64,000 bases of DNA from assembly GCF_015645095.1 (NCBI RefSeq), contig NZ_JADOTW010000010.1, forward strand, positions 1 to 64,000. Reading direction: 5' to 3'. Under the pieces are notes generated by a model. It did no database searches. It saw only the letters and a program-made list of their open reading frames with translations, and was not told the DNA's origin. A program made the position numbers and the translations under genes. Source of the DNA: Halomonas sp. 328 (lineage in GTDB: Bacteria; Pseudomonadota; Gammaproteobacteria; Pseudomonadales; Halomonadaceae). The stretch's first letter is position 1, and each line of letters starts with the position of its first letter. Positions 1 through 64,000 of this stretch are shown here, piece after piece.

Positions 1-237
1 CGGAACGTTCTGATTTCTCAAGAGAATACCATCCGCTATCTTCGTTTTCAGGCTGGCCTCATGAATAAGCAGGGATACAAGGGAACGCAAAGCGAGACTA
101 TCCTCCCCACACTGCCGTGTGGCCACCGAGACGAGCCCCTCCCGCAGGAGGCGGCGCGGCCAATATGACTCGAGGGATACCGAGAGCCCCTGGGCGCCCG
201 ACGCCCTGCCGGAACCACGCGGCTCGGCCAGGGGCGC
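1..237. other. Window edge, no confident gene
   Basis: No start-to-stop gene can be supported here. The plus strand is open from base 1 to a TGA at 172-174, and could be the 3' end of a CDS entering from the left. A minus-strand frame is also open and leaves the window. Neither reading resembles a family I recognise. A short inverted repeat (CCACAC/GTGTGG, 109-124) lies between them. Confidence 0.25.
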
Positions 238-684
238 CTAGCATACGCCTCGCGACCGGGCGTAGAGACTCCCGATCACCAGCCCGAACACGACATGCGA
301 CAGCAAGGTGGACAGGGGCGCCACCAGCCCGAAGCCCATGCCGAACAGGCCGGAGCCCGCCATGGGAAAGACCGTGACCATCACCACCAGCCAGGCGACC
401 AGGCCAAACAGCAGGCCGCGCCGCACGTCGCTCCGCCCCGGCAGATAGGGCGCCAGCAGCCCGAAGAGCAGGCCCCAGACAAGGCTTCCCACCGTGAAAT
501 GGATGCCCCAGGCCACCAGCCGGCTGTCCGGCGTGCCGAGCAGGTCCTGCGCGGCCAGGTTCATGATCTCGATAGGGTCGTACCAGGGAATGATGCCCGC
601 CGACAAGCGCAGGATCATGATCATCGAAATGACCAGGGTGGCCACGAAACCGGCCAACACTCCCCTTACCAGGCGACAGCCCAT
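238..684 (-). CDS. Small four-helix membrane protein, DUF6789-like
   Basis: This 148-residue protein is almost entirely hydrophobic. An N-terminal helix starts at about residue 7, a polar stretch (about 30-55) follows, and then there are three more helices ending in a short basic tail. The start at 684 is chosen over upstream codons because a GGGAGGTG ribosome site lies 5 nt before this ATG. Size and layout recall the DUF6789/YagU-type inner-membrane proteins of unknown function; that assignment is from memory and tentative. It is on the same strand as the MBL-fold gene upstream, but no operon link can be shown. Confidence 0.6.
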   Translation of the reverse strand: MGCRLVRGVLAGFVATLVISMIMILRLSAGIIPWYDPIEIMNLAAQDLLGTPDSRLVAWGIHFTVGSLVWGLLFGLLAPYLPGRSDVRRGLLFGLVAWLVVMVTVFPMAGSGLFGMGFGLVAPLSTLLSHVVFGLVIGSLYARSRGVC

Positions 685-736
685 GACGCACCTCCCGGTG
701 CAACGGCTATGCCTTGCAGTATAGGCCGTCCAGGCC

Positions 737-1393
737 CTACTCCCGACCGGCATCGCGCAACTCGGCGAGGGCCCGCTCGACCAGTTCGGGCCACTCCCCC
801 GGCGCGAGCACCTGATAGCCGCTCTCGCCGCCGAAGGCGCTGGAAAAGACCACATCCGGCTCCAGGGGCTTGAGCAGGCCGAGGCTCTCGATCAGTGCCC
901 GCCGATCCTCGACCGTGTTATGACCGGGGATAAAGCCCGCGTGCCAGAGGCCCTCCTTGCCGCGATAGAGGGTATCGCCGGTGAACAGGTAGCGCCGGCC
1001 ATGGGGCGAGGCGACCAGGAAACAGGTGCTGCCCGGGCTATGACCCGGCACGGGAATCGCCTCGATGCCCTCGAGCAGCATCTCGCGCCCCTCGAAGAGC
1101 CACTCCGGCTCGCGTACCCGGGCGAAATCGTCGCGCTCGGCCCGGTGACCGCCCAGGGTCGTCCCGAAGCGTTCGTGGATGGCGTTCAGGCTCTCGCCCA
1201 GCTCATCGCGATGACTCAGGAACTGGTAGGCCACCCCACCCAGCTTCGCCATCCCCTCGAGCTCGTGGCGATGGCCGGTGTTGTAGAAGAGTACGTTGCC
1301 CGCCTCCCGCAGGAGCAGGTAGGCGTGGGTGGAGAGCCCCGGGAAGGGATATTCGACCTCGGTTTCCCAGACGTCAGGCTGTAGGCGTCGCAT
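737..1393 (-). CDS. MBL-fold metallo-hydrolase, atypical metal site
   Basis: This 218-residue protein has the metallo-beta-lactamase fold pattern: an N-terminal strand-rich part, a PGHSPGS motif with His118, and a FTGD motif with Asp140. The usual HxHxDH box is replaced by SHRDELG (residues 60-66), so only His61 and one acidic position remain of the normal ligands. It may therefore bind metal differently or act on an unusual substrate. The ATG at 1393 is preferred over a GTG two codons upstream because GGAGG lies 5 nt before it. The substrate is unknown; glyoxalase-II-like or lactonase-like activities are the usual alternatives for the fold. Confidence 0.75.
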   Translation of the reverse strand: MRRLQPDVWETEVEYPFPGLSTHAYLLLREAGNVLFYNTGHRHELEGMAKLGGVAYQFLSHRDELGESLNAIHERFGTTLGGHRAERDDFARVREPEWLFEGREMLLEGIEAIPVPGHSPGSTCFLVASPHGRRYLFTGDTLYRGKEGLWHAGFIPGHNTVEDRRALIESLGLLKPLEPDVVFSSAFGGESGYQVLAPGEWPELVERALAELRDAGRE

Positions 1394-1535
1394 GGTCACC
1401 TCCGGTGATGGCTGTCAGCGTCACCCGGAGCCTAAGACCTCGACCTTGCTTGAGGTCAAATCCCCTCTCGCCAGCCCTTAGAGACATCCAATCAAGGACT
1501 GCTCTTGGGCACCCCAAGGACGGCGGCCCCCCCTA

Positions 1536-2369
1536 TCAGCGATACAGTTTCAGCGCTCGAACACGTTCCTGGTAGGTCTGCAGGCGTTGCTTGAGCTCGC
1601 CCCGGCGCCGTGAAGCGATGCCGTGCACCAGGAAATTCAGCGCCGTGGTCAGGCCGCCGGTCGACTCGAGGATCAGGCCGGTCTTGGTCTGCATGGTGAT
1701 GAGGTGCGGCGTGGTGACATGCTGGGCGATGCCATATTCGTCGGCGAACACCACCAGCTCGGCATCGCGCCTCACGCACTCCTGGGCGAAGGTAATCCCC
1801 GCCTCGGCATAGGGGGCGATATCGACCAGGATCAGGCAACTGCGCTCCTTGTTGCAGTCGAGCCAGGGCCCCATCACGCCACCATAGAGGTTGAGAAACT
1901 CCACGCCGGGACGCACCAGCGCCAGGCGATTGGAGAAATCCTCGGCCAAGCCGCTGACCGTCTGGAAGCCACAGACGAAAACCTTCTCCGCCGCATCGAC
2001 CACGTCGAGCATCGCCTTCCAGCGCGGTGACTCGAGCTGCTTGGCGAGGTCCATCAGGGCCTCGATCTCACGACTGATCGGCTCACCGAGATCACTCCCC
2101 GGTCGCTCGACCCGCTCGATCAGGGCGGGATTGAGCAACGACTGCACCCGCACCTGGTCGCGTAGCTCCTCCTTCAGGCTCTTCAGGCCGGTATAGCCCA
2201 AGCGGCGCAGGAAGCGACTCACCGTATTGGGACTCACCCCGCTCTTGCGAGCCAGGCTCTCGCCATTCTCGAACACCATGTCATCGAGATTCGCCTGGAT
2301 ATAGGCCGCCAGCGTTCGCTCGGCCGGCGGTAACTCATTGAGCTGACTTTCCAATTTCTCGGAGAACAT
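1536..2369 (-). CDS. MurR/RpiR family transcriptional regulator
   Basis: This 277-residue protein has an N-terminal RpiR-type helix-turn-helix (about 1-75, with SLARKSGVSPNTVSRFLRRLG as the recognition part) and a C-terminal SIS-like domain (about 110-240). SIS domains usually bind phosphosugars; here the regulator is divergent from a polyamine-type ABC transporter, so its ligand may differ. The ATG at 2369 follows an AAGGG ribosome site and starts the conserved HTH domain directly; a longer upstream reading would add an unlikely leader. It probably controls the divergent operon through the GACAGG-type repeats between the two genes. Confidence 0.85.
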   Translation of the reverse strand: MFSEKLESQLNELPPAERTLAAYIQANLDDMVFENGESLARKSGVSPNTVSRFLRRLGYTGLKSLKEELRDQVRVQSLLNPALIERVERPGSDLGEPISREIEALMDLAKQLESPRWKAMLDVVDAAEKVFVCGFQTVSGLAEDFSNRLALVRPGVEFLNLYGGVMGPWLDCNKERSCLILVDIAPYAEAGITFAQECVRRDAELVVFADEYGIAQHVTTPHLITMQTKTGLILESTGGLTTALNFLVHGIASRRRGELKQRLQTYQERVRALKLYR

Positions 2370-2389
2370 GCTTTTCCCTTGAGCGTGCT

Positions 2390-2475
2390 GACAGGACTCT
2401 ACCTTATAATGGTAGATTTCTGTCTTATACTCATCAAAAGACAGGATCCTGTCACTCCGACAAAGGACCCTGTCG
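2390..2475. promoter_or_regulatory. Divergent control region with GACAGG/CCTGTC repeats
   Basis: The region between the RpiR-type regulator and the potD-like gene holds a perfect 14-bp palindrome GACAGGATCCTGTC (2440-2453). Half-sites GACAGGA (2390), TCTGTC (2419) and GGACCCTGTC (2466-2475) surround it, and there is a CTACC-N7-GGTAG dyad (2399-2415). A TATACT hexamer (2426-2431) could be a plus-strand -10 box. I infer that these are operator sites for the RpiR-type regulator; no binding data support this. Confidence 0.55.
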
Positions 2476-2514
2476 CCCACTCCGGGCCATCCAACAACAA
2501 CAAGGAGGCATCAC

Positions 2515-3567
2515 ATGCCCTGTCCCATCCTTCGCTACCTGCCCACGCCCCGATTGCTGGGAGCGCTCGGCCTAGGCACCCTCACCCTCTCGCCGGCCTT
2601 CGCCGACGGCCAACTCCACCTCTACAACTGGGGGGACTATATCAACCCCGCCGTGCTCGAGCGATTCAGCGAGGAGTACGACGTCCGGGTCACCCTGGAC
2701 ACCTACGGCAGCAACGAGGAGATGCTCGCCAAGCTCCAGGCTGGCGCCACGGGTTACGACCTGGTATTCCCCTCGGTGCATATGCAGGACATCCTCTTCC
2801 AGCTCGACCTGATCGCCCCGACCACGATCAACCAGAGCGAAGCCTTCAGCAACATTGACCCCGATTTCCTGCGCGCTCGGACCGATCCTGAGGGCGAGTA
2901 TTGCCTGCCCTACGCCTGGGGCACGGTGGGCATTTTCTACAACCGCAATGCGGTCGAGGAGATAAGCTCCTGGGAGGACTTCTTCGCCGCCGCCCGCGAC
3001 GGCCAGCGGGTGGCGATGTTAGATGACATGCGCGAAACGCTGGGCGTAGCGCTGATCGTCAACGGCGACTCGGTCAATACCGACGAGGCGGACGCCCTGA
3101 CCCACGCCGGCGACTATCTGATCGAACGCCGGCCGCTGATCTCCGCCTTCACCTACGACGTGGTGCCCATGGTGCAATCCGGTGACCTGGCCGCTGCCCA
3201 CTACTTCGTCGGCGCCATGATGTACGTCGACGAGGCCCCGGAGGACCTGGCCTACGTGATCCCCGAGGAGGGGGCCACCCTCTACCAGGAAAATCTCTGC
3301 CTGCTCCGAGACGCTCCCAACCGGGACAACGCCATCCGCTTCATGGAGTTCCTGCTGCGTCCCGAGATCGCCGCGCTCAATGCCCGACAGCAGAAGAACG
3401 GCACCCCCAACCGCGAGGCCCTGGCCCTGCTGCCCGACGAGCTCCGCAATAACCCGGCGATCTACCCGCCCGAGGAAGTCATGGCGCGGCTACAGGTCTT
3501 CGAGGACCTGGGCGCCGCCGTGCGCCGCTACGACCGCACCTGGATGCGAGTGCGCACCGCCCGATAA
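2515..3567 (+). CDS. potD: Polyamine-type ABC transporter periplasmic binding protein
   Basis: This 350-residue extracytoplasmic binding protein has an N-terminal signal peptide (cleavage likely after AFA, about residue 31). It is followed by the PotD/PotF opening pattern LYNWGDYI, found at the start of spermidine/putrescine binding proteins. It would capture a polyamine or related amine in the periplasm and deliver it to the PotB/PotC-type permeases encoded downstream. It is the first gene of the operon, divergent from an RpiR regulator. The true ligand is uncertain: an RpiR regulator and a terminal peptidase gene are unusual partners for polyamine uptake. Confidence 0.85.
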   Translation: MPCPILRYLPTPRLLGALGLGTLTLSPAFADGQLHLYNWGDYINPAVLERFSEEYDVRVTLDTYGSNEEMLAKLQAGATGYDLVFPSVHMQDILFQLDLIAPTTINQSEAFSNIDPDFLRARTDPEGEYCLPYAWGTVGIFYNRNAVEEISSWEDFFAAARDGQRVAMLDDMRETLGVALIVNGDSVNTDEADALTHAGDYLIERRPLISAFTYDVVPMVQSGDLAAAHYFVGAMMYVDEAPEDLAYVIPEEGATLYQENLCLLRDAPNRDNAIRFMEFLLRPEIAALNARQQKNGTPNREALALLPDELRNNPAIYPPEEVMARLQVFEDLGAAVRRYDRTWMRVRTAR

Positions 3568-3626
3568 GCCCCTGCCCCCAGCCATGGATCGACGGTGCCC
3601 GGCGGGCGCCGTCCCAGGAGTGCCCG

Positions 3627-4739
3627 ATGAAAGCCACCACCCCCGAGGCGCCGGTCGTCGAGATCCGCCGCGCTATCAAGCAGTTCCGTACCCCCGAAGG
3701 CCAGCGAGTACCCGCCCTGGCCGGCATCGACCTGAGCGTGGGAGCCAAGGAGTTCGTCACCCTGCTGGGGCCCTCCGGCTGCGGCAAGACCACCCTGCTG
3801 CGCACCATCAGCGGCTTCGAGGCCCTCGACGAGGGCTCCATCCAGATCCAGGGCCAGGAGATGAACCGGGTCCCGCCCCATGCCCGGCCAGTCAATACCG
3901 TCTTCCAGAACTATGCTCTCTTTCCCCACCTCTCGGTGGGTGAAAACGTCGGCTATGGCCTCTCGGTGCGCGGGGTGCCGAAACGTGAGCGCCTGCAACG
4001 AGTCGGCGAGGCCCTGGAGATGGTCGGCATGAACGGTCTGCAGCAACGCAGCCCCAGCCAACTCTCCGGCGGTCAGCAGCAGCGCGTGGCCCTGGCCCGG
4101 GCGATCATCAATCGCCCTGCCCTGCTGCTGCTCGACGAGCCGCTCTCGGCCCTGGACCGCCACCTGCGCCAGACCATGCAGCGCGAGCTCAAGAGCCTGC
4201 AGAACGAGCTGGGCATCGCCTTCGTGTTCGTGACCCACGACCAGGAAGAGGCGCTGACCATGTCGGATCGCATCGTGGTGCTCAACGGCGGCCATATCCA
4301 GCAGCAGGGCAAACCCACCGAGATCTACGACCGACCGGTAAATGCCTTCGTCGCTGAGTTCATCGGCGAGAGCAACCGTTTCAGAGGCACCCTCGAGCCG
4401 GGGGACGGTGGACTCGGCCGGCTGTGCCTGGCGGGCGACGAACCCCTGGTCTTGCGGCGGCCGGCCCAATCCGTGGCGGGTGAGCTGCAGGTGATGCTGC
4501 GCCCCGAGCAGTTCTGCGTCCATCCGCCCAGTGGCGACCGCTACGCCAGCCTGAAGGGGCGGCTCACTGCCAAGGCCTTCGTCGGCCGCGACCTGGAGGT
4601 CATCCTCGAGACCCGTGGCGGCCAGCCGATCAAGGCGGCCCTACGTGGCCACGACGGCCAGACCCTGGCCGGTCGCGAGCTCGGCGACGAGGTCGCCCTC
4701 TGGTACGCCATCGACGCCCCCCATGTGATCGCGGCCTAG
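3627..4739 (+). CDS. potA: Polyamine-type ABC transporter ATPase
   Basis: This 370-residue ABC ATPase energises the transporter. Visible motifs are Walker A GPSGCGKTT (48-56), Q-loop Gln94, signature LSGGQ (146-150), Walker B LLLLDE (166-171) and H-loop His204. A C-terminal TOBE-like regulatory domain covers about residues 280-370. AGGAG lies 6 nt before the ATG. The gene follows the binding-protein gene by 59 bp, and the permease gene starts 9 bp after it, so all four transporter genes look cotranscribed. Confidence 0.92.
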   Translation: MKATTPEAPVVEIRRAIKQFRTPEGQRVPALAGIDLSVGAKEFVTLLGPSGCGKTTLLRTISGFEALDEGSIQIQGQEMNRVPPHARPVNTVFQNYALFPHLSVGENVGYGLSVRGVPKRERLQRVGEALEMVGMNGLQQRSPSQLSGGQQQRVALARAIINRPALLLLDEPLSALDRHLRQTMQRELKSLQNELGIAFVFVTHDQEEALTMSDRIVVLNGGHIQQQGKPTEIYDRPVNAFVAEFIGESNRFRGTLEPGDGGLGRLCLAGDEPLVLRRPAQSVAGELQVMLRPEQFCVHPPSGDRYASLKGRLTAKAFVGRDLEVILETRGGQPIKAALRGHDGQTLAGRELGDEVALWYAIDAPHVIAA

Positions 4740-4748
4740 GAGGCGACC

Positions 4749-5708
4749 ATGAGCACGACACAACTGTCTTCGACCCTCGAGACCGGCGCCGCCCCCAAGG
4801 CTCGGTCCCGCCGGCCGCGCTGGAGCCTGATCGCCCTGCTCGGCCCAGTGACCGCCTTTCTCGGCGTCTTCTTCTTTATGCCGCTGGCCATCATGGCCGT
4901 GTTCAGCCTGCTCGAGCCTGGCCTCTACGGCGGCGTGGTGTGGAACTTCTATGCGGATAACTTCGGCCGCATCCTCGGCTGGGCCAATGGCCCTATCGAA
5001 GAGTTCGACCCGGTCTACTTGAGCATCCTGATGCGCTCGCTGCGTATTGCCCTGATCACCGCCGCCCTGTGCCTGCTGGTCTGCTACCCGGTAGCCTTTT
5101 GGGTCAGCCGGCTGCCGCCCCGGCGGCGCAACTTCTGCCTGTTCCTGATCACCCTGCCCTTCTTCGCCAGTCTGATCGTGCGGCTCTATGCCTGGGTGCT
5201 GATCCTTCGTCCCTCGGGCGCGCTCAATGGCCTGCTGGCCTGGCTGGGGATCAGCGACGCCCCGGTTGGCCTGATCTACACCGAGGCCGCGGTGCTGATC
5301 GGCCTGGTCTACATCATGGCCCCCTTCATGTTCCTGCCCCTCTACGCGAGCATCGAGAAGCTCGATCGCGGCCTGATCGAAGCCTCCTACGACCTGGGTG
5401 CCGGCCGTATCACCACCTTCCGCCGGGTGACCCTGCCGCTCACCCTGCCCGGCATCATCGGCGGCTCCATCCTGGTGTTCATCCCCACCCTCGGCAACTT
5501 CATCGTGCCCTCGCTGCTCGGCGGCGCTCAGGTGCTGATGATCGGCAACCTGATCGAGCAACAGTTCCTCCAGGCCCGCAACTGGCCCTTCGGCGCGGCC
5601 CTGGCGATGCTAGTGATGAGCGTGGTGCTGGGCCTGCTGACGCTCTATGTGCGCGCTACCCTGCGCCGCCAGGCAACGGATGTCCCCGGCAAGGAGGCCC
5701 AGGCATGA
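4749..5708 (+). CDS. potB: Polyamine-type ABC transporter permease (PotB-like)
   Basis: This 319-residue inner-membrane permease has about six transmembrane helices. It carries the EAA-type cytoplasmic loop ASYDLGAGRITTFRRVTLPL (about 213-232), which contacts the ATPase. It has the PotB/PotH layout with a longer first periplasmic loop. A GGAGG site precedes the ATG. Its TGA overlaps the ATG of the next permease gene (ATGA), indicating translational coupling. Confidence 0.9.
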   Translation: MSTTQLSSTLETGAAPKARSRRPRWSLIALLGPVTAFLGVFFFMPLAIMAVFSLLEPGLYGGVVWNFYADNFGRILGWANGPIEEFDPVYLSILMRSLRIALITAALCLLVCYPVAFWVSRLPPRRRNFCLFLITLPFFASLIVRLYAWVLILRPSGALNGLLAWLGISDAPVGLIYTEAAVLIGLVYIMAPFMFLPLYASIEKLDRGLIEASYDLGAGRITTFRRVTLPLTLPGIIGGSILVFIPTLGNFIVPSLLGGAQVLMIGNLIEQQFLQARNWPFGAALAMLVMSVVLGLLTLYVRATLRRQATDVPGKEAQA

Positions 5709-6583
5709 AGACGCTGCTTATCCACGTCAGGAAGCGCCTGCTCACCGGCTACGGCCTGCTGTTCTTCGCCTTCCTCTACGCGCCGATCCTGCTGATCGTC
5801 GCCTACTCATTCAACTCCAACCCCATCAATATGATGGTCTGGCACGATGTCACCCTGGACTGGTATCGCGCGATCTTCGGGCTCCCCCACCAGCTCGGCG
5901 ACAGCGAGCTCTACGCCGACTCCACCGACCAGCTGCTCGCCGCGGTGCGCACCAGCCTAACCGTCGCCCTGACGACCACGCTATTCTCGACCCTGGTCGG
6001 CACCCTGACCGCCCTGGCGGTGGCCCGCTACCGCTTCCGCCTGCAGGGCTTCTATCGCTTCCTGCTGTTTATGCCCATGGTGATGCCAGATATCGTGCTG
6101 GGCATCGCCCTGCTGATCTTCTTTATCAGCGTGGGCATGCCGCTGGGCACCGGCTCGATCATCATCGGACACTGCACCTTCCTGATCAGCTATGTGTTTA
6201 TCGTCGTCAGCGCCCGGCTGGCGGGCCTGGATACCCGGCTCGAGGAGGCCTCCGCCGACCTGGGCGCGGGCCCCTGGACGACCTTCCGGCGCATCACCCT
6301 GCCGCTGATCGCCCCCGGCGTCATCGGCGGCGCCATGCTCGCCTTTATCATCTCGATGGACGACCTGGTGATCACCTATTTCATCTCCGGCGTCGATTCC
6401 ACCACCCTGCCGGTATTTATCTACGGTCTGATTCGCCGCGGCATCAAGCCTGAGATCAACGCCATCGCCACCCTGCTGATCCTGGCCTCTCTGGCGATCG
6501 CCGCCATCGGCCTCTATCTGCGCAACAAGCAGCACTCCGCTACGCCAGCCACCCCTGACAAGACCGATCCTGCCAATGACTAA
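5705..6583 (+). CDS. potC: Polyamine-type ABC transporter permease (PotC-like)
   Basis: This 292-residue permease forms the second half of the membrane channel with the preceding PotB-like protein. It has about six helices and its own EAA loop (ASADLGAGPWTTFRRITLPL, about 182-201). The start is fixed by the 4-bp ATGA overlap with the upstream gene. Its 3' end overlaps the peptidase gene start by 8 bp, so the peptidase belongs to the same transcript. Confidence 0.9.
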   Translation: MKTLLIHVRKRLLTGYGLLFFAFLYAPILLIVAYSFNSNPINMMVWHDVTLDWYRAIFGLPHQLGDSELYADSTDQLLAAVRTSLTVALTTTLFSTLVGTLTALAVARYRFRLQGFYRFLLFMPMVMPDIVLGIALLIFFISVGMPLGTGSIIIGHCTFLISYVFIVVSARLAGLDTRLEEASADLGAGPWTTFRRITLPLIAPGVIGGAMLAFIISMDDLVITYFISGVDSTTLPVFIYGLIRRGIKPEINAIATLLILASLAIAAIGLYLRNKQHSATPATPDKTDPAND

Positions 6584-7706
6584 GACACTGACTCCGCCGC
6601 GCCGCGGCCGCGATCTCGGCCTGCCGTTTCCCGGTACCCCGGGGCCATACAACGCCATCACCGATGTACCCGGCATCCATGTCGGCTACGCCACCATCGA
6701 CCGCCCCACCGCGGACCCGAGGCGCTGGGCCAAGACCGGGGTGACCGCCATCCTGCCCCGGGGCTTCGCCCGGGAGCCGCAGCCCGTGTGGGCCGGCTAC
6801 CACGCCCTGAACGGCAACGGCGAGATGACCGGCACCCACTGGATCGACGACGGCGGTTACTTCGTCGGCCCGCTGTGCATCACCAACTCCCATGGCGTCG
6901 GCATCACCCACCACGCCACGGTGCGCTGGATGATCGAGCACTACGCCGAGCGCTGGCACCACCATCACCTGTGGGCCATGCCGGTGATCGCCGAGACCTA
7001 CGACGGCGTGCTCAACGATATCAATGGCCTTCATGTGCGTGAGGAGGACGCCCTGGCGGCGATCCGCGGCGCCCGCTCCAGCCCCCTCGCCGAGGGCAAC
7101 GTGGGCGGCGGCAACGGCATGATCTGCTACGAGTACAAGGGCGGCACCGGCACCGCCTCGCGGCGCCTCAGCGTCGACGGCCGGGACTACACCCTGGGCG
7201 TGCTAGTGCAGGCCAACCACGGCATCCGCGACTGGCTGCAGGTGCTCGGCGTGCCCCTGGGGGAGGCCCTGGGCGACGACCACCGCCTCCCCGGGCTCGA
7301 CAGCGAACGGGGCTCGATCATCGCGGTGCTGGCCACCGACGCCCCCATGATGCCCCACCAGCTCAGGCGCCTGGCCAAGCGCGCCGGCCTCGGCATCGGC
7401 CGCGGCGGCACCCCCGGCGGCAACAACTCCGGCGATATCTTCCTCGCCTTCAGCACCGCCAACCCGCGCCCGCTGCCGCAGCTCGCCGAGGCCCACCAGG
7501 CCTTCGCCTACCTCAATGACGAGGCCTTCGACCCCTTCTACCTGGCCGCGGTGGAGGGCGTCGACGAGGCCATCGTCAACGCCATGCTCGCCGCCGAAGA
7601 CGCCCCGACCCAGCGCCCCCAGGGCGGCATCTGCAAGGCGATCTGCCCCGACACCCTAGTTGAGCTGGTGACAGTGCAGTGCCGTCAGCAACGGGTGGCG
7701 AGATAG
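6576..7706 (+). CDS. P1 family (DmpA/BapA-like) aminopeptidase
   Basis: This 376-residue P1-family peptidase belongs to the Ntn-hydrolase-like group that self-cleaves before a catalytic serine. The conserved GGTPGGNNSGDIFLA segment (about 282-296) contains the predicted nucleophile Ser in NNSGD. The AITDVPGIHVGYAT opening (about 27-40) is typical of the family. Known members remove N-terminal D- or beta-amino acids from amides and small peptides. Its overlap with the transporter genes suggests that it processes what the transporter imports, for example amino-amides; that is inference. A close alternative is a general DmpA-like aminopeptidase. Confidence 0.85.
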   Translation: MTKTLTPPRRGRDLGLPFPGTPGPYNAITDVPGIHVGYATIDRPTADPRRWAKTGVTAILPRGFAREPQPVWAGYHALNGNGEMTGTHWIDDGGYFVGPLCITNSHGVGITHHATVRWMIEHYAERWHHHHLWAMPVIAETYDGVLNDINGLHVREEDALAAIRGARSSPLAEGNVGGGNGMICYEYKGGTGTASRRLSVDGRDYTLGVLVQANHGIRDWLQVLGVPLGEALGDDHRLPGLDSERGSIIAVLATDAPMMPHQLRRLAKRAGLGIGRGGTPGGNNSGDIFLAFSTANPRPLPQLAEAHQAFAYLNDEAFDPFYLAAVEGVDEAIVNAMLAAEDAPTQRPQGGICKAICPDTLVELVTVQCRQQRVAR

Positions 7707-7753
7707 CGGAGGAGATAGAGACGGCTGCAAGCCAGAGGAGATAAGCCAGCCAA

Positions 7754-7774
7754 GCGGCCCCGATCAGGGGCCGC
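7754..7774 (+). terminator. Hairpin after transporter-peptidase operon
   Basis: GCGGCCCC and GGGGCCGC form a perfect 8-bp stem with a 5-nt loop, 47 bp after the peptidase stop codon. There is no clear T-tract, so termination would be weak or Rho-assisted. Confidence 0.45.
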
Positions 7775-7915
7775 CTATTGGCGAGGGACAACCCTCAAAC
7801 AAGGTGCCCTATTACATGAAAGTGGAAAAAGAGGACAACATAGCTCACCCGCAGAGACTCACGAAGACATAGAAAAGATTATTACAATCACTAATAAACA
7901 CAGAAAAACCAAAAC

Positions 7916-9859
7916 TCAAGGAAGAATACTCAACCAAGCTTCTCTATGAGCAGCGATCTCCTCTTCAGAGGACAAAGCCAAATAATTCCGACAGAAATTA
8001 TTTTTAAATCTTGCAACCTCTCTCTGGTCAGGAGAATCCCCAAAAACAGTATTCTTAGCAATTTTAAAACCTTCAAGCTCTCCTAAGAAATCATCCTCTA
8101 GAAAGAATGAAGGGTCGTGAGAGTTAATCATGAGAAAATCTCTCTCCGGCTTGAAAACATAATTTAACCCCGTCATGGACGACAGGACCTTAGCCCCAGT
8201 GACTGGATAAAGAGAGTCTTCTATTGAGCACTTTTCAAACCTTTTCTCTGGCAGCGAAGAAAGCCTAAACGATCCACCTAAATAGTTCAACCTTCTAAAA
8301 TACAAAACCCCATCAATTTCATTAAACCCCTCTGCATCAGAAATCTTATCCGGTGTATCAGGATCAGTATCAATCAAGCAAACAACTTTACCAGGAAAAG
8401 AATGCCGCCCCACTCCTTTTAGCGACATAGAGAGTTGCTTAAATATATTTATCACCGATATATCATTGCTAGCAGCTACAACCTTGTACCCTTCCACACC
8501 TTCAAGAATTGAACTTAGATACAGCCGATCAGTCAAGCCTTCACAAACTATCCAGCAAACATTCTCAAATCTTATCGAGTGAACAATCGAGCTTGCAAGC
8601 TCATAGCCACTTTTCAGCAACACTTCAGCAGGAACCTTTCCGTTCCCTGGAATAAACTCATCCGTAGAGAAAAAATCACTTCTTCCATCTCCAATATAAG
8701 CCACACCGCCTGAAGAAACTATAGGTATAAAACCATACCAATGAGATGTGCAGATCACTTGACATCCATGTACTTCCGACATCTCTATTAGCTTCCTAAA
8801 CTGCTCAAAGCCAGAGGATATATGTAGAGAATTTTCAGGCTCATCAATAGCCATTACACTAATCTTACTTTTTCCTGACTTGCTAAGAAATGAAAAAACA
8901 ATATCCACCAAAGCCATTCTTTTCTCACCAGAACTAAGGCTTTTCACTGGAATACCATCTTTCACAAAGCTCTTAGTGGAGAAAAAGGCTTCAATAATTG
9001 CATCTGTCAGGTCGCGAGAAGTTAGATTTTTAGTATTAGACAAGCTTTTAAAGCTGTACCCATCATCAACATTTCTTACGGTATGATTTATTTCTCTAGA
9101 CAAAAGATTAAGGTCGTCATTAATTAGCTGAACAGTGCTTTTAGTCGGATTCCTTCCTCGCCTATTATTCCTAACCGTTATTCTCTTTTGATCTAGTATC
9201 TCTATAATCCTAGAAACAATATCTCTAGGGAGTATTTTTTTCATCAGATTCTTCTCTAGCCTTAATAGCTCTGGAACACCCTCCTCGACAGAGATATAAC
9301 TATACCCAAACAAGCCTATACATTCGGCACAGTATTTATCATATTTTTCCTTTGCCGAATCTTCATCAATCTCCAAGTCAAGCTCTATCTTGCTTATTAG
9401 GAGGTCATGAATTACATCGCCTGCATAATATGGACCAATCCCTCTTTCACAGCCAAAGCGCTTTCCAAATATAGCCAGAAGATTATTTGACCTTATTGAC
9501 TTAAGAAACGGACTAAACTTAACCAAAGCATCGTTGTTTGTCGATTTCTGCTCTTTGAAATAGTCATCAAAAAACCTCAAGAATTCATCTACACTCTTTG
9601 CCACTTCAACAGATCCATCGCCTAACAGACCTATATTGATCTCAGCGCATAGCGATACGTAACCACTGGTTTTAGAATATCTGTTATTAGGGACCCACTC
9701 CCTACTGTTTAGAACAGTATCTATAGCTTCTAAAACAGTACTCTTACCCACACCATTCCTTCCAATTACTGAAGAGAAACTTTGCCCTGGCTTAGAAAGC
9801 TGAACCAAGAAGTTTTTGTGAAAAACCTTGTAGTTTTTTAACAGAACAGCCAGAAACAT
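7916..9859 (-). CDS. OLD-like AAA ATPase with TOPRIM domain, probable defence gene
   Basis: This 647-residue protein has an SMC/ABC-like ATPase with Walker A GRNGVGKST (33-41), a signature-like SSGEK (309-313), Walker B MAIDE (336-340) and a switch His373. A TOPRIM-like nuclease region follows, with Glu440 (CEGLTDRLYL) and the DTD pair Asp497/Asp499. This architecture is that of OLD-family nucleases, which act in phage defence alone or with a partner (for example Gabija GajA). The gene is much more AT-rich than everything around it and uses A/T-ending codons, a clear sign of recent transfer. No helicase partner, reverse transcriptase or small antitoxin gene is adjacent. Confidence 0.82.
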   Translation of the reverse strand: MFLAVLLKNYKVFHKNFLVQLSKPGQSFSSVIGRNGVGKSTVLEAIDTVLNSREWVPNNRYSKTSGYVSLCAEINIGLLGDGSVEVAKSVDEFLRFFDDYFKEQKSTNNDALVKFSPFLKSIRSNNLLAIFGKRFGCERGIGPYYAGDVIHDLLISKIELDLEIDEDSAKEKYDKYCAECIGLFGYSYISVEEGVPELLRLEKNLMKKILPRDIVSRIIEILDQKRITVRNNRRGRNPTKSTVQLINDDLNLLSREINHTVRNVDDGYSFKSLSNTKNLTSRDLTDAIIEAFFSTKSFVKDGIPVKSLSSGEKRMALVDIVFSFLSKSGKSKISVMAIDEPENSLHISSGFEQFRKLIEMSEVHGCQVICTSHWYGFIPIVSSGGVAYIGDGRSDFFSTDEFIPGNGKVPAEVLLKSGYELASSIVHSIRFENVCWIVCEGLTDRLYLSSILEGVEGYKVVAASNDISVINIFKQLSMSLKGVGRHSFPGKVVCLIDTDPDTPDKISDAEGFNEIDGVLYFRRLNYLGGSFRLSSLPEKRFEKCSIEDSLYPVTGAKVLSSMTGLNYVFKPERDFLMINSHDPSFFLEDDFLGELEGFKIAKNTVFGDSPDQREVARFKNNFCRNYLALSSEEEIAAHREAWLSILP

Positions 9860-10047
9860 TCTCCACCCTTAACTAAATATGTTATTAAAAATAAAAAAAC
9901 ACCCATGATTTTTATTCATGGCACGCGCTCAGAGAGCTTCTCCGCGATTCATTCGGAGGAAAATTAATGAGCGAGCACAATGAAGATACAATCCATATGG
10001 TACTATTCAGCATACCATATATAAAATCTAACACTATCAATCTCGCC

Positions 10048-11430
10048 CTACTCCGCTGCTTCCCAGCCTTCCGCATTACCCAGACTGTCCTCCGCCCCCT
10101 CACCACCCCCGTCGGGATCGCTTTTACCCTCGACCGGATCTCGTCGATGCAGCTTGGGCGGCGGTGCCACCCAGGCTCTCAGGCGCTGCCCTACCTGCTC
10201 GTAGAAGTGCGGGACCGCCTTTTCCAGTTCCTCGATAAAGACCTTGCTGCCGGCGAAGCGGTGGGCCAGATCGGCCATATAGAAGACCTCGAAGGCGCTG
10301 GGGACCACGGCGGTGGCCGGTGAGTCCAGCGCCGCGGCATCTTCGAGGACCTGGGCCAGGGGCGCCTGGGTCTCCTCGGCCCTGCCGGGGCGAACCGCCT
10401 TGACGAACATGCTCTCAGGCTCCGCCTTGGTCAGTTGTCGCGCCAGCCAGTTGACCCGTGCGGTGCTGCGTTTCTTATCTTGGGGTGCCGCCAGGCGCAT
10501 CGCGCAGACGATGGTCCGCTTGGTAAGGTCGGCGGTGACCTCCAGATCGGCGGCGGCATCCGGTACTTCCAGGCAACAGCTCAATACCTTGTCCTTGGCC
10601 AGGACTTCACAGTCATCCTTGAGGCGCTTCACCGGATCGGTGCGGTGGGCGCGGGCCAGCTTGAGCTTGACGGGGCGACCCAGCTTGCGGCTCATCACCA
10701 GGCAGAGATCGCGCTGCTCCTGATGCCAACTGGAGACGGTGTTCTCGACCTCTTCGGTGCCCTTGCCCAGTACGGCACCGCTCTTGACCTTGCCGACCAG
10801 GTCTTTCCATTCACGATTCATGCTGTCGAAGCGGGAGATGCCGCTGGAGTCATGGCCGAGATAACGCAGCACTTCTTCGAGCAGGAAGCGCTGATCCGGC
10901 GAGTTGATTTCGCCGGACTCCAGCAGCAGCGTCGCCTGGGTCACCGCATACATCCATGACCAGTGGAAGAGCTCGACGCCCTTGAGCAAGGTCTTCGGCA
11001 CTTTCACCGGATGATGGGAAGGCATGGCCACGAATTGATTGGTGATGGTGAGTACCGCGTCCACCTTGTGTTTCTTGGCCTGCTGGAGGTAATGCTTGAG
11101 CTGCTCCTCGCCAATTTCGGCATGGCCGATCTTCGCCTCGATCAGGGCCGACCAGCGTTTTCGCCCCGTTTCCAACACGATCAGGCCATCGGGACGGTCA
11201 CTCTTGGAGGCATCGGCATCGGCCTCCAATACCACCTCAGTCCAGGCCTCCAGGGTGGCACGACTGCCGATCCGCAGCCCCAGCGAGCCCAGCATCAGTT
11301 GTCGAAACTCCTGCACGCCTCGCAAGGCGGCCAGCAGGATCGAGGCCGCCCGCTGTTCCCGGTTGGTATCGGCCGTCACCGGAATCAGCCGGGCCACCTC
11401 GGCGCGTTTCACGAAGTCGGGACGTTCCAT
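10048..11430 (-). CDS. Hypothetical protein with PD-(D/E)XK-like motif
   Basis: This 460-residue protein is of unknown function. Residues 81-100 read D-(16)-EAK: Asp81 in RPDGLIVLE, then Glu98 and Lys100 in LIEAK, with a conserved-looking Gln110. This is the pattern of PD-(D/E)XK nucleases or nuclease-derived proteins. The C-terminal two thirds has no motif I recognise and ends in a charged low-complexity tail. AAGGAG lies 7 nt before the ATG at 11430. The start is only 11 bp downstream of the K+-channel stop codon, so the two genes are almost certainly cotranscribed. Related proteins are sometimes labelled stress response protein, without a mechanism. Confidence 0.6.
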   Translation of the reverse strand: MERPDFVKRAEVARLIPVTADTNREQRAASILLAALRGVQEFRQLMLGSLGLRIGSRATLEAWTEVVLEADADASKSDRPDGLIVLETGRKRWSALIEAKIGHAEIGEEQLKHYLQQAKKHKVDAVLTITNQFVAMPSHHPVKVPKTLLKGVELFHWSWMYAVTQATLLLESGEINSPDQRFLLEEVLRYLGHDSSGISRFDSMNREWKDLVGKVKSGAVLGKGTEEVENTVSSWHQEQRDLCLVMSRKLGRPVKLKLARAHRTDPVKRLKDDCEVLAKDKVLSCCLEVPDAAADLEVTADLTKRTIVCAMRLAAPQDKKRSTARVNWLARQLTKAEPESMFVKAVRPGRAEETQAPLAQVLEDAAALDSPATAVVPSAFEVFYMADLAHRFAGSKVFIEELEKAVPHFYEQVGQRLRAWVAPPPKLHRRDPVEGKSDPDGGGEGAEDSLGNAEGWEAAE

Positions 11431-11441
11431 CCTCACTCTCC

Positions 11442-12194
11442 TTATTCTTCTTTCTTGTTCTGGAAGGCGTCGCTGAAGGCGGCGGCCAGGATGCCGGTGG
11501 GCATGGCGATAATGCCGATGCCCGCCACGGCGGTGAGGCCGGCAAAGAACTTGCCCAGGGCGGTAATGGGCGTCACATCACCATAGCCCACGGTGGTCAG
11601 CGTCGCGATGCTCCACCACAACGCCCGGGGCACGCTGCCGAAGGCCTCCGGCTGATCGGCGGCCTCCACGGCATAGAGGCAGGCGGAGGAGAACAGCAGC
11701 AGCAGGCCGGCCACGCCCACGCTGAGCAGCAGCTCATGGATGCGAGCGCTCAGGGCCTCGGCCAGGGCCGACCAGGCCCGGCTGAAGCGCCCCAGCCGCG
11801 ACAGGCGCAACAGCCGCAGTACCCGAAAGATGCGCAGCAGGAAGGCGTTGTTCTGGGCGAGAAAGCCGAGAAAGAAGGGCAGGATGGCGATCAGATCGAT
11901 CAGTGCCCAGAAGGAGAACAGGTAGCGCACCCGCCCGCCGATGCCGCGATAGCGGGGATCCTCGCCGGCGGCATAGACGCGGGCCAGGTACTCGATGGCG
12001 AAGAGCGTGACGAAGACGATTTCGATGCCGCGGAAGAACCCGGGGGCCAGGCGGCGGATGGTGGGCTCGGTCTCGAGGATCGCCACCAGGGAGGCCAGCA
12101 GGATCAAGGCACAGACGACCTTGTTGACGGGCGACAGGCCCACCTCCCGCCAGGCCTGGGGCGAGAGCTGGCGGTGCAGCCGCTGCCTAAGCAT
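11442..12194 (-). CDS. Voltage-gated-type potassium channel
   Basis: This 250-residue channel subunit has six transmembrane helices. There is an S4-like helix with regularly spaced arginines (RIFRVLRLLRLSRLGRFSR, about 121-139). A pore loop with the K+ selectivity filter TVGYGD (201-206) precedes the last helix. It would form a tetrameric K+ channel in the inner membrane. The ATG at 12194 is preceded by GGGAG. The next gene downstream, encoding a PD-(D/E)XK-like protein, starts 11 bp after this stop codon, an unusual operon partner for a channel. Confidence 0.85.
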   Translation of the reverse strand: MLRQRLHRQLSPQAWREVGLSPVNKVVCALILLASLVAILETEPTIRRLAPGFFRGIEIVFVTLFAIEYLARVYAAGEDPRYRGIGGRVRYLFSFWALIDLIAILPFFLGFLAQNNAFLLRIFRVLRLLRLSRLGRFSRAWSALAEALSARIHELLLSVGVAGLLLLFSSACLYAVEAADQPEAFGSVPRALWWSIATLTTVGYGDVTPITALGKFFAGLTAVAGIGIIAMPTGILAAAFSDAFQNKKEE

Positions 12195-12360
12195 ATCGTG
12201 ACGCTCCCTCACCCCTCGGCTCCCGGGGCAGCCAGGCGACCGCCCTGCCCTGCCTTCCTCGATGACCCAGCATGCCACCTCCCTGCGACAGTCCCATCAG
12301 TGTTGGTATCGGCCGATAGCTCAATGACCTTAGGCCATTAAAGCCCAGCCCGACGTGGGA

Positions 12361-12396
12361 ACGCAAAGCGCCCGCCTAGTGGCGGGCGCTTTGCGT
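12361..12396 (-). terminator. Long perfect hairpin terminator after rlmA
   Basis: ACGCAAAGCGCCCGCC pairs perfectly with its reverse complement across a 4-nt loop (16-bp stem). Read on the minus strand, the GC-rich core GGCGGGCGC is followed by TTT, so it can end rlmA transcripts. The symmetry would also let it act on the opposite strand. Confidence 0.7.
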
Positions 12397-12468
12397 CCTG
12401 AAGGGGCATGTCGCCGGGCCGCGATTAGGTATCGCGGAGGCCGCCCCGAATCCATCGGTAATGGGCCC

Positions 12469-13344
12469 CTACCCTACGGGTTGGTAGACCCACTGCGTCA
12501 GCCGTACGTCCAGGGTTACGGTCAGCGACGCCAGCGCCGCCGCCCGCTCCCGGCCCTCGGCCTTGGCGCGATGGAGGTGCGGCGTCATGGCCAGCAGGTC
12601 GGCGATGGGTTCGGCACCATTGAGCCCGATGGTGTCGCGCAGCGTCTCCCGGGAGAGGGGCGCAAAGCCTGTCGGCAGCACCTCGTCATCGGCCCGCGGG
12701 GGCTTGAGGCTGGGGTAGATGATCTCGCGCAGCTCGCGAAGGTGATCGGGGCCGGCATCGACCCGCAGCAGCACGCCGCCCGGCTTCAGCACGCGGGCGA
12801 ACTCGGGGTAGACGGGGAAGCCGAACAGGCACAGCACGACGTCCAGGCTGTGGTCCTGCACCGGCAGGTGGGCATTGGTGCCCACCACCCAGGTGGCGGC
12901 CTGCTGTTGCTTGGCGGCGGCGAGCACTGCCCACTTGGAGATATCCACCCCCAGCAGGGCCAGGGTCCGCTCATCGCCGGCCGTCCCTGCCTGGGCCTGA
13001 TCACAGGCCCTGGCCAGCTCGCGCAGGTAGTAGCCCTCGCCGCAGCCGGCGTCGAGGCAGCTCAGAGCGCCCCCCTCGGGAGCCTGCGACAGCACGGCCC
13101 GGGCGACGGCCTCGGCAATCGGCCGATAGTGGCCGGCCTCGAGGAAACGCCGGCGCGCCGCGACCATCTCCTTGCTGTCACCGGGATCCCGGGAACGCTT
13201 GTGCTGCACCGGCAGCAGGTTGACGTAGCCCTGACGGGCAATATCGAAACCGTGGCCGGCCGCGCAGCGCCAGGCGCCGTCGCCTTGTCGCAACGGCTCG
13301 CCGTCCAGCGGACAGGCCAGTGCCGTGAATGTGGTCGAACTCAT
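12469..13344 (-). CDS. rlmA: 23S rRNA (guanine-N1)-methyltransferase RlmA
   Basis: This 291-residue SAM-dependent methyltransferase would methylate N1 of G745 in 23S rRNA helix 35. It opens with the RlmA zinc-binding region and the near-invariant segment GYVNLLPVQHKRSRDPGDS (about 39-57). The SAM-binding motif LDAGCGEGYY follows (about 98-107). In the zinc region Cys11, Cys27 and His31 are present, but the expected second cysteine is Asp14 (CPLD where E. coli has CPLC), so zinc binding may be altered. GAGGG lies 5 nt before the ATG at 13344. It is a monocistronic gene ending in a strong hairpin. Confidence 0.88.
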   Translation of the reverse strand: MSSTTFTALACPLDGEPLRQGDGAWRCAAGHGFDIARQGYVNLLPVQHKRSRDPGDSKEMVAARRRFLEAGHYRPIAEAVARAVLSQAPEGGALSCLDAGCGEGYYLRELARACDQAQAGTAGDERTLALLGVDISKWAVLAAAKQQQAATWVVGTNAHLPVQDHSLDVVLCLFGFPVYPEFARVLKPGGVLLRVDAGPDHLRELREIIYPSLKPPRADDEVLPTGFAPLSRETLRDTIGLNGAEPIADLLAMTPHLHRAKAEGRERAAALASLTVTLDVRLTQWVYQPVG

Positions 13345-13383
13345 CTTTCCCTCTGTCATCAACCCAGGCTCGCCAGGCCGAAC

Positions 13384-13413
13384 AAAAAGGAACCCGCCGA
13401 GTGGCGGGTTCCT
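13384..13413 (-). terminator. Rho-independent terminator of the zeta-like operon
   Basis: AGGAACCCGCC and its complement (13388-13398/13403-13413) form an 11-bp stem with a 4-nt loop. On the minus strand it is followed by TTTTT. It closes the operon of the zeta-like gene and the 49-residue ORF. Confidence 0.85.
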
Positions 13414-13464
13414 GTCGGATCACAGTCTATGAACGACGATCCGGCTGCGTGCGATGGTCGCCCG

Positions 13465-13614
13465 TCAGCGTCGTTCTTTGGCCTGCTCAACCAGGCGCTG
13501 CTGGCGAGCAATGGCGTTGTTGATCACCTTGTTACGCACCGCCTGCTTCTGCTCCGCAGTCGCGTTGCGCGCAAAATGAGTCAGAGGAGTCGATTTCGCG
13601 ACGTGTTCTTTCAT
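13465..13614 (-). CDS. 49-residue basic protein downstream of zeta-like toxin gene
   Basis: A short ORF of 49 residues starts MKEHVAKSTPLTHFA and ends QAKERR. It is rich in Lys, Arg, Gln and Ala and probably helical. It begins 2 bp after the stop of the zeta-like gene, with a GAGG ribosome site inside that gene's last codons, and the operon terminator follows 50 bp after its stop. Real translation is likely from this layout. It could be a small antitoxin or regulator of the kinase, but it does not resemble the epsilon antitoxin, which is larger and normally encoded upstream. No family recognised. Confidence 0.65.
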   Translation of the reverse strand: MKEHVAKSTPLTHFARNATAEQKQAVRNKVINNAIARQQRLVEQAKERR

Positions 13615-13616
13615 GC

Positions 13617-14354
13617 TCAATCCTCACCTACGAGCAGGCGTTCCAGCTGCTCACGAGTGTAGCGGTCGGGCAGATAGCCATCAATCGAGTCGATGTCCGT
13701 CTCCCAGTGCTGGTTCGTGCCATCGTTGTTCTTGATGATCATGTCCAGTATCACCTGATCGCCGTATTCCTGCTTGATCCGCCGCAAGACGTCCTGAACA
13801 TCCAAGAACTGCCGGATGAAGCCATCGAGCGGGATATTTCTCCCCTCGACTTCCTCACGGCTGCACACGAACTGCCATGCAAGGCTAGGATGCTGATATA
13901 CAAAAAATATCTGCACATCTCTGCCTTTCCGGAGCGAGCGTTCGATGTTCTTTCGTGCCACATCGAAACTGGCCAGCGTCCCATCCAGAATGAACGACTG
14001 AAGCTGTTTCAGCATCAGGTCGTGGATTCTCTCCACCAGGATCGATACGGCGCCCTGGAACAACCAGGAGTTACCGCCAGTGTAACCCGGCAGCTCGTCC
14101 CTCAAGTCGTCGGGATCGATCCTTAGTATGTTGCCCAGGCCATCCATGCCTTCTTCTCGGAGCTCATCGAGGGCGGCAACATACTCCTTGGATATCTCAG
14201 TCTTGCCCGCCCCAGGCGAGCCTGCCATGAAGATCGAGACGGGCCGTTCTTCGGAGGCGTAGCGCTCCCTATCCGTCCACTCTCGGGCGATTTGCTGCCT
14301 GTTCCGCTTGGCAAAGGACAGCGCAGCGGCCTGGATCTCCTCGTCGCTGGCCAT
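13617..14354 (-). CDS. Zeta-toxin family kinase
   Basis: This 245-residue P-loop kinase has Walker A AGSPGAGKT (44-52), followed by the zeta-type sequence IDPDDLRDELPGYTG and a later DGT motif. Zeta toxins phosphorylate UDP-N-acetylglucosamine and so block cell-wall synthesis; related kinases use other substrates. There is no epsilon antitoxin gene upstream, since guaA ends there. The only candidate partner is the 49-residue ORF starting 2 bp downstream. It may be a toxin with an unusual antitoxin or a domesticated housekeeping kinase. Confidence 0.8.
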   Translation of the reverse strand: MASDEEIQAAALSFAKRNRQQIAREWTDRERYASEERPVSIFMAGSPGAGKTEISKEYVAALDELREEGMDGLGNILRIDPDDLRDELPGYTGGNSWLFQGAVSILVERIHDLMLKQLQSFILDGTLASFDVARKNIERSLRKGRDVQIFFVYQHPSLAWQFVCSREEVEGRNIPLDGFIRQFLDVQDVLRRIKQEYGDQVILDMIIKNNDGTNQHWETDIDSIDGYLPDRYTREQLERLLVGED

Positions 14355-14393
14355 ATCCCTGCTCCACGCTGAGCGGCTCCTAATGAGCCAATG

Positions 14394-14422
14394 AAAAGGC
14401 CACCCAGTGTCTCGAGTGGCCT
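14394..14422 (-). terminator. Terminator after guaA
   Basis: AGGCCAC (14397-14403) pairs with GTGGCCT (14416-14422). Read on the minus strand the second arm runs into TTTT. It lies 38 bp after the guaA stop codon and ends the guaBA operon. Confidence 0.75.
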
Positions 14423-14459
14423 GTCGAAGGCTACCGGCTCATGGCCGGCAGCGGTTCGA

Positions 14460-16037
14460 TCACTCCCACTCGATGGTCGCGGGCGGCTTGCTGCTGACGT
14501 CGTAGGTGACGCGGGAGACGCCGGCGAGTTCGTTGATGATGCGGTTGGAGACCTTCTCCAGCAGCTCGTAGGGCAGGTGGGCCCAGCGGGCGGTCATGAA
14601 GTCGATGGTCTCCACGGCGCGCAGGGCGATGACCCACTCGTAGCGTCGGCCGTCACCGACCACGCCCACGGACTTCACCGGCAGGAAGACGGCGAAGGCC
14701 TGGCTGGTCTTGTGGTACCAGTCGGCGTTGTGCAGCTCTTCGATGAAGATGGCGTCGGCCTCGCGCAGGATGTCGGCGTACTCCTTCTTCACCTCGCCGA
14801 GGATGCGCACGCCCAGGCCCGGCCCCGGGAAGGGGTGGCGGTAGACCATGTCGTAGGGCAGGCCGAGCTCCAGGCCGAGCTTGCGCACCTCGTCCTTGAA
14901 CAGCTCGCGCAGCGGCTCCACCAGCTTGAGCTTCATGGTCTCCGGCAGGCCGCCCACGTTGTGGTGGGACTTGATGACATGGGCCTTGCCGGTCTTGGCC
15001 GCGGCGGACTCGATGACGTCGGGGTAGATGGTGCCCTGGGCCAGGAAGTCGACGCCCTCGATCTTGGCGGCCTCGGCGTCGAAGACGTCGATAAAGGTGT
15101 TGCCGATGATCTTGCGCTTGGCCTCGGGGTCGGCCTCGCCCTTGAGCTTGTCGAGGAACAGCTCCTCGGCGTCGACGCGGATCACCTTGACGCCCATGTG
15201 CTGGGCGAAGGTCTCCATCACCTGGTCGCCCTCGTTCTTGCGCAGCAGGCCATTGTCGACGAAGACGCAGGTCAGCTGGTCGCCGATGGCCTTGTGCAGC
15301 AGGGCCGCCACCACCGAGGAGTCGACGCCGCCGGAGAGGCCCAGCAGCACGTGGCGGTCGCCCACCTGCTCGCGGACGCGGGCGATCTGATCCTCGATGA
15401 TCTGCGCCGGGGTCCAGAGGCGTTCGGCACCGCAGATCTCCAGCACGAAGTGCTCGAGGATGCGCTGGCCCTGGAGGGTGTGAGTCACCTCGGGGTGGAA
15501 CTGCACCCCGTAGAACTGCTTCTCTTCCCAGGCCATGGCGGCGATGGGGCAGCTCGGGGTGGAGGCGGTGACGGTGAAGGTGTCGGGCACCTGGGCCACC
15601 TTGTCGCCGTGGCTCATCCACACGTCGAGCAGGCTCTTGCCGGTGTCGTGGTCGATATGGTCGGCGATATCGCGGAACAGCGCGGTGGTCTCGTCGATAC
15701 GCACCTGGGCGTAGCCGAACTCGCGCTGGTGGGAACCTTCCACCTTGCCGCCGAGCTGCTCGGCCATGGTCTGCATGCCGTAGCAGATACCGAAGACCGG
15801 CAGGCCCATCTCGAAGACGCACTGGGGGGCCCGGGGGGAATCGAGCTCGGTGACGGACTCGGGGCCGCCGGCGAGGATGATGCCGTTGGGGTTGTACTCG
15901 CGGATCTCGTCTTCGGTGATATCGAAGGCGCGGATCTCGGAGTAGACGCCGATCTCGCGGACCCGGCGGGCGATCAGCTGGGTGTACTGGGAGCCGAAGT
16001 CGAGGATCAGGATCTTGTGGGCGTGAATGTCGGTCAT
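14460..16037 (-). CDS. guaA: GMP synthase (glutamine-hydrolysing)
   Basis: This 525-residue enzyme converts XMP to GMP with ATP and glutamine. The class I amidotransferase domain (about 1-200) has the nucleophile Cys in GICYGMQ and a His/Glu pair near [11 protein letters not shown]. The ATP-pyrophosphatase domain carries the SGGVDSS motif (about 232-238), and the C-terminal dimerisation domain ends in IEWE. An AAAGG site precedes the ATG. It is the second gene of guaBA, 101 bp after guaB. Confidence 0.97.
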
Positions 16038-16078
16038 CTGGCCTTTCCTTTGAGAAGCAACGGTACCGTAAAAGCGAA

Positions 16079-16138
16079 AGCTGGAAGCGGCATCTTGCCC
16101 GCTTCCAGCTTCAAGCTTCCGGCTTCAAGCTTGCAGGC
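16079..16138. repeat. guaB-guaA intergenic hairpin and GCTTGAAG-type repeats
   Basis: AGCTGGAAGCGG (16079-16090) and CCGCTTCCAGCT (16099-16110) form a 12-bp perfect stem with an 8-nt loop. Next to it, immediately after the guaB stop codon, the minus strand reads as repeated units like GCTTGAAGCCGGAA. A shorter relative of the same motif follows the zipA stop codon (39564-39593). It may be an mRNA-stabilising hairpin or a dispersed repeat between the two gua genes; it has no T-tract. Confidence 0.6.
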
Positions 16139-17608
16139 TTAGCCCGCCCGGTAGTTGGGGGCTTCCTTGGTGATCTGCACGTCGTGAACGTGGGACTCGG
16201 CGAAGCCGGCACCGGTGATCTTCACGAACTCGGGCTTGGTACGCATCTCCTGGATGGAGGTGCAGCCGGTGTAGCCCATGGAGGCGCGCAGGCCGCCCAT
16301 CAGCTGGTGGACGATGGCGCTCATCACGCCCTTGTAGGGCACCCGGCCCTCGATGCCTTCCGGCACCAGCTTCTCGGCGCCGGCGTCCTTGTCCTGGAAG
16401 TAGCGGTCGGCGCTGCCCTGGCTCTGGGCCATGGCGCCCATGGAGCCCATGCCACGGTAGGCCTTGTAGGTACGGCCCTGGTAGAGCTCCACCTCGCCGG
16501 GGGCCTCCTCGGTACCGGCCAGCAGGCCACCGATCATCACGCAGCTGGCGCCGGCGGCGACGGCCTTGGCCAGGTCGCCGGAGAAGCGCACGCCGCCGTC
16601 GGCGATCAGCGGGATGTCGTAGGGCTCGAGGGCAGCGGAGACGTTGGCCACGGCGCTGATCTGCGGCACGCCCACACCGGCGACGATGCGGGTGGTGCAG
16701 ATGGAGCCCGGGCCGATGCCCACCTTGACGCCGTCGGCGCCGGCCTCGGCCAGGGCCTTGGCGGCCTCGCCGGTGGCGATGTTACCGCCGATCACCTGCA
16801 CCTGGGGATAGTGTTCCTTCACCCAGCGTACCCGGTCGATCACGCCCTTGGAGTGGCCATGGGCGGTATCCACCACGATGACGTCGACGCCGGCTTCCAC
16901 CAGGGCGGCGACCCGGTCCGGGGTCTCGGGACCGGTGCCCACGGCGGCGCCCACCAGCAGGCGGCCGTCGCTGTCCTTGGCGGCCATCGGGTAGGTGCGC
17001 GCCTTCTCGATATCGCGCACGGTCACCAGGCCCTGCAGGTGGAACTGGTCATCGACGATCAGGATCTTCTCGATGCGGCTCTCCTGCAGCTTGGCCTTGA
17101 TCTCCTCCAGGGGAGTGCCCACCGGCACGGTGACCAGCTTCTCCTTGGGGGTCATGATGCCCGCCACGGTGTCGCTGTGGTCCGGCTGGAAGCGCATGTC
17201 GCGGCCGGTGACGATGCCCACCAGGGTCTCGCCCTCCACCACCGGGAAGCCGGAGTAGCCGTACTCGTCGGCCATCGCCAGCAGGTCTTCCAGCTTGGCC
17301 TTGGGGCTGACGGTGACGGGATCCTTGACGATCACGCTCTCGTGCTTCTTGACCTTGCGTACCTCGGCGGCCTGGCCGGCGATGGTCAGGTTCTTGTGGA
17401 TGATGCCGATGCCACCTTCCTGCGCCATGGCGATGGCCAGGCGAGCTTCGGTGACGGTGTCCATGGCGGAGGAAACGAGGGGGATATTGAGTTCGATGTT
17501 GCGGGTCAGGCGGGACTTGAGGCTGACATCCTTGGGCAGGACCTCTGAGTAGCCGGGAACGAGTAATACGTCATCGAACGTAAGAGCTTCTTGCGCCATA
17601 CGTAGCAT
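16139..17608 (-). CDS. guaB: Inosine-5'-monophosphate dehydrogenase
   Basis: This 489-residue enzyme oxidises IMP to XMP with NAD+, the committed step to GMP. A TIM barrel is interrupted by two CBS domains (about 93-205). The catalytic cysteine lies in GSICTTR (about 300-306), and the flap follows. The start at 17608 ([16 protein letters not shown]) matches the usual N-terminus of the family and has GGGTG about 10 nt upstream; the ATG three codons later lacks a ribosome site. First gene of guaBA. Confidence 0.97.
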
Positions 17609-17817
17609 ATCGGCAACACCCAATGTTAAGCAGATGAGGGATGGGGCGTGGGGAAGTTAATCCGCCATTATAACGCCATGATCGGGCCCCGTCACGGGGG
17701 CCACTGCCGGGTAACAGAGCCGAACAGGACAACACAGAGGGACACTGTCGCGCCACCCGGCTTCGGCTAGGGTGAAGGGGCGTCAACCCAGTTCCACTCA
17801 TGGAAAGGAGTGATTCG

Positions 17818-18369
17818 ATGCGCAAACCGACCCTCTCCCTCGCCATTGCCGCCATGGCCGGCGGCTTGGCCCTGGGCACCCAGGCCCAGTCGACCTACCA
17901 GCCCCAGGGGCTCTACTCCGCCGACGATATCCTCGATGCCGGCGTCTACCTGACCGGCGCCCCCGACGAACGGGTCGGCGAGGTCGAGGACATCCTCTTC
18001 GACGAGGCGATGCAGGTCACCGCCCTGGTGGTCGAGAGCGGCAGCGTGCTGGGCCTCGGCGGTCGCGAATTCATCGTCGAGTCGGGCCGTTTCACCCTGA
18101 TGACCGACCTCGAGGCGGACGGCGATGCCGAGCACCGGGTGATGCTCGAGGCCAGCGCCGAGGAGCTCGAGGGCTACCCGACCTATAGCGAGGCCTGGTG
18201 GGAGCAGGCCCGGGAGCACTCCCGGGACGCCTGGCTGCAGACCCAGGAAGGGGCCGAAAGCGCCTGGCAGGCCACCCAGGAGGGCGCCGAGCGCGCCTGG
18301 GAGACCACCCGCGAGAACGCCCAACGGGCCTGGGAAGCGGCCCGGGATGCCGTCACCCCCGACGAGTAA
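17818..18369 (+). CDS. Secreted PRC-barrel protein with Trp-containing 11-mer repeats
   Basis: This 183-residue exported protein has a signal peptide ending near TQAQS (about 25). A PRC-barrel-like domain follows (about 35-115, with the GEVEDILFDE pattern). The C-terminal region (about 125-180) repeats roughly every 11 residues, in units such as AWQATQEGAER and AWETTRENAQR, with Trp at a fixed position. The tail is predicted to be a long amphipathic helix, as in some stress (LEA-like) proteins. AAGGAG sits 7 nt before the ATG at 17818, so an upstream in-frame ATG is not used. It is divergent from guaB; function unknown. Confidence 0.8.
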   Translation: MRKPTLSLAIAAMAGGLALGTQAQSTYQPQGLYSADDILDAGVYLTGAPDERVGEVEDILFDEAMQVTALVVESGSVLGLGGREFIVESGRFTLMTDLEADGDAEHRVMLEASAEELEGYPTYSEAWWEQAREHSRDAWLQTQEGAESAWQATQEGAERAWETTRENAQRAWEAARDAVTPDE

Positions 18370-18498
18370 GCCCGCCTGAAGCAACACTTGGATCGACCGA
18401 TGCACCGCTGGGCCTGGGGCCCGGCGGTGCCGTGTTCCGTAGACGCTCCGTGGCCCCCGACATGCTAGGCTGGGCGCCTTAGCCCGAGGAGCCCCGCC

Positions 18499-19839
18499 AT
18501 GTCCGATACCCCCGCCCCGCTCTCCGTCAGCCAGCTCAACCGCCAGGCCCGCCTGCTGCTGGAGCGCGACTTCGGCGACTGCTGGGTGGAGGGCGAGCTC
18601 TCCGGCGTCTCGCGACCGGCCTCGGGGCATGTCTACTTCACCCTCAAGGATGCCGACGCCCAGCTGCGCTGCGCCCTGTTCCGCCCCCGGGCGCGCTTCG
18701 TCGCGGCACCGATGCGCGACGGCGACCGGGTCAAGGTGCGCGGCCGGCTGTCGATCTTCGAGCCCCGCGGCGACTACCAGCTGATCGTCGAGGCGGTACA
18801 GGCCAGCGGCGAGGGCGAGCTGCTGGCGGCCTACCAGCGCCTCAAGACCCAGCTCGAGGCGGAGGGTATCTTCGCCAATGCCCGCCCCCTGCCCTACCCG
18901 CCCCGCCACCTGCTGATCCTCAGCTCGCCCAGCGGCGCGGCGATCCGTGACGTCCTGGCGGTGCTGGCGGCACACTGGCCCCTGGCCCGCCCCACCCTGA
19001 TCCCGGTACCGGTGCAGGGCCGCGAGGCGGCACCCAGCCTGATCCGCGCCCTGGCCCTGCTCAATCGCCAGGCCAACCTGGACCCGACCCGGGATGCCAT
19101 CCTGATCACCCGCGGCGGCGGCAGCCTGGAGGACCTCTGGGCCTTCAACGACGAGCACCTGGCGCGGGCCATCTTCCATTCGCGGCTGCCGGTGATGTCG
19201 GCGGTGGGCCACGAGGTGGACCTGACCCTGGCCGATTTCGCCGCCGATGTCCGCGCCCCCACCCCCTCCGCCGCCGCCGAGCAGCTGGTGCCGGACCAGG
19301 CCGACCTGCGCCGCCGCCTGGGGCAATGGGAGGCCCGCCTGGTCCGCGCCCAGCGCGCCCGCCTCGATCGCGAGGCCCAGCGCCTCGATCACCTGCGCGC
19401 CCGGCTGCGCCACCCCGGCGAGCGGCTGGCGACCCAGCGCCAGGCCCTCGACCAGTTGCGCACCCGGCTGCAGCGCGCCATGCAGCTACGCCTGACGGGG
19501 GAGCGCCGCCGCGAGGAACAACTGGCCCGCCGCCTGGCCGCCCATCCGCCCCACCGCCAGCTGCGCCAGGCCCGGGAGCGCCTCGACGTCGCCCGGCGCC
19601 GCCTGGGCACGGCCATGCCCCGGGAACTGGCCCGGCATCGCGAGCGCTTCGGTGGCGTGGTGAGGGAACTGCAGGCGGTAAGCCCGCTGGCGGTACTGGG
19701 CCGCGGCTACGCGATCCTCGAGGACGAGGCACACCAGGTGGTGCGCCGCGCCGAGGAAACCCAACCGGGGCAGCGGCTCAGCGCCCGCCTCGGCGAGGGC
19801 CGGCTGAGCCTGGAGGTGAAGCGGCGCTTCAAGGACTAG
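18499..19839 (+). CDS. xseA: Exodeoxyribonuclease VII large subunit
   Basis: This 446-residue large subunit of exonuclease VII degrades single-stranded DNA from both ends, together with XseB (not in this window). It has an N-terminal OB-fold (about 5-105) and a catalytic domain with GGGSLEDLWAFNDE (about 207-220) and SAVGHEVDLTLADFAADVRA. A long Arg/Leu-rich coiled coil (about 265-400) precedes the C-terminus. GAGGAG precedes the ATG. The last codons are part of a 29-bp direct repeat that recurs 50 bp downstream. Confidence 0.95.
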   Translation: MSDTPAPLSVSQLNRQARLLLERDFGDCWVEGELSGVSRPASGHVYFTLKDADAQLRCALFRPRARFVAAPMRDGDRVKVRGRLSIFEPRGDYQLIVEAVQASGEGELLAAYQRLKTQLEAEGIFANARPLPYPPRHLLILSSPSGAAIRDVLAVLAAHWPLARPTLIPVPVQGREAAPSLIRALALLNRQANLDPTRDAILITRGGGSLEDLWAFNDEHLARAIFHSRLPVMSAVGHEVDLTLADFAADVRAPTPSAAAEQLVPDQADLRRRLGQWEARLVRAQRARLDREAQRLDHLRARLRHPGERLATQRQALDQLRTRLQRAMQLRLTGERRREEQLARRLAAHPPHRQLRQARERLDVARRRLGTAMPRELARHRERFGGVVRELQAVSPLAVLGRGYAILEDEAHQVVRRAEETQPGQRLSARLGEGRLSLEVKRRFKD

Positions 19840-19909
19840 GCTGGCCCATGGCGTCGGCCTTGAAGCGACTCGATTTCAGGAAGGACCAGGCCGGCCCATG
19901 GCGTCGGCC
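19831..19909. repeat. Direct repeat at the xseA 3' end
   Basis: The sequence AAGGAC(T/C)AGGC(T/C)GGCCCATGG and the nine bases after it occur twice, at 19831-19859 and 19881-19909, with two mismatches and a 50-bp period. The first copy contains the xseA stop codon. It looks like a small tandem duplication, possibly involving a transcript end, since each unit holds GGCC inverted repeats. Confidence 0.7.
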
Positions 19910-19916
19910 GTCCAGA

Positions 19917-21269
19917 TCAGCCCGGCTCGGCGCCGGGCTTGAAACGGCCCGGCTCCAGGTCGTGGCGCCCCAGCAGCTTGTAGAAGTCGGTGCGGTTGCG
20001 CCCGGCGATACGCGCCGCCTGGGTCACGTTGCCCTCGGTGATCTTCAGCACCTTGATCAGGTAGCTGCGCTCGAAGCCGGCGCGGGCGTCGTTGAAGGTG
20101 GGCAGGCCATTCTCTTCGGCGGCCAGGGCCTGGGAGACCAGCGCCTCGGGAATGATCGGCGCACTGCTCAGGGCCACGCACTGCTCCACCACGTTGACCA
20201 GCTGACGCACGTTACCCGGCCAGGCGCAGGAGGCCAGCAGGTTGAGGGCCTCCGGCGAGAAGCCCTTGACGAAGGCCTTGTGGCGGGAGGCCACCTTGGC
20301 CACCAGATGCTTGGCCAGCAGCGGCACGTCCTCGGCGCGCTCCTTGAGGGCCGGCAGCTTGAGGTTGACCACATTGAGGCGGTAGTAGAGGTCCTCGCGG
20401 AAGTCGCCGTCGGCCATGGCGCGACTCAGGTCGCGGTGAGTGGCGGAGATGATTCGCACGTCGATGGGGATCGAGGTGGTGGAGCCCAGCGGCCGCACCT
20501 GGCGTTCCTGCAGGGCGCGCAGCAGCTTGACCTGCAGGGGCAGCGGCATGTCGCCGATCTCATCGAGGAAGAGGGTGCCGCCATCGGCGGCCTGGAAAAG
20601 CCCCTGGTGCTGGCTCACCGCGCCGGTGAAGGCGCCCTTGGCATGCCCGAACAGCTCGCTCTCCAGCAGTTGCTCCGGCAGGGCCCCGCAGTTGATGGCC
20701 ACGAAGGGCTTGTCGGCCCGCGGGCTGGCCTTGTGGATGGCGCTGGCCAGCAGTTCCTTGCCGGAGCCGGATGCACCGGTGACCAAGACGCTGACATCCG
20801 AGGCGGCGACCATCTGCGCCTGCTCGAGGATGCGCTCCATCTCCGGGCTGCGGGTGATGATCTCGGCCCGCCAGCCCTGTTCGCCCTCGCCGCTCCACAC
20901 CGTCTGGGACAGGGCCTCGTCGATGGCGGCGAAGAGTTCGTCGCGGTTGACCGGCTTGGTCAGGAAGCTGAACACCCCCTGGCGGGTGGCGCTGACCGCA
21001 TCGGGAATCGAGCCATGGGCGGTGAGGATGATCACCGGCAGGCCGGGCAGGCGCCGCTGCAGTTCCTGGAACAGCGCCAGGCCGTCCATCTCGTCCATGC
21101 GCAGGTCGGAGAGCACCAGGTCGGGGCGCGAGGCCTCGACCCGCTCCAGGGCTTCGCGACCGCTGGCCGCCGTGGTGACCCGAAATCCATGGCTCTCCAG
21201 GCGCATGCCCAGGAGTTTCAGCAGGCTGGCGTCGTCGTCCACCAGCAGGATATGCGCGGCTTGCTTCAC
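19917..21269 (-). CDS. glrR: Sigma-54-dependent response regulator GlrR
   Basis: This 450-residue activator has a receiver domain (1-120, phospho-acceptor Asp55 in SDLRMD), a sigma-54-interacting AAA+ domain with the GAFTGA loop and a GASGSGKE Walker A, and a C-terminal Fis-type HTH (about 415-445). The order glrK, lipoprotein gene, glrR on one strand is that of the enterobacterial GlrKR (QseEF) system. In those bacteria GlrR turns on the small RNA glmY from a sigma-54 promoter upstream of glrK. GTG start at 21269 with GGAG 7 nt before it. Confidence 0.93.
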   Translation of the reverse strand: MKQAAHILLVDDDASLLKLLGMRLESHGFRVTTAASGREALERVEASRPDLVLSDLRMDEMDGLALFQELQRRLPGLPVIILTAHGSIPDAVSATRQGVFSFLTKPVNRDELFAAIDEALSQTVWSGEGEQGWRAEIITRSPEMERILEQAQMVAASDVSVLVTGASGSGKELLASAIHKASPRADKPFVAINCGALPEQLLESELFGHAKGAFTGAVSQHQGLFQAADGGTLFLDEIGDMPLPLQVKLLRALQERQVRPLGSTTSIPIDVRIISATHRDLSRAMADGDFREDLYYRLNVVNLKLPALKERAEDVPLLAKHLVAKVASRHKAFVKGFSPEALNLLASCAWPGNVRQLVNVVEQCVALSSAPIIPEALVSQALAAEENGLPTFNDARAGFERSYLIKVLKITEGNVTQAARIAGRNRTDFYKLLGRHDLEPGRFKPGAEPG

Positions 21270-21288
21270 ACTTCGACTCCGGTCGCCG

Positions 21289-21825
21289 TCACGGAGACGG
21301 CTGACGTAGGTTGATACTCTGCTCGATGGCGGTCAGCGCTTCGAGCTTCTCTTCCAGTTCCTGGCGTTCGGCGACCAGGGCCCGGCGCTCGTCCTCGCTG
21401 CGGGCCAGGCGACCCACCAGGGCACGGCGCCCCTCCAGGTCGTTGCGCCAGTAGCGCAGCAGCGGTTGCAGCGACTCCGGGGCGTCGTCGATGACGGTAT
21501 TCTCCAGTAGCGTCGCGGCACGGTCCCATTCGCGTTCGCTGCCCCAGGCCAGCACCACGGCCCGGGCCAGGCGCGAGCGCTCGTCCTCGCCATCGAGGCG
21601 CACCAGCAGGCCATCCCGCCACTCGCGATCGCCACGCTGGGAGGCCAGGCCGAAGGCGACCCAGGCGTCCAGCAGGCAGTCGCTCTCCACCAGCAGCGGG
21701 ATCTCCCGGTCACAGGACGCCCCAATGGTCGGCGGCGGGGCGATGCTCTGGGGCGCCTCCGGCAACCACTGACAACCGGCCAATAGCGCGGCCCCCACCA
21801 GGGCGGCGGCTAGACGATAGTTCAT
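21289..21825 (-). CDS. QseG-like lipoprotein between glrK and glrR
   Basis: This 178-residue lipoprotein has a signal peptide with the lipobox LLAGC (lipid-anchored Cys18). The C-terminal third (about 130-170) is a charged, probably coiled-coil helix. It is in the position of QseG (YfhG), an outer-membrane lipoprotein that interacts with the sensor kinase in enterobacteria. The gene starts 3 bp after the glrK stop and ends 19 bp before glrR. Sequence similarity to QseG is not obvious by eye, so the role is inferred from position. Confidence 0.8.
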   Translation of the reverse strand: MNYRLAAALVGAALLAGCQWLPEAPQSIAPPPTIGASCDREIPLLVESDCLLDAWVAFGLASQRGDREWRDGLLVRLDGEDERSRLARAVVLAWGSEREWDRAATLLENTVIDDAPESLQPLLRYWRNDLEGRRALVGRLARSEDERRALVAERQELEEKLEALTAIEQSINLRQPSP

Positions 21826-21828
21826 GAC

Positions 21829-23373
21829 TCAACGACTCCTTGCGTGCTCCTGCGCCGCCGGGCCCGGCGGCGCAGGGGTCTTCTTCTGTTCTAGGCTGGG
21901 GGGCGGCCCCGGCTGCCAGGGCAGGGTCAGGCGAAAGCACACCGGCAGCAGATCATCGGTGACCAGCTCCAGGGTGCCCTGCTGCATGCGCGCGCAGTCG
22001 GCGGCCACCGAGAGGCCGATGCCGGACCCCTTGAGGGCGCCCTGGCGGCGGGCCCGCCCCTGGTAGAAGGGCTCGAAGAGGCGAGCCCGGTCCGATTCGT
22101 CGATCGCCGCGCCACTGTTGGCTACCTCGAGGACCAGGGTGGCGCCCTCGCGGCGCTGACGAATCTCCAGGACGCCGCCATCTTCGCCGTAAGCGATGGC
22201 ATTGGACAACAGATTGTCGAGAATTCGCCCGGTGGCGGTGCGGTCGGCACACCACTCCAGGGACACCACCGGGGCGCTGACCCGCATGCCCTTGTGGGTC
22301 AGCGCCAGTCGGTGCTTGGCCAGCAGCTCTTCGATCAGCGCGGTCATATCGAAGCGCAGGGTATCCACCTCGCGGTGGTGCTGCAGCAGGTTGTAGTCGA
22401 GGAGCTGCTCGATCAGTCGCTGCAGCTCCTCGCCACTGGCATCGATCAGCTCGAGGATCTCCCGCTGGCGCGGGTCGAGGCCCCCGGCCACCCCGTCGCA
22501 GAGCAGCGCCGTGCCCTCCCGCACGCTGGCCAGGGGGGTCTTGAGCTCGTGGGACATATGGCGCAGGAATTGCTGCTTCTGGGCCTCCACTTCACCGAGG
22601 CGCGCCGAGAGCCAGTCGAGGCGCTCGCCCAGTTGGACCAGCTCCGCCGGCCCCTGGATGGAGTGGGCCACCGGGGCCGTGCGGCTGTCACCGCCGATGC
22701 CCAGGATGCGCCGCTCCAACTGGCGAATCGGCCGCATGATCAACCAGGTGAAGAGCAGCATCAGCGCCAGGCTGGCAGAGACCAGGGCCAGGGTCTGCAG
22801 CCAGAGGCGCGCCTGGACGTTATCGGCACGCTCGCGAATCGCCTCGATGCGTTCATCGATCTTGCGGTTGGTAGCCCGGCGCACCGCCTCGGCATGGTTG
22901 GCCAGGGCGGCGAAGGCATCCAGGCGTTCGCGCACCTCGGCGCCGGCGGCGTCCGGCAGGGAGGCCAGCTCCTCGAGTAGCGGAAAGAGCGCCCGAATAT
23001 CCGGATCATCCGGCAGCAGGCGCCGCTGGTCGCGTAGCAGCGACTCGAACTCGGCATGGCGTTCGCTGAAGATCGCCATCAGACCGGGGTCCTCCACCAC
23101 CGCATACTGGCGGGCACTGCGCTCCATCTCCAGCGACAGGGAGGTCAGGGCCCGGGCCCGGCGGGTCTCTTCCACCGCCTGGCGGGCGCCCACATCGGCC
23201 AGGCGAGTCAACTCGGCCAGCGCCTGGCCGGCCTGGAACATCAGCACCCCCAGCGGCAGCATCACCACCAGGAAGGCCAGCAGCACCAGCTGCAACAGGG
23301 AACGGGGGCGCCAACGGCGCGACACCTGCGTGGTCATGGCCCAAGTTCTATGCCGGAGTAGGGAAGTCGTCAT
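21829..23373 (-). CDS. glrK: Sensor histidine kinase GlrK
   Basis: This membrane histidine kinase has up to 514 residues. One helix (about 26-46) and a second (about 190-212) bracket a periplasmic helical sensor domain. HAMP and HisKA domains (HMSHELKTPLASV, phospho-His near 270) and an ATPase domain with a GxGIGLSV G-box follow. It would phosphorylate GlrR. The start is uncertain: 23373 is the longest form; an ATG at 23337 gives 12 residues fewer and neither has a strong ribosome site. It lies just downstream of the terminator of the first putative small RNA. Confidence 0.9.
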   Translation of the reverse strand: MTTSLLRHRTWAMTTQVSRRWRPRSLLQLVLLAFLVVMLPLGVLMFQAGQALAELTRLADVGARQAVEETRRARALTSLSLEMERSARQYAVVEDPGLMAIFSERHAEFESLLRDQRRLLPDDPDIRALFPLLEELASLPDAAGAEVRERLDAFAALANHAEAVRRATNRKIDERIEAIRERADNVQARLWLQTLALVSASLALMLLFTWLIMRPIRQLERRILGIGGDSRTAPVAHSIQGPAELVQLGERLDWLSARLGEVEAQKQQFLRHMSHELKTPLASVREGTALLCDGVAGGLDPRQREILELIDASGEELQRLIEQLLDYNLLQHHREVDTLRFDMTALIEELLAKHRLALTHKGMRVSAPVVSLEWCADRTATGRILDNLLSNAIAYGEDGGVLEIRQRREGATLVLEVANSGAAIDESDRARLFEPFYQGRARRQGALKGSGIGLSVAADCARMQQGTLELVTDDLLPVCFRLTLPWQPGPPPSLEQKKTPAPPGPAAQEHARSR

Positions 23374-23428
23374 GCCTCATACCCACCGAGAATACCAGAG
23401 ATGCCGCCCAGGCCAGCGCAGCGCCCAC

Positions 23429-23638
23429 AAAAAAAGAGGGCCGGCAGAGCCGGCCCAAGGTACGCAGGGAACTGAAGTGACGGGGTATCGTGAGAAACCG
23501 CCGTTGGGCCCGTGGCCCGAAGTCATCGGCCGCCCTGATGGGCCTGTGCCGGACTTCCAGGATAAGTCGCCGGTCGGGCGCCTTATCGAGAATCTTCCCC
23601 AGTGCGGGGCAGTGCTCGCGGTCTTTTCGTTCCGCTTG
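23429..23638 (-). ncRNA. Putative sigma-54-dependent small RNA, copy A
   Basis: This is a predicted RNA of about 210 nt. It runs from a point 12 nt past a sigma-54 motif (23649-23665) to a terminator stem GGGCCGGC/GCCGGCCC (23438-23456) followed on the minus strand by seven Ts. Inside are three further stems: CCCC/GGGG (about 23594-23608), GATAAG/CTTATC with an inner CGCC/GGCG (about 23561-23588), and GAAGTC/GACTTC (about 23518-23560). The 16 nt AGTTCCCTGCGTACCT just before the terminator is identical in copy B. Position upstream of glrK matches enterobacterial glmY, but no primary-sequence likeness to GlmY or GlmZ was seen. No protein reading is convincing. Confidence 0.6.
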
Positions 23639-23648
23639 CCCTACCCAT

Positions 23649-23665
23649 TGCCAAAGCCGTGCCAA
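23649..23665 (-). promoter_or_regulatory. Sigma-54 promoter of small RNA A
   Basis: On the minus strand the sequence TTGGCACGGCTTTGGCA matches 16 of 17 positions of the sigma-54 consensus YTGGCACGRNNNTTGCW (-24 GG, -12 GC). Transcription would start near 23638. A GTC-N10-GAC palindrome is centred 105.5 bp upstream. Confidence 0.75.
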
Positions 23666-23717
23666 AAAATAAAAAAACCAACAAATACAAACAACTGCCT
23701 TTCCATCTTGGTGATTC

Positions 23718-23733
23718 GTCACCGACCACCGAT
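23718..23733. promoter_or_regulatory. Weak GTC-N10-GAT site upstream of small RNA A
   Basis: A GTC-N10-GAT sequence, one base from the GTC-N10-GAC pattern, lies between the perfect palindrome and the sigma-54 promoter. It could be a second, weaker activator site. Two GTA-N10-GAC near-matches lie further upstream (23828-23843 and 23859-23874). Confidence 0.3.
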
Positions 23734-23761
23734 ATGGCCCCACCGCTTTTTCGGCACTTTT

Positions 23762-23779
23762 CGTCGCCATATGGCGACG
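23762..23779. promoter_or_regulatory. Candidate GlrR binding site A
   Basis: CGTCGCCATATGGCGACG is a perfect 18-bp palindrome centred 105.5 bp upstream of the -24 element of small RNA A, a normal distance for a sigma-54 activator site. Its core GTC-N10-GAC fits the enterobacterial GlrR pattern TGTC-N10-GACA (recalled from the literature). The same CGTCG-N8-CGACG arrangement recurs at the same distance from promoter B. Confidence 0.6.
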
Positions 23780-23913
23780 CGATTTACCGGAACGAAAAAA
23801 TATCTTTATAAATCAGCCACTTGTATAGTATGCATTTGGCGACAGCCAACTCGACACCGTACTCAATCGCCGACAACCGTCCTTCCCCTCCCCACTCGGC
23901 GTTTGTACCGACG

Positions 23914-24345
23914 AAAAAAAATGGGCCGACAGGGTCGGCCCGAGGTACGCAGGGAACTAAAGGGGACGAGTCTCGCCGCCTGCCGCCTGGCCGGAGGCAT
24001 CGCGACTCGCAGGGCCGAGGCCCGGAAGCCATGTCGCGCATCATCGCCTGCCAGGGGCTAGCGCGACGGGGGCAAATGCCCGGCTTCATTCCTGTGACGA
24101 GCAGGCCTTCGCCTGCCCATCGAGATTCGATCCCCCGGAGGGGATGAGGCATCCTTGCCAGAGCATCCTTGCCCGTTAACGGAGCCATTCCATGCCTTGC
24201 GGCGGCACCGGTCTCATCGCAACCTGAGTGTTACATCGCATGGAGCAGACGCTGGCCCCGGCGGGGCGAGCGGCACAGGGAGCGAAATGCTCACCCTGCC
24301 AGGGCCGAAGGAGATGAGCCGTAACAACCTCCTCCTCGCTGCTCA
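23914..24345 (-). ncRNA. Putative sigma-54-dependent small RNA, copy B
   Basis: This is a predicted RNA of about 430 nt, from a sigma-54 motif (24356-24372) to a terminator stem GGGCCGA/TCGGCCC (23923-23941) followed on the minus strand by eight Ts. Its last 16 nt before the terminator are identical to copy A, and the terminator stems are related. Several GC-rich stems are visible (GCAGG/CCTGC near 24102-24115; ATCCCC/GGGGAT near 24130-24144). It lies between argA and small RNA A, and no credible protein is encoded. The length is less certain than for copy A because an internal promoter or processing site could make a shorter product. Confidence 0.5.
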
Positions 24346-24355
24346 CCCTGACTAT

Positions 24356-24372
24356 AGCGATACTCGTGCCAC
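24356..24372 (-). promoter_or_regulatory. Sigma-54 promoter of small RNA B
   Basis: On the minus strand the sequence GTGGCACGAGTATCGCT matches 15 of 17 positions of YTGGCACGRNNNTTGCW, with the key GG and GC intact at the correct spacing. Predicted start near 24345. Confidence 0.65.
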
Positions 24373-24466
24373 TTTTTTAAAACTACTTAAAAATCATGTG
24401 TTTATAAAAAATACGCACGAGAGGAAGGCGGGGACGGGGCCAGACGACCCCGGGAAAGGCGGGAAT

Positions 24467-24488
24467 AACGTCGCGATTCTCCGACGTT
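24467..24488. promoter_or_regulatory. Candidate GlrR binding site B
   Basis: AACGTCG and CGACGTT form a 7-bp inverted repeat with an 8-nt spacer (24467-24473/24482-24488). The centre is 105.5 bp upstream of the promoter motif, exactly as for site A, and both share CGTCG-N8-CGACG. Confidence 0.6.
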
Positions 24489-24601
24489 TTTGCAAAGAAC
24501 CTCGATTAACCCTTTTAAATCAAATAGTTAATATATTCTTTTCTGCGACACTCTGCCCGAAGCGGGCCCCGGGCGGCGACACGCCCCCTCGAGGCCATCG
24601 C

Positions 24602-25912
24602 TCAGAGGGCCTTGATCAGCACCTTGGACTTGCGTGCCTGGTTATAGGCTTCGCGTTTCATGGGGGGCAGATCCGCCACCGAGGCGAGCTCGAAGCCATG
24701 CTCGAAGAACCAGTGGGTCGTGTGGGTGGTCAGGGCGAACAGGGCCGTCAGCCCCAGGCGCCGGGCGCGCCGCTCGACCTCCGCCAGCAGCAGCTCGCCT
24801 CGGGCCCCGCCCCGATAGTCGCCGTGGACCGCCACGCAGGCCAGCTCGCCCATCTCGGCATCGCCGAAGCAGTGCAGCGCCGCGCAGCCGATCACCATGC
24901 CGTCGCGATCGATCACCAGGTAGTCGTCGATCTCGTGCTCCAGGCGCTCCCGGGAACGGGCCACCAGCATGCCGCGACGCTCCAGGGGCTCGAGCAGCTC
25001 GAGCAGCCCCCCCACGTCGGCCAGCTCGGCGGCGCGCAACTGCTCGTAGCGATGCTGGGTGATCATGGTGCCCACGCCATCGCGGGTGAACAGCTCGCCC
25101 AGCAGGGCGTCATGATCCAGCCAGGAGAGCAGGTGGGTGCGAGCCACGCCATGGCGGGCCGCGTCACAGGCCGCCCCCAGGTGGCGGGCCAGCTCGCTGC
25201 CGGGGGCGGCGCGCTCCATCAGCGGCGTCGCCTCGGCGGGGGTCAGCTGGCGCTGCAGCCGGCCGCTGGCGTCGTGGAGCCCCGCCGCTTCGCCCAGCAG
25301 GATCAGCTTGTCGGCGCCCAGCGCCACCGCGGTCTGCTGGGCCACCTCGGCGGCATCCAGGTCGAAGACCTCGCCGGTGCTGGAGAAGCCCAGGGGCGGC
25401 AGCACCACCAGGGAGCCCTGGTCGAGCAGGCCCTGGATCGCCGTGGCCCGTACCCGCCGTACCTCGCCGCTGCGGTGATAGTCGATGCCCTCGCGCACGC
25501 CCAGCGGCTTGGCCATCACCAGGTTGCCGGAGACGGCGGTCAGCTCGACCCCATGCAGGGGAGTGTTGGGCAATCCCAGGGAGAGGCGCGCCTCCAGCCA
25601 CAGCCGCTGCTCGGCGGCGATCCGCTCGACCCGGGCCATGATGGCGTCGTCGGCGACCCAGCGCCCTTCGTGGCGGCAGGGGGCGATGCCCTCCGCTCGC
25701 AGCGCGGCCTGCACCTGGGGGCGGATGCCATAGATCACCACCAGGCGCACCCCCAGGGTGTGCAACAGGGCCAGGTCCTGGATCAGTTGCTCGCCTCGCC
25801 CCTCGGCCATCGCCTCGCCCTCGATCAGGATGACGAAGGTTCGGCCGCGGTGGGCATTGATATAGGGAGACGAGTTACGGAACCAGTCGACGAAGGGAAA
25901 GCGCGTATTCAA
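24602..25912 (-). CDS. argA: N-acetylglutamate synthase (ArgA type)
   Basis: This 436-residue enzyme makes N-acetylglutamate from acetyl-CoA and glutamate, the first step of arginine synthesis. An amino-acid-kinase-like domain (about 1-285, opening WFRNSSPYINAHRGRTFVI) is fused to a C-terminal GNAT acetyltransferase domain (about 290-436). The likely start is TTG at 25912 with GGAG 8 nt upstream, which gives the usual family length. A GTG at 25921 is an alternative; a much longer upstream reading antisense to other sequence is not real. The kinase-like domain is normally the site of arginine feedback inhibition. Confidence 0.92.
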   Translation of the reverse strand: MNTRFPFVDWFRNSSPYINAHRGRTFVILIEGEAMAEGRGEQLIQDLALLHTLGVRLVVIYGIRPQVQAALRAEGIAPCRHEGRWVADDAIMARVERIAAEQRLWLEARLSLGLPNTPLHGVELTAVSGNLVMAKPLGVREGIDYHRSGEVRRVRATAIQGLLDQGSLVVLPPLGFSSTGEVFDLDAAEVAQQTAVALGADKLILLGEAAGLHDASGRLQRQLTPAEATPLMERAAPGSELARHLGAACDAARHGVARTHLLSWLDHDALLGELFTRDGVGTMITQHRYEQLRAAELADVGGLLELLEPLERRGMLVARSRERLEHEIDDYLVIDRDGMVIGCAALHCFGDAEMGELACVAVHGDYRGGARGELLLAEVERRARRLGLTALFALTTHTTHWFFEHGFELASVADLPPMKREAYNQARKSKVLIKAL

Positions 25913-25972
25913 GGGCCGCACTCCGGCAGCAGGTGAACGGATAAAGCGAGCTTCGACTATAGCAAGCCAAGG

Positions 25973-26000
25973 AAAACGGCGGCACCCTTGGGTGCCGCCG
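25973..26000 (-). terminator. Terminator downstream of pit
   Basis: CGGCGGCACC and GGTGCCGCCG form a 10-bp stem with a 4-nt loop. On the minus strand it runs into TTTT. It lies between pit and argA and should end pit transcripts. Confidence 0.75.
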
Positions 26001-26027
26001 CGATGCTTATTGGGGCTTGGCAGCCCC

Positions 26028-26125
26028 GTAGGTCGGATAAGCCGAAGGCGCATCCGACGTTCCGATGGCGTGTATCCGCCCTGGGTGTCGGATGCTCTCG
26101 CCCAAGGCTCGTTTATCCGACCTAC
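26028..26125. repeat. REP/BIME-like inverted repeat after pit
   Basis: GTAGGTCGGATAA (26028-26040) and its exact complement (26113-26125) bound a 98-bp unit. An inner ATCCGAC/GTCGGAT pair lies between them. This recalls repetitive extragenic palindromes of gammaproteobacteria. The right end runs into the first base of the pit stop codon. Confidence 0.65.
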
Positions 26126-27390
26126 TAGCCAAACATCCCCTTGAAGGTAAAGAAGAAGAGGATCGCCAGGCCGGCACCGGCGGGCAGGGTGATCAGCCAG
26201 GACATGACGATGGTACCGATCACCCGCAGGTTCAGCGCCGCCATGCCGCGGGCCAGGCCCACGCCCAGCACCGCCCCCACCAGGGTATGGGTGGTGGAGA
26301 TCGGCAAGCCGGTACCGGAGGCCAGCACCACGGTGGTGGCGGCGGCCAGGGTGGCGGCGAAGCCGCGGCTGGGGGTCAGCTCGGTGATGCCGGTCCCCAC
26401 GGTGGCGATCACCCGGTGACCATAGGTCACCAGGCCGAAGACGATACCGCCGCCCCCCAGCACCAGTACCCACCAGGGCACCAGGGCGGCGCTGTCGATC
26501 ACCCCGTCGCTGCGTACCACGCTGATCACCGCCGCCAGCGGCCCCACGGCGTTGGCCACGTCATTGGAACCGTGGGCGAAGGCCATGGCACAGGCGGTAA
26601 ACAGCATCAGCACGCCGAAGACCCGCTCCACGCCGCCATAGCCGAAACTGTCACCAGCACTCTTCTGGTAGTCGACGCGGCGCTCCAGGATGATGCCCAG
26701 CCCCATGATCGCCAGGCCGATCAGGATCGACAGCAGGAAACTCTGCCCGAAGGTGAAGTTCAGCCCCACATGGGTCAGGCCCTTGGTCAGGGTCACCATG
26801 GCGACGATGAAGCCGACCAGGAAGACGTACATGGGCACGTAGCGCTTGGCCGCGGCGAAGGGATCGCGGGCCTCGAAGATCAGGTACTGCACCGTCTTGA
26901 ACAGGCCGAAGGCGATGGTACCGGCCAGCAGCGGCGAGACCACCCAGCTGGAGGCGATGGTGCCGACGCGATTCCAGGCCACCGCCTCCATGCCCAGGCC
27001 CACGGCGCCGAAGCCGACGATGGCACCGACGATGGAGTGGGTGGTGGAGACCGGCCAGCCTCGGGCCGAGGCGATCAGCAGCCAGATACCGGCGGCCAGC
27101 AACGCCGAGAGCATGCCGTAGACCAGGAACTGGGGATCGGCGGCCAGCAGGTCGGGGTCGACGATGCCGCCACGGATGGTCGCCGTCACCTCGCCGCCGG
27201 CCAGCCAGGCGCCGAGGAACTCGAAGATCACGGCGATGATGATCGCCTGCTTGATGGTGATGGCCTTGGAGCCCACCGAGGTACCCATGGCGTTGGCCAC
27301 GTCATTGGCCCCCACCCCCCAGGCCATGAAGAAGCCGAAGAGACAGGCAAGAATAATGAAGATTTCGCCATGCTGCGCAATGATCGACAT
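26125..27390 (-). CDS. pit: Low-affinity inorganic phosphate transporter (PiT family)
   Basis: This 421-residue inner-membrane transporter of the PiT/PHO-4 family takes up phosphate, probably as metal-phosphate with protons. About ten transmembrane helices are visible. The two inverted family signatures are present: GANDVANAMGTSVG (about 27-40) and GSNDVANAVGP (about 253-263 by rough count). The PhoU-like gene lies 96 bp upstream on the same strand, the usual operon pair. Confidence 0.93.
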   Translation of the reverse strand: MSIIAQHGEIFIILACLFGFFMAWGVGANDVANAMGTSVGSKAITIKQAIIIAVIFEFLGAWLAGGEVTATIRGGIVDPDLLAADPQFLVYGMLSALLAAGIWLLIASARGWPVSTTHSIVGAIVGFGAVGLGMEAVAWNRVGTIASSWVVSPLLAGTIAFGLFKTVQYLIFEARDPFAAAKRYVPMYVFLVGFIVAMVTLTKGLTHVGLNFTFGQSFLLSILIGLAIMGLGIILERRVDYQKSAGDSFGYGGVERVFGVLMLFTACAMAFAHGSNDVANAVGPLAAVISVVRSDGVIDSAALVPWWVLVLGGGGIVFGLVTYGHRVIATVGTGITELTPSRGFAATLAAATTVVLASGTGLPISTTHTLVGAVLGVGLARGMAALNLRVIGTIVMSWLITLPAGAGLAILFFFTFKGMFG

Positions 27391-27486
27391 AGGGGCTTGG
27401 ATCCTATGTAGGTGTCAGGAGGAAGCGAGTGACTCGCGGCGGGATCGCCCCGCGAGCCGGAGCCGGGCGGCGCGGTGGCGCCGACC

Positions 27487-28167
27487 TCAGCGGGCGGTGA
27501 GGATCTGCAGACGACTGCCGACCCGTTCGGCGCGATCGGCGAGCTCGCCGATCCAGTCGATGATCTGGTAGAGGAACATCACGTCCACCGGCGGCAGCTG
27601 GCTCTCGAGCCCGAAGAGCAGACGGCGGATCGCAATCTGTTGATCATCGGCCTGGTGCTCCAGGTTGTGCAGCTCGCGGATCAGGTTCTGCATCACGTCG
27701 GAGACGTTACGACCGAAACCGGACTCGAGCAGGTCCTTGAGCTCTTCCAGGGCCTTGCGGGCCTGGCCGACGGCGGCCACGGCGGTACGCAGGTAGTCTC
27801 GCATGGGGCCGGCCAGGGCTTCGGGCACCTGCATCTCGCGGCCCAGCATGATGCCGGTGATATCCCGGGCCTTGTTGGCGATCTTGTCCTGGACGCTGAT
27901 CAGGTCGAGCAGATCGGAGCGGGAGACCGGCAGGAACATGGTGTTGGGCAGGTTGAGGCGCAGCTCGGTCTTGAGCTCGTCGGCCTCGTGCTCCAGACGG
28001 GTGATCGCCTCGCGGTGCTGTGCCGCGGCGGCCCAGTCACCGGTGAGGGTCGCCTCGAAGAAGGGCAACAGTTCATCCGCGGCCTCGCTGGCCTTGACGA
28101 TATGTGCCAGCAACGGCTGGAATGGCGAACGGCCAAACATCGCGGAGAAGGGGTTGGGAGTCACCAT
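27487..28167 (-). CDS. PhoU-like DUF47 protein (TIGR00153 family)
   Basis: This 226-residue helical protein belongs to the DUF47/TIGR00153 family, whose genes precede pit transporter genes. It opens NPFSAMFGRSPFQPLLAHI, as family members do, and the rest is a PhoU-like helical bundle with several His/Asp/Glu positions able to bind metal. It probably modulates the Pit transporter. Same strand as pit, 96 bp upstream; weak ribosome site at the ATG. Confidence 0.88.
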   Translation of the reverse strand: MVTPNPFSAMFGRSPFQPLLAHIVKASEAADELLPFFEATLTGDWAAAAQHREAITRLEHEADELKTELRLNLPNTMFLPVSRSDLLDLISVQDKIANKARDITGIMLGREMQVPEALAGPMRDYLRTAVAAVGQARKALEELKDLLESGFGRNVSDVMQNLIRELHNLEHQADDQQIAIRRLLFGLESQLPPVDVMFLYQIIDWIGELADRAERVGSRLQILTAR

Positions 28168-28262
28168 AAGAAAGGTCGCACTTGGGAGTTGGCGGCGACA
28201 GTATAGTGACTGAGCCGGCCAGCGTCATAAAAAATTCATACCCTCGTTATACAGGAAACCCC

Positions 28263-29111
28263 ATGCCCCAAGAGATCGAGCTCAAGCTCGCCCTGACCGA
28301 TGATGGCCCCGAGCGACTGCTGACTCACCCGCTGCTGGGCCATCCCCCCGAGCGGTTGGAACTGGCCAACACCTACTTCGATACCCCCCAGGGGGAGCTG
28401 GAAACCGCGCGCATGGCGCTGCGCCTGCGGCGCACCGCCTCGGGCTGGGTACAGACCCTGAAGACCGCTGGCCACAGCCAGGGCGGCCTGTCGCGGCGCG
28501 GCGAGTGGGAGTGGCTGGTGGCCGACGAGACCCTGGACCTGGCGCGCCTGGCCACCCTGCCCCCCATGGCGGCGCTGCCGGTGGACCTGCTGGAGCGCCT
28601 GGTGCCGCGCTTCGCCACCGACTTCCGACGCCACCGCTGGCTGCTCGACTGGCAGGGCAGCCGCATCGAGCTGGCCCTGGACGAAGGGGAGATTCGCGCC
28701 GGGGAGCGGCACGCGGCGATTCGCGAGCTGGAACTGGAGCTCAAGGACGGCGAGCCCGAGGCCCTCTGGGGGCTGGCCGAGCGGCTCGCCGAACAGGTGG
28801 CGCTGCGCCCCGCCAACGCCAGCAAGGCGGCCCGGGGCGCCGCCCTGCTGGCCGGGCACTGGCCGCTCCCCGAGGGCGGCGACGCCCTGGCCCTGGAGGC
28901 CCGCGCCACCGCCGCCCTGGATGCCTGGCAGGATAGCGGCGACGCGACCTTCCGGGACGCGGCCCGGCAGGCCTATGCCGACCTGGCCCGACTCGCCGCC
29001 GACGCCAGGACGCAGGAGCTGGCCGGGCGGCTTGCCGAGGCCCTGACGCAGGACGGGACACCGACCGCCGGGGGCGCTGCCCTGGCCCTGGCCCGCCACC
29101 TGCATGCCTGA
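28263..29111 (+). CDS. CYTH domain protein (inorganic triphosphatase-like)
   Basis: This 282-residue protein has an N-terminal CYTH domain whose ExExK signature is Glu4-Ile-Glu6-Leu-Lys8, followed by alternating charged strands of a triphosphate tunnel fold (to about 200). Such proteins (YgiF) hydrolyse inorganic triphosphate. The remaining Ala/Leu-rich C-terminus is much shorter than the CHAD domain of YgiF. AGGAAA precedes the ATG at 28263. It is divergent from the pit operon and 29 bp upstream of the channel gene. Confidence 0.85.
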   Translation: MPQEIELKLALTDDGPERLLTHPLLGHPPERLELANTYFDTPQGELETARMALRLRRTASGWVQTLKTAGHSQGGLSRRGEWEWLVADETLDLARLATLPPMAALPVDLLERLVPRFATDFRRHRWLLDWQGSRIELALDEGEIRAGERHAAIRELELELKDGEPEALWGLAERLAEQVALRPANASKAARGAALLAGHWPLPEGGDALALEARATAALDAWQDSGDATFRDAARQAYADLARLAADARTQELAGRLAEALTQDGTPTAGGAALALARHLHA

Positions 29112-29140
29112 GGTCGACGCCCCGTGATCAGGAGGATCCC

Positions 29141-30037
29141 ATGAGCGATCAGTTCAAGCCCGCCGCCGAAGGCCTGCGCACCCGTGTCTTCCAGGTGATC
29201 TTCGAGTCCGACACGCCCCTGGCCAAGGGCTTCGATATCGCCCTGATCGGGGTGATCCTGGCCAGCGTGCTGGTGGTGATGCTGGATAGCGTCCCCGCCT
29301 ACCGGGCCGAGCATGGCAGCCTCTTCTACTGGCTGGAGTGGGGCTTCACCCTGGCCTTCACCCTGGAACTGGCGGTACGTCTCTACTGCCTGGAGCGCCC
29401 CGGCCAGTACCTGAGGAGCTTCTACGGGGTGATCGACGTCCTGGCGATCCTGCCTACCTGGCTGATGCTGCTGATTCCCGGCGCCCAATCCCTGGTGGTG
29501 ATCCGCCTGCTGCGGGTACTACGGGTCTTCCGGGTGCTTCGCCTGATGCAGTTCGTCGGCGAGGGGCGCCTGTTGCTGGAGGCCCTCAAGCGCAGTACCC
29601 ACCAGATCTTCCTGTTCCTGTTCAGCGTCTTCCTGCTGGTGACCATCTTCGCCTCCCTGGTCTACCTGATCGAACCGGAAGAGGCGGGCTTCAGCAGCAT
29701 TCCCAGCGCCATCTACTGGGCCATCGTCACCCTGACCACCGTGGGCTACGGGGATATCGTCCCGGTGACGCCCCTGGGCCAGGCGATCTCGGTCATGGTG
29801 ATGCTGACCGGCTACTCGATCATCGCCGTGCCCACCGGGGTCTTCTCCGCGGAGGTGATCCGCTCGATCCGCGCCGACCGCTACTCCGACGAGGCCTGTC
29901 CCGGCTGCGGCCACGATCGCCACGAGAAGGATGCCAGGTACTGCCTGAAATGCGGCACCTGGCTCGACGAGGAGACCCCGGATCCCCGGGAGAAGCACGA
30001 CGACGGCACGACAAACGACGAGGGAGCGCCCGCCTAG
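29141..30037 (+). CDS. Potassium channel with C-terminal zinc ribbon
   Basis: This 298-residue six-helix ion channel has an Arg-rich S4 helix (VIRLLRVLRVFRVLRLMQ, about 120-137) and the K+ filter TTVGYGD (about 201-207). The cytoplasmic C-terminus contains two CxxC pairs (CPGCGH and CLKCGT, about 252-270), a typical zinc ribbon. The zinc ribbon is unusual on a channel and may sense metal or redox state or bind a partner. GGAGG precedes the ATG. The stop codon lies inside a terminator-like inverted repeat. Confidence 0.87.
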   Translation: MSDQFKPAAEGLRTRVFQVIFESDTPLAKGFDIALIGVILASVLVVMLDSVPAYRAEHGSLFYWLEWGFTLAFTLELAVRLYCLERPGQYLRSFYGVIDVLAILPTWLMLLIPGAQSLVVIRLLRVLRVFRVLRLMQFVGEGRLLLEALKRSTHQIFLFLFSVFLLVTIFASLVYLIEPEEAGFSSIPSAIYWAIVTLTTVGYGDIVPVTPLGQAISVMVMLTGYSIIAVPTGVFSAEVIRSIRADRYSDEACPGCGHDRHEKDARYCLKCGTWLDEETPDPREKHDDGTTNDEGAPA

Positions 30038-30051
30038 GCGGACGCTCCCTC
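30020..30051. terminator. Bidirectional hairpin between channel and phosphatase genes
   Basis: GAGGGAGCG and CGCTCCCTC (30020-30028/30043-30051) with inner CCGCC/GGCGG form a long stem that includes the channel stop codon. A second short stem CCCCGG/CCGGGG follows. No strong T-tract; probably a shared end for two convergent genes. Confidence 0.5.
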
Positions 30052-30086
30052 GACTTGCCCCGGTCACCGGGGCCTTCGACTGCCGA

Positions 30087-30869
30087 TTACTCGGTCAGGA
30101 AAGGCGCCTCCCAGGCCTCCAGCTCGGCCTCCTCCCAAGTGCCGTAGGTGGCATTGGGGAAGACGATCCAGTCGACGCCGAAGCGTTCGGCGTTGGCCTC
30201 CACCTGGGCGTGCTGTTCGTCCAGGGGCACGCTGCTGACGAAGGCCTCGGAGAAGTCGTGCAGGGTGTCGCCCAGTTGCATCACCAGGGTGTAGTTCTCC
30301 TCGACGAAGCTCCGACGCTCCTGCTTGGGCGGGCCCAGCAGCAAGACGCTATCGTCACTCACCTGGGGCAGCTCCAGGTGCTCCAGGGTGGCCAGGGTGT
30401 CGGCCTTGTTCTCCTGATAGCGGTCGGAGACGTAATAGATGGCCACGCCCTGGGCATCGGCGAACGCCAGGAAGTCCGCGGCGCCGGGGATCAACCGAGG
30501 CTCGCCTTCGCGCTCCCAATGCAGCCAGGTGTCCCAGGCCGTGTAGTCGTGGCAGCGCTGCATATCGCGCACCAGCAGGGCACTGTTATCGATCACCGTC
30601 TCGTCCAGGTCGGTGATGATGGCCAGATTGGCGTCCTCGCCATGACGCTCGATGGCCTGTTCCAGGCGCAGGGTGGCCAGGGTGAAGCCCTGGCGTTGCA
30701 AGGCGGCGATCTCGGCGGACTGCTGCTGGTAGCGCAGCCCCATGGCATAGGCCTGCTGATCGCAGAGGGTCGCCTCCTGGGCGGGCGCTTCGGCACTGGC
30801 GGTGGTGGCGAAGGAAGCGGCGGCCAGAGCGGCCAGCAGGGCGGGGAATCGCTTCTTGTTCGGGGTCAT
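30087..30869 (-). CDS. Class C acid phosphatase / 5'-nucleotidase (HAD family)
   Basis: This 260-residue secreted phosphatase of the e(P4)/OlpA class C family has a signal peptide ending TTASA (about 26). The HAD motif DLDETVIDN follows (nucleophile Asp87, Asp89), with downstream VIYYVSDRYQENK and LGDTLHDF motifs. It would release phosphate from nucleotides in the periplasm. Unlike e(P4) it has no lipobox cysteine after the signal sequence, so it is predicted soluble. AGGAGA lies 5 nt before the ATG. It is convergent with the channel gene. Confidence 0.88.
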   Translation of the reverse strand: MTPNKKRFPALLAALAAASFATTASAEAPAQEATLCDQQAYAMGLRYQQQSAEIAALQRQGFTLATLRLEQAIERHGEDANLAIITDLDETVIDNSALLVRDMQRCHDYTAWDTWLHWEREGEPRLIPGAADFLAFADAQGVAIYYVSDRYQENKADTLATLEHLELPQVSDDSVLLLGPPKQERRSFVEENYTLVMQLGDTLHDFSEAFVSSVPLDEQHAQVEANAERFGVDWIVFPNATYGTWEEAELEAWEAPFLTE

Positions 30870-31039
30870 TGTTTTCTCCTGTGAGGAGCGGCGGGAGCCG
30901 ATCCATTACTCACTGTTATCGAAACTGGCGAAAACCAGCCTATTTTATTTTTATTGATCGTTCAAATTAACTCTAGTCCAGACTGGCCCTCCCGCCTGCC
31001 CCATTGCGACCCCCGACACGCTCTTTGCGACCCCTGAAA

Positions 31040-31072
31040 CGACGATGCCCGGCCAGGCGCCGGGCATCGTCG
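31040..31072 (-). terminator. Terminator after yciO
   Basis: CGACGATGCCCGG and its complement (31040-31052/31060-31072) form a 13-bp perfect stem with a 7-nt loop. On the minus strand it is followed by TTTC. It lies 18 bp past the yciO stop. Confidence 0.75.
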
Positions 31073-31090
31073 TCGGAACGGCTCGATCGG

Positions 31091-31711
31091 TTACTGGAAA
31101 GACGCGATGTCGCCCCGCCCTTCACGAACGATGGTGGGGGGCAGCTCGCGCAGGTCCACCACGCTGGTGGGATCGAGCTGGCAGGCGCCGCCGTCGATGA
31201 TCAGGTCGAGCTGGTTGGCATAGCGGTCGCGGATCTCCTCGGCGTCGGTCATGGGGAGTTCCTCCCCCACCGGGATCAGGGTCACGCTCATCAGCGGCTC
31301 GCCCAGCGCCTCCAGCAGGGCGTGGGTGATGCGGTGATCCGGCACCCGCACGCCGATGGAGCGGCGCTTGGGGTGCAGCAGCAGCCGCGGCACCTCGGTG
31401 GTGGCCTGGAGAATAAAGGTGTAGGCGCCGGGGGTATGCGCCTTGAGCAGGCGGAAGACGTCGTTGTCCACCTTGGCGTAGGTGCCGATTTCGGAGAGGT
31501 CCGAGCAGACCAGGGTGAAATTGTGCTTGTCGTCCAACTGGCGCAGGCGCTTGATGCGCTCCACCGCCTTCTTGTCCCCCAGGTGGCAGCCCAGGGCATA
31601 GCCGGAGTCGGTGGGGTAGGCGATCACGCCGCCGCGACGAATGATCTCGATGGCGCCATCGATCAGGCGCTTCTGGGGGTTATCGGGATGGATCTGGAAG
31701 AACTGGCTCAT
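31091..31711 (-). CDS. yciO: YciO-type Sua5/YrdC family protein
   Basis: This 206-residue protein has the YrdC fold. The nucleotide/RNA-binding signature [16 protein letters not shown] lies at about 27-42, and [12 protein letters not shown] further on. Sua5/YrdC (TsaC) makes threonylcarbamoyl-AMP for tRNA t6A; the YciO branch, which this matches better, has weaker or unclear activity. AAGGAG lies 5 nt before the ATG at 31711. The PHP-domain gene upstream on the same strand is the usual neighbour (yciV). Confidence 0.88.
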
Positions 31712-31793
31712 GCGGACTCCTTGCACTGAGACCGGGAGAAGCGAGCCAAGGCGGCGCCTCGGCTCGGGCATGGATCTCAGCATACGCCGCGGC

Positions 31794-32693
31794 TCAGGCG
31801 GCGGCAAAGGTCGCCAGGCGGGGATGGTGCCAGACCGGGGGCACCGCCACCCGGGGCACCGGGCTCATGCTGCCCGGGGCCAGGGGGCCGCCGGGGGCAT
31901 GGAAGTCGCTGCCCAGGGAGCCGGAAAGCTCCCGCTCGATCAGCTGGCGGGCCAGGTCACGGGTCTGGTCGGGATTCTGGAAACCGCTGACCAGCTCCAC
32001 CGCCTCGCCGCCGGCGGCCCGGAAGGCGTCCAGCAGCAGGCCGCGCTTGCGCCGGGTCATGCCATAGCGCAGCGGATGGGCCAGCACCGCCACCCCGCCG
32101 GAGGCCACCACCCAGGTGACCACCGTCTCCAGGGCGGGCCAGTGGGCCTTGATATCGCCGCGCTTGCCATTACCCAGGTACTTCTTGAAGGCCGTGCCGA
32201 TATCCTTGACCAGGCCCTCGGCCACCAGGGCCCGAGCGAAGTCGGGGCGCCCCAGGGGACGCTCGCTGCCGGCCTGGGCCCGGGCCTTGGCCAGGGCGTC
32301 GTCCAGGCCGATGGCCTCCAGCCGCCGGGCGATCTCCTCGGCCCGCGCCGCCCGCGCCCGGGCCTGGTCGGCCAGGCCTTCGGCCAGGGGGCCCTGGGCG
32401 CCCTCGGGCAACAGTGCCACCACATGGATATTGACGCCGCCCCATTGCGAGGAGAGTTCGGTGGCGGGCAGCAGGCGCAGCCCCAGTTCCCGGGCGGCCT
32501 CGTGGGCCTCGGCCACCCCGTCCACCGTGTCGTGGTCGGTCAGCGCCAGGTGGGTCAGGCCACGGGCCTGGCACAGGGCCATCAGCTCGGCGGGGGCCAG
32601 GGCCCCGTCGGACGCGGTGGAGTGCATATGCAGGTCGAGGCCGGTGACCTCGGCCAGGGAATCGGCGAGCGGGGAAGAATCGGGCATCGGCAT
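31794..32693 (-). CDS. rnm: PHP-domain phosphoesterase / 5'-3' exoribonuclease (YciV/Rnm type)
   Basis: This 299-residue PHP-domain enzyme has the metal-binding motif [11 protein letters not shown] (about 21-31) and a later [11 protein letters not shown]. The YciV/Rnm group removes nucleotides from short 5'-monophosphorylated RNAs and dephosphorylates 3',5'-bisphosphonucleosides. Its position next to yciO and divergent yciI supports this assignment. No strong ribosome site is visible; an ATG at 32687 two codons downstream is an alternative start. Confidence 0.88.
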
Positions 32694-32816
32694 GACGCCG
32701 GCGGGCGTCTTTGTCAGAATAGGGCCTCCATGGTGCGCGCCCCGTGGGCCGCGGTCAACCGCGTGCCGCGCCGGGGCCAGGCACCGGCCCGTCGGTTATC
32801 CTGCAAGGATTCACCC

Positions 32817-33116
32817 ATGCTCTACGCCATCATCAGTGAAGATGTGAATAACAGCCTCGAGCGGCGCATGGCCGCTCGCCCCGACCACCTGGCGCGCCTG
32901 GAGAAGCTGCGTGACGAGGGCCGCCTGGTGTTGTGCGGTCCCCACCCGGCGGTGGACAGCGAGGACCCGGGCGAGGCGGGCTTCAGCGGCAGCCTGGTGG
33001 TGGCCGAGTTCGAGGACCTCCAGGCGGCCCAGGCCTGGGCGGACGTGGACCCCTATGTGATCGCCGGCGTCTACGCCCGGGTCACCGTCAAGCCCTTCAA
33101 GAAGGTGCTGCCTTAA
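32817..33116 (+). CDS. yciI: YciI family protein
   Basis: This 99-residue ferredoxin-like small protein has the YciI pattern [26 protein letters not shown] and the [12 protein letters not shown] motif near the C-terminus. Members are small putative enzymes with a conserved His/Asp pair (His28, Asp77); the substrate is unknown. AAGGA lies 7 nt before the ATG. It is divergent from the yciV-yciO pair, a conserved neighbourhood. Confidence 0.9.
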
Positions 33117-33119
33117 GGA

Positions 33120-33171
33120 GGTTTTCCACAGCCGGTTTTTGCACAACGACTGTGGAAAACCCTGTTAACAG
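33120..33171. repeat. Inverted DnaA-box-like repeats downstream of yciI
   Basis: GGTTTTCCACAG (33120-33131) and its exact complement (33150-33161) flank a loop containing TTTTTGCACA. The palindrome CTGTTAACAG follows at 33162-33171. TTTTCCACA differs by one base from the DnaA box TTATCCACA and occurs in both orientations here. No T-tract follows, so it is not a typical terminator. Confidence 0.5.
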
Positions 33172-33270
33172 CCCGCGGATGCCTGGCGCCAGCCCAGAGC
33201 CGCCGTCGCTTGAAGCGGGCTGGCTACGCTTTGACCATCCCTGGACGCTTCTGCCTGCGAGGCCCGAGCC

Positions 33271-35280
33271 GTGACGCTGCCCCCCCTGCGCCCCCTGACC
33301 CAGGCCAGCCTGGACTGGCGAGCCGATGACACCCTGGCCGCGGCCCCCCACTCGACCCACTTCGACGACGTCTACTTCTCCCGCCACGACGGCCGCGCCG
33401 AGACCGAGCATGTGTTTATCGCCGCCAATGACCTGCCGCGGCGCTTCCGGGAGTGGCGGGAGCCGCGGCCCTTCGTGATCGGCGAGACCGGCTTCGGCAC
33501 CGGCCTCAACATGCTCTGCGCCTGGGCCTGCTTCCGCGCCCAGGCCCCGGCCGGGGCACGCCTGCACCTGGTCTCCACCGAGCTCTTCCCGCTGCGCCGC
33601 GACGACCTGGCCCGGGCCCTGGCGGCCTGGCCCGAGTTCGCCGAGCCCGCGGTGCGACTGGTCGACCAGTGGCCGGAGCCGCTGCCCGGGGTGCATCGCC
33701 TGTGGCTCGACGAGCGGGTCACCCTGGACCTGCACTTCGGCGATAGCGCCGACTGCCTGTGGCAGCTGGAGGGCCGGGTGGACGCCTGGTTCCTGGACGG
33801 CTTCGCCCCGGCCAAGAACCCCGAGATGTGGCACCCGGCCCTCTTCGAGGCCATGGCGGCCCGCTCCCGCCCCGGCGCCAGCTTCGCCACCTTCACCTGC
33901 GCCGGGGTGGTCAAGCGCGGCCTCAAGGCGGCGGGCTTCGCCTGGCGAAAGGTGCCCGGCTTCGGCCGCAAGCGGGAGATGCTGGCCGGCGAGATCGCGG
34001 CGCCGCCCCGGGACGACACCCGCCGTCGCACGCCCTGGTTCACCCCACCGCCGGCACGCCCGGCCCACCGCATCGCGGTGGTGGGTGCCGGCCTGGCCGG
34101 CACCACGGTGGCCGAGGCCCTGGCCCGGCGCGGCGTGGCGGTGACCCTGCTCGACCCCGCCGGCATCGCCGCCGGCGCCTCCGGCAACCGTCAGGGGGCC
34201 CTCTACGTCAAGCTGGCCGCCGAGACCAACGACCAGAGCCGGGTCTACCTGGCGGGGCTGCTGCACAGTCGCCGCTTCCTGGCCCACCGCGACCCGGACC
34301 AGGCCCTGTGGCAGCCCAGCGGCGTGGTGCAGCTGGCCAGGGACGAGCGGGAGGCCCGACGCCAGGCGCGCTTCCTCGATCACCACCCCTTGCCGGCCTC
34401 GGTGGTGGAGGGCCTCGATGCCGAGACCCTGGCCCGGCGCTGCGGCCTGAGCGGTGAGCTGGCCCCCGGCTGCGGCGGCCTGGACTACCCGGCGGCGGGC
34501 TGGGTGCGCCCCCGGGCCCTCTGCGCCCGGCTGGCGGCCACCCCGGGCATCGACCATCGCCCCCTGGCCGTGGAGGCCCTCGCCCCGGAAGGCGAGGGCT
34601 GGCGACTGGCGCTCGCGGATGGGGAGAGCCTGGTGGTGGATCAGGTGGTACTGGCCAATGCCCGGGCCGCCAATCGCTTCGCCCAGAGCACCGCCCTGCC
34701 GCTCCAGGCGATCCGCGGCCAGGTGAGCGAACTGCCCCTCCCCGAGGGAGCCCCGGCGCCGACCCGAGTGATCTGCGCCGGCGGCTATCTGCCACCGCCC
34801 CTGGACGGGGTGCTGACCTTCGGCGCCACCTTCGCCCCCAACGACGCAAGCGATGAAATACGGGAGGCGGACCACGCCGCCAACCTGGCGGAGCTCGAGG
34901 CCACCCTGCCCGGCTATGTGGCGGCGCTGCGCGAAGCCGGCGCCGAGCCGGCACCCTCACACCTGGCGGGTCGCGCCGCGGTGCGCGCGGCCAGCCCCGA
35001 CAAGAGCCCCTATGCCGGGCCGCTGCCGGACGCCGAGGCCTGGCGGCGCGACTATGCGCCCCTCGCCAAGGACGCCAAGCGCATCCCCGAGCTTCCGGGG
35101 CGCCACCATCCGGGGCTCTGGATCAGCGCCGCCCACGGCTCCCGGGGCCTGGCCAGCGCGCCGCTGTGTGCCGAGCTGCTGGCCTCGATGCTCTGCGACG
35201 AGCCCCTGCCGCTGCCCCGCGACCTGGTGGATCACCTGCACCCAGGGCGGCGGCTGATTCGCGAGCTGATTCGCGGCTAG
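33271..35280 (+). CDS. mnmC: Bifunctional tRNA mnm5s2U34 biosynthesis protein MnmC
   Basis: This 669-residue two-domain enzyme finishes 5-methylaminomethyl-2-thiouridine at tRNA position 34. The N-terminal SAM methyltransferase domain (about 1-240, with GETGFGTGLN near 70) is fused to a C-terminal FAD oxidoreductase domain (from about 270, with the VVGAGLAGTTVAEAL dinucleotide motif). Full length for the family. GTG start with GAGG 8 nt upstream. Its TAG overlaps the stop of the convergent exporter gene within the tetranucleotide CTAG. Confidence 0.95.
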   Translation: MTLPPLRPLTQASLDWRADDTLAAAPHSTHFDDVYFSRHDGRAETEHVFIAANDLPRRFREWREPRPFVIGETGFGTGLNMLCAWACFRAQAPAGARLHLVSTELFPLRRDDLARALAAWPEFAEPAVRLVDQWPEPLPGVHRLWLDERVTLDLHFGDSADCLWQLEGRVDAWFLDGFAPAKNPEMWHPALFEAMAARSRPGASFATFTCAGVVKRGLKAAGFAWRKVPGFGRKREMLAGEIAAPPRDDTRRRTPWFTPPPARPAHRIAVVGAGLAGTTVAEALARRGVAVTLLDPAGIAAGASGNRQGALYVKLAAETNDQSRVYLAGLLHSRRFLAHRDPDQALWQPSGVVQLARDEREARRQARFLDHHPLPASVVEGLDAETLARRCGLSGELAPGCGGLDYPAAGWVRPRALCARLAATPGIDHRPLAVEALAPEGEGWRLALADGESLVVDQVVLANARAANRFAQSTALPLQAIRGQVSELPLPEGAPAPTRVICAGGYLPPPLDGVLTFGATFAPNDASDEIREADHAANLAELEATLPGYVAALREAGAEPAPSHLAGRAAVRAASPDKSPYAGPLPDAEAWRRDYAPLAKDAKRIPELPGRHHPGLWISAAHGSRGLASAPLCAELLASMLCDEPLPLPRDLVDHLHPGRRLIRELIRG

Positions 35281-36200
35281 CCCGCCGACGCCTGGCTGCC
35301 GTCACGACCTGCCCGTGGCCCCAGCCGGCCGCTGCCGATCAGGGCGCCGCCGCAGATCAGCAGGGCGGCGATCAGCAGGGTCGGGCCGGCAGCGGCCAGG
35401 CCCGCGGCGATCAGCACCAGAGTGGAGAGCAGCGGCGTCGCGTAGGAGAGCAGCCCCAGCAGGCGCACCTGCCCCCGCTTCATGCCCAGGTCCCAGGTAA
35501 AGAAGGCACTGCCCACCGGGCCCAGCCCCAGGGCCAGGATGGCCCAGAGATTGGCGCCCTCGGGCCAGCCGCGGGGCTCCCAGGCCAGGTGACAGAGCAG
35601 TGCCAGCAGCGCCGCCCCCAGACAGTTCCAGGCCACCGCCGCGGTGGGGATCCGCGCCAGCAGCCGCGAGGCCACCGAGTAGCCGCCCCAGATAAAGGCC
35701 GCGGCGAAGGCCGCCAGGTAGCCCGGCGCGTACTCCCCCGCCCAGTCGAGGCCCTCCGGCCCCACCAGCAGCGCCGCGCCGAGGAAGCCGCAGCCTCCCC
35801 CCAGCAGATGGATGCCACGCAACCGCTCCCCCGGCAGCAACCAGCCGGCGAAAATCACGATCAGCAGCGGCCAGAGGTAGCTGATCAGGCCGGCATTGGC
35901 CGCCGGCGCGTTCTGCTGGGCGACGAAATAGCAGAGGTGGTAGCCGAACAGGCCGCCGATGCCCAGCGCCCAGCCCGCCGGGGGCTGACGCAGGGCCGCG
36001 GCCAGGGCCGGCCCCTCGCCGCGGACCAGGAACACCAGCAGCGCCAGGCCGCCGGCCAGGCCGAAGCAGAGCGCGGTGAGCAGGAAGGGTGGCACCGGGC
36101 CGGCCCACTGGGTAAACAGCGCCAGGGTCGCCCAACTAAGGACGGTACTGGCACCCCACAGGGTGGCGCGGCGCGCCTCGGCGGGGGATACGGCCGACAT
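35277..36200 (-). CDS. DMT-superfamily exporter, YddG-like
   Basis: This 307-residue membrane protein has ten predicted helices in two EamA repeats. The opening (RRATLWGASTVLSWATLALFTQ) and overall layout resemble YddG, which exports aromatic amino acids. The substrate is not provable from sequence. It is convergent with mnmC, and the two stop codons interlock in one CTAG (35277-35280), so there is no intergenic terminator. The AraC regulator upstream on the same strand may control it. Confidence 0.85.
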   Translation of the reverse strand: MSAVSPAEARRATLWGASTVLSWATLALFTQWAGPVPPFLLTALCFGLAGGLALLVFLVRGEGPALAAALRQPPAGWALGIGGLFGYHLCYFVAQQNAPAANAGLISYLWPLLIVIFAGWLLPGERLRGIHLLGGGCGFLGAALLVGPEGLDWAGEYAPGYLAAFAAAFIWGGYSVASRLLARIPTAAVAWNCLGAALLALLCHLAWEPRGWPEGANLWAILALGLGPVGSAFFTWDLGMKRGQVRLLGLLSYATPLLSTLVLIAAGLAAAGPTLLIAALLICGGALIGSGRLGPRAGRDGSQASAG

Positions 36201-36259
36201 CGCGGGTGCTCCATTCGGGAATCAGGCGCCCAGTGTGGTCGCAGGCCAGGGGCCCTGGC

Positions 36260-36360
36260 TTGTCGATTTCGGCCATCAAGATCCGCGACGGAAATCGCTT
36301 GGCGTGATACCCCGCCAGCGGCGGCCAGTGGCAAGAGTGACGGCTGAACTGGGCGCCGTC
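36260..36360 (-). pseudogene. Decayed partial duplicate of the AraC regulator 3' end
   Basis: About 100 bp here are a diverged copy of the neighbouring 36364-36465 segment, the last part of the AraC-family gene and its flank. Both share TCGATTTCGGCCATCAAG, TCGCTTGGCGTGAT and GGCTGAACTGGGCGCC in the same order. The copy has an internal length difference and no open AraC frame. It looks like the remnant of a tandem duplication, or of a second AraC gene mostly lost by recombination. Confidence 0.7.
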
Positions 36361-36378
36361 GGCTATCGATTTCGGCCA

Positions 36379-37065
36379 TCAAGCCCCGCGGCGAAAGTCG
36401 CTTGGCGTGATGCCCCGCCAGCGGCGGAAGTGCCGGCTGAACTGGGCGCCATCGGCGAAGCCGCAGGCCAGGGCGATCTCGGTGATCGAGGCCTCGCCCT
36501 CGGCCATCAGCCGGGCGGCCCGGGCCAGGCGCTGGTGCGTGAGCCACTGCCAGGGGGTCAGGCCAGTGAGGGCGGAGAGGCTGCGCCTCAGCTGGCGCTC
36601 GGAGAGATGCGAGACCTCGGCCAGCCCGGCCAGGTCCCAGGGGGCCGCCGGATCGGCCTGTACCCGCCGGGTCAGCCGCGCCATATTGAGGCGCGGGCCG
36701 TTCCAGGGCGGCGCGGCACCGAGTCGCGCCAGCAGGGTCCTGTCGTCCAGCCGCCGGGCCTCCTGTGGCGCCAGGCGCAGGAAGCGGATGCAAGCGAAGA
36801 GGGCATCAACATCGCCCTCGCCCGCCGGCAGGTCCAGTACCCGACAACGGTTGCCGGCGTCGAGCCCCAGGTAGTGGTGGGTGGCCGCGGCGGGGATCAG
36901 GCAGACGCCCCCCGGCGCCAGGGCGGCGCCACGCCCCTCGATCTCGACGTCCAGGCGGCCGTCGAGGCCCACCAGCAACTGGTGGTAGTCGTGGGTATCG
37001 CTCAGGCAGTCGAGAGGATAGCTGCGCTCGACGCTGCCGGAACGCCGTGGGGGCTCGAGGGTCAT
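36379..37065 (-). CDS. AraC family transcriptional regulator
   Basis: This 228-residue regulator has an N-terminal cupin-like sensor region (about 10-110) and a C-terminal AraC double helix-turn-helix (about 130-228). The second HTH signature is ITEIALACGFADGAQFSRHFRRWRG, ending in GITPSDFRRG. The start at 37065 (MTLEPPRR) is chosen because longer readings run into the UPF0270 gene; the ribosome site is weak. It may regulate the YddG-like exporter downstream. Its last hundred bases are duplicated downstream as a decayed copy. Confidence 0.85.
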   Translation of the reverse strand: MTLEPPRRSGSVERSYPLDCLSDTHDYHQLLVGLDGRLDVEIEGRGAALAPGGVCLIPAAATHHYLGLDAGNRCRVLDLPAGEGDVDALFACIRFLRLAPQEARRLDDRTLLARLGAAPPWNGPRLNMARLTRRVQADPAAPWDLAGLAEVSHLSERQLRRSLSALTGLTPWQWLTHQRLARAARLMAEGEASITEIALACGFADGAQFSRHFRRWRGITPSDFRRGA

Positions 37066-37106
37066 GGCCTCAAGGATGCCGTCGGGGAGCGACGAATGCC
37101 AGGGGG

Positions 37107-39478
<2,372 letters not shown>

Positions 39479-39532
39479 TCACTAAGGCTGGAGGGATTTT
39501 CGCATACCCGGCGTCCTTAGGCCCCATAAAGC

Positions 39533-39593
39533 CACACCCCCGATGGAGACCATCGGGGGTGTGCTTCCAACTTCCGGCTTCGAGCCTCCGGCG
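39533..39593. terminator. Hairpin and GAAGC-type repeat between zipA and ligA
   Basis: CACACCCCCGATG and its complement (39533-39545/39551-39563) form a 13-bp perfect stem with a 5-nt loop. On the minus strand it is followed by GGCTTTATG, a weak T-tract. Between it and the zipA stop codon lies a repeat (39564-39593) similar to that after guaB (16099-16138). Confidence 0.55.
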
Positions 39594-41297
39594 TTAGTTC
39601 ACCTGATAGCGCTGCAGGCGATGGCGCCGCTCGAACTCGTGGACCTTCTGGCGGGCGAACTCCACGGTCTGGGCGGTCATCACGCTGTGATTCTCGTCCT
39701 TGAGCTCGCCGCCCAGGTGACGGACTACCACCATGGCGCACTCCACCATCGCCTCGAAGGCCGCCGAAGTGTCCTCGGCCCCCGGCAGCGGCATCAGGAA
39801 GGTGATGCCCGGGGTGGCGAACTCGTCCATGGCGTTCAGCGGGAAGGTGCCGGGCTTGACCACATTGACCATGGAGAACTGCAGCGGACTGTCGGCCGCC
39901 TCGGTCTCGAAGCGATGGAAGATGCCCATCTCACGACTGTAGCGAAGCCCGCAGGCCAGCATCAGCTTGAGCAGCTCGGTACCGGAGAAGCCTTGCTCCT
40001 CGCGACACATGACGCTGATGACGATCACCTCCTCGGCATGGGAAAGGGCTTCCCGGGCCTGGGGGGCCTCGACATCGTTGCGCAGCGCCTTCTCCACCAC
40101 CGGGTGGGGCGCGACCGCCTCGGAAGCACGCACTTCGGGCTCGCGGTCGGGCTCGGCCATGGCGTCCGCGGTGGCGTCGTCCGCATAGCGGCTATCCCGA
40201 TGACTGGGCCCCGCGAAGGTGAAGAGCGGATCCTGGGCGTCGCCCTCGGACTCCGCGGCGGCCTGGCGACGTTCGGCGGCTTGCCGCTCCTGCTCCAGAC
40301 GCCGGCGCTCGGCGGCCTGTTGCTCGGCCTCCCGGCGTGCGGCTTCCTGCTGCTTCCGTTCGGCCTCCTGCTGCTGGCGACGCGCCGCCTCGGCGGCGGC
40401 CCGCTCGGCCTTCTGGCGCTCGCGCTCCTGCTTGCGCTGGCGATTCTGCTCGCGGCGCTCGTGGAGCCCTTTCTTGATGCCCGCTCCGAAGCGTTGCATC
40501 GATTGCCCCATCTTCACCGAACCGCTCTTGAAGGAGTCGGCCATGCCGTCGAAGTCCACCAGCCGATAGCGCTCGTCGTCGGCATGGGGATCGTGATCGG
40601 CGGGATCGGTGACCAAGGCGGGAGTCGCCTTGGCCTCGCCGGCCGTGCCTTCCACCGTCGGCTCGGTGGACAAGGCATCGCCCTCGTTCGGAAGCGACAG
40701 GCTGGGTTCGGCCTTGGGCTCGCGCCTGGGTTCGGCCGCCCTGGGCTCTTGGGGGGGTGCTTGCTCGCCGCCGGCCTGCGGTGTCTCCGCCTCGCCCGCG
40801 GGAAGCGCTTCGGTGTGCTCCTGGCCCGAGGCGGCCGCGGACGATACCCCCCGAGTCGCCCCCGGCGAGGCAACCGGCTCGGAGGCCTGGCTCGCGGGCG
40901 ATGCCTTCTCGGTATCGGATGCCGCGTCGGCGGACGGCCGCACGGCCGCCGCCGGAGGCTCGGGCCGCTTGGCCTGCCACTCGGCCAGCACCCGGGAAGG
41001 CCCGGGATGCTCCTGGCGGGTCAACTTGGGCTTGGCCGCCGGGCGTTGGGACTCACTCTCGTAGCTGGCGGGTCGCACGACCCGAGCCCCTCCGTTGGGC
41101 AACTCCCAGTTCAGCTCGGCCTCACGGGCCGCCGCCTCGGGATCCTCTTCCTGCCCCCGGGCGTCATCGATGGCAGCGCCATCGACACGGTCCAGCCGGG
41201 GCACTCGACGCTGACGCTGCAGGCGACGCACACCATCGATAACGATGAGGGTCACCAGGGCCAGCCCCAGGATGATTAGCCACTCTCTTAGTTCCAT
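39594..41297 (-). CDS. zipA: Cell division protein ZipA
   Basis: This 567-residue bitopic membrane protein tethers FtsZ rings to the inner membrane. It has an N-terminal helix (about 4-21, LREWLIILGLALVTLIVIDG), a long charged and Ala/Glu/Arg-rich linker (about 25-425) with a probable coiled coil (about 270-350), and a C-terminal FtsZ-binding domain (about 430-560). It is longer than E. coli ZipA (328) because of the linker. It sits between smc upstream and ligA downstream, the usual order. Confidence 0.93.
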   Translation of the reverse strand: MELREWLIILGLALVTLIVIDGVRRLQRQRRVPRLDRVDGAAIDDARGQEEDPEAAAREAELNWELPNGGARVVRPASYESESQRPAAKPKLTRQEHPGPSRVLAEWQAKRPEPPAAAVRPSADAASDTEKASPASQASEPVASPGATRGVSSAAASGQEHTEALPAGEAETPQAGGEQAPPQEPRAAEPRREPKAEPSLSLPNEGDALSTEPTVEGTAGEAKATPALVTDPADHDPHADDERYRLVDFDGMADSFKSGSVKMGQSMQRFGAGIKKGLHERREQNRQRKQERERQKAERAAAEAARRQQQEAERKQQEAARREAEQQAAERRRLEQERQAAERRQAAAESEGDAQDPLFTFAGPSHRDSRYADDATADAMAEPDREPEVRASEAVAPHPVVEKALRNDVEAPQAREALSHAEEVIVISVMCREEQGFSGTELLKLMLACGLRYSREMGIFHRFETEAADSPLQFSMVNVVKPGTFPLNAMDEFATPGITFLMPLPGAEDTSAAFEAMVECAMVVVRHLGGELKDENHSVMTAQTVEFARQKVHEFERRHRLQRYQVN

Positions 41298-41372
41298 GGG
41301 TCGTCTTGCCTGTCTGCTAAGGCGCCATGCCTGAATGAAACGTTCGACACCAGCATAGCGCGATTACCAAAA

Positions 41373-41410
41373 ACGGGGCCACTTTTTTGGATGTCAAGTC
41401 TGGGCCCCGT
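41373..41410 (-). terminator. Probable terminator after smc
   Basis: ACGGGGCC (41373-41380) and GGCCCCGT (41403-41410) form an 8-bp stem, followed on the minus strand by TTTTT. The 22-nt loop is long and contains TTGACA, which could also be a -35 box for zipA. Confidence 0.55.
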
Positions 41411-41491
41411 GGTTTGCAATCGCCCCTTCTTATTCCCTGATCGAGGGGAAACTATCCGTCCCCTTGCTGCGACACCACCCCATCATCATCA

Positions 41492-44400
41492 TCACGCCTC
41501 GGCCAGCACCGCGGCCTCTTCCACGCCCACGGATACCAGCCGCGAGACCCCCGGTTCCTGCATGGTCACCCCCATCAGGCGATCGGCGGCCTCCATGGCG
41601 ATCTTGTTATGGGTGATATAGATGAACTGTACCCACTCCGACATCTCCTTTACCAGCTTGGCGTAACGTCCCACGTTGGCATCATCCAGGGGGGCGTCCA
41701 CCTCATCGAGCATACAGAAGGGCGCCGGATTGAGCTGGAAGATGGCGAACACCAGTGACAGCGCGGTCAGGGCCTTTTCGCCCCCGGAAAGCAGATGAAT
41801 GGTGCTGTTCTTCTTGCCCGGAGGACGCGCCATGATGGCCACCCCTGTCTCCAGCAAATCGTCGCCGGTCAGCGTCAACCATGCGGTCCCGCCGCCGAAG
41901 ACCTTGGGGAAAAGGGTCTGCAGTCCCTCGTTGACCTGATCGAAGGTCTGCTTGAAACGGGTGCGGGTTTCCTGATCGATCTTGCGGATCGCCCGGTCGA
42001 GGGTCTCCAGGGCCTCGCTCAACTCGGCGTGTTGCGCCTCCAGGTAGTCGCGACGCTCCGCCTGCTGCTCGTACTCCTCGATGGCGGCCAGGTTGATGGC
42101 CCCCAGACGGCGGATCTTGTCGCCGGTGGCCTCCAGGTTGGCCTGCCAGGCGGATTCGGTGGCGTTGGGATCGAGGCCGGCCTCCAGGGTGGCGACGTCG
42201 TGGCCCAGCTCGGCGAGCTGCTCGTCCTGGGCCTCGGCCTTCATGGCCAGGGCCTGGCCCTGCAGCCGCGCCTCCTGGAGACGCTCACGCACCCCCTCGA
42301 GGTTGCGCTCGTGGCCCTGGCGGGCCAGCTCGTCCTCGCGCAGCCGCTCGCCGAGGGCGGCGGCCTGATTGCGGCAGGCGTTGAGGGCGCGTTCCGCCTT
42401 GTCGCGCTCGTGAAGCAGCTCGTCGAGGCGCTCGCGGTTCTCCTCCTCCGGCTCGCGGAGCATTTCGCGCTGCTCCTCCAGCTCGGCACACTTCTCCTCC
42501 AGGCGGGCCCGGGCCTCCTCTCCACGCCCCTGCTGCTGGGCCAGGCCGGCCCGCTCGGTGGTCAGCCGCTGATGCTCCAGGGCCAGCTGCTGGGCGCGCT
42601 CCGCCAGGGGACGCTGGCGACCGCGCAACTGCGCCAGGCGCTCGGCGGCCTCGCGGCGCTGACGCTCCTGGGTCTCGCGGGTCTCGCTGCGGGCCTCGAG
42701 GCCCGCCATCGCCAGCTGCCAGGCCTCCCGGGCCTCTTCCAGGGTCAGCTCGGTCTCCTCGTGACGCTCGGCGAGACGCGCCAGCTCCTCGTCGAGCTCC
42801 TCGGCGCGGCTGGCCAGGTGTTCCAGCCGGCTGCCCAGGTTGGCCTCGGCCAGGGCCAGTTGCTGGCGACGCCCCTGTAACTCCCGCTCCTCTTCCCGGC
42901 AGCGCTCCAGGGCCTGCTCCAGGTCGCCTTCCTGCGCCTTGCGCTCGGCGAGCTCCGCTTCCAGGATCGCCAGGCGTTCATCCGCCTCGGCCAGGGCTTC
43001 GGCCACCTCGTCCCGGCGGCGACGATTGAGCAGCAGGCCATCGCCCCCGGCCTGGGCGCCGCGACGCCGCGCCCAGCCGCGACCCAGCCAGAGGCCATCG
43101 GCGGTGATCAGGCTCTCGCCGGGGGCCAGGCTGGCCTGCTGTTGCCAGGCCTCGGCCTGATCGGCGACACAGCGGATCCCGGCCAGTAGCGCCTGCAGGG
43201 GACCGGCGCCCTCGACCCGGGCCGCCAGGCTATCGGCGTCGGCATTCGCCGAATCCACGTCGGGAGCGAGCAGCACCAGCTCGCCCTCGGCCAGGCCGCC
43301 CAGGGCCTCGCGGCCCTCGTCCAGCCGGGCCAGGCGGGCATTGAGCCAGGGCGCCAGCACCCAGGCCAGGCTCTCCTCCCAGCCCGTCGCCACCTGGAGA
43401 CGCTCGCCCAGGCGCGGCGCCGCGGCGAGACCATGGCCCTCCAGGTGCGCCTCCAGGGCCTGGTCGTCGTCGGCCAGGGCGGCGGCGATCAAGGCGTCCA
43501 GGGAGGCCAGTTCGCCCTCCAGGCGGCTGCGCCGCTGGCGCAGGGCCTCGCGCTCGCCCTCCCGCTCGGCGAGGCGCTCGCGCAGGGTCTGGCGCGCCTC
43601 CTGCAGCGACTCGCGGCGCGTCTCCTGGCCCTCCTGGGCCAGGTCGGACTCCGCCAGTTGCTCAGCCAGCTCGTCCCGCTGGGCGCGCAGTTCGGCCAGG
43701 CCGGGCAGCTCGTCGCGCTGCTGGCGGCGGCGCTGGCGCTCATTGGCGATACCCGCCAGGGTCTGTTCCAGGGTCCTGATGCGATCCTGGGCACGCTCCG
43801 CCTCGCGGCTCGCCTCCCGGTAGGCGTCGTTGAAGGCCTCCCACTGCTCGCCGGCCTCCTGGGCCCGGACCTCGGCCTCCTCCAGGGCGGCCTCCAGCTC
43901 GGCGAGTTGCTCGGCCACCTCCTCCTGCTCCGGCCCCAGGGTCTCCAGGCGCTCGTCCACCGCGGCCAGCCGCTCGCCATCCGCCTCGCCCAGGCGATCC
44001 AGGTCGGCCAGCTCGCGGCGGGCGCTCTCCAGGTCCCGGGCCAGCTGCGCCTCGCGGCCGCGGGCATGTTCCAGGCTCTGCTCGATGCGCGCCACGGCGG
44101 CGGTACTCTCGTAGAAGCGCGCCTGATGACCCTCCAGCTCCTCGGCCAGGCGATCGTGCTCGACCCGAGCCTCCTCGAGCCGCGACTCACACTGGCGCTG
44201 ACCCAGCAGCTCGCGCTCCACGGCAGTCTCCAGGTCGCGGACCCGGTGCTCCTGCTCGCCCTGCTCGGCGCGCAGGGCGCGCCCGCGCAGCAGCGCCAGC
44301 TCGCCCTTGAGGCGGTGCTCCTGCTCCTTCAACTGGCGGTAGCGGCGCGCCGCCTCGGCCTGGCGCTTGAGGCGCTCGAGCTGCTTGTCGAGCTCCTCGC

Positions 44401-44992
44401 GGATATCGTCCAGGCGCTCCAGGTTCTCCTGGGTGCGGCGCATGCGGTTCTCGGTCTCGCGGCGGCGCTCCTTGTACTTGGAGATGCCGGCGGCCTCCTC
44501 CAGGGTGGAGCGCAGCTCCTCGGGGCGCGCCTCGATCAGCCGCGAGATCATGCCCTGGCCGATGATGGCGTAGGAGCGGGGGCCCAGGCCGGTGCCCATG
44601 AAGAGGTCGGCGATATCGCGGCGCCGGCACTTCTGGCCGTTGAAGAAGTAGCCGGACTGGCCGTCCCGGGTCACCTGACGCTTCACCGAGATCTCGGCGT
44701 ACTGGGCATAGGCGCCGCCCAGGCCACCGTCGCGGTTATCGAAACGCAGCTCGATGCTGGCCTGGCCCACCGGCTTGCGCCCGGTGGAGCCGTTGAAGAT
44801 GACGTCGGCCATCGACTCGCCGCGCAGGGTCTTGGCGGAGGACTCCCCCATCACCCAGCGCACCGCGTCGATGATATTGGACTTGCCGCAGCCGTTGGGC
44901 CCGACGATGGCGGTCATGTTGCCATCGAAGGGCACCGTCACGGGGTCGACGAAGGACTTGAAGCCGACCAGCTTGATGGAGGTGAGGCGCAT
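41492..44992 (-). CDS. smc: Chromosome partition protein Smc
   Basis: This 1166-residue SMC ATPase organises chromosomes. It has an N-terminal head with Walker A GPNGCGKSN (32-40), two long Glu/Arg/Leu-rich coiled coils separated by a hinge (about 520-640), and a C-terminal head with LLSGGEKALTAL and Walker B FCMLDEVDAPLDD. The gene ends in four consecutive in-frame TGA codons (41481-41494 region), followed by a probable terminator. An SMC rather than MukB type fits Pseudomonas/Halomonas relatives. The ccm operon lies immediately upstream on the same strand. Confidence 0.96.
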   Translation of the reverse strand: MRLTSIKLVGFKSFVDPVTVPFDGNMTAIVGPNGCGKSNIIDAVRWVMGESSAKTLRGESMADVIFNGSTGRKPVGQASIELRFDNRDGGLGGAYAQYAEISVKRQVTRDGQSGYFFNGQKCRRRDIADLFMGTGLGPRSYAIIGQGMISRLIEARPEELRSTLEEAAGISKYKERRRETENRMRRTQENLERLDDIREELDKQLERLKRQAEAARRYRQLKEQEHRLKGELALLRGRALRAEQGEQEHRVRDLETAVERELLGQRQCESRLEEARVEHDRLAEELEGHQARFYESTAAVARIEQSLEHARGREAQLARDLESARRELADLDRLGEADGERLAAVDERLETLGPEQEEVAEQLAELEAALEEAEVRAQEAGEQWEAFNDAYREASREAERAQDRIRTLEQTLAGIANERQRRRQQRDELPGLAELRAQRDELAEQLAESDLAQEGQETRRESLQEARQTLRERLAEREGEREALRQRRSRLEGELASLDALIAAALADDDQALEAHLEGHGLAAAPRLGERLQVATGWEESLAWVLAPWLNARLARLDEGREALGGLAEGELVLLAPDVDSANADADSLAARVEGAGPLQALLAGIRCVADQAEAWQQQASLAPGESLITADGLWLGRGWARRRGAQAGGDGLLLNRRRRDEVAEALAEADERLAILEAELAERKAQEGDLEQALERCREEERELQGRRQQLALAEANLGSRLEHLASRAEELDEELARLAERHEETELTLEEAREAWQLAMAGLEARSETRETQERQRREAAERLAQLRGRQRPLAERAQQLALEHQRLTTERAGLAQQQGRGEEARARLEEKCAELEEQREMLREPEEENRERLDELLHERDKAERALNACRNQAAALGERLREDELARQGHERNLEGVRERLQEARLQGQALAMKAEAQDEQLAELGHDVATLEAGLDPNATESAWQANLEATGDKIRRLGAINLAAIEEYEQQAERRDYLEAQHAELSEALETLDRAIRKIDQETRTRFKQTFDQVNEGLQTLFPKVFGGGTAWLTLTGDDLLETGVAIMARPPGKKNSTIHLLSGGEKALTALSLVFAIFQLNPAPFCMLDEVDAPLDDANVGRYAKLVKEMSEWVQFIYITHNKIAMEAADRLMGVTMQEPGVSRLVSVGVEEAAVLAEA

Positions 44993-45007
44993 AAGCCGTC
45001 CTGGCCG

Positions 45008-46252
45008 TTATTCGACGATACGGTCGACCCGTACCTCGATGGGCTCGGCGTCGGCGCCGTGCAGGGCCACGGCGGCGTGGTCGCCGAACAGATCACCGGC
45101 CTGGGGGGTGGCCTGGCCGCTGCGGGAGACCCGCACCAGCAGCCGCGCCTCCGAGACCTGGGAGAGGCGTGCCTCGGCACTCATGGCGTTGGCATCGCTG
45201 AGGCGCAGGGTGGCGGGCAGCTCGGCGACGCTGAGCCGCGCCACCGCCAGGGGCGGCAGCTCCCCCTCGACGTCCCGGGCCACCACGAAGACCGCGGCCT
45301 CGTCGTCGAGCCCCTCGGCCAGCCCCTCGTCGAGGGCGATGCGCACATTGAGCCCCGGCCCCGCGGCCAGGGTGGCGTCGATCTCCTCCTGGGAGGCGCC
45401 CAGGCGCTCCTGGGCCACGGCGATGCCCTGGCGCAGGGCATCGGCGGAGGCCGGATCCTCGAAGCCTGCCACGGCGCGACGCCAGTGGTCGATGGCCTCT
45501 TCGTAGCGGCCGCGATCGAAGGCGGCGATGCCCAGCATGCCGAGCACCGTGGGCTGGCGGGGATCCCGCTCGAGCACCTCGTCCACCAGCGTCTGGACCT
45601 CCTCGGTGAGGCTGCGGTTGGCGACGAAGAACTGCACCTGGGCCAGCTGCGCCAGCAGGCTCACCTCGCGCCCCTCCAGCTCGATCAGCCGCTCCAGGGC
45701 GCGGATCGCCGCCACGCCCTGGCCGGTGTCCCGGTAGAGGGGATAGAGGGCCATCCACACATTGGGATTGTCGGGCTGCCGGGCCGCCTCCCGCTCGAGG
45801 CGCTCGATCATCAGCGGCGCCGAGTTGTCGGGGTGCTGGCGCACCTCCTGGATGGCCCCGTAGAGGGCCAGGTCATCCTCGTAGCCCTCCTGGTGGTACC
45901 AGGCCAGGCTGGCCAGCACCACCGCCACCATCACCACCGGCACCACCAGGCGCCCGGAGCGGGCGGCCTTGAGGGGGCGTGGCTTCAGGTTGGCGGTGTC
46001 ATCCAGCAGGCTGCGCTCCAGCTCCAGCTTGTCCTCGTCGAAGCGCTCGGCGTCGATATCGCCACGCTCCCGGGCCGCCTCCAGGGAAGCCAGACGGCGG
46101 CGGAAGATGGCCACGTTCTGTTCGGCGGAGCGGTCGTTCTCCTCGAAGTCGCGCTGGGCGGCGTGCACCGCAGTGGCACGGCGCAGGGGTTGGCTCAGCA
46201 GCCACAGGGCCGGCACCAGCAGCAGCGCAAAGGCGATCCAGAGTAACGTCAT
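45008..46252 (-). CDS. ccmI: Cytochrome c maturation protein CcmI
   Basis: This 414-residue bitopic protein holds apocytochrome c for heme ligation. It has an N-terminal helix (about 2-19), a charged cytoplasmic loop, a second helix (about 97-115) and a large periplasmic TPR region (about 125-300), as in CcmI. The ATG at 46252 overlaps the ccmH stop by 4 bp. Last gene of the ccm operon; smc starts 15 bp downstream on the same strand. Confidence 0.93.
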   Translation of the reverse strand: MTLLWIAFALLLVPALWLLSQPLRRATAVHAAQRDFEENDRSAEQNVAIFRRRLASLEAARERGDIDAERFDEDKLELERSLLDDTANLKPRPLKAARSGRLVVPVVMVAVVLASLAWYHQEGYEDDLALYGAIQEVRQHPDNSAPLMIERLEREAARQPDNPNVWMALYPLYRDTGQGVAAIRALERLIELEGREVSLLAQLAQVQFFVANRSLTEEVQTLVDEVLERDPRQPTVLGMLGIAAFDRGRYEEAIDHWRRAVAGFEDPASADALRQGIAVAQERLGASQEEIDATLAAGPGLNVRIALDEGLAEGLDDEAAVFVVARDVEGELPPLAVARLSVAELPATLRLSDANAMSAEARLSQVSEARLLVRVSRSGQATPQAGDLFGDHAAVALHGADAEPIEVRVDRIVE

Positions 46253-46722
46253 TCTGACCTCTCGCGGTTGATCAGGGCATCGAGGCGGGCACGCTCCTCG
46301 GCGCTGAGGCGCTGGGCGGAGGCATTGCGCCGGACCCGCACCACCAGCACCACCAGCAGCCCGCCCAACACCACCAGGGCGCCGGGCAGGCCCCACAGCA
46401 GCAGGGTGCGGCCCTCGAGGCGCGGGTTATAGAGCACATAGTCGCCGAAGCGCTCGGTCATGTGATCGAGAATCTCGATATCCGCGCGACCGTCCATCAG
46501 CAGCAGATAGACCCGCTCGCGCATATCGGCGGAGACCGGGGCGTCGGAGTCGTCGATGGCCTGGTTCTCGCACAGCGGGCAGCGCAGGGAGGCGGTCAGG
46601 CTGCGGTAGCGCTGCTCCAGCACCGGGTCGTCGAACTCGCGCACCTCGATGCCGCCGGCCCAGGCCAGATTGGCCGCCAGCAGGGCCACGGTTAACAGGC
46701 AGAGGCGTCGTATCACTGCCAT
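46249..46722 (-). CDS. ccmH: Cytochrome c maturation protein CcmH
   Basis: This 157-residue periplasm-facing thiol oxidoreductase has a signal sequence (about 1-22), the redox motif LRCPLCENQ (about 46-54) and one C-terminal membrane helix (about 105-128). It keeps the CXXCH cysteines of apocytochrome c reduced. It overlaps ccmG by 10 bp and ccmI by 4 bp. The second, TPR-like half found in E. coli CcmH is encoded separately here as ccmI. Confidence 0.94.
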   Translation of the reverse strand: MAVIRRLCLLTVALLAANLAWAGGIEVREFDDPVLEQRYRSLTASLRCPLCENQAIDDSDAPVSADMRERVYLLLMDGRADIEILDHMTERFGDYVLYNPRLEGRTLLLWGLPGALVVLGGLLVVLVVRVRRNASAQRLSAEERARLDALINRERSE

Positions 46723-47240
46723 TTCTGCACCTCCGGAAGAATCTGCTCACGCACGTCCTGGGGATCGATATAGCCGGTGTGGTGATAGCGGATGATGCCG
46801 TCGCGATCGACCAGGAAGGTCTCGGGGGCGCCATACACCCCCAGCTCGAAACCGAGATTGCCCTCCGGGTCGAAGATGTTGACCTCGAAGGGGTTACCGA
46901 ACTCCTCCAGGAACTCCAGCCCCTTCTCGCGGGTGTCCTTGTAGTTGATGCCCACCAGGCGAATGCCGCGATCGGCCAGGTCAAGCAGCTGCGGCATCTC
47001 CAGCTTGCAAGCGGGACACCACTCGCCCCACACATTGACCAGGGTCACCTGGCCCTCCAGCAGGGCGCGATCGACGCGGCGTTCGGGGTCTTCCAGGGTT
47101 ACCTTGTCGAAGGCGGGGAAGTCCCGGGCCAGCAGGGCCGAGTCGCGGTGGAAGGGATCCAGCGACAGGCCCCGATAGAGGAAGATCGACAGCACCAGGA
47201 AACCCACCAGGGGCAACAGCAGCAGCAGGCGGCGCTTCAT
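46713..47240 (-). CDS. ccmG: Thiol:disulfide interchange protein CcmG/DsbE
   Basis: This 175-residue membrane-anchored thioredoxin-like protein has an N-terminal helix (about 5-22) and active site WCPAC (in GEWCPACKLEMPQL, about 73-86). It passes electrons to CcmH and apocytochrome c. The ATG at 47240 overlaps the ccmF stop by 4 bp; longer upstream readings lie inside ccmF. Confidence 0.95.
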   Translation of the reverse strand: MKRRLLLLLPLVGFLVLSIFLYRGLSLDPFHRDSALLARDFPAFDKVTLEDPERRVDRALLEGQVTLVNVWGEWCPACKLEMPQLLDLADRGIRLVGINYKDTREKGLEFLEEFGNPFEVNIFDPEGNLGFELGVYGAPETFLVDRDGIIRYHHTGYIDPQDVREQILPEVQKWQ

Positions 47241-49237
47241 GCGGTGGCCTCCCGGGAGGTCGTCGTCACGCGGGTGTCCTCCTCGCTGCGCCGACGGCTG
47301 CGATAGCGACGATCCAACACCGCCAGCACGCCACCGGCGGCCATCAGCAGGCCGCCCAGCCATAGCCAGCGCACGAAGGGCTTGTACTGGATACGCATCG
47401 CCCAGCTACCGTCTTCCAGGTCCTCGCCCATGGCCACATAGAGGTCGCGGAAGAAGCCGGGACGCAGGGCCACCTGGGTCATCGGCATGCCCCGGGCGAT
47501 ATAGATGCGCTTCTCCGGCGCCATGACGAAGCTGCGGGAGCTGCCCTCGCGACTCACCTCGATGGTGGCGGTATCGGCCAGGAAGTTGGGGCCACGCCGG
47601 GCCCGCAGCTCGGTCATGGTGAACTCGTAGCCGGCCACCTGGACGCTGTCGCCGGGGGCCAGGCGCACGTTGCGCTCCACGTTGTAGTTGGAGACCACGG
47701 CCACCCCGACGATGGTCACCGCCACGCCGACATGCCCCAACACCATGCCCCAGTAGGCCAGCGACAACCGTTTGAGACCGGCCAGCCGCGACGAGGCCTT
47801 GGCGCTCTTGTCATGCAGGTCGCGCAGGATCGGCAACACCAGCCACAGGGCGCTGACCAGGCCAATGGCCACCCAGAGGTTCCACTCGCCGCCGTAGAGC
47901 AGCGGCGCCAGGATGCCGATCACCAGGGCGGTGAGACCGGAGAGCGCCAGGCGGCGCCATAGCTCGCGCCCATCCATGCGTTTCCAGCGGGACACCGGTC
48001 CCAGCCCCATGAAGAGGCACATGATCACGGTCAGCGGCACGAAGAGGGCATTGAAGTAGGGGGGACCCACGCTGATCTTGCCCAGCCCCAGGGCATCCAG
48101 GAGCAGCGGATAGACGGTGCCCAGCAGCACGGTGATCGTCATGATCACCAGCATGATGTTGTTGATCAGCAGCAGGGCATCCCGGGACATCCAGCTGAAG
48201 CCCACCGCATGGCTGACCCGCGGGGCCCGCAGGGCAAAGACCAGCAGCGACAGGCCCACGGTGATGCCCAGCAGCATCAGGATAAAGAAGCCGCGGGAGG
48301 GGTCGTTGGCGAAGGCGTGCACCGAGGTGAGCACTCCGGAACGCACCAGGAAGGTGCCCAGCAGCGACAGCGAGAAGGTGGAGATGGCCAGTAGCACCGT
48401 CCAGCTCTTGAAGGAGCCGCGCTTCTCGGTCACCGCCAGGGAGTGGATCAGGGCGGTGCCGGTCAGCCAGGGTAGCAGGGAGGCGTTTTCCACCGGATCC
48501 CAGAACCACCAGCCGCCCCAGCCCAGCTCGTAGTAGGCCCACCAGCTGCCCAGGGCGATCCCCACGGTGAGGAAGGCCCAGGCCACATTGGTCCAGGGCC
48601 GCGCCCAACGGGTCCAGGCGGCGTCCAGGCGGCCCCCCAGCAGGGCGGCGATGGCGAAGGCGAAGACCACCGAGAAGCCCACATAGCCCATGTAGAGGGT
48701 CGGCGGATGGACGATCAGGCCGAAGTCCTGGAGCAGCGGGTTGAGGTCGGCACCGTCGGCGGGCATGTGCGGCAGCAGCCGCTCGAAGGGGTTGGAGGTG
48801 ACCAGGCTGAAGAGCAGGAAGCCCACGCTGACCATGCCCATCACCCCCAGCACCCGGGCCAGCATCACCTCGGGCAGGTCACGGGAGAAGCGCGCCACGG
48901 CGAAGCCCCAGCCCGCCAGCATCAGGATCCACAGCAGCATGGAGCCCTCATGGTTGCCCCAGACGGCGCTGAGCTTGTAGTACCAGGGCAGCATGGAGTT
49001 GGAGTTGTTGGCCACGTTGGCGACGCTGAAGTCGTCGAGCATGTAGCTGGCGGTGAGGCACAGGTAGGCCAGCAGCACGAAGGCGAACTGACCGGTGGCC
49101 ATGGGGCGAGCATAGGCCATCCACAGCGGGCGGCGGGTGGCCGCCCCGGCCAGCGGCATCACCGACTGGACCAGCGCCATCAACAGCGCCAGGGCCAAGG
49201 CGAAGTGGCCGATTTCGGGAATCATCTGGATCAACAT
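47237..49237 (-). CDS. ccmF: Cytochrome c heme lyase subunit CcmF
   Basis: This 666-residue polytopic membrane protein of about 15 helices ligates heme to apocytochrome c in the periplasm. The tryptophan-rich WWD domain reads GWGGWWFWDPVENAS (about 235-249), flanked by conserved histidines. Typical length for the family. It starts 15 bp after ccmE. Confidence 0.96.
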   Translation of the reverse strand: MLIQMIPEIGHFALALALLMALVQSVMPLAGAATRRPLWMAYARPMATGQFAFVLLAYLCLTASYMLDDFSVANVANNSNSMLPWYYKLSAVWGNHEGSMLLWILMLAGWGFAVARFSRDLPEVMLARVLGVMGMVSVGFLLFSLVTSNPFERLLPHMPADGADLNPLLQDFGLIVHPPTLYMGYVGFSVVFAFAIAALLGGRLDAAWTRWARPWTNVAWAFLTVGIALGSWWAYYELGWGGWWFWDPVENASLLPWLTGTALIHSLAVTEKRGSFKSWTVLLAISTFSLSLLGTFLVRSGVLTSVHAFANDPSRGFFILMLLGITVGLSLLVFALRAPRVSHAVGFSWMSRDALLLINNIMLVIMTITVLLGTVYPLLLDALGLGKISVGPPYFNALFVPLTVIMCLFMGLGPVSRWKRMDGRELWRRLALSGLTALVIGILAPLLYGGEWNLWVAIGLVSALWLVLPILRDLHDKSAKASSRLAGLKRLSLAYWGMVLGHVGVAVTIVGVAVVSNYNVERNVRLAPGDSVQVAGYEFTMTELRARRGPNFLADTATIEVSREGSSRSFVMAPEKRIYIARGMPMTQVALRPGFFRDLYVAMGEDLEDGSWAMRIQYKPFVRWLWLGGLLMAAGGVLAVLDRRYRSRRRSEEDTRVTTTSREATA

Positions 49238-49252
49238 GGCGACTCCGTGGCC

Positions 49253-49711
49253 TTAGTCGAGTTTGACGCCGTAGTCGGCGGGGGAATAGCCGGCGGCTTC
49301 CAGGGCTTCGGCCACCTCGGTGGGCATGTAGTTCTCGTCGTGACGGGCCAGCACCTGATCGGCCCGCAGCAGCCCCCCTTCGGTGAGGCGCCCCACCACC
49401 ACCACGCCCTGGCCCTCGCGGAACAGGTCGGGAAGGATGCCACTGTAGTGCACCTCCAGGTCCTCGACGAAGTCGGTGACCACGAACTCCACGTCGAGGC
49501 TGTCGCGGTTGCGCACCACGCTGCCCTCCTTGACCATGCCACCGGCGCGAATCTGGCGATCGACGGGGGCCTCGCCGGCGGCGATCTGGATGGGGCTGAA
49601 GAAGAGGTTGATATTGGAGCGCAGGGCATAGAGGGTCAGGCCGATGGCAATGGCCGCCAGCGACACCAGGCCCAGGATGACGAACAGTTTCTGTTTACGC
49701 TTCGGGTTCAT
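49253..49711 (-). CDS. ccmE: Heme chaperone CcmE
   Basis: This 152-residue periplasmic heme chaperone is anchored by an N-terminal helix (about 9-28). The OB-fold domain carries the heme-binding HxxxY motif in ARHDENYMP (His about 125, Tyr about 129), which binds heme covalently before transfer to CcmF. The ATG overlaps the ccmD stop by 4 bp. Confidence 0.95.
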   Translation of the reverse strand: MNPKRKQKLFVILGLVSLAAIAIGLTLYALRSNINLFFSPIQIAAGEAPVDRQIRAGGMVKEGSVVRNRDSLDVEFVVTDFVEDLEVHYSGILPDLFREGQGVVVVGRLTEGGLLRADQVLARHDENYMPTEVAEALEAAGYSPADYGVKLD

Positions 49712-49914
49712 GCACCTTCCTCGACATCGGTTTCGCGGGCCGCCCGGCGCTCCCGCCGGGCACGCCGCTTGAGTTCTCGCAGCAGCTGGCGGCGCTCGGC
49801 GCGCGCATGCAGCACGCTGCCCACCAGCAAGACGGCGGTCAGGGCCCAGGCGGCCCAGACATAAGGGGCATGGCCTCCCATGGCCAAGAAGTCCTGAAAG
49901 CTGTCGAAGGCCAT
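49708..49914 (-). CDS. ccmD: Heme exporter accessory protein CcmD
   Basis: This small 68-residue membrane protein has one helix (about 17-36, YVWAAWALTAVLLVGSVLHA) followed by an Arg-rich cytoplasmic tail, as in CcmD. It helps release holo-CcmE from the CcmABC complex. Its start codon overlaps the ccmC stop by one base (TAATG) and its end overlaps ccmE. Confidence 0.9.
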   Translation of the reverse strand: MAFDSFQDFLAMGGHAPYVWAAWALTAVLLVGSVLHARAERRQLLRELKRRARRERRAARETDVEEGA

Positions 49915-50654
49915 TAGGGGGTCTCCTCGGCCAGGGCCTGCACCCAGCGCTTGCCGGACTCGCGACGCAGGATTTCGCTACGGGTGCGCATCAGGGTCAG
50001 GGCGATAAAGAAGCTATAGAAGCCCAGCACCATCAGCAGCAGCGGCGCCCACATCTCCATCGGCATGGAGACCCGCCCGGTGATGGTGAAGGAGGCGGGC
50101 TGATGGAGGGTGTACCACCAGTCCACCGAGTACTTGATGATGGGGATATTGATCACCCCCACCATGGCCAGCACCGAAGCGGCCCGGGAGCCGCTGTCGC
50201 GGCTGGCGAAGGCACCGCGCAGGGCGATGACGCCGATATAGAGGAACAGCAGGATCAGCATGGAGGTCAGCCGCGCATCCCACATCCACCAGGTGCCCCA
50301 GGTGGGGATGCCCCAGACGCCCCCGGAGAAGAGCGCGATAAAGGTCATGGCCGCCCCCAGCGGCGCCATCACCGCCGCCGCCATGTCTGCGACCTTGATC
50401 TTCCAGACCATGAACACCAGCCCGGCGATGGCCATGCTGACGAAGATCGACTGGGCCAGGAAGGCCGCCGGCACATGCACATAGATGATGCGGAAGCTAT
50501 TGCCCTGCTGGTAGTCGGCGGGGGTGAAGAGCAGCCCCCAGACGCTGCCGACCAGGAGCAGGGCCGCGGCGGCGATCCAGAACCAGGGCATCAGCCGCGC
50601 GCTGATGCCGTAGAACCACTTGGGCGAACCGAGCTTGTGAATAAAGGCCCACAT
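49914..50654 (-). CDS. ccmC: Heme exporter permease CcmC
   Basis: This 246-residue, six-helix membrane protein of the heme-handling family has the WWD signature in [15 protein letters not shown] (about 120-134). It loads heme onto CcmE together with CcmD and CcmAB. The ATG at 50654 has GAGGTG 9 nt upstream and gives the normal family length; longer readings run into ccmB. Confidence 0.95.
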
Positions 50655-50677
50655 GTGCGTCGACACCTCGAAAAGAA

Positions 50678-51406
50678 TTAACCGTTGACGCTGATGCGCA
50701 GCGCCGCGGCGATGGCCCAGGGCGCCAGCATCACCGCCAGGGCCAGCAGGGCCCCGAGAATCGCCAGATGGGCGGCGACCCCGCTCCCCAGCAGGGCCGC
50801 CTGAACGGCGCCGGCGCCGAAGATCAGCACGGGGATATAGAGCGGCAACACCAGCAGCGACAGCAGCACCCCGCCTCGCGCCAGGCCCACCGTCAGGGCG
50901 GCGCCGATGGCGCCCACCAGGCTCAGGCTGGCACTGCCCAGGGCCAGGGCCAGCATCAGGATCAGGTGGCTGCCCGCGGGCAGGCCCAGCATCAGCCCCA
51001 GGACGGGGGCCATCAATGCCAGAGGCAGGCCGGTGAGCAGCCAGTGTACCACCACCTTGGCCAGCACCATGGCGGCCAGGGGCTGGGGGGCCAGCAGCAA
51101 CTGCTCGAGGCTGCCATCCTCGAAGTCGGCCCGGAACAGCGAGTCCAGCGACAGCAGGGTCGCCAGCAGGGCCGCCACCCACAACAACCCCGGTGCCACC
51201 GTGGCCAGCAGCTCGGGGTCCGGAGAGAGCCCCAGGGGAAAGAGGGTGATCACCAGGGCGAAGAACGCCAGGGGATTCATCACCTCGCTGCGCCGCCGCA
51301 ACATCAGCGTCAGGTCACGCCTCAGGGTCGCGATAAGTGCGACCCCGAGACCGCCATGGGGTTCAATGATCGACAGGGGCTGATCCAGGGTATTACTGGA
51401 TGACAT
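50678..51406 (-). CDS. ccmB: Heme exporter protein CcmB
   Basis: This 242-residue membrane subunit has six helices and partners the ATPase CcmA; ATP hydrolysis releases holo-CcmE from CcmC/CcmD. Family features include the opening [21 protein letters not shown] (about 29-49) and the [19 protein letters not shown] segment. It overlaps ccmA by 14 bp. Confidence 0.94.
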
Positions 51407-52040
51407 GTCGCCCTCCCTCGCCGAGGCGGATACGGCGCAACTCGCCCAAGGGCGTCAGGTCATGGTGGGTGGTGAGGATCACACTGCCTCCACGGCGGGC
51501 ATGGGCGAGCAGCCGCTGTTCCAGGGCCTCGACCCCCTGCTTGTCGATGGCGGTGAAGGGCTCGTCCAGGACCCAGAGGGCGCGCGGCGTCAGTTCCAGG
51601 CGCGCCAGGGCGACGCGACGCTGCTGCCCCGCCGAGAGCTGCCCCGCCGGCACGTCCTCGAACCCCATCAGACCGACCCGCTCCAGGACCGTCAGGCGCG
51701 TCGCCTCACTGCCGGCGTCACCGGCCAGGGCCTGGTACCAGGCGAGGTTCTCCAGGGGCGTCAGGGCCGCCTTGACCCCCGGCGCATGGCCGAGGTAGAG
51801 CAGATTGGTCAGGTAATGGTCACGCACCCGGGCCAGCGGCTGGTCACACCAGCGCAGCTCGCCGTCGAAGTCGTGCAACTGGCCGGAGAGGATCTTCAGC
51901 AGGGTGGTCTTGCCACTGCCGTTGGGCCCTTCGATACGCAGGATCTGGCCGCCTTCAACGTCGAAGTCCAGGTCACGAAACAGCTCGCGCCCGTCGCGTT
52001 CACAGCGTAACTGGCAGCCTTGCAGGCGGAAGCTCACCAC
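51393..52040 (-). CDS. ccmA: Heme exporter ATPase CcmA
   Basis: This 215-residue ABC ATPase has Walker A GPNGSGKTT (about 38-46), signature LSAGQQRR and Walker B LWVLDEPFTAID. First gene of the ccmABCDEFGHI operon, whose genes are all coupled or within 25 bp. GTG start at 52040, with a second GTG next to it and GGGAG upstream. The SOS box and the LexA-like gene lie upstream in the opposite direction. Confidence 0.94.
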   Translation of the reverse strand: MVSFRLQGCQLRCERDGRELFRDLDFDVEGGQILRIEGPNGSGKTTLLKILSGQLHDFDGELRWCDQPLARVRDHYLTNLLYLGHAPGVKAALTPLENLAWYQALAGDAGSEATRLTVLERVGLMGFEDVPAGQLSAGQQRRVALARLELTPRALWVLDEPFTAIDKQGVEALEQRLLAHARRGGSVILTTHHDLTPLGELRRIRLGEGGRHVIQ

Positions 52041-52184
52041 ACTCTCCCGGCGTCGATGGTCAGCCGCGCACTTTACATGGAAAGCCTTTCCCAGACCAGC
52101 ATGGGCCGTGCGTCAGCCGGTCGCAGCGCGACTCGTGCGAAGGTGGCGCTTGCCAGCTGGCCAGGCCTTGCTATGATTCAACTA

Positions 52185-52200
52185 CTGTAAATAGTTACAG
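52185..52200 (+). promoter_or_regulatory. SOS (LexA) box
   Basis: CTGTAAATAGTTACAG is a perfect CTGT-N8-ACAG LexA site, 46 bp before the start codon of the LexA-like gene. TTGCTA (52168-52173) with AATAGT (52190-52195) gives a plausible -35/-10 pair that the box overlaps. Repression by LexA and induction by DNA damage are inferred. Confidence 0.8.
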
Positions 52201-52246
52201 TGAACTGGTCTTCCGGCTTCACGCCGCCTCGCAAGGGAGATGGAGC

Positions 52247-52714
52247 ATGCAGTCTGTCGCCACCCACTACCTCTACCGCCGCCCCAACCTGCCGCTGGCC
52301 GATGCCTGGGAGCCCCTCGATGCCAGCGACCTCGTGGAGGTCCCGCTGCTCGGCCAGGTCGCCGCCGGCATGCCCATGGAGGCCTGCCACCAGGCCGGCG
52401 CCATTCACGTGCCCAGTCGCATGGTGCGTCGCAACACCTATGCCCTGCGGGTCCGCGGCGACTCGATGATCGACTGCAATATCCACGACGGCGACGTTAT
52501 CATCATCGAGCGCCAGGAGAGCGCCGAGAACGGCGAGACCGCCGTGGTGATGATCAACGACCAGGAGGTCACCTTGAAGAAGCTCTATATCGAGAAGCGT
52601 GGCGTGCGCCTGCAGCCCGCCAACGAGAGCATGGCCCCCATCTTCCTCGACAACGACGACGTCCAGGTCCTCGGCCTGGTGATGGGCGTGGTGCGCCAGG
52701 GCCTGGATGGATGA
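52247..52714 (+). CDS. LexA/UmuD-like S24 peptidase lacking a DNA-binding domain
   Basis: This 155-residue self-cleaving peptidase domain has the cleavage site Ala40-Gly41 in GQVAAGMP, catalytic Ser73 in GDSMID and Lys111 in EVTLKKLY, all as in LexA. The LexA winged HTH is missing; instead there are about 28 residues of unrelated sequence (MQSVATHYLYRRPNLPLADA...). UmuD has similar size but cleaves Cys-Gly and is encoded beside umuC, which is absent here. The promoter has a perfect SOS box. Its TGA overlaps the ATG of yigZ. Possible roles are a UmuD-like polymerase cofactor or a modulator of LexA. Confidence 0.8.
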   Translation: MQSVATHYLYRRPNLPLADAWEPLDASDLVEVPLLGQVAAGMPMEACHQAGAIHVPSRMVRRNTYALRVRGDSMIDCNIHDGDVIIIERQESAENGETAVVMINDQEVTLKKLYIEKRGVRLQPANESMAPIFLDNDDVQVLGLVMGVVRQGLDG

Positions 52715-53331
52715 GTTACCCGATTCCGGACCTGCCCGGGGACCAGTGGCTGGCCCATGAGCTGGAGGTGGAGAAGAGTCGTTTCCTCGCCTGGGTCTGC
52801 CATGCCCCCTCCCCCGCCGCTTTCGAGGCCCTGCTCGCCGAGGCACGCCGCCAGCACCCCAATGCCAGCCACCACTGCAGCGCCTTCAATGCCGGCCCAC
52901 CCGGCGAGCAGCAGGCCATCGGCTTCTCCGACGATGGGGAGCCCGGCGGCACCGCCGGCCGCCCCATGTACCAGGTGCTGGAGGGCAGCGGCCTGGGGCA
53001 GGTGGGCTGCGTGGTGACCCGTTACTTCGGCGGCACCAAGCTGGGCACCGGCGGCCTGGCCCGGGCCTATGCCCAGGCGGTGGCCCAGGCCCTGGAGGCC
53101 CTGCCCACCCGCCCTTTCACCCCCCGGGAGCCGCGTCGCCTGGCGGTGGCCTTCGCCGGCGAGGCGGAGGCCCGGCGCTGGCTGGAGGGCCGGGACGTGC
53201 CCATCGAGGCCGTCGACTATGGCGCCGAGGGGGTCATCCTCACCGTGGGCTGGCCCCAGGGCGAGCCCGTCGATATCACCCCCCTCAGCGCCCGCCTCAA
53301 GGGCGATGTGCGCCTGCTCGATAGCCCCTAG
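52711..53331 (+). CDS. yigZ: YigZ/IMPACT family protein
   Basis: This 206-residue protein has an N-terminal IMPACT (UPF0029) domain with EVEKSRFLAWVCHA (about 17-30), the GEPGGTAGRPMY motif and VTRYFGGTKLGTGGLARAY, then a C-terminal DUF1949 ferredoxin-like domain. The function in bacteria is unclear; the eukaryotic relative controls Gcn2. Its start overlaps the LexA-like gene (ATGA), so it should be SOS-induced with it. Confidence 0.92.
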   Translation: MSYPIPDLPGDQWLAHELEVEKSRFLAWVCHAPSPAAFEALLAEARRQHPNASHHCSAFNAGPPGEQQAIGFSDDGEPGGTAGRPMYQVLEGSGLGQVGCVVTRYFGGTKLGTGGLARAYAQAVAQALEALPTRPFTPREPRRLAVAFAGEAEARRWLEGRDVPIEAVDYGAEGVILTVGWPQGEPVDITPLSARLKGDVRLLDSP

Positions 53332-53660
53332 CCTACTCCTCCGAGCAAGAGGCGACGTATGGCGCCGACTAGCGCGCTGCAGCGGATAGCGGGGTTGGCT
53401 GACTCACTGGTGAGTTCACACGCGGCTTGCCTGGGGACAGACCGTCGCGGGGCGCTGTAACCCCCTCCCTGGGTGCTACTTTTGCCCTGCGTCGCTCTCG
53501 CATCCTGCTCCGTTTGCAGGACCGGTGCTGGCCATCCCTGGCCAGCCCGTTCGGAGCCGTGCTCCTCACCCCTGGCAAAAACCCCCGCTCCGTTCTGCCC
53601 CCAGCGCCGCTTACCTTTCTGGCCATCCCTGCCTCGGAACGGTGGCATTGCTACGTAAGC

Positions 53661-53841
53661 GCGGGGCTGGCTAGCGAAGCGACGTCGCCGGGACGCTGAC
53701 GTGGAGCGAGCGACTCGCGCGGGGACGACAGGGATGTCGTCCCCAGGACCGGCGAGAGGGACCTCGGTCCGGTCCGGCGCGTCAGTCGCGAGCGGAACGT
53801 CAGGGTTTCGTCCCGGAGAGGAGCGAGTCAGCCAGCCCCGC
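53661..53841 (+). repeat. 181-bp TIR element, copy 1
   Basis: This element is bounded by perfect terminal inverted repeats. The 12-bp core GCGGGGCTGGCT/AGCCAGCCCCGC extends to 16 bp with the flanking AAGC/GCTT (53657-53845). Inside are a perfect 10-bp hairpin GGGGACGACA/TGTCGTCCCC (53721-53744), GGACC/GGTCC, and a long-range pair CCGGGACG/CGTCCCGG (53688-53695/53809-53816). A second copy of equal length lies at 63756-63936 in the opposite orientation. It has no ORF, so it is a MITE-like or REP-like element or a structured RNA. Confidence 0.85.
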
Positions 53842-53884
53842 GCTTGGCGAAGCGAGTTAGCCGGCTCTCAGCCCCCCATAACGA

Positions 53885-53910
53885 CGATGGCGCCCCAAGG
53901 GGCGCCATCG
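53885..53910 (-). terminator. Hairpin after oadB
   Basis: CGATGGCGCCCC and its complement form a 12-bp stem around AA, 28 bp after the oadB stop. The T-tract is poor (TCGTCGTTATG), so efficiency is uncertain. Confidence 0.6.
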
Positions 53911-53937
53911 AAGCGTTGCTGCTACCACACTGCGGCC

Positions 53938-55260
53938 TTAGCCCAGGTACTTGATCATCACCCCGGCGGCCACCGCCGAGCCGATCACCCCGGCCACGTT
54001 GGGCCCCATGGCATGCATCAGCAGGAAGTTATGCGGGTTGGCCTCCAGGCCCACCTTGTTGGAGACTCGCGCCGCCATGGGCACCGCCGAGACCCCCGCC
54101 GAGCCGATCAACGGATTGATCGGCATCTTGCTGACCGCATTCAGCAGCTTGGCCATCAGGATGCCCGCCGCGGTACCGATGGCGAAGGCCACGATCCCCA
54201 GCCCCATGATGCCCAGGGTCTCCACCGCCAGGAACTCCTTGGCCACCAGCTTGGAGCCCACCGACAGCCCCAAGAAGATGGTGACAATATTGATCAGGGC
54301 GTTCTGGGCGGTATCCGAGAGCCGCTCCACCACGCCACACTCGCGCATCAGGTTACCGAAGCAGAACATCCCCAGCAGCGGCGCCGCATCCGGCAGGAAG
54401 AGCGCCACCAGGATCAGCACCACGACCGGGAAGACGATCTTCTCCAGCTTGGAGACCGGGCGCAGCTGGGTCATGGCGATGGCCCGCTCCTTCTCGCTGG
54501 TCAGGGCACGCATGATGGGGGGCTGGATCAGCGGCACCAAGGCCATGTAGGCGTAAGCCGCCACGGCGATGGCCCCCAACAGCTCCGGCGCCAGCACGCT
54601 CGACACATAGATCGAGGTCGGGCCATCGGCCCCGCCGATGATGCCGATGGCGGCGGCCTGGTTGAGGGAGAAATCCATCACCCCCAGGGCCGACAGCCCC
54701 ACGGCCCCCAGTACGGTGGCGAAGATACCGAACTGAGCCGCGGCCCCCAGGAAGAGGGTTCGCGGGTTGGCCAGCAGGGGACCGAAGTCGGTCATCGCCC
54801 CCACCCCCATGAAGATCAGCAGGGGGGCGATCCCGGAGGCGATGGCCACGCTATAGAAGGAGTAGAGCATGCCATTGCTATAGCCGGCATCCGCGGCCGC
54901 GCTGCTGGCGGCCCGCACCAGTTCTGGAGCGATACCGTCATGGGTCACCTCATAGAGGGTCTCGCGCCAGGCGGCCACCCCCGCCGCGGGATCCAGGCTG
55001 ACCCCCAGGGTCGCGGCGAGCTGCTGCAGCACCGCCGGCGGCCCTACCTCGATGGCATGCTGTAGCGCCGACAGCGCCAGCCCCGCCTCGGGGATATTGG
55101 CCAGGATACCGCCAAAACCGATGGGCACCAGCAGCAGCGGTTCGAACTTCTTGTGGATCGCCAGGTAGAGCAGCAACAGTCCGATGGCGATCATCACGAC
55201 CTGGCCCAGGCTCAGGTTATAGAGCCCCGAGCCATACCAGAGAGTCAGTAGCTTATCCAT
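53938..55260 (-). CDS. oadB: Oxaloacetate decarboxylase beta subunit (Na+ pump)
   Basis: This 440-residue integral membrane subunit uses decarboxylation of carboxybiotin to export Na+. Family landmarks include a Gly-rich [16 protein letters not shown] segment near residue 47, the [13 protein letters not shown] motif that holds the Na+-site Asp (near 218 by rough count), and [13 protein letters not shown]. It is the last gene of oadGAB. Such pumps are common in halophilic and marine bacteria. Confidence 0.94.
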
Positions 55261-55270
55261 ATCGCTGCCC

Positions 55271-57094
55271 TTAGAGGACGATCAGCGTATCGCCGACCGA
55301 TACGCTGTCGCCTTCCTTGACCTTGACCTCGGCGACGGTACCGCCGCTCGCGGCACGCACTTCGGTCTCCATCTTCATGGCCTCGAGGATAATCACCACA
55401 TCACCCTCGGCGACGCTGTCCCCCGGCTTGACGTTGACCTTGAAGATATTGCCGGCCAGGGGCGCGGTGATGGCCTCGCCGCTACTGGCGGCGGGGGCCG
55501 CCGGGGCGGGCTGGGCGGCCGGTTGAGCGCCACCACCCTGGGCCTGCACCTGCTCGATCTGGCCGCCCTCGGCCACCTCGACCACGTACTGCTTGCCGTT
55601 GACGGTGAGGGTATAGGTCTCGGGACCGCTGGCCGCCGCCGGCGCCTTGGCTTCGGCCTTGGCGGGCAGCTGGGCGCCACCACTCTCAGGCGCCTGGGGC
55701 ACCGGCTCGAAGGCATCCGGGTTGTCGCGGTTCTTGAGGAACTTGAGGCCGATCTGCGGGAAGAGTGCATAGGTCAGGACGTCGTCGATCTCGCGCTCGC
55801 CCTCGGCCAGGCGAATGCCCTCGGCCTTAGCCTTCTCCTTGAGCTCGGCGGCCAGGCGCTCCATCTCCGGCTCCAGCTGATCCGCCGGACGGCAGGTGAT
55901 GGGCTCCTTGCCTTCCAGCACCCGTGCCTGCAGCTCCTTGTTGAACGCGGCGGGGGCGGCCCCGTACTCGCCCTTGAGCAGCGCCTGGACCTCCTTGGAG
56001 ATCGACTTGTAACGCTCGCCCATCATCACGTTCATCACCGCCTGGGTGCCGACGATCTGGGAGGTGGGGGTGACCAGCGGGATGAAACCCAGGTCTTCGC
56101 GTACCTTGGGGATCTCGGCCAGGACATCGTCGAGCTTGTCGCCGGCGCCCTGCTCCTTGAGCTGGCTCTCCATGTTGGTGAGCATGCCACCGGGCACCTG
56201 GGCGACCAGGATCCGCGAGTCGATGCCCTTCAGGGAGCCCTCGAAGGCGGCGTACTTCTTGCGCACCTCGCGGAAGTAGGCGGCAATCTCCTCGAGCAGC
56301 TCCAGGTCGAGGCCGGTGTCCCGCTCGGTGCCCTGGAGGATCGCCACCACCGACTCGGTGGGGCTGTGACCGTAGGTCATGGACAGGGAGGAGATGGCGG
56401 TGTCGACGTTGTCGATGCCCGCCTCGGCGGCCTTGAGGGCGGTGGCGGTGGACATGCCGGTGGTGGCATGGCACTGCATATGGATGGGGATATCCACCGC
56501 GGCCTTGAGCTTGGTGACCAGCTCATAGGCGTCGTAGGGCTTGAGCAGGCCGGCCATATCCTTGATGGCCAGGGAGTCGGCGCCCATGGCGGCAATGGTC
56601 TTGCCGAGCTCGACCCAGCCATCCAGGGTATGCACCGGACTGACGGTGTAGGAGAGGGTGCCCTGGGCATGGCCCTCCACCTTGCGCACCGCGGCGATCG
56701 CCCGTTCCAGGTTGCGCGGATCGTTCATGGCGTCGAAGACCCGGAACACATCCACCCCATTGGTGCGGGCCCGCTCGACGAACTTGTCCACCACGTCATC
56801 GGCGTAGTGGCGGTAGCCCAGCAGGTTCTGACCACGCAGCAGCATCTGCTGGCGGGTGTTGGGCATCGCTTCCTTGAGGGCGCGGATGCGCTCCCAGGGG
56901 TCCTCGCCCAGGTAGCGGATGCAGGCGTCGTAGGTGGCACCGCCCCAGGACTCCACCGACCAGAAGCCGACCCGGTCGAGCTTCTCGGCGATGGGCAGCA
57001 TGTCGTCCAGGCGCATGCGGGTGGCAAGCAGGGACTGATGAGCGTCTCGTAGCACCACATCGGTGATGCCCAGCGGGCGTTGGGTCTCACTCAT
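55271..57094 (-). CDS. oadA: Oxaloacetate decarboxylase alpha subunit, biotinylated
   Basis: This 607-residue cytosolic subunit has an N-terminal carboxyltransferase TIM barrel (opening [16 protein letters not shown], about 13-28), a conserved carboxylase helical domain (about 300-470) and an Ala/Pro linker. A C-terminal biotinyl domain follows with the biotin lysine in EAMKME (about 572). It transfers carboxyl from oxaloacetate to biotin for the membrane beta subunit. It lies between oadG (75 bp upstream) and oadB (10 bp downstream). Confidence 0.95.
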
Positions 57095-57169
57095 GACCTT
57101 GTCGTCCTTATAATCTGAAAGTCGAAGCGTGACAGCCGGGAGGCGACTCCCGGCGCGAAGCAGTTCACC

Positions 57170-57415
57170 TTAGCGACGATGACGCTGGCGATAGCGATGC
57201 AAGGCGGCGCTCATCACCGCCAGCAATTCCTCATCGTCCTGACGAGCCGGCGCCGCGGGAGTCGGCGCCTTGGGCTCGGGGACCGGCACCAGTCGATTGA
57301 CCACCCGGCTCATCAGGGTGGTGGAAATCACCAGCACGGTCAGGAAGACGAAGACGAAGCCCATGCCGAAGCCCATCAGGGCCAGGCCTTCTTGTAAGAG
57401 TTCCGTGTCCAGCAT
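57170..57415 (-). CDS. oadG: Oxaloacetate decarboxylase gamma subunit
   Basis: This 81-residue subunit has one N-terminal membrane helix (about 12-34, LMGFGMGFVFVFLTVLVIST) and a Pro/Ala-rich cytoplasmic tail. The tail ends in a basic, His-containing stretch, as in OadG, which assembles the complex and binds zinc. First gene of oadGAB. GGGGAACTCGAG precedes the ATG. Confidence 0.9.
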   Translation of the reverse strand: MLDTELLQEGLALMGFGMGFVFVFLTVLVISTTLMSRVVNRLVPVPEPKAPTPAAPARQDDEELLAVMSAALHRYRQRHRR

Positions 57416-57521
57416 CTCGAGTTCCCCTTGCTCCGCTCACCGCCGACGAACTAGCCGGGCGGCGAGCGCTATTCGGCTGATACAATACGCTGCCTGAATC
57501 TACAAAGTTTGCAATGGCACC

Positions 57522-58529
57522 ATGGTTGATCAGCTTGTTAATTTACTACATCCGGGACGGATCGGCCTAGCACCCATGGAGGGCGTGATCGATGCCCACG
57601 CCCGCACCCTGCTCACCGCGCGCCCCGGTTTCGACTGGACGGTGACCGAGTTCGTGCGCGTCGTCGACGCCCGACTGCCCCCTCGGGTCTTCCATAAGCA
57701 CTGTCCGGAACTGGCGGTCACGCCCCCCGCCACCCCCAGCGGCATTCCAGTGCAGCTGCAGCTACTGGGCTCCGACCCGGCGGCCCTGGCCGCCAATGCC
57801 CGCCAGGCGCTGCGCCTGGGTGCCGATGGCATCGACCTCAACTTCGGCTGTCCGGCCAAGACCGTCAATCGCCATGACGGGGGCGCCGCCCTGCTGCGCG
57901 ACCCGCGGCGAGTGGAAGCCGCCGTGGCCGCGGTGGCGGCAGCCGTGGGCGATGCCATCCCGGTCACCGCCAAGATCCGCCTGGGCTTCTCCGATCGCCG
58001 CCTGGCCCTGGCCTGCGCCCTGGCGGCCCAGCGAGGCGGCGCCCAACACCTGGTGGTACATGCCCGCACCCGGGACGAGGGGTATCGCCCGCCGGCCCAC
58101 TGGGAGTGGATCGGGCGCATCCGTCGCGCCCTGGCGATTCCGGTGATCGCCAATGGCGATATCTGGACCCTGGAGGAGTACTGGAAGGCGCGTACCCTCT
58201 CCGGCTGCCGGGACGTGATGCTTGGTCGCGGCGCCCTGGCGGACCCCTGGCTGGCGCCACGCATTCGCCACTGGCAGGCCACGGGAGAGCACCTGCCGGC
58301 CACCCCCTGGGCGGCACGGGCCGCGATCCTGAGCGACTATGCGGCAATGCAGCATAGCACACTTCCCGAACGGGTCGTGGTGTCGCTACTCAAGCAATGG
58401 CTCAATCAGATGCGCGGCCGCGACGCCGAGGCGGCCCGCCGCTTCGCCACGCTGCGACGCATCACGACACTGGACGATTTTCTCGAGGGCCTCGCCGCGA
58501 CACAAGACGAGATGCCGCTGGCGGGCTAA
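57522..58529 (+). CDS. dusC: tRNA-dihydrouridine synthase C
   Basis: This 335-residue flavoenzyme reduces a uridine in the D-loop of tRNAs (U16 for DusC). The FMN-binding TIM barrel opens with IGLAPMEGVIDAHARTLL, and the catalytic cysteine lies in NFGCPAKTVNRHDGG (Cys about 110). The C-terminal helical tRNA-binding domain starts near 240. The opening and size favour DusC over DusA/DusB. It is divergent from oadG; ribosome site weak. Confidence 0.9.
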   Translation: MVDQLVNLLHPGRIGLAPMEGVIDAHARTLLTARPGFDWTVTEFVRVVDARLPPRVFHKHCPELAVTPPATPSGIPVQLQLLGSDPAALAANARQALRLGADGIDLNFGCPAKTVNRHDGGAALLRDPRRVEAAVAAVAAAVGDAIPVTAKIRLGFSDRRLALACALAAQRGGAQHLVVHARTRDEGYRPPAHWEWIGRIRRALAIPVIANGDIWTLEEYWKARTLSGCRDVMLGRGALADPWLAPRIRHWQATGEHLPATPWAARAAILSDYAAMQHSTLPERVVVSLLKQWLNQMRGRDAEAARRFATLRRITTLDDFLEGLAATQDEMPLAG

Positions 58530-58621
58530 GAACGCCGCTACCAGGCAACCGGAAGGCGTGGTAAGGAGAGACTGACGGAAGACCGGACGGGGCGGCGTCG
58601 TCAACACGGGGGTTGACCCGG

Positions 58622-58655
58622 AAAAAAGAAGGCGCCGAGGCTTTCGCCGGGCGCC
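58622..58655 (-). terminator. Second terminator downstream of the tRNA genes
   Basis: Two GGCGCC arms (58631-58636/58650-58655) with inner GAGGC/GCC pairing form a stem. On the minus strand it is followed by TTC and six Ts. It may back up the terminator at 58706-58729. Confidence 0.55.
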
Positions 58656-58705
58656 GAACGATCGTCGGCCCCCACCCTCGCTGGCAGGACCCGCCAAAAG
58701 CAGAA

Positions 58706-58729
58706 AACCCGCTCCGATTGGAGCGGGTT
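58706..58729 (-). terminator. Terminator of the tRNA operon
   Basis: AACCCGCTCC and GGAGCGGGTT form a 10-bp stem with a 4-nt loop. On the minus strand the second arm runs into TTTTC, 8 nt after the last tRNA-Arg. Confidence 0.85.
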
Positions 58730-58736
58730 AGGTATC

Positions 58737-58813
58737 TGGCGCGCCCGGGAGGATTCGAACCTCCGACCACCTGATTCGTAGTCAGGTACTCTATCCAGCT
58801 GAGCTACGGGCGC
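58737..58813 (-). tRNA. tRNA-Arg (anticodon ACG)
   Basis: This is a 77-nt cloverleaf with acceptor GCGCCCG/CGGGCGC, D-loop AGCTCAGCTGGATAGAGT, anticodon loop CTACGAA (ACG, read as ICG), T-arm GGTTCGAATCC and encoded CCA. Identical to the copy at 58868-58944. Confidence 0.97.
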
Positions 58814-58867
58814 TTACAGAAAGTCAGGCAACTCACATCGATCCGAGCAGTGGCAGGGTGTCGATAA

Positions 58868-58944
58868 TGGCGCGCCCGGGAGGATTCGAACCTCCGACCA
58901 CCTGATTCGTAGTCAGGTACTCTATCCAGCTGAGCTACGGGCGC
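58868..58944 (-). tRNA. tRNA-Arg (anticodon ACG), second copy
   Basis: Same 77-nt sequence as the copy at 58737-58813, including the encoded CCA. The two are separated by 54 bp and are probably cotranscribed with the tRNA-Ser upstream. Confidence 0.97.
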
Positions 58945-58977
58945 ATGCCTGTGTGTCGATGCTGGCACTAGGCCATA

Positions 58978-59070
58978 TGGCGGAGAGGGAGGGATTCGAA
59001 CCCTCGATGAGGCTATAAACCCCATACTCCCTTAGCAGGGGAGCGCCTTCAGCCACTCGGCCACCTCTCC
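58978..59070 (-). tRNA. tRNA-Ser (anticodon GCT)
   Basis: This is a 93-nt class II tRNA with acceptor GGAGAGG/CCTCTCC, anticodon loop CTGCTAA (GCT, for AGC/AGU), a long variable arm (about 18 nt, TATGGGGTTTATAGCCTC), T-arm GGTTCGAATCC and encoded CCA. First of three tRNA genes downstream of csrA. Confidence 0.97.
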
Positions 59071-59170
59071 CTCATCAACACGGCGCGTATGTTACCGTTT
59101 CCGATGGGGTTTGTCCAACACTCAGGGAAACTTTTTTATTCGGGAAGCGGAAGCAGGCAAGTGCTCTGAC

Positions 59171-59365
59171 TTAGACGGGGTTGCCCTCGTCGTCATCGGC
59201 CCGTTCCCGCTGGATGCGTTGATAGATCTCTTCACGATGTACCGCGACATCCTTGGGGGCGTTGACGCCGATGCGGACCTGGTTGCCCTTGACGCCCAGG
59301 ACGGTGACGGTGATGTCGTCGCCGATCATTAGCGTCTCACCGACACGGCGGGTCAAGATGAGCAT
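59171..59365 (-). CDS. csrA: Carbon storage regulator CsrA
   Basis: This 64-residue RNA-binding dimer represses or stabilises mRNAs by binding GGA motifs near ribosome sites. It has the family sequence [18 protein letters not shown], with the RNA-contacting [18 protein letters not shown] (about 30-47). The acidic C-terminal tail is typical. It lies between lysC and tRNA-Ser, its conserved place in gammaproteobacteria. Confidence 0.97.
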
Positions 59366-59478
59366 GGCTGATCTCCTTCTCAGACTTATGGTTGCACGGG
59401 ATGCGCATTATTTTATGTAACCAAATCGAATTATGCGTCATGGGAGGCCTCCAGGCCAAATGACCCGCCCAACGAAAA

Positions 59479-59504
59479 TGCCGAGGCCCCTTGGGACCTC
59501 GGCA
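59479..59504 (-). terminator. Terminator after lysC
   Basis: TGCCGAGG and CCTCGGCA form an 8-bp stem with a 10-nt loop. On the minus strand it is followed by TTTTC, 44 bp after the lysC stop. Confidence 0.8.
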
Positions 59505-59548
59505 ATCGGGCCTTCCCTACAGCGTAGAAGGCGTGACGACCGGCGACA

Positions 59549-60799
59549 TTACTCGCTCTCGATATCGTCCTTGTCGAGGCCGAAGGCACTGTGCAGGGCG
59601 CGCACGGCGAGCTCCATCTGCTTCTCGTCGATCACCACGGAGATCTTGATCTCGGAGGTGGAGACCATGCGGATATTGATGTTCTCCTCGGAGAGCACGC
59701 GGAACATCTTCGAGGCCACCCCGGCATGGGAGCGCATGCCCACGCCCACCAGGGAGACCTTGGCGATATTGTCGTCGCCCTTGACCTCACCCTCGCCCAG
59801 GTCCGGCAGCACCTGCTCGTTGAGGATCCGCAGGGTCTGCTTGTAGTCGCCCTTGGCCACGGTGAAGGTGAAGTCGGTGTAGTCGCCGGCCGGCGCCACG
59901 TTCTGCACGATCATGTCGACTTCGATATTGGCGTCGGCGATGGGCCCCAGGATCCGCGAGGCCACGCCGGGCACGTCCGGGGTATTGAGCAGGGTCAGCT
60001 TGGCCTCGTTGGCGGTGAAGGCGATACCGGAGATCAGCGGTTCTTCCATGGAGTCCTCTTCTTCATCTGTGTCAGCGACGATCAGGGTGCCGGGGCCATC
60101 CTGGAAACTGGACAGCACGCGCAGCGGCACATTGTATTTGCCGGCGAATTCGACGGCGCGGATCTGCAACACCTTGGAGCCCAGGCTGGCCAGCTCGAGC
60201 ATCTCCTCCACGGTGATGGTATCCAGGCGCTGGGCCTTGGAGCAGACCCGCGGGTCGGTGGTGTAGACGCCGTCCACGTCGGTGTAGATCTGGCACTCGT
60301 CGGCGCCCAGGGCCGCGGCCAGGGCCACGCCGGTGGTGTCGGAGCCGCCACGGCCGAGGGTGGTGATATTGCCCTCCTCGTCGACCCCCTGGAAGCCGGC
60401 GACCACCAGCACCTTGCCATCGTCCAGGTCCTCGCGCATCTCGTCGGTCTCGATGCGCTGGATGCGCGCCTTGGTATGGGCGCTGTCGGTGAGGATGCCC
60501 ACCTGGGAACCGGTGTAGGAGGTGGCCGGCACACCCAGCTTGTGCAGGGCCATGGCCAGCAGGGAGATGGTCACCTGCTCGCCGGTGGAGACCAGCATGT
60601 CCATCTCGCGAGGGGTCGGCTCGTCATTGATCTCGTTGGCCATGCCGATCAGACGGTTGGTCTCGCCACTCATGGCGGAGACCACCACCACCACCTGGTG
60701 GCCGTCGTCGCGGAAGCCCTTGACCTTCTCGGCCACGGCCTTGATGCGCTCCACGGAGCCCACCGAGGTGCCGCCGAATTTCTGTACGTATAACGCCAT
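59549..60799 (-). CDS. lysC: Aspartate kinase
   Basis: This 416-residue enzyme phosphorylates aspartate, the entry to lysine, threonine, methionine and (in halophiles) ectoine synthesis. The kinase domain opens [16 protein letters not shown] (about 5-20), and two ACT domains (about 265-416) provide allosteric control. The ATG at 60799 has AGGA 9 nt upstream and begins the conserved kinase motif; longer readings add a non-homologous leader. It lies between alaS and csrA. Confidence 0.95.
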
Positions 60800-60855
60800 A
60801 TGCAAGTGTCCTGATTGGTCAGTGAATCGATGAATGATCGGGAACCGGCAAAGAA

Positions 60856-60887
60856 AAGGGCCGGGGCATTGCTGCCACTCGGCCCTT
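60856..60887 (-). terminator. Terminator after alaS
   Basis: AAGGGCCG (60856-60863) and CGGCCCTT (60880-60887) form an 8-bp stem. On the minus strand it ends in TTTTC. The stem begins 5 bp past the alaS stop codon. Confidence 0.75.
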
Positions 60888-60891
60888 CGTA

Positions 60892-63504
<2,613 letters not shown>

Positions 63505-63755
63505 AATAAGTCCGTGTGGATAAGCCTGAAGACGCCTGGGCGCCCGGCGCCGGGGCACCGTCGCAAAGAGGACCATTATAACGCAGTCGTCAAGGAACTT
63601 TCAGCGGGCCATCGGCGACCGCCGCTGTCGCAGGGAGATAAGCGGGTGAGAGCGCTGCACAGGGGGACGGCTAAAAGGCGGATAGCCCAAAGCCCGGAGA
63701 GTCTGATGGCTAGCCTCGGGAACAAGCTCGGCAAGGCTGGAGGCGAAGCTCGCAG
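63505..63755. other. Region upstream of alaS, no gene seen
   Basis: No gene can be supported between alaS and the repeat element. The alaS promoter must lie here or further upstream, but no clear -35/-10 pair stands out. Together with the element, about 470 bp lie between alaS and the CDS end at 63976. Confidence 0.5.
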
Positions 63756-63936
63756 GCGGGGCTAACTGACTCGCTCCTCGACAGGACGAAACCCTGACGC
63801 TGCGCTCGCGACTGACGCGTCGGGCCGGACCGAGGTCCCTCTCGCCGCCCCTGGGCTCGACATCCCTGTCGATCCCACGCGAGTCGCTCGCTACTCGTCA
63901 GCGTCCTGTCGACGTCGCTTCGCTAGTTAGCCCCGC
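63756..63936 (-). repeat. 181-bp TIR element, copy 2
   Basis: Inverted relative to copy 1 and of the same length. The terminal repeats are GCGGGGCTAACT/AGTTAGCCCCGC. Relative to copy 1 both arms changed together (GG/CC to AA/TT). Likewise the pair CCGGGACG/CGTCCCGG is ACAGGACG/CGTCCTGT here (63781-63788/63902-63909). The central hairpin (63853-63876) has a reversed A-T pair and one mismatch. Conserved core GGGACCTCGGTCCGG. Confidence 0.85.
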
Positions 63937-63973
63937 TCTGCCGACGTTCGGCGCAGAAGAAGCACCAAGACGT

Positions 63974-64000
63974 TTACTCCTCGTCCTGCCAGGCCGTTTC
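63974..64000 (-). CDS. C-terminal end of a CDS, possibly recX (partial)
   Basis: The minus strand reads as an open frame ending ETAWQDEE and TAA at 63974-63976; the gene continues beyond the window. By gene order (recA-recX-alaS in many gammaproteobacteria) it may be recX, but eight residues cannot prove this. Confidence 0.35.
   Translation of the reverse strand, partial: ETAWQDEE

Follow-up and report, generated by a model that had tools for sequence, protein, structure and literature searches.

In Halomonas sp. 328, a small stand-alone protein of the S24 (LexA/UmuD-type) peptidase family is encoded behind a probable LexA operator and immediately ahead of yigZ, within the 64,000-nt stretch of DNA that was analysed as a whole (the window). 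By its sequence, the protein belongs to a third S24 clade, which is neither LexA nor UmuD. One genus, g10, has lost the catalytic serine of this protein and has kept its gene, its operator and purifying selection on its core. The reading we favour, at somewhat less than even confidence, is that of a UmuD-like SOS effector, the mature core of which acts on a universal partner, be it the RecA filament or the replisome.

A stand-alone S24 protein at a LexA-type operator

The features of the locus are listed in Table 1. Peptidase_S24 (residues 33-146) is the only Pfam domain of the 155-aa protein, and the Pfam scan detected no HTH or other DNA-binding domain in it. Its best solved relatives are LexA repressors (top match 3k2z, 1e-19), and in the alignments to them A40-G41 falls on the cleavage site of LexA, and S73 and K111 on its serine and its lysine, the roles of which they presumably share. 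Self-cleavage would be expected to remove the N-terminal arm, residues 1-40. A close relative, from Bisbaumannia pacifica of the Halomonadaceae (L049), is 99% identical. The predicted fold rests on homology to LexA; an AlphaFold2 model, built from an 18-row family alignment, had a mean pLDDT of 55 and was set aside.

Table 1. Features of the S24-yigZ locus, with positions in the window
Feature	Position	Strand	Basis or remark
Sigma-70-type promoter TTGCCA-16-TATGAT, TG before -10	52150..52177	+	Motif scan
Probable LexA operator (SOS box) CTGTAAATAGTTACAG	52185..52200	+	Motif, placement, conservation
Stand-alone S24 (LexA/UmuD-type) predicted autopeptidase, 155 aa	52247..52714	+	ORF and Pfam
N-terminal arm, residues 1-40	52247..52366	+	R11 and W21 invariant in 81 sequences
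Predicted scissile Ala40-Gly41	52364..52369	+	81/81 family loci including the window; aligned with LexA site
Predicted catalytic Ser73	52463..52465	+	81/81 family loci; lost in 38/38 g10 loci
Predicted catalytic Lys111	52577..52579	+	81/81 family loci
yigZ (UPF0029 / IMPACT family)	52711..53331	+	Start overlaps S24 stop (ATGA)

Identity to the genome's own LexA and UmuD is 34% and 33%, respectively. The NCBIfam models give the protein 70.8 bits for UmuD, below the cut-off of 110, and 115.5 bits for the lexA equivalog, above the cut-off of 110.95, with only the C-terminal part of the lexA model covered. As an HTH-less protein can exceed the lexA cut-off, annotation pipelines may label such proteins 'transcriptional repressor LexA'. 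The first-pass annotation had described a perfect CTGT-N8-ACAG box ahead of an HTH-less protein with A40-G41, S73 and K111, and the motif scan, Pfam and the alignments all bear this out. Its view that the protein is neither a normal LexA nor a UmuD likewise holds, given the missing HTH, the score on the UmuD model and the separate clade in the tree described below.

The promoter is the only sigma-70-type site in 52040-53940, where 0.1 would be expected, and CTGTAAATAGTTACAG starts 7 bases past its -10, probably lying over the transcription start of the S24 gene. By itself, the CTGT-N8-ACAG motif has no significance within the window and is no proof: CTGTAAATAGTTACAG is the only perfect occurrence, 0.58 are expected by chance, and at least one appeared in 43 of 100 shuffles. 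Rather, the box at this position is convincing because of its placement after the -10 and its conservation in family loci. Across the whole genome (3.87 Mb) the motif occurs 14 times, against 13 for a backward control, and five of these sites have at least five A/T in the spacer. With genes named by NCBIfam models, the five precede the S24 gene, a PA0069-type radical SAM gene, recN, umuD and one position without a recognised SOS gene. The boxes ahead of recN, umuD and the others therefore make it very probable that the LexA of Halomonas sp. 328 reads CTGT-N8-ACAG; its own lexA has no perfect box among the 14 sites.

A full lexA and umuC were sought in the genome, and both are present on contigs other than that of the S24 gene. 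LexA, complete with an N-terminal DNA-binding domain, is encoded next to dinB, and the umuDC pair has its own perfect box upstream of umuD. The lexA and dinB genes follow one another on the same strand, with 6 nt between them (L002:430-2139). No imuB was detected, the PF00817 search of the genome matching dinB and umuC only.

Conservation of the catalytic residues and the operator

Residues 40, 41, 73 and 111 read AGSK in all 81 family loci (80 named plus the window), in 6/6 further-genus loci and in 28/28 loci from the class sample, while the 14 loci of family f15 have CGSK in 12 cases and AGSK in two. Ala-Gly or Cys-Gly with the serine and lysine is found in 129 of 129 loci outside genus g10 (81 + 6 + 14 + 28).

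Conservation of the SOS box in relatives, which the first-pass annotation had put forward as a check, is only partial. Among the 80 family loci of sufficient length (79 relatives plus the window), 61 have a perfect box with at least four A/T in the spacer ahead of the gene; the 11 other half-site orderings give 0-5. Hence the mark of SOS regulon membership, a conserved LexA-type operator at the promoter, is found in this family, but is absent from 19 of the 80 loci, one of which (L056) does contain a perfect box, its spacer being richer in GC. Among the further-genus loci, the box is perfect in four, 7/8 in one and absent from one; all 14 f15 loci have a 7/8 box, CTGT-N8-CCAG. In the class set, three of 28 loci have a 7/8 box and 25 have none of 7/8 or better. 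SOS control therefore does not extend to the clade as a whole.

Ten genomes with a box-less S24 promoter (five g19, three g15, one g2 and one g4) have a box at recN, perfect in six and 7/8 in four. Hence the LexA of these genomes most likely still uses CTGT-N8-ACAG, and it is most likely the S24 gene whose operator has disappeared or never existed. As a control, recN is imperfect: two g20 and five g10 genomes combine a boxed S24 gene (8/8 or 7/8) with only a 7/8 site at recN, and two g8 genomes have only a doubtful 7/8 box there. A cttgctatgat stretch, like the -10 of the window, is present in five of the six box-less S24 promoters inspected.

A third clade of S24 proteins

An unrooted tree of 89 S24 domains, on only 144 columns, was built from 15 + 4 + 12 + 6 + 25 stand-alone, 24 LexA and three UmuD rows. 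A 100/99 branch of length 1.18 separates every stand-alone row from all the LexA and UmuD rows. The UmuD rows form a 100/99 clade of their own, placed with LexA; these rows are long, and with a long-branch warning their position among LexA is unsure.

The distribution of the clade was assessed in samples of genomes from the family, order and class. The catalytic form (E 1.1e-47 or better) is encoded by 140 of 201 family genomes, that of Halomonas sp. 328 counted in; genus g10 accounts for 49 more, and in the other 12, ten of them at least 90% complete, no match reaches that level. Matches above 150 bits in the order sample (390 genomes) were confined to the same family and f15. The class sample (369 genomes) contained relatives at 168-207 bits in 28 genomes from 15 other families, compared with 112 bits for the best match in a LexA-length frame; four of these 28 rows have one stop codon within the match. 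Outside the genomes sampled, 131 phage records match the protein, all at less than 60% identity, as do at least 5000 plasmid records, all below 60% identity among the matches listed. Of the best 20 of these plasmid matches, 19 are named LexA or UmuD and one is unannotated. In viral contigs, 58 stretches fitted a pattern and none was confirmed by tblastn.

Eight g3 genomes, G018, G043 and G082 lack the S24 gene and keep LexA-length S24 frames, so the gene can be lost alone. G024 (genus g24) is the sole genome of the 201 without any match to the S24 protein. This 99% complete genome has no S24-domain protein, hence no LexA, and no Y-family match, and appears to have lost the SOS system. Absence of the S24 gene coincides here with a seeming absence of that system. 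G024 is not unique in having no Y-family match, as this is also true of G085 and G093, both of which are incomplete.

In two genomes of family f148 (G813 and G697; loci L237 and L245), the S24 gene is divergent from a lexA-type gene, so classified by length and tree. The two intergenic regions look alike and contain no perfect CTGT-N8-ACAG, the sole 7/8 site (L237) falling inside the S24 coding part. Genes recurring near the S24 gene outside the family (in at least three of 25 neighbourhoods) gave no functional lead; by eye, they were named SenC/SCO-like, copper-chaperone-like, aminotransferase and PEP-synthase-like.

Loss of the catalytic serine in genus g10

Loss of catalytic residues in close relatives had been named in advance as counting against the proposed peptidase. 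The 81 family loci retain them, but Ser73 is gone from every one of 38 g10 loci, being replaced by R in 26, A in 10, H in one and D in one. The Ala-Gly pair is aligned as such in three of these loci and is unaligned or altered in 35, a cleavage site being scored as missing where the local profile alignment does not reach that segment; the lysine is retained in 32. The gene is nevertheless present in 59 of 61 sampled g10 genomes, and its box is perfect in 36 of the 38 loci and 7/8 in another. The exception, L270, has neither the serine nor a box. Furthermore, 31 of the 36 perfect-box g10 loci have an additional site scoring 7/8 or better, usually 32-33 nt from the first; the catalytic set has such a site in 3 of 61 loci.

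Purifying selection acts on the g10 core. Over the 89 ungapped codons around the serine, the median dN/dS is 0.067 (112 pairs with dS 0.1-1.2; upper quartile 0.137, highest 1.16), compared with 0.109 in the catalytic family set (2819 pairs); the corresponding values for yigZ are 0.084 and 0.175. Positions conserved in all four groups of loci include Y65-L67, N78, D81-D83, I103-N104, L134 and N136, together with the run L142, G143, V145 and G147 in the C-terminal region, which LexA and UmuD use for dimerisation. G36, G41, P43, P56 and S73 are among the positions that the other groups conserve and g10 does not. As the g10 gene stays boxed and under purifying selection, self-cleavage cannot be the only use of the S24 protein; hence the family in this genus points to a second job besides cutting. 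However, g10 is one lineage, and so perhaps represents one event; its second operator may have nothing to do with the loss of cleavage.

Coupling to yigZ

The downstream product contains the UPF0029 domain (117.6 bits, Pfam cut-off 27), and scores 146.7 bits on the narrower TIGR00257 model, below its cut-off of 167.95. The S24 stop and yigZ start overlap in 73 of 80 named family loci (TGATG in 68, ATGA in five); in five more the TGATG is present with the yigZ motif not found in frame, and in two yigZ lies downstream at a different spacing. By tblastn, yigZ is also found in 38/38 g10 and 5/6 further-genus loci. G022, of the same family, has a boxed S24 gene with no yigZ nearby. The same search did not detect yigZ in any of the class loci (20 neighbourhoods of 6.5-12 kb and 28 short loci) or f15 loci (four longer ones of 6.5-10.5 kb and 14 short ones) covered. 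Hence the S24 gene is more widespread than its coupling to yigZ. The overlap, which had been taken to place yigZ under SOS control, is therefore a regular feature within the family, but does not extend to the class and f15 loci examined.

Candidate functions of the S24 protein

The polymerases of the carriers bear on what the protein may act upon. Six carriers (G017, G028, G035, G066, G070 and G126) have a single Y-family match, DinB-like in score and length. Genus g38 of f15 contributes 11 carriers: in ten of them PF00817 yields a single weak match, located in a long ORF, and in the eleventh it yields nothing; the two long ORFs scanned match Pol IV models weakly, such that they may be called ImuB-like by length and weak match only. 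Of the 13 f15 genomes searched for the LexA DNA-binding domain, 10 gave a match. No relative of the DinB or UmuC of Halomonas sp. 328, or of the ImuB-like ORF, was found in 20 class neighbourhoods (209 kb) or four f15 neighbourhoods (38 kb). The first-pass annotation had suggested that the protein assists an error-prone polymerase encoded elsewhere, and this idea has lost its candidates, with some carriers having a DinB-like polymerase only and others neither a DinB-like nor a UmuC-like one. Therefore, although UmuD provides a model, and Halomonas sp. 328 itself has dinB and umuDC, we consider it improbable that the protein is an accessory subunit of one particular such polymerase. Rather, with no Y-family polymerase shared by every carrier, the partner is probably universal.

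The simplest reading would be that UmuD-type logic operates in another clade, through induced synthesis, self-cleavage and an active core. LexA would repress both the S24 gene and yigZ through the operator over their promoter, as the box and its conservation suggest. Following DNA damage, the S24 protein would build up, dock on the RecA filament and, to judge from its conserved residues, cut itself at Ala40-Gly41. The remaining 115-residue core, probably a dimer, would be the working form, with the RecA filament, LexA, or the replicative polymerase and clamp as its likely partner. In g10, where self-cleavage appears to be lost and a second operator is usual, control at the promoter may have replaced control by cleavage. 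The role of UmuD as precedent extends to the N-terminal arms, which bear sites for partner proteins, according to excerpts of PMC5342242.

A role for the mature core is one way to read the loss of catalysis, and a protein that merely occupies RecA filaments fits too. Such a decoy or brake would be cleared by its own cleavage, and in g10 would have become a non-cleavable, permanent competitor; we regard this as a possible but unlikely account. It has a precedent in mCI, a piece of lambda CI that lacks the DNA-binding domain and can no longer cleave itself. According to excerpts of PMC6363387, mCI attaches to RecA filaments and, depending on its level, postpones SOS induction in E. coli or all but prevents it. 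Genus g10 would be the natural equivalent, with the catalytic serine lost and the core kept, and RecA and LexA would require no special polymerase partner. However, the Ala-Gly segment that is unaligned or altered in most g10 loci may itself matter for RecA docking, and the partial conservation of the N-terminal arm, with R11 and W21 invariant in the catalytic set, is not obviously needed by a decoy. The more general proposal, a little more doubtful again, is that these proteins are widespread natural RecA-filament decoys: SOS-induced mimics of the LexA domain without DNA binding, which would compete with LexA and so set how high the SOS response rises and how long it lasts. In most lineages autocleavage would make them self-clearing; in one genus they would have become permanent, non-cleavable competitors.

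Mixed dimers with LexA or UmuD, altering their cleavage or DNA binding, along the lines of a suggestion in the first-pass annotation, would fit the retention of the C-terminal region even in g10, and are consistent with the divergent lexA-type gene in the two f148 genomes; yet low identity to both proteins and a separate clade make this rather improbable. Alternatively, the S24 gene might serve mainly as a leader for yigZ, with the operator kept to place yigZ under SOS control. This would accommodate the widespread overlap within the family, as well as the loss of the serine in g10 while box and yigZ stayed, but is very improbable, as the g10 core is under purifying selection, and boxed S24 genes without a nearby yigZ exist in f15 and G022.

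Relation to known systems

The protein resembles UmuD in its S24 domain, Ser-Lys dyad and short N-terminal arm without an HTH, and the umuD of the same genome is also boxed. However, it falls outside the UmuD clade and below the UmuD model cut-off, is not encoded beside umuC, and its gene is also present in genomes in which no UmuC-like match was found. Its arm is 40 residues long, versus 24 in UmuD (excerpts of PMC5342242). With the C-terminal domain of LexA it shares an S24 domain with an Ala-Gly site, serine and lysine, and its nearest solved relatives; it differs in having no LexA DNA-binding domain, in forming a separate clade and in coexisting with a full LexA elsewhere in the genome. 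UmuDAb of Acinetobacter is similarly an S24 autopeptidase of the DNA-damage response other than LexA. The likeness to mCI lies in an S24 domain without a DNA-binding domain and with catalysis removed, as in g10; but mCI is engineered and monomeric (excerpts of PMC6363387), whereas the S24 protein is natural and its RecA binding only putative. PA0922 of Pseudomonas, a LexA regulon gene divergent from dinB (excerpts of PMC8944484 and PMC1250226), is a possible counterpart.

The S24-type SOS proteins in the literature covered are either repressors (LexA, CI, UmuDAb and others) or, in the case of UmuD, a subunit of Pol V. Titles and abstract openings of open-licence papers on Halomonas SOS/LexA, S24, UmuD, LexA-like proteins, PA0922 and yigZ contained no such family. 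A third, stand-alone S24 clade, found in 17 families of the class, would add an unstudied layer to the control of DNA damage. It may have escaped notice, given that at least the present protein exceeds the cut-off of the NCBIfam lexA model. The combination of g10, with its serine lost, core selected and box kept, and the box-less lineages, with their serine kept, constitutes a set of natural experiments separating self-cleavage, SOS control and the core's own function.

These same lineages place the poorly understood yigZ in a DNA-damage context. The downstream gene is a member of UPF0029 like others of the YigZ/IMPACT group, but here has an SOS-type operator and overlaps an S24 gene. Titles and abstract openings of open-licence papers on yigZ gave no mechanism; a biofilm transposon screen counts the gene in its abstract (PMC8743551). 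Beyond yigZ, positions 53389-53845 of the window contain GC-rich inverted repeats, perhaps a small repeat element, with one pair of 16 nt, perfect and 157 nt apart, and another of 20 nt at 90%, 413 nt apart.
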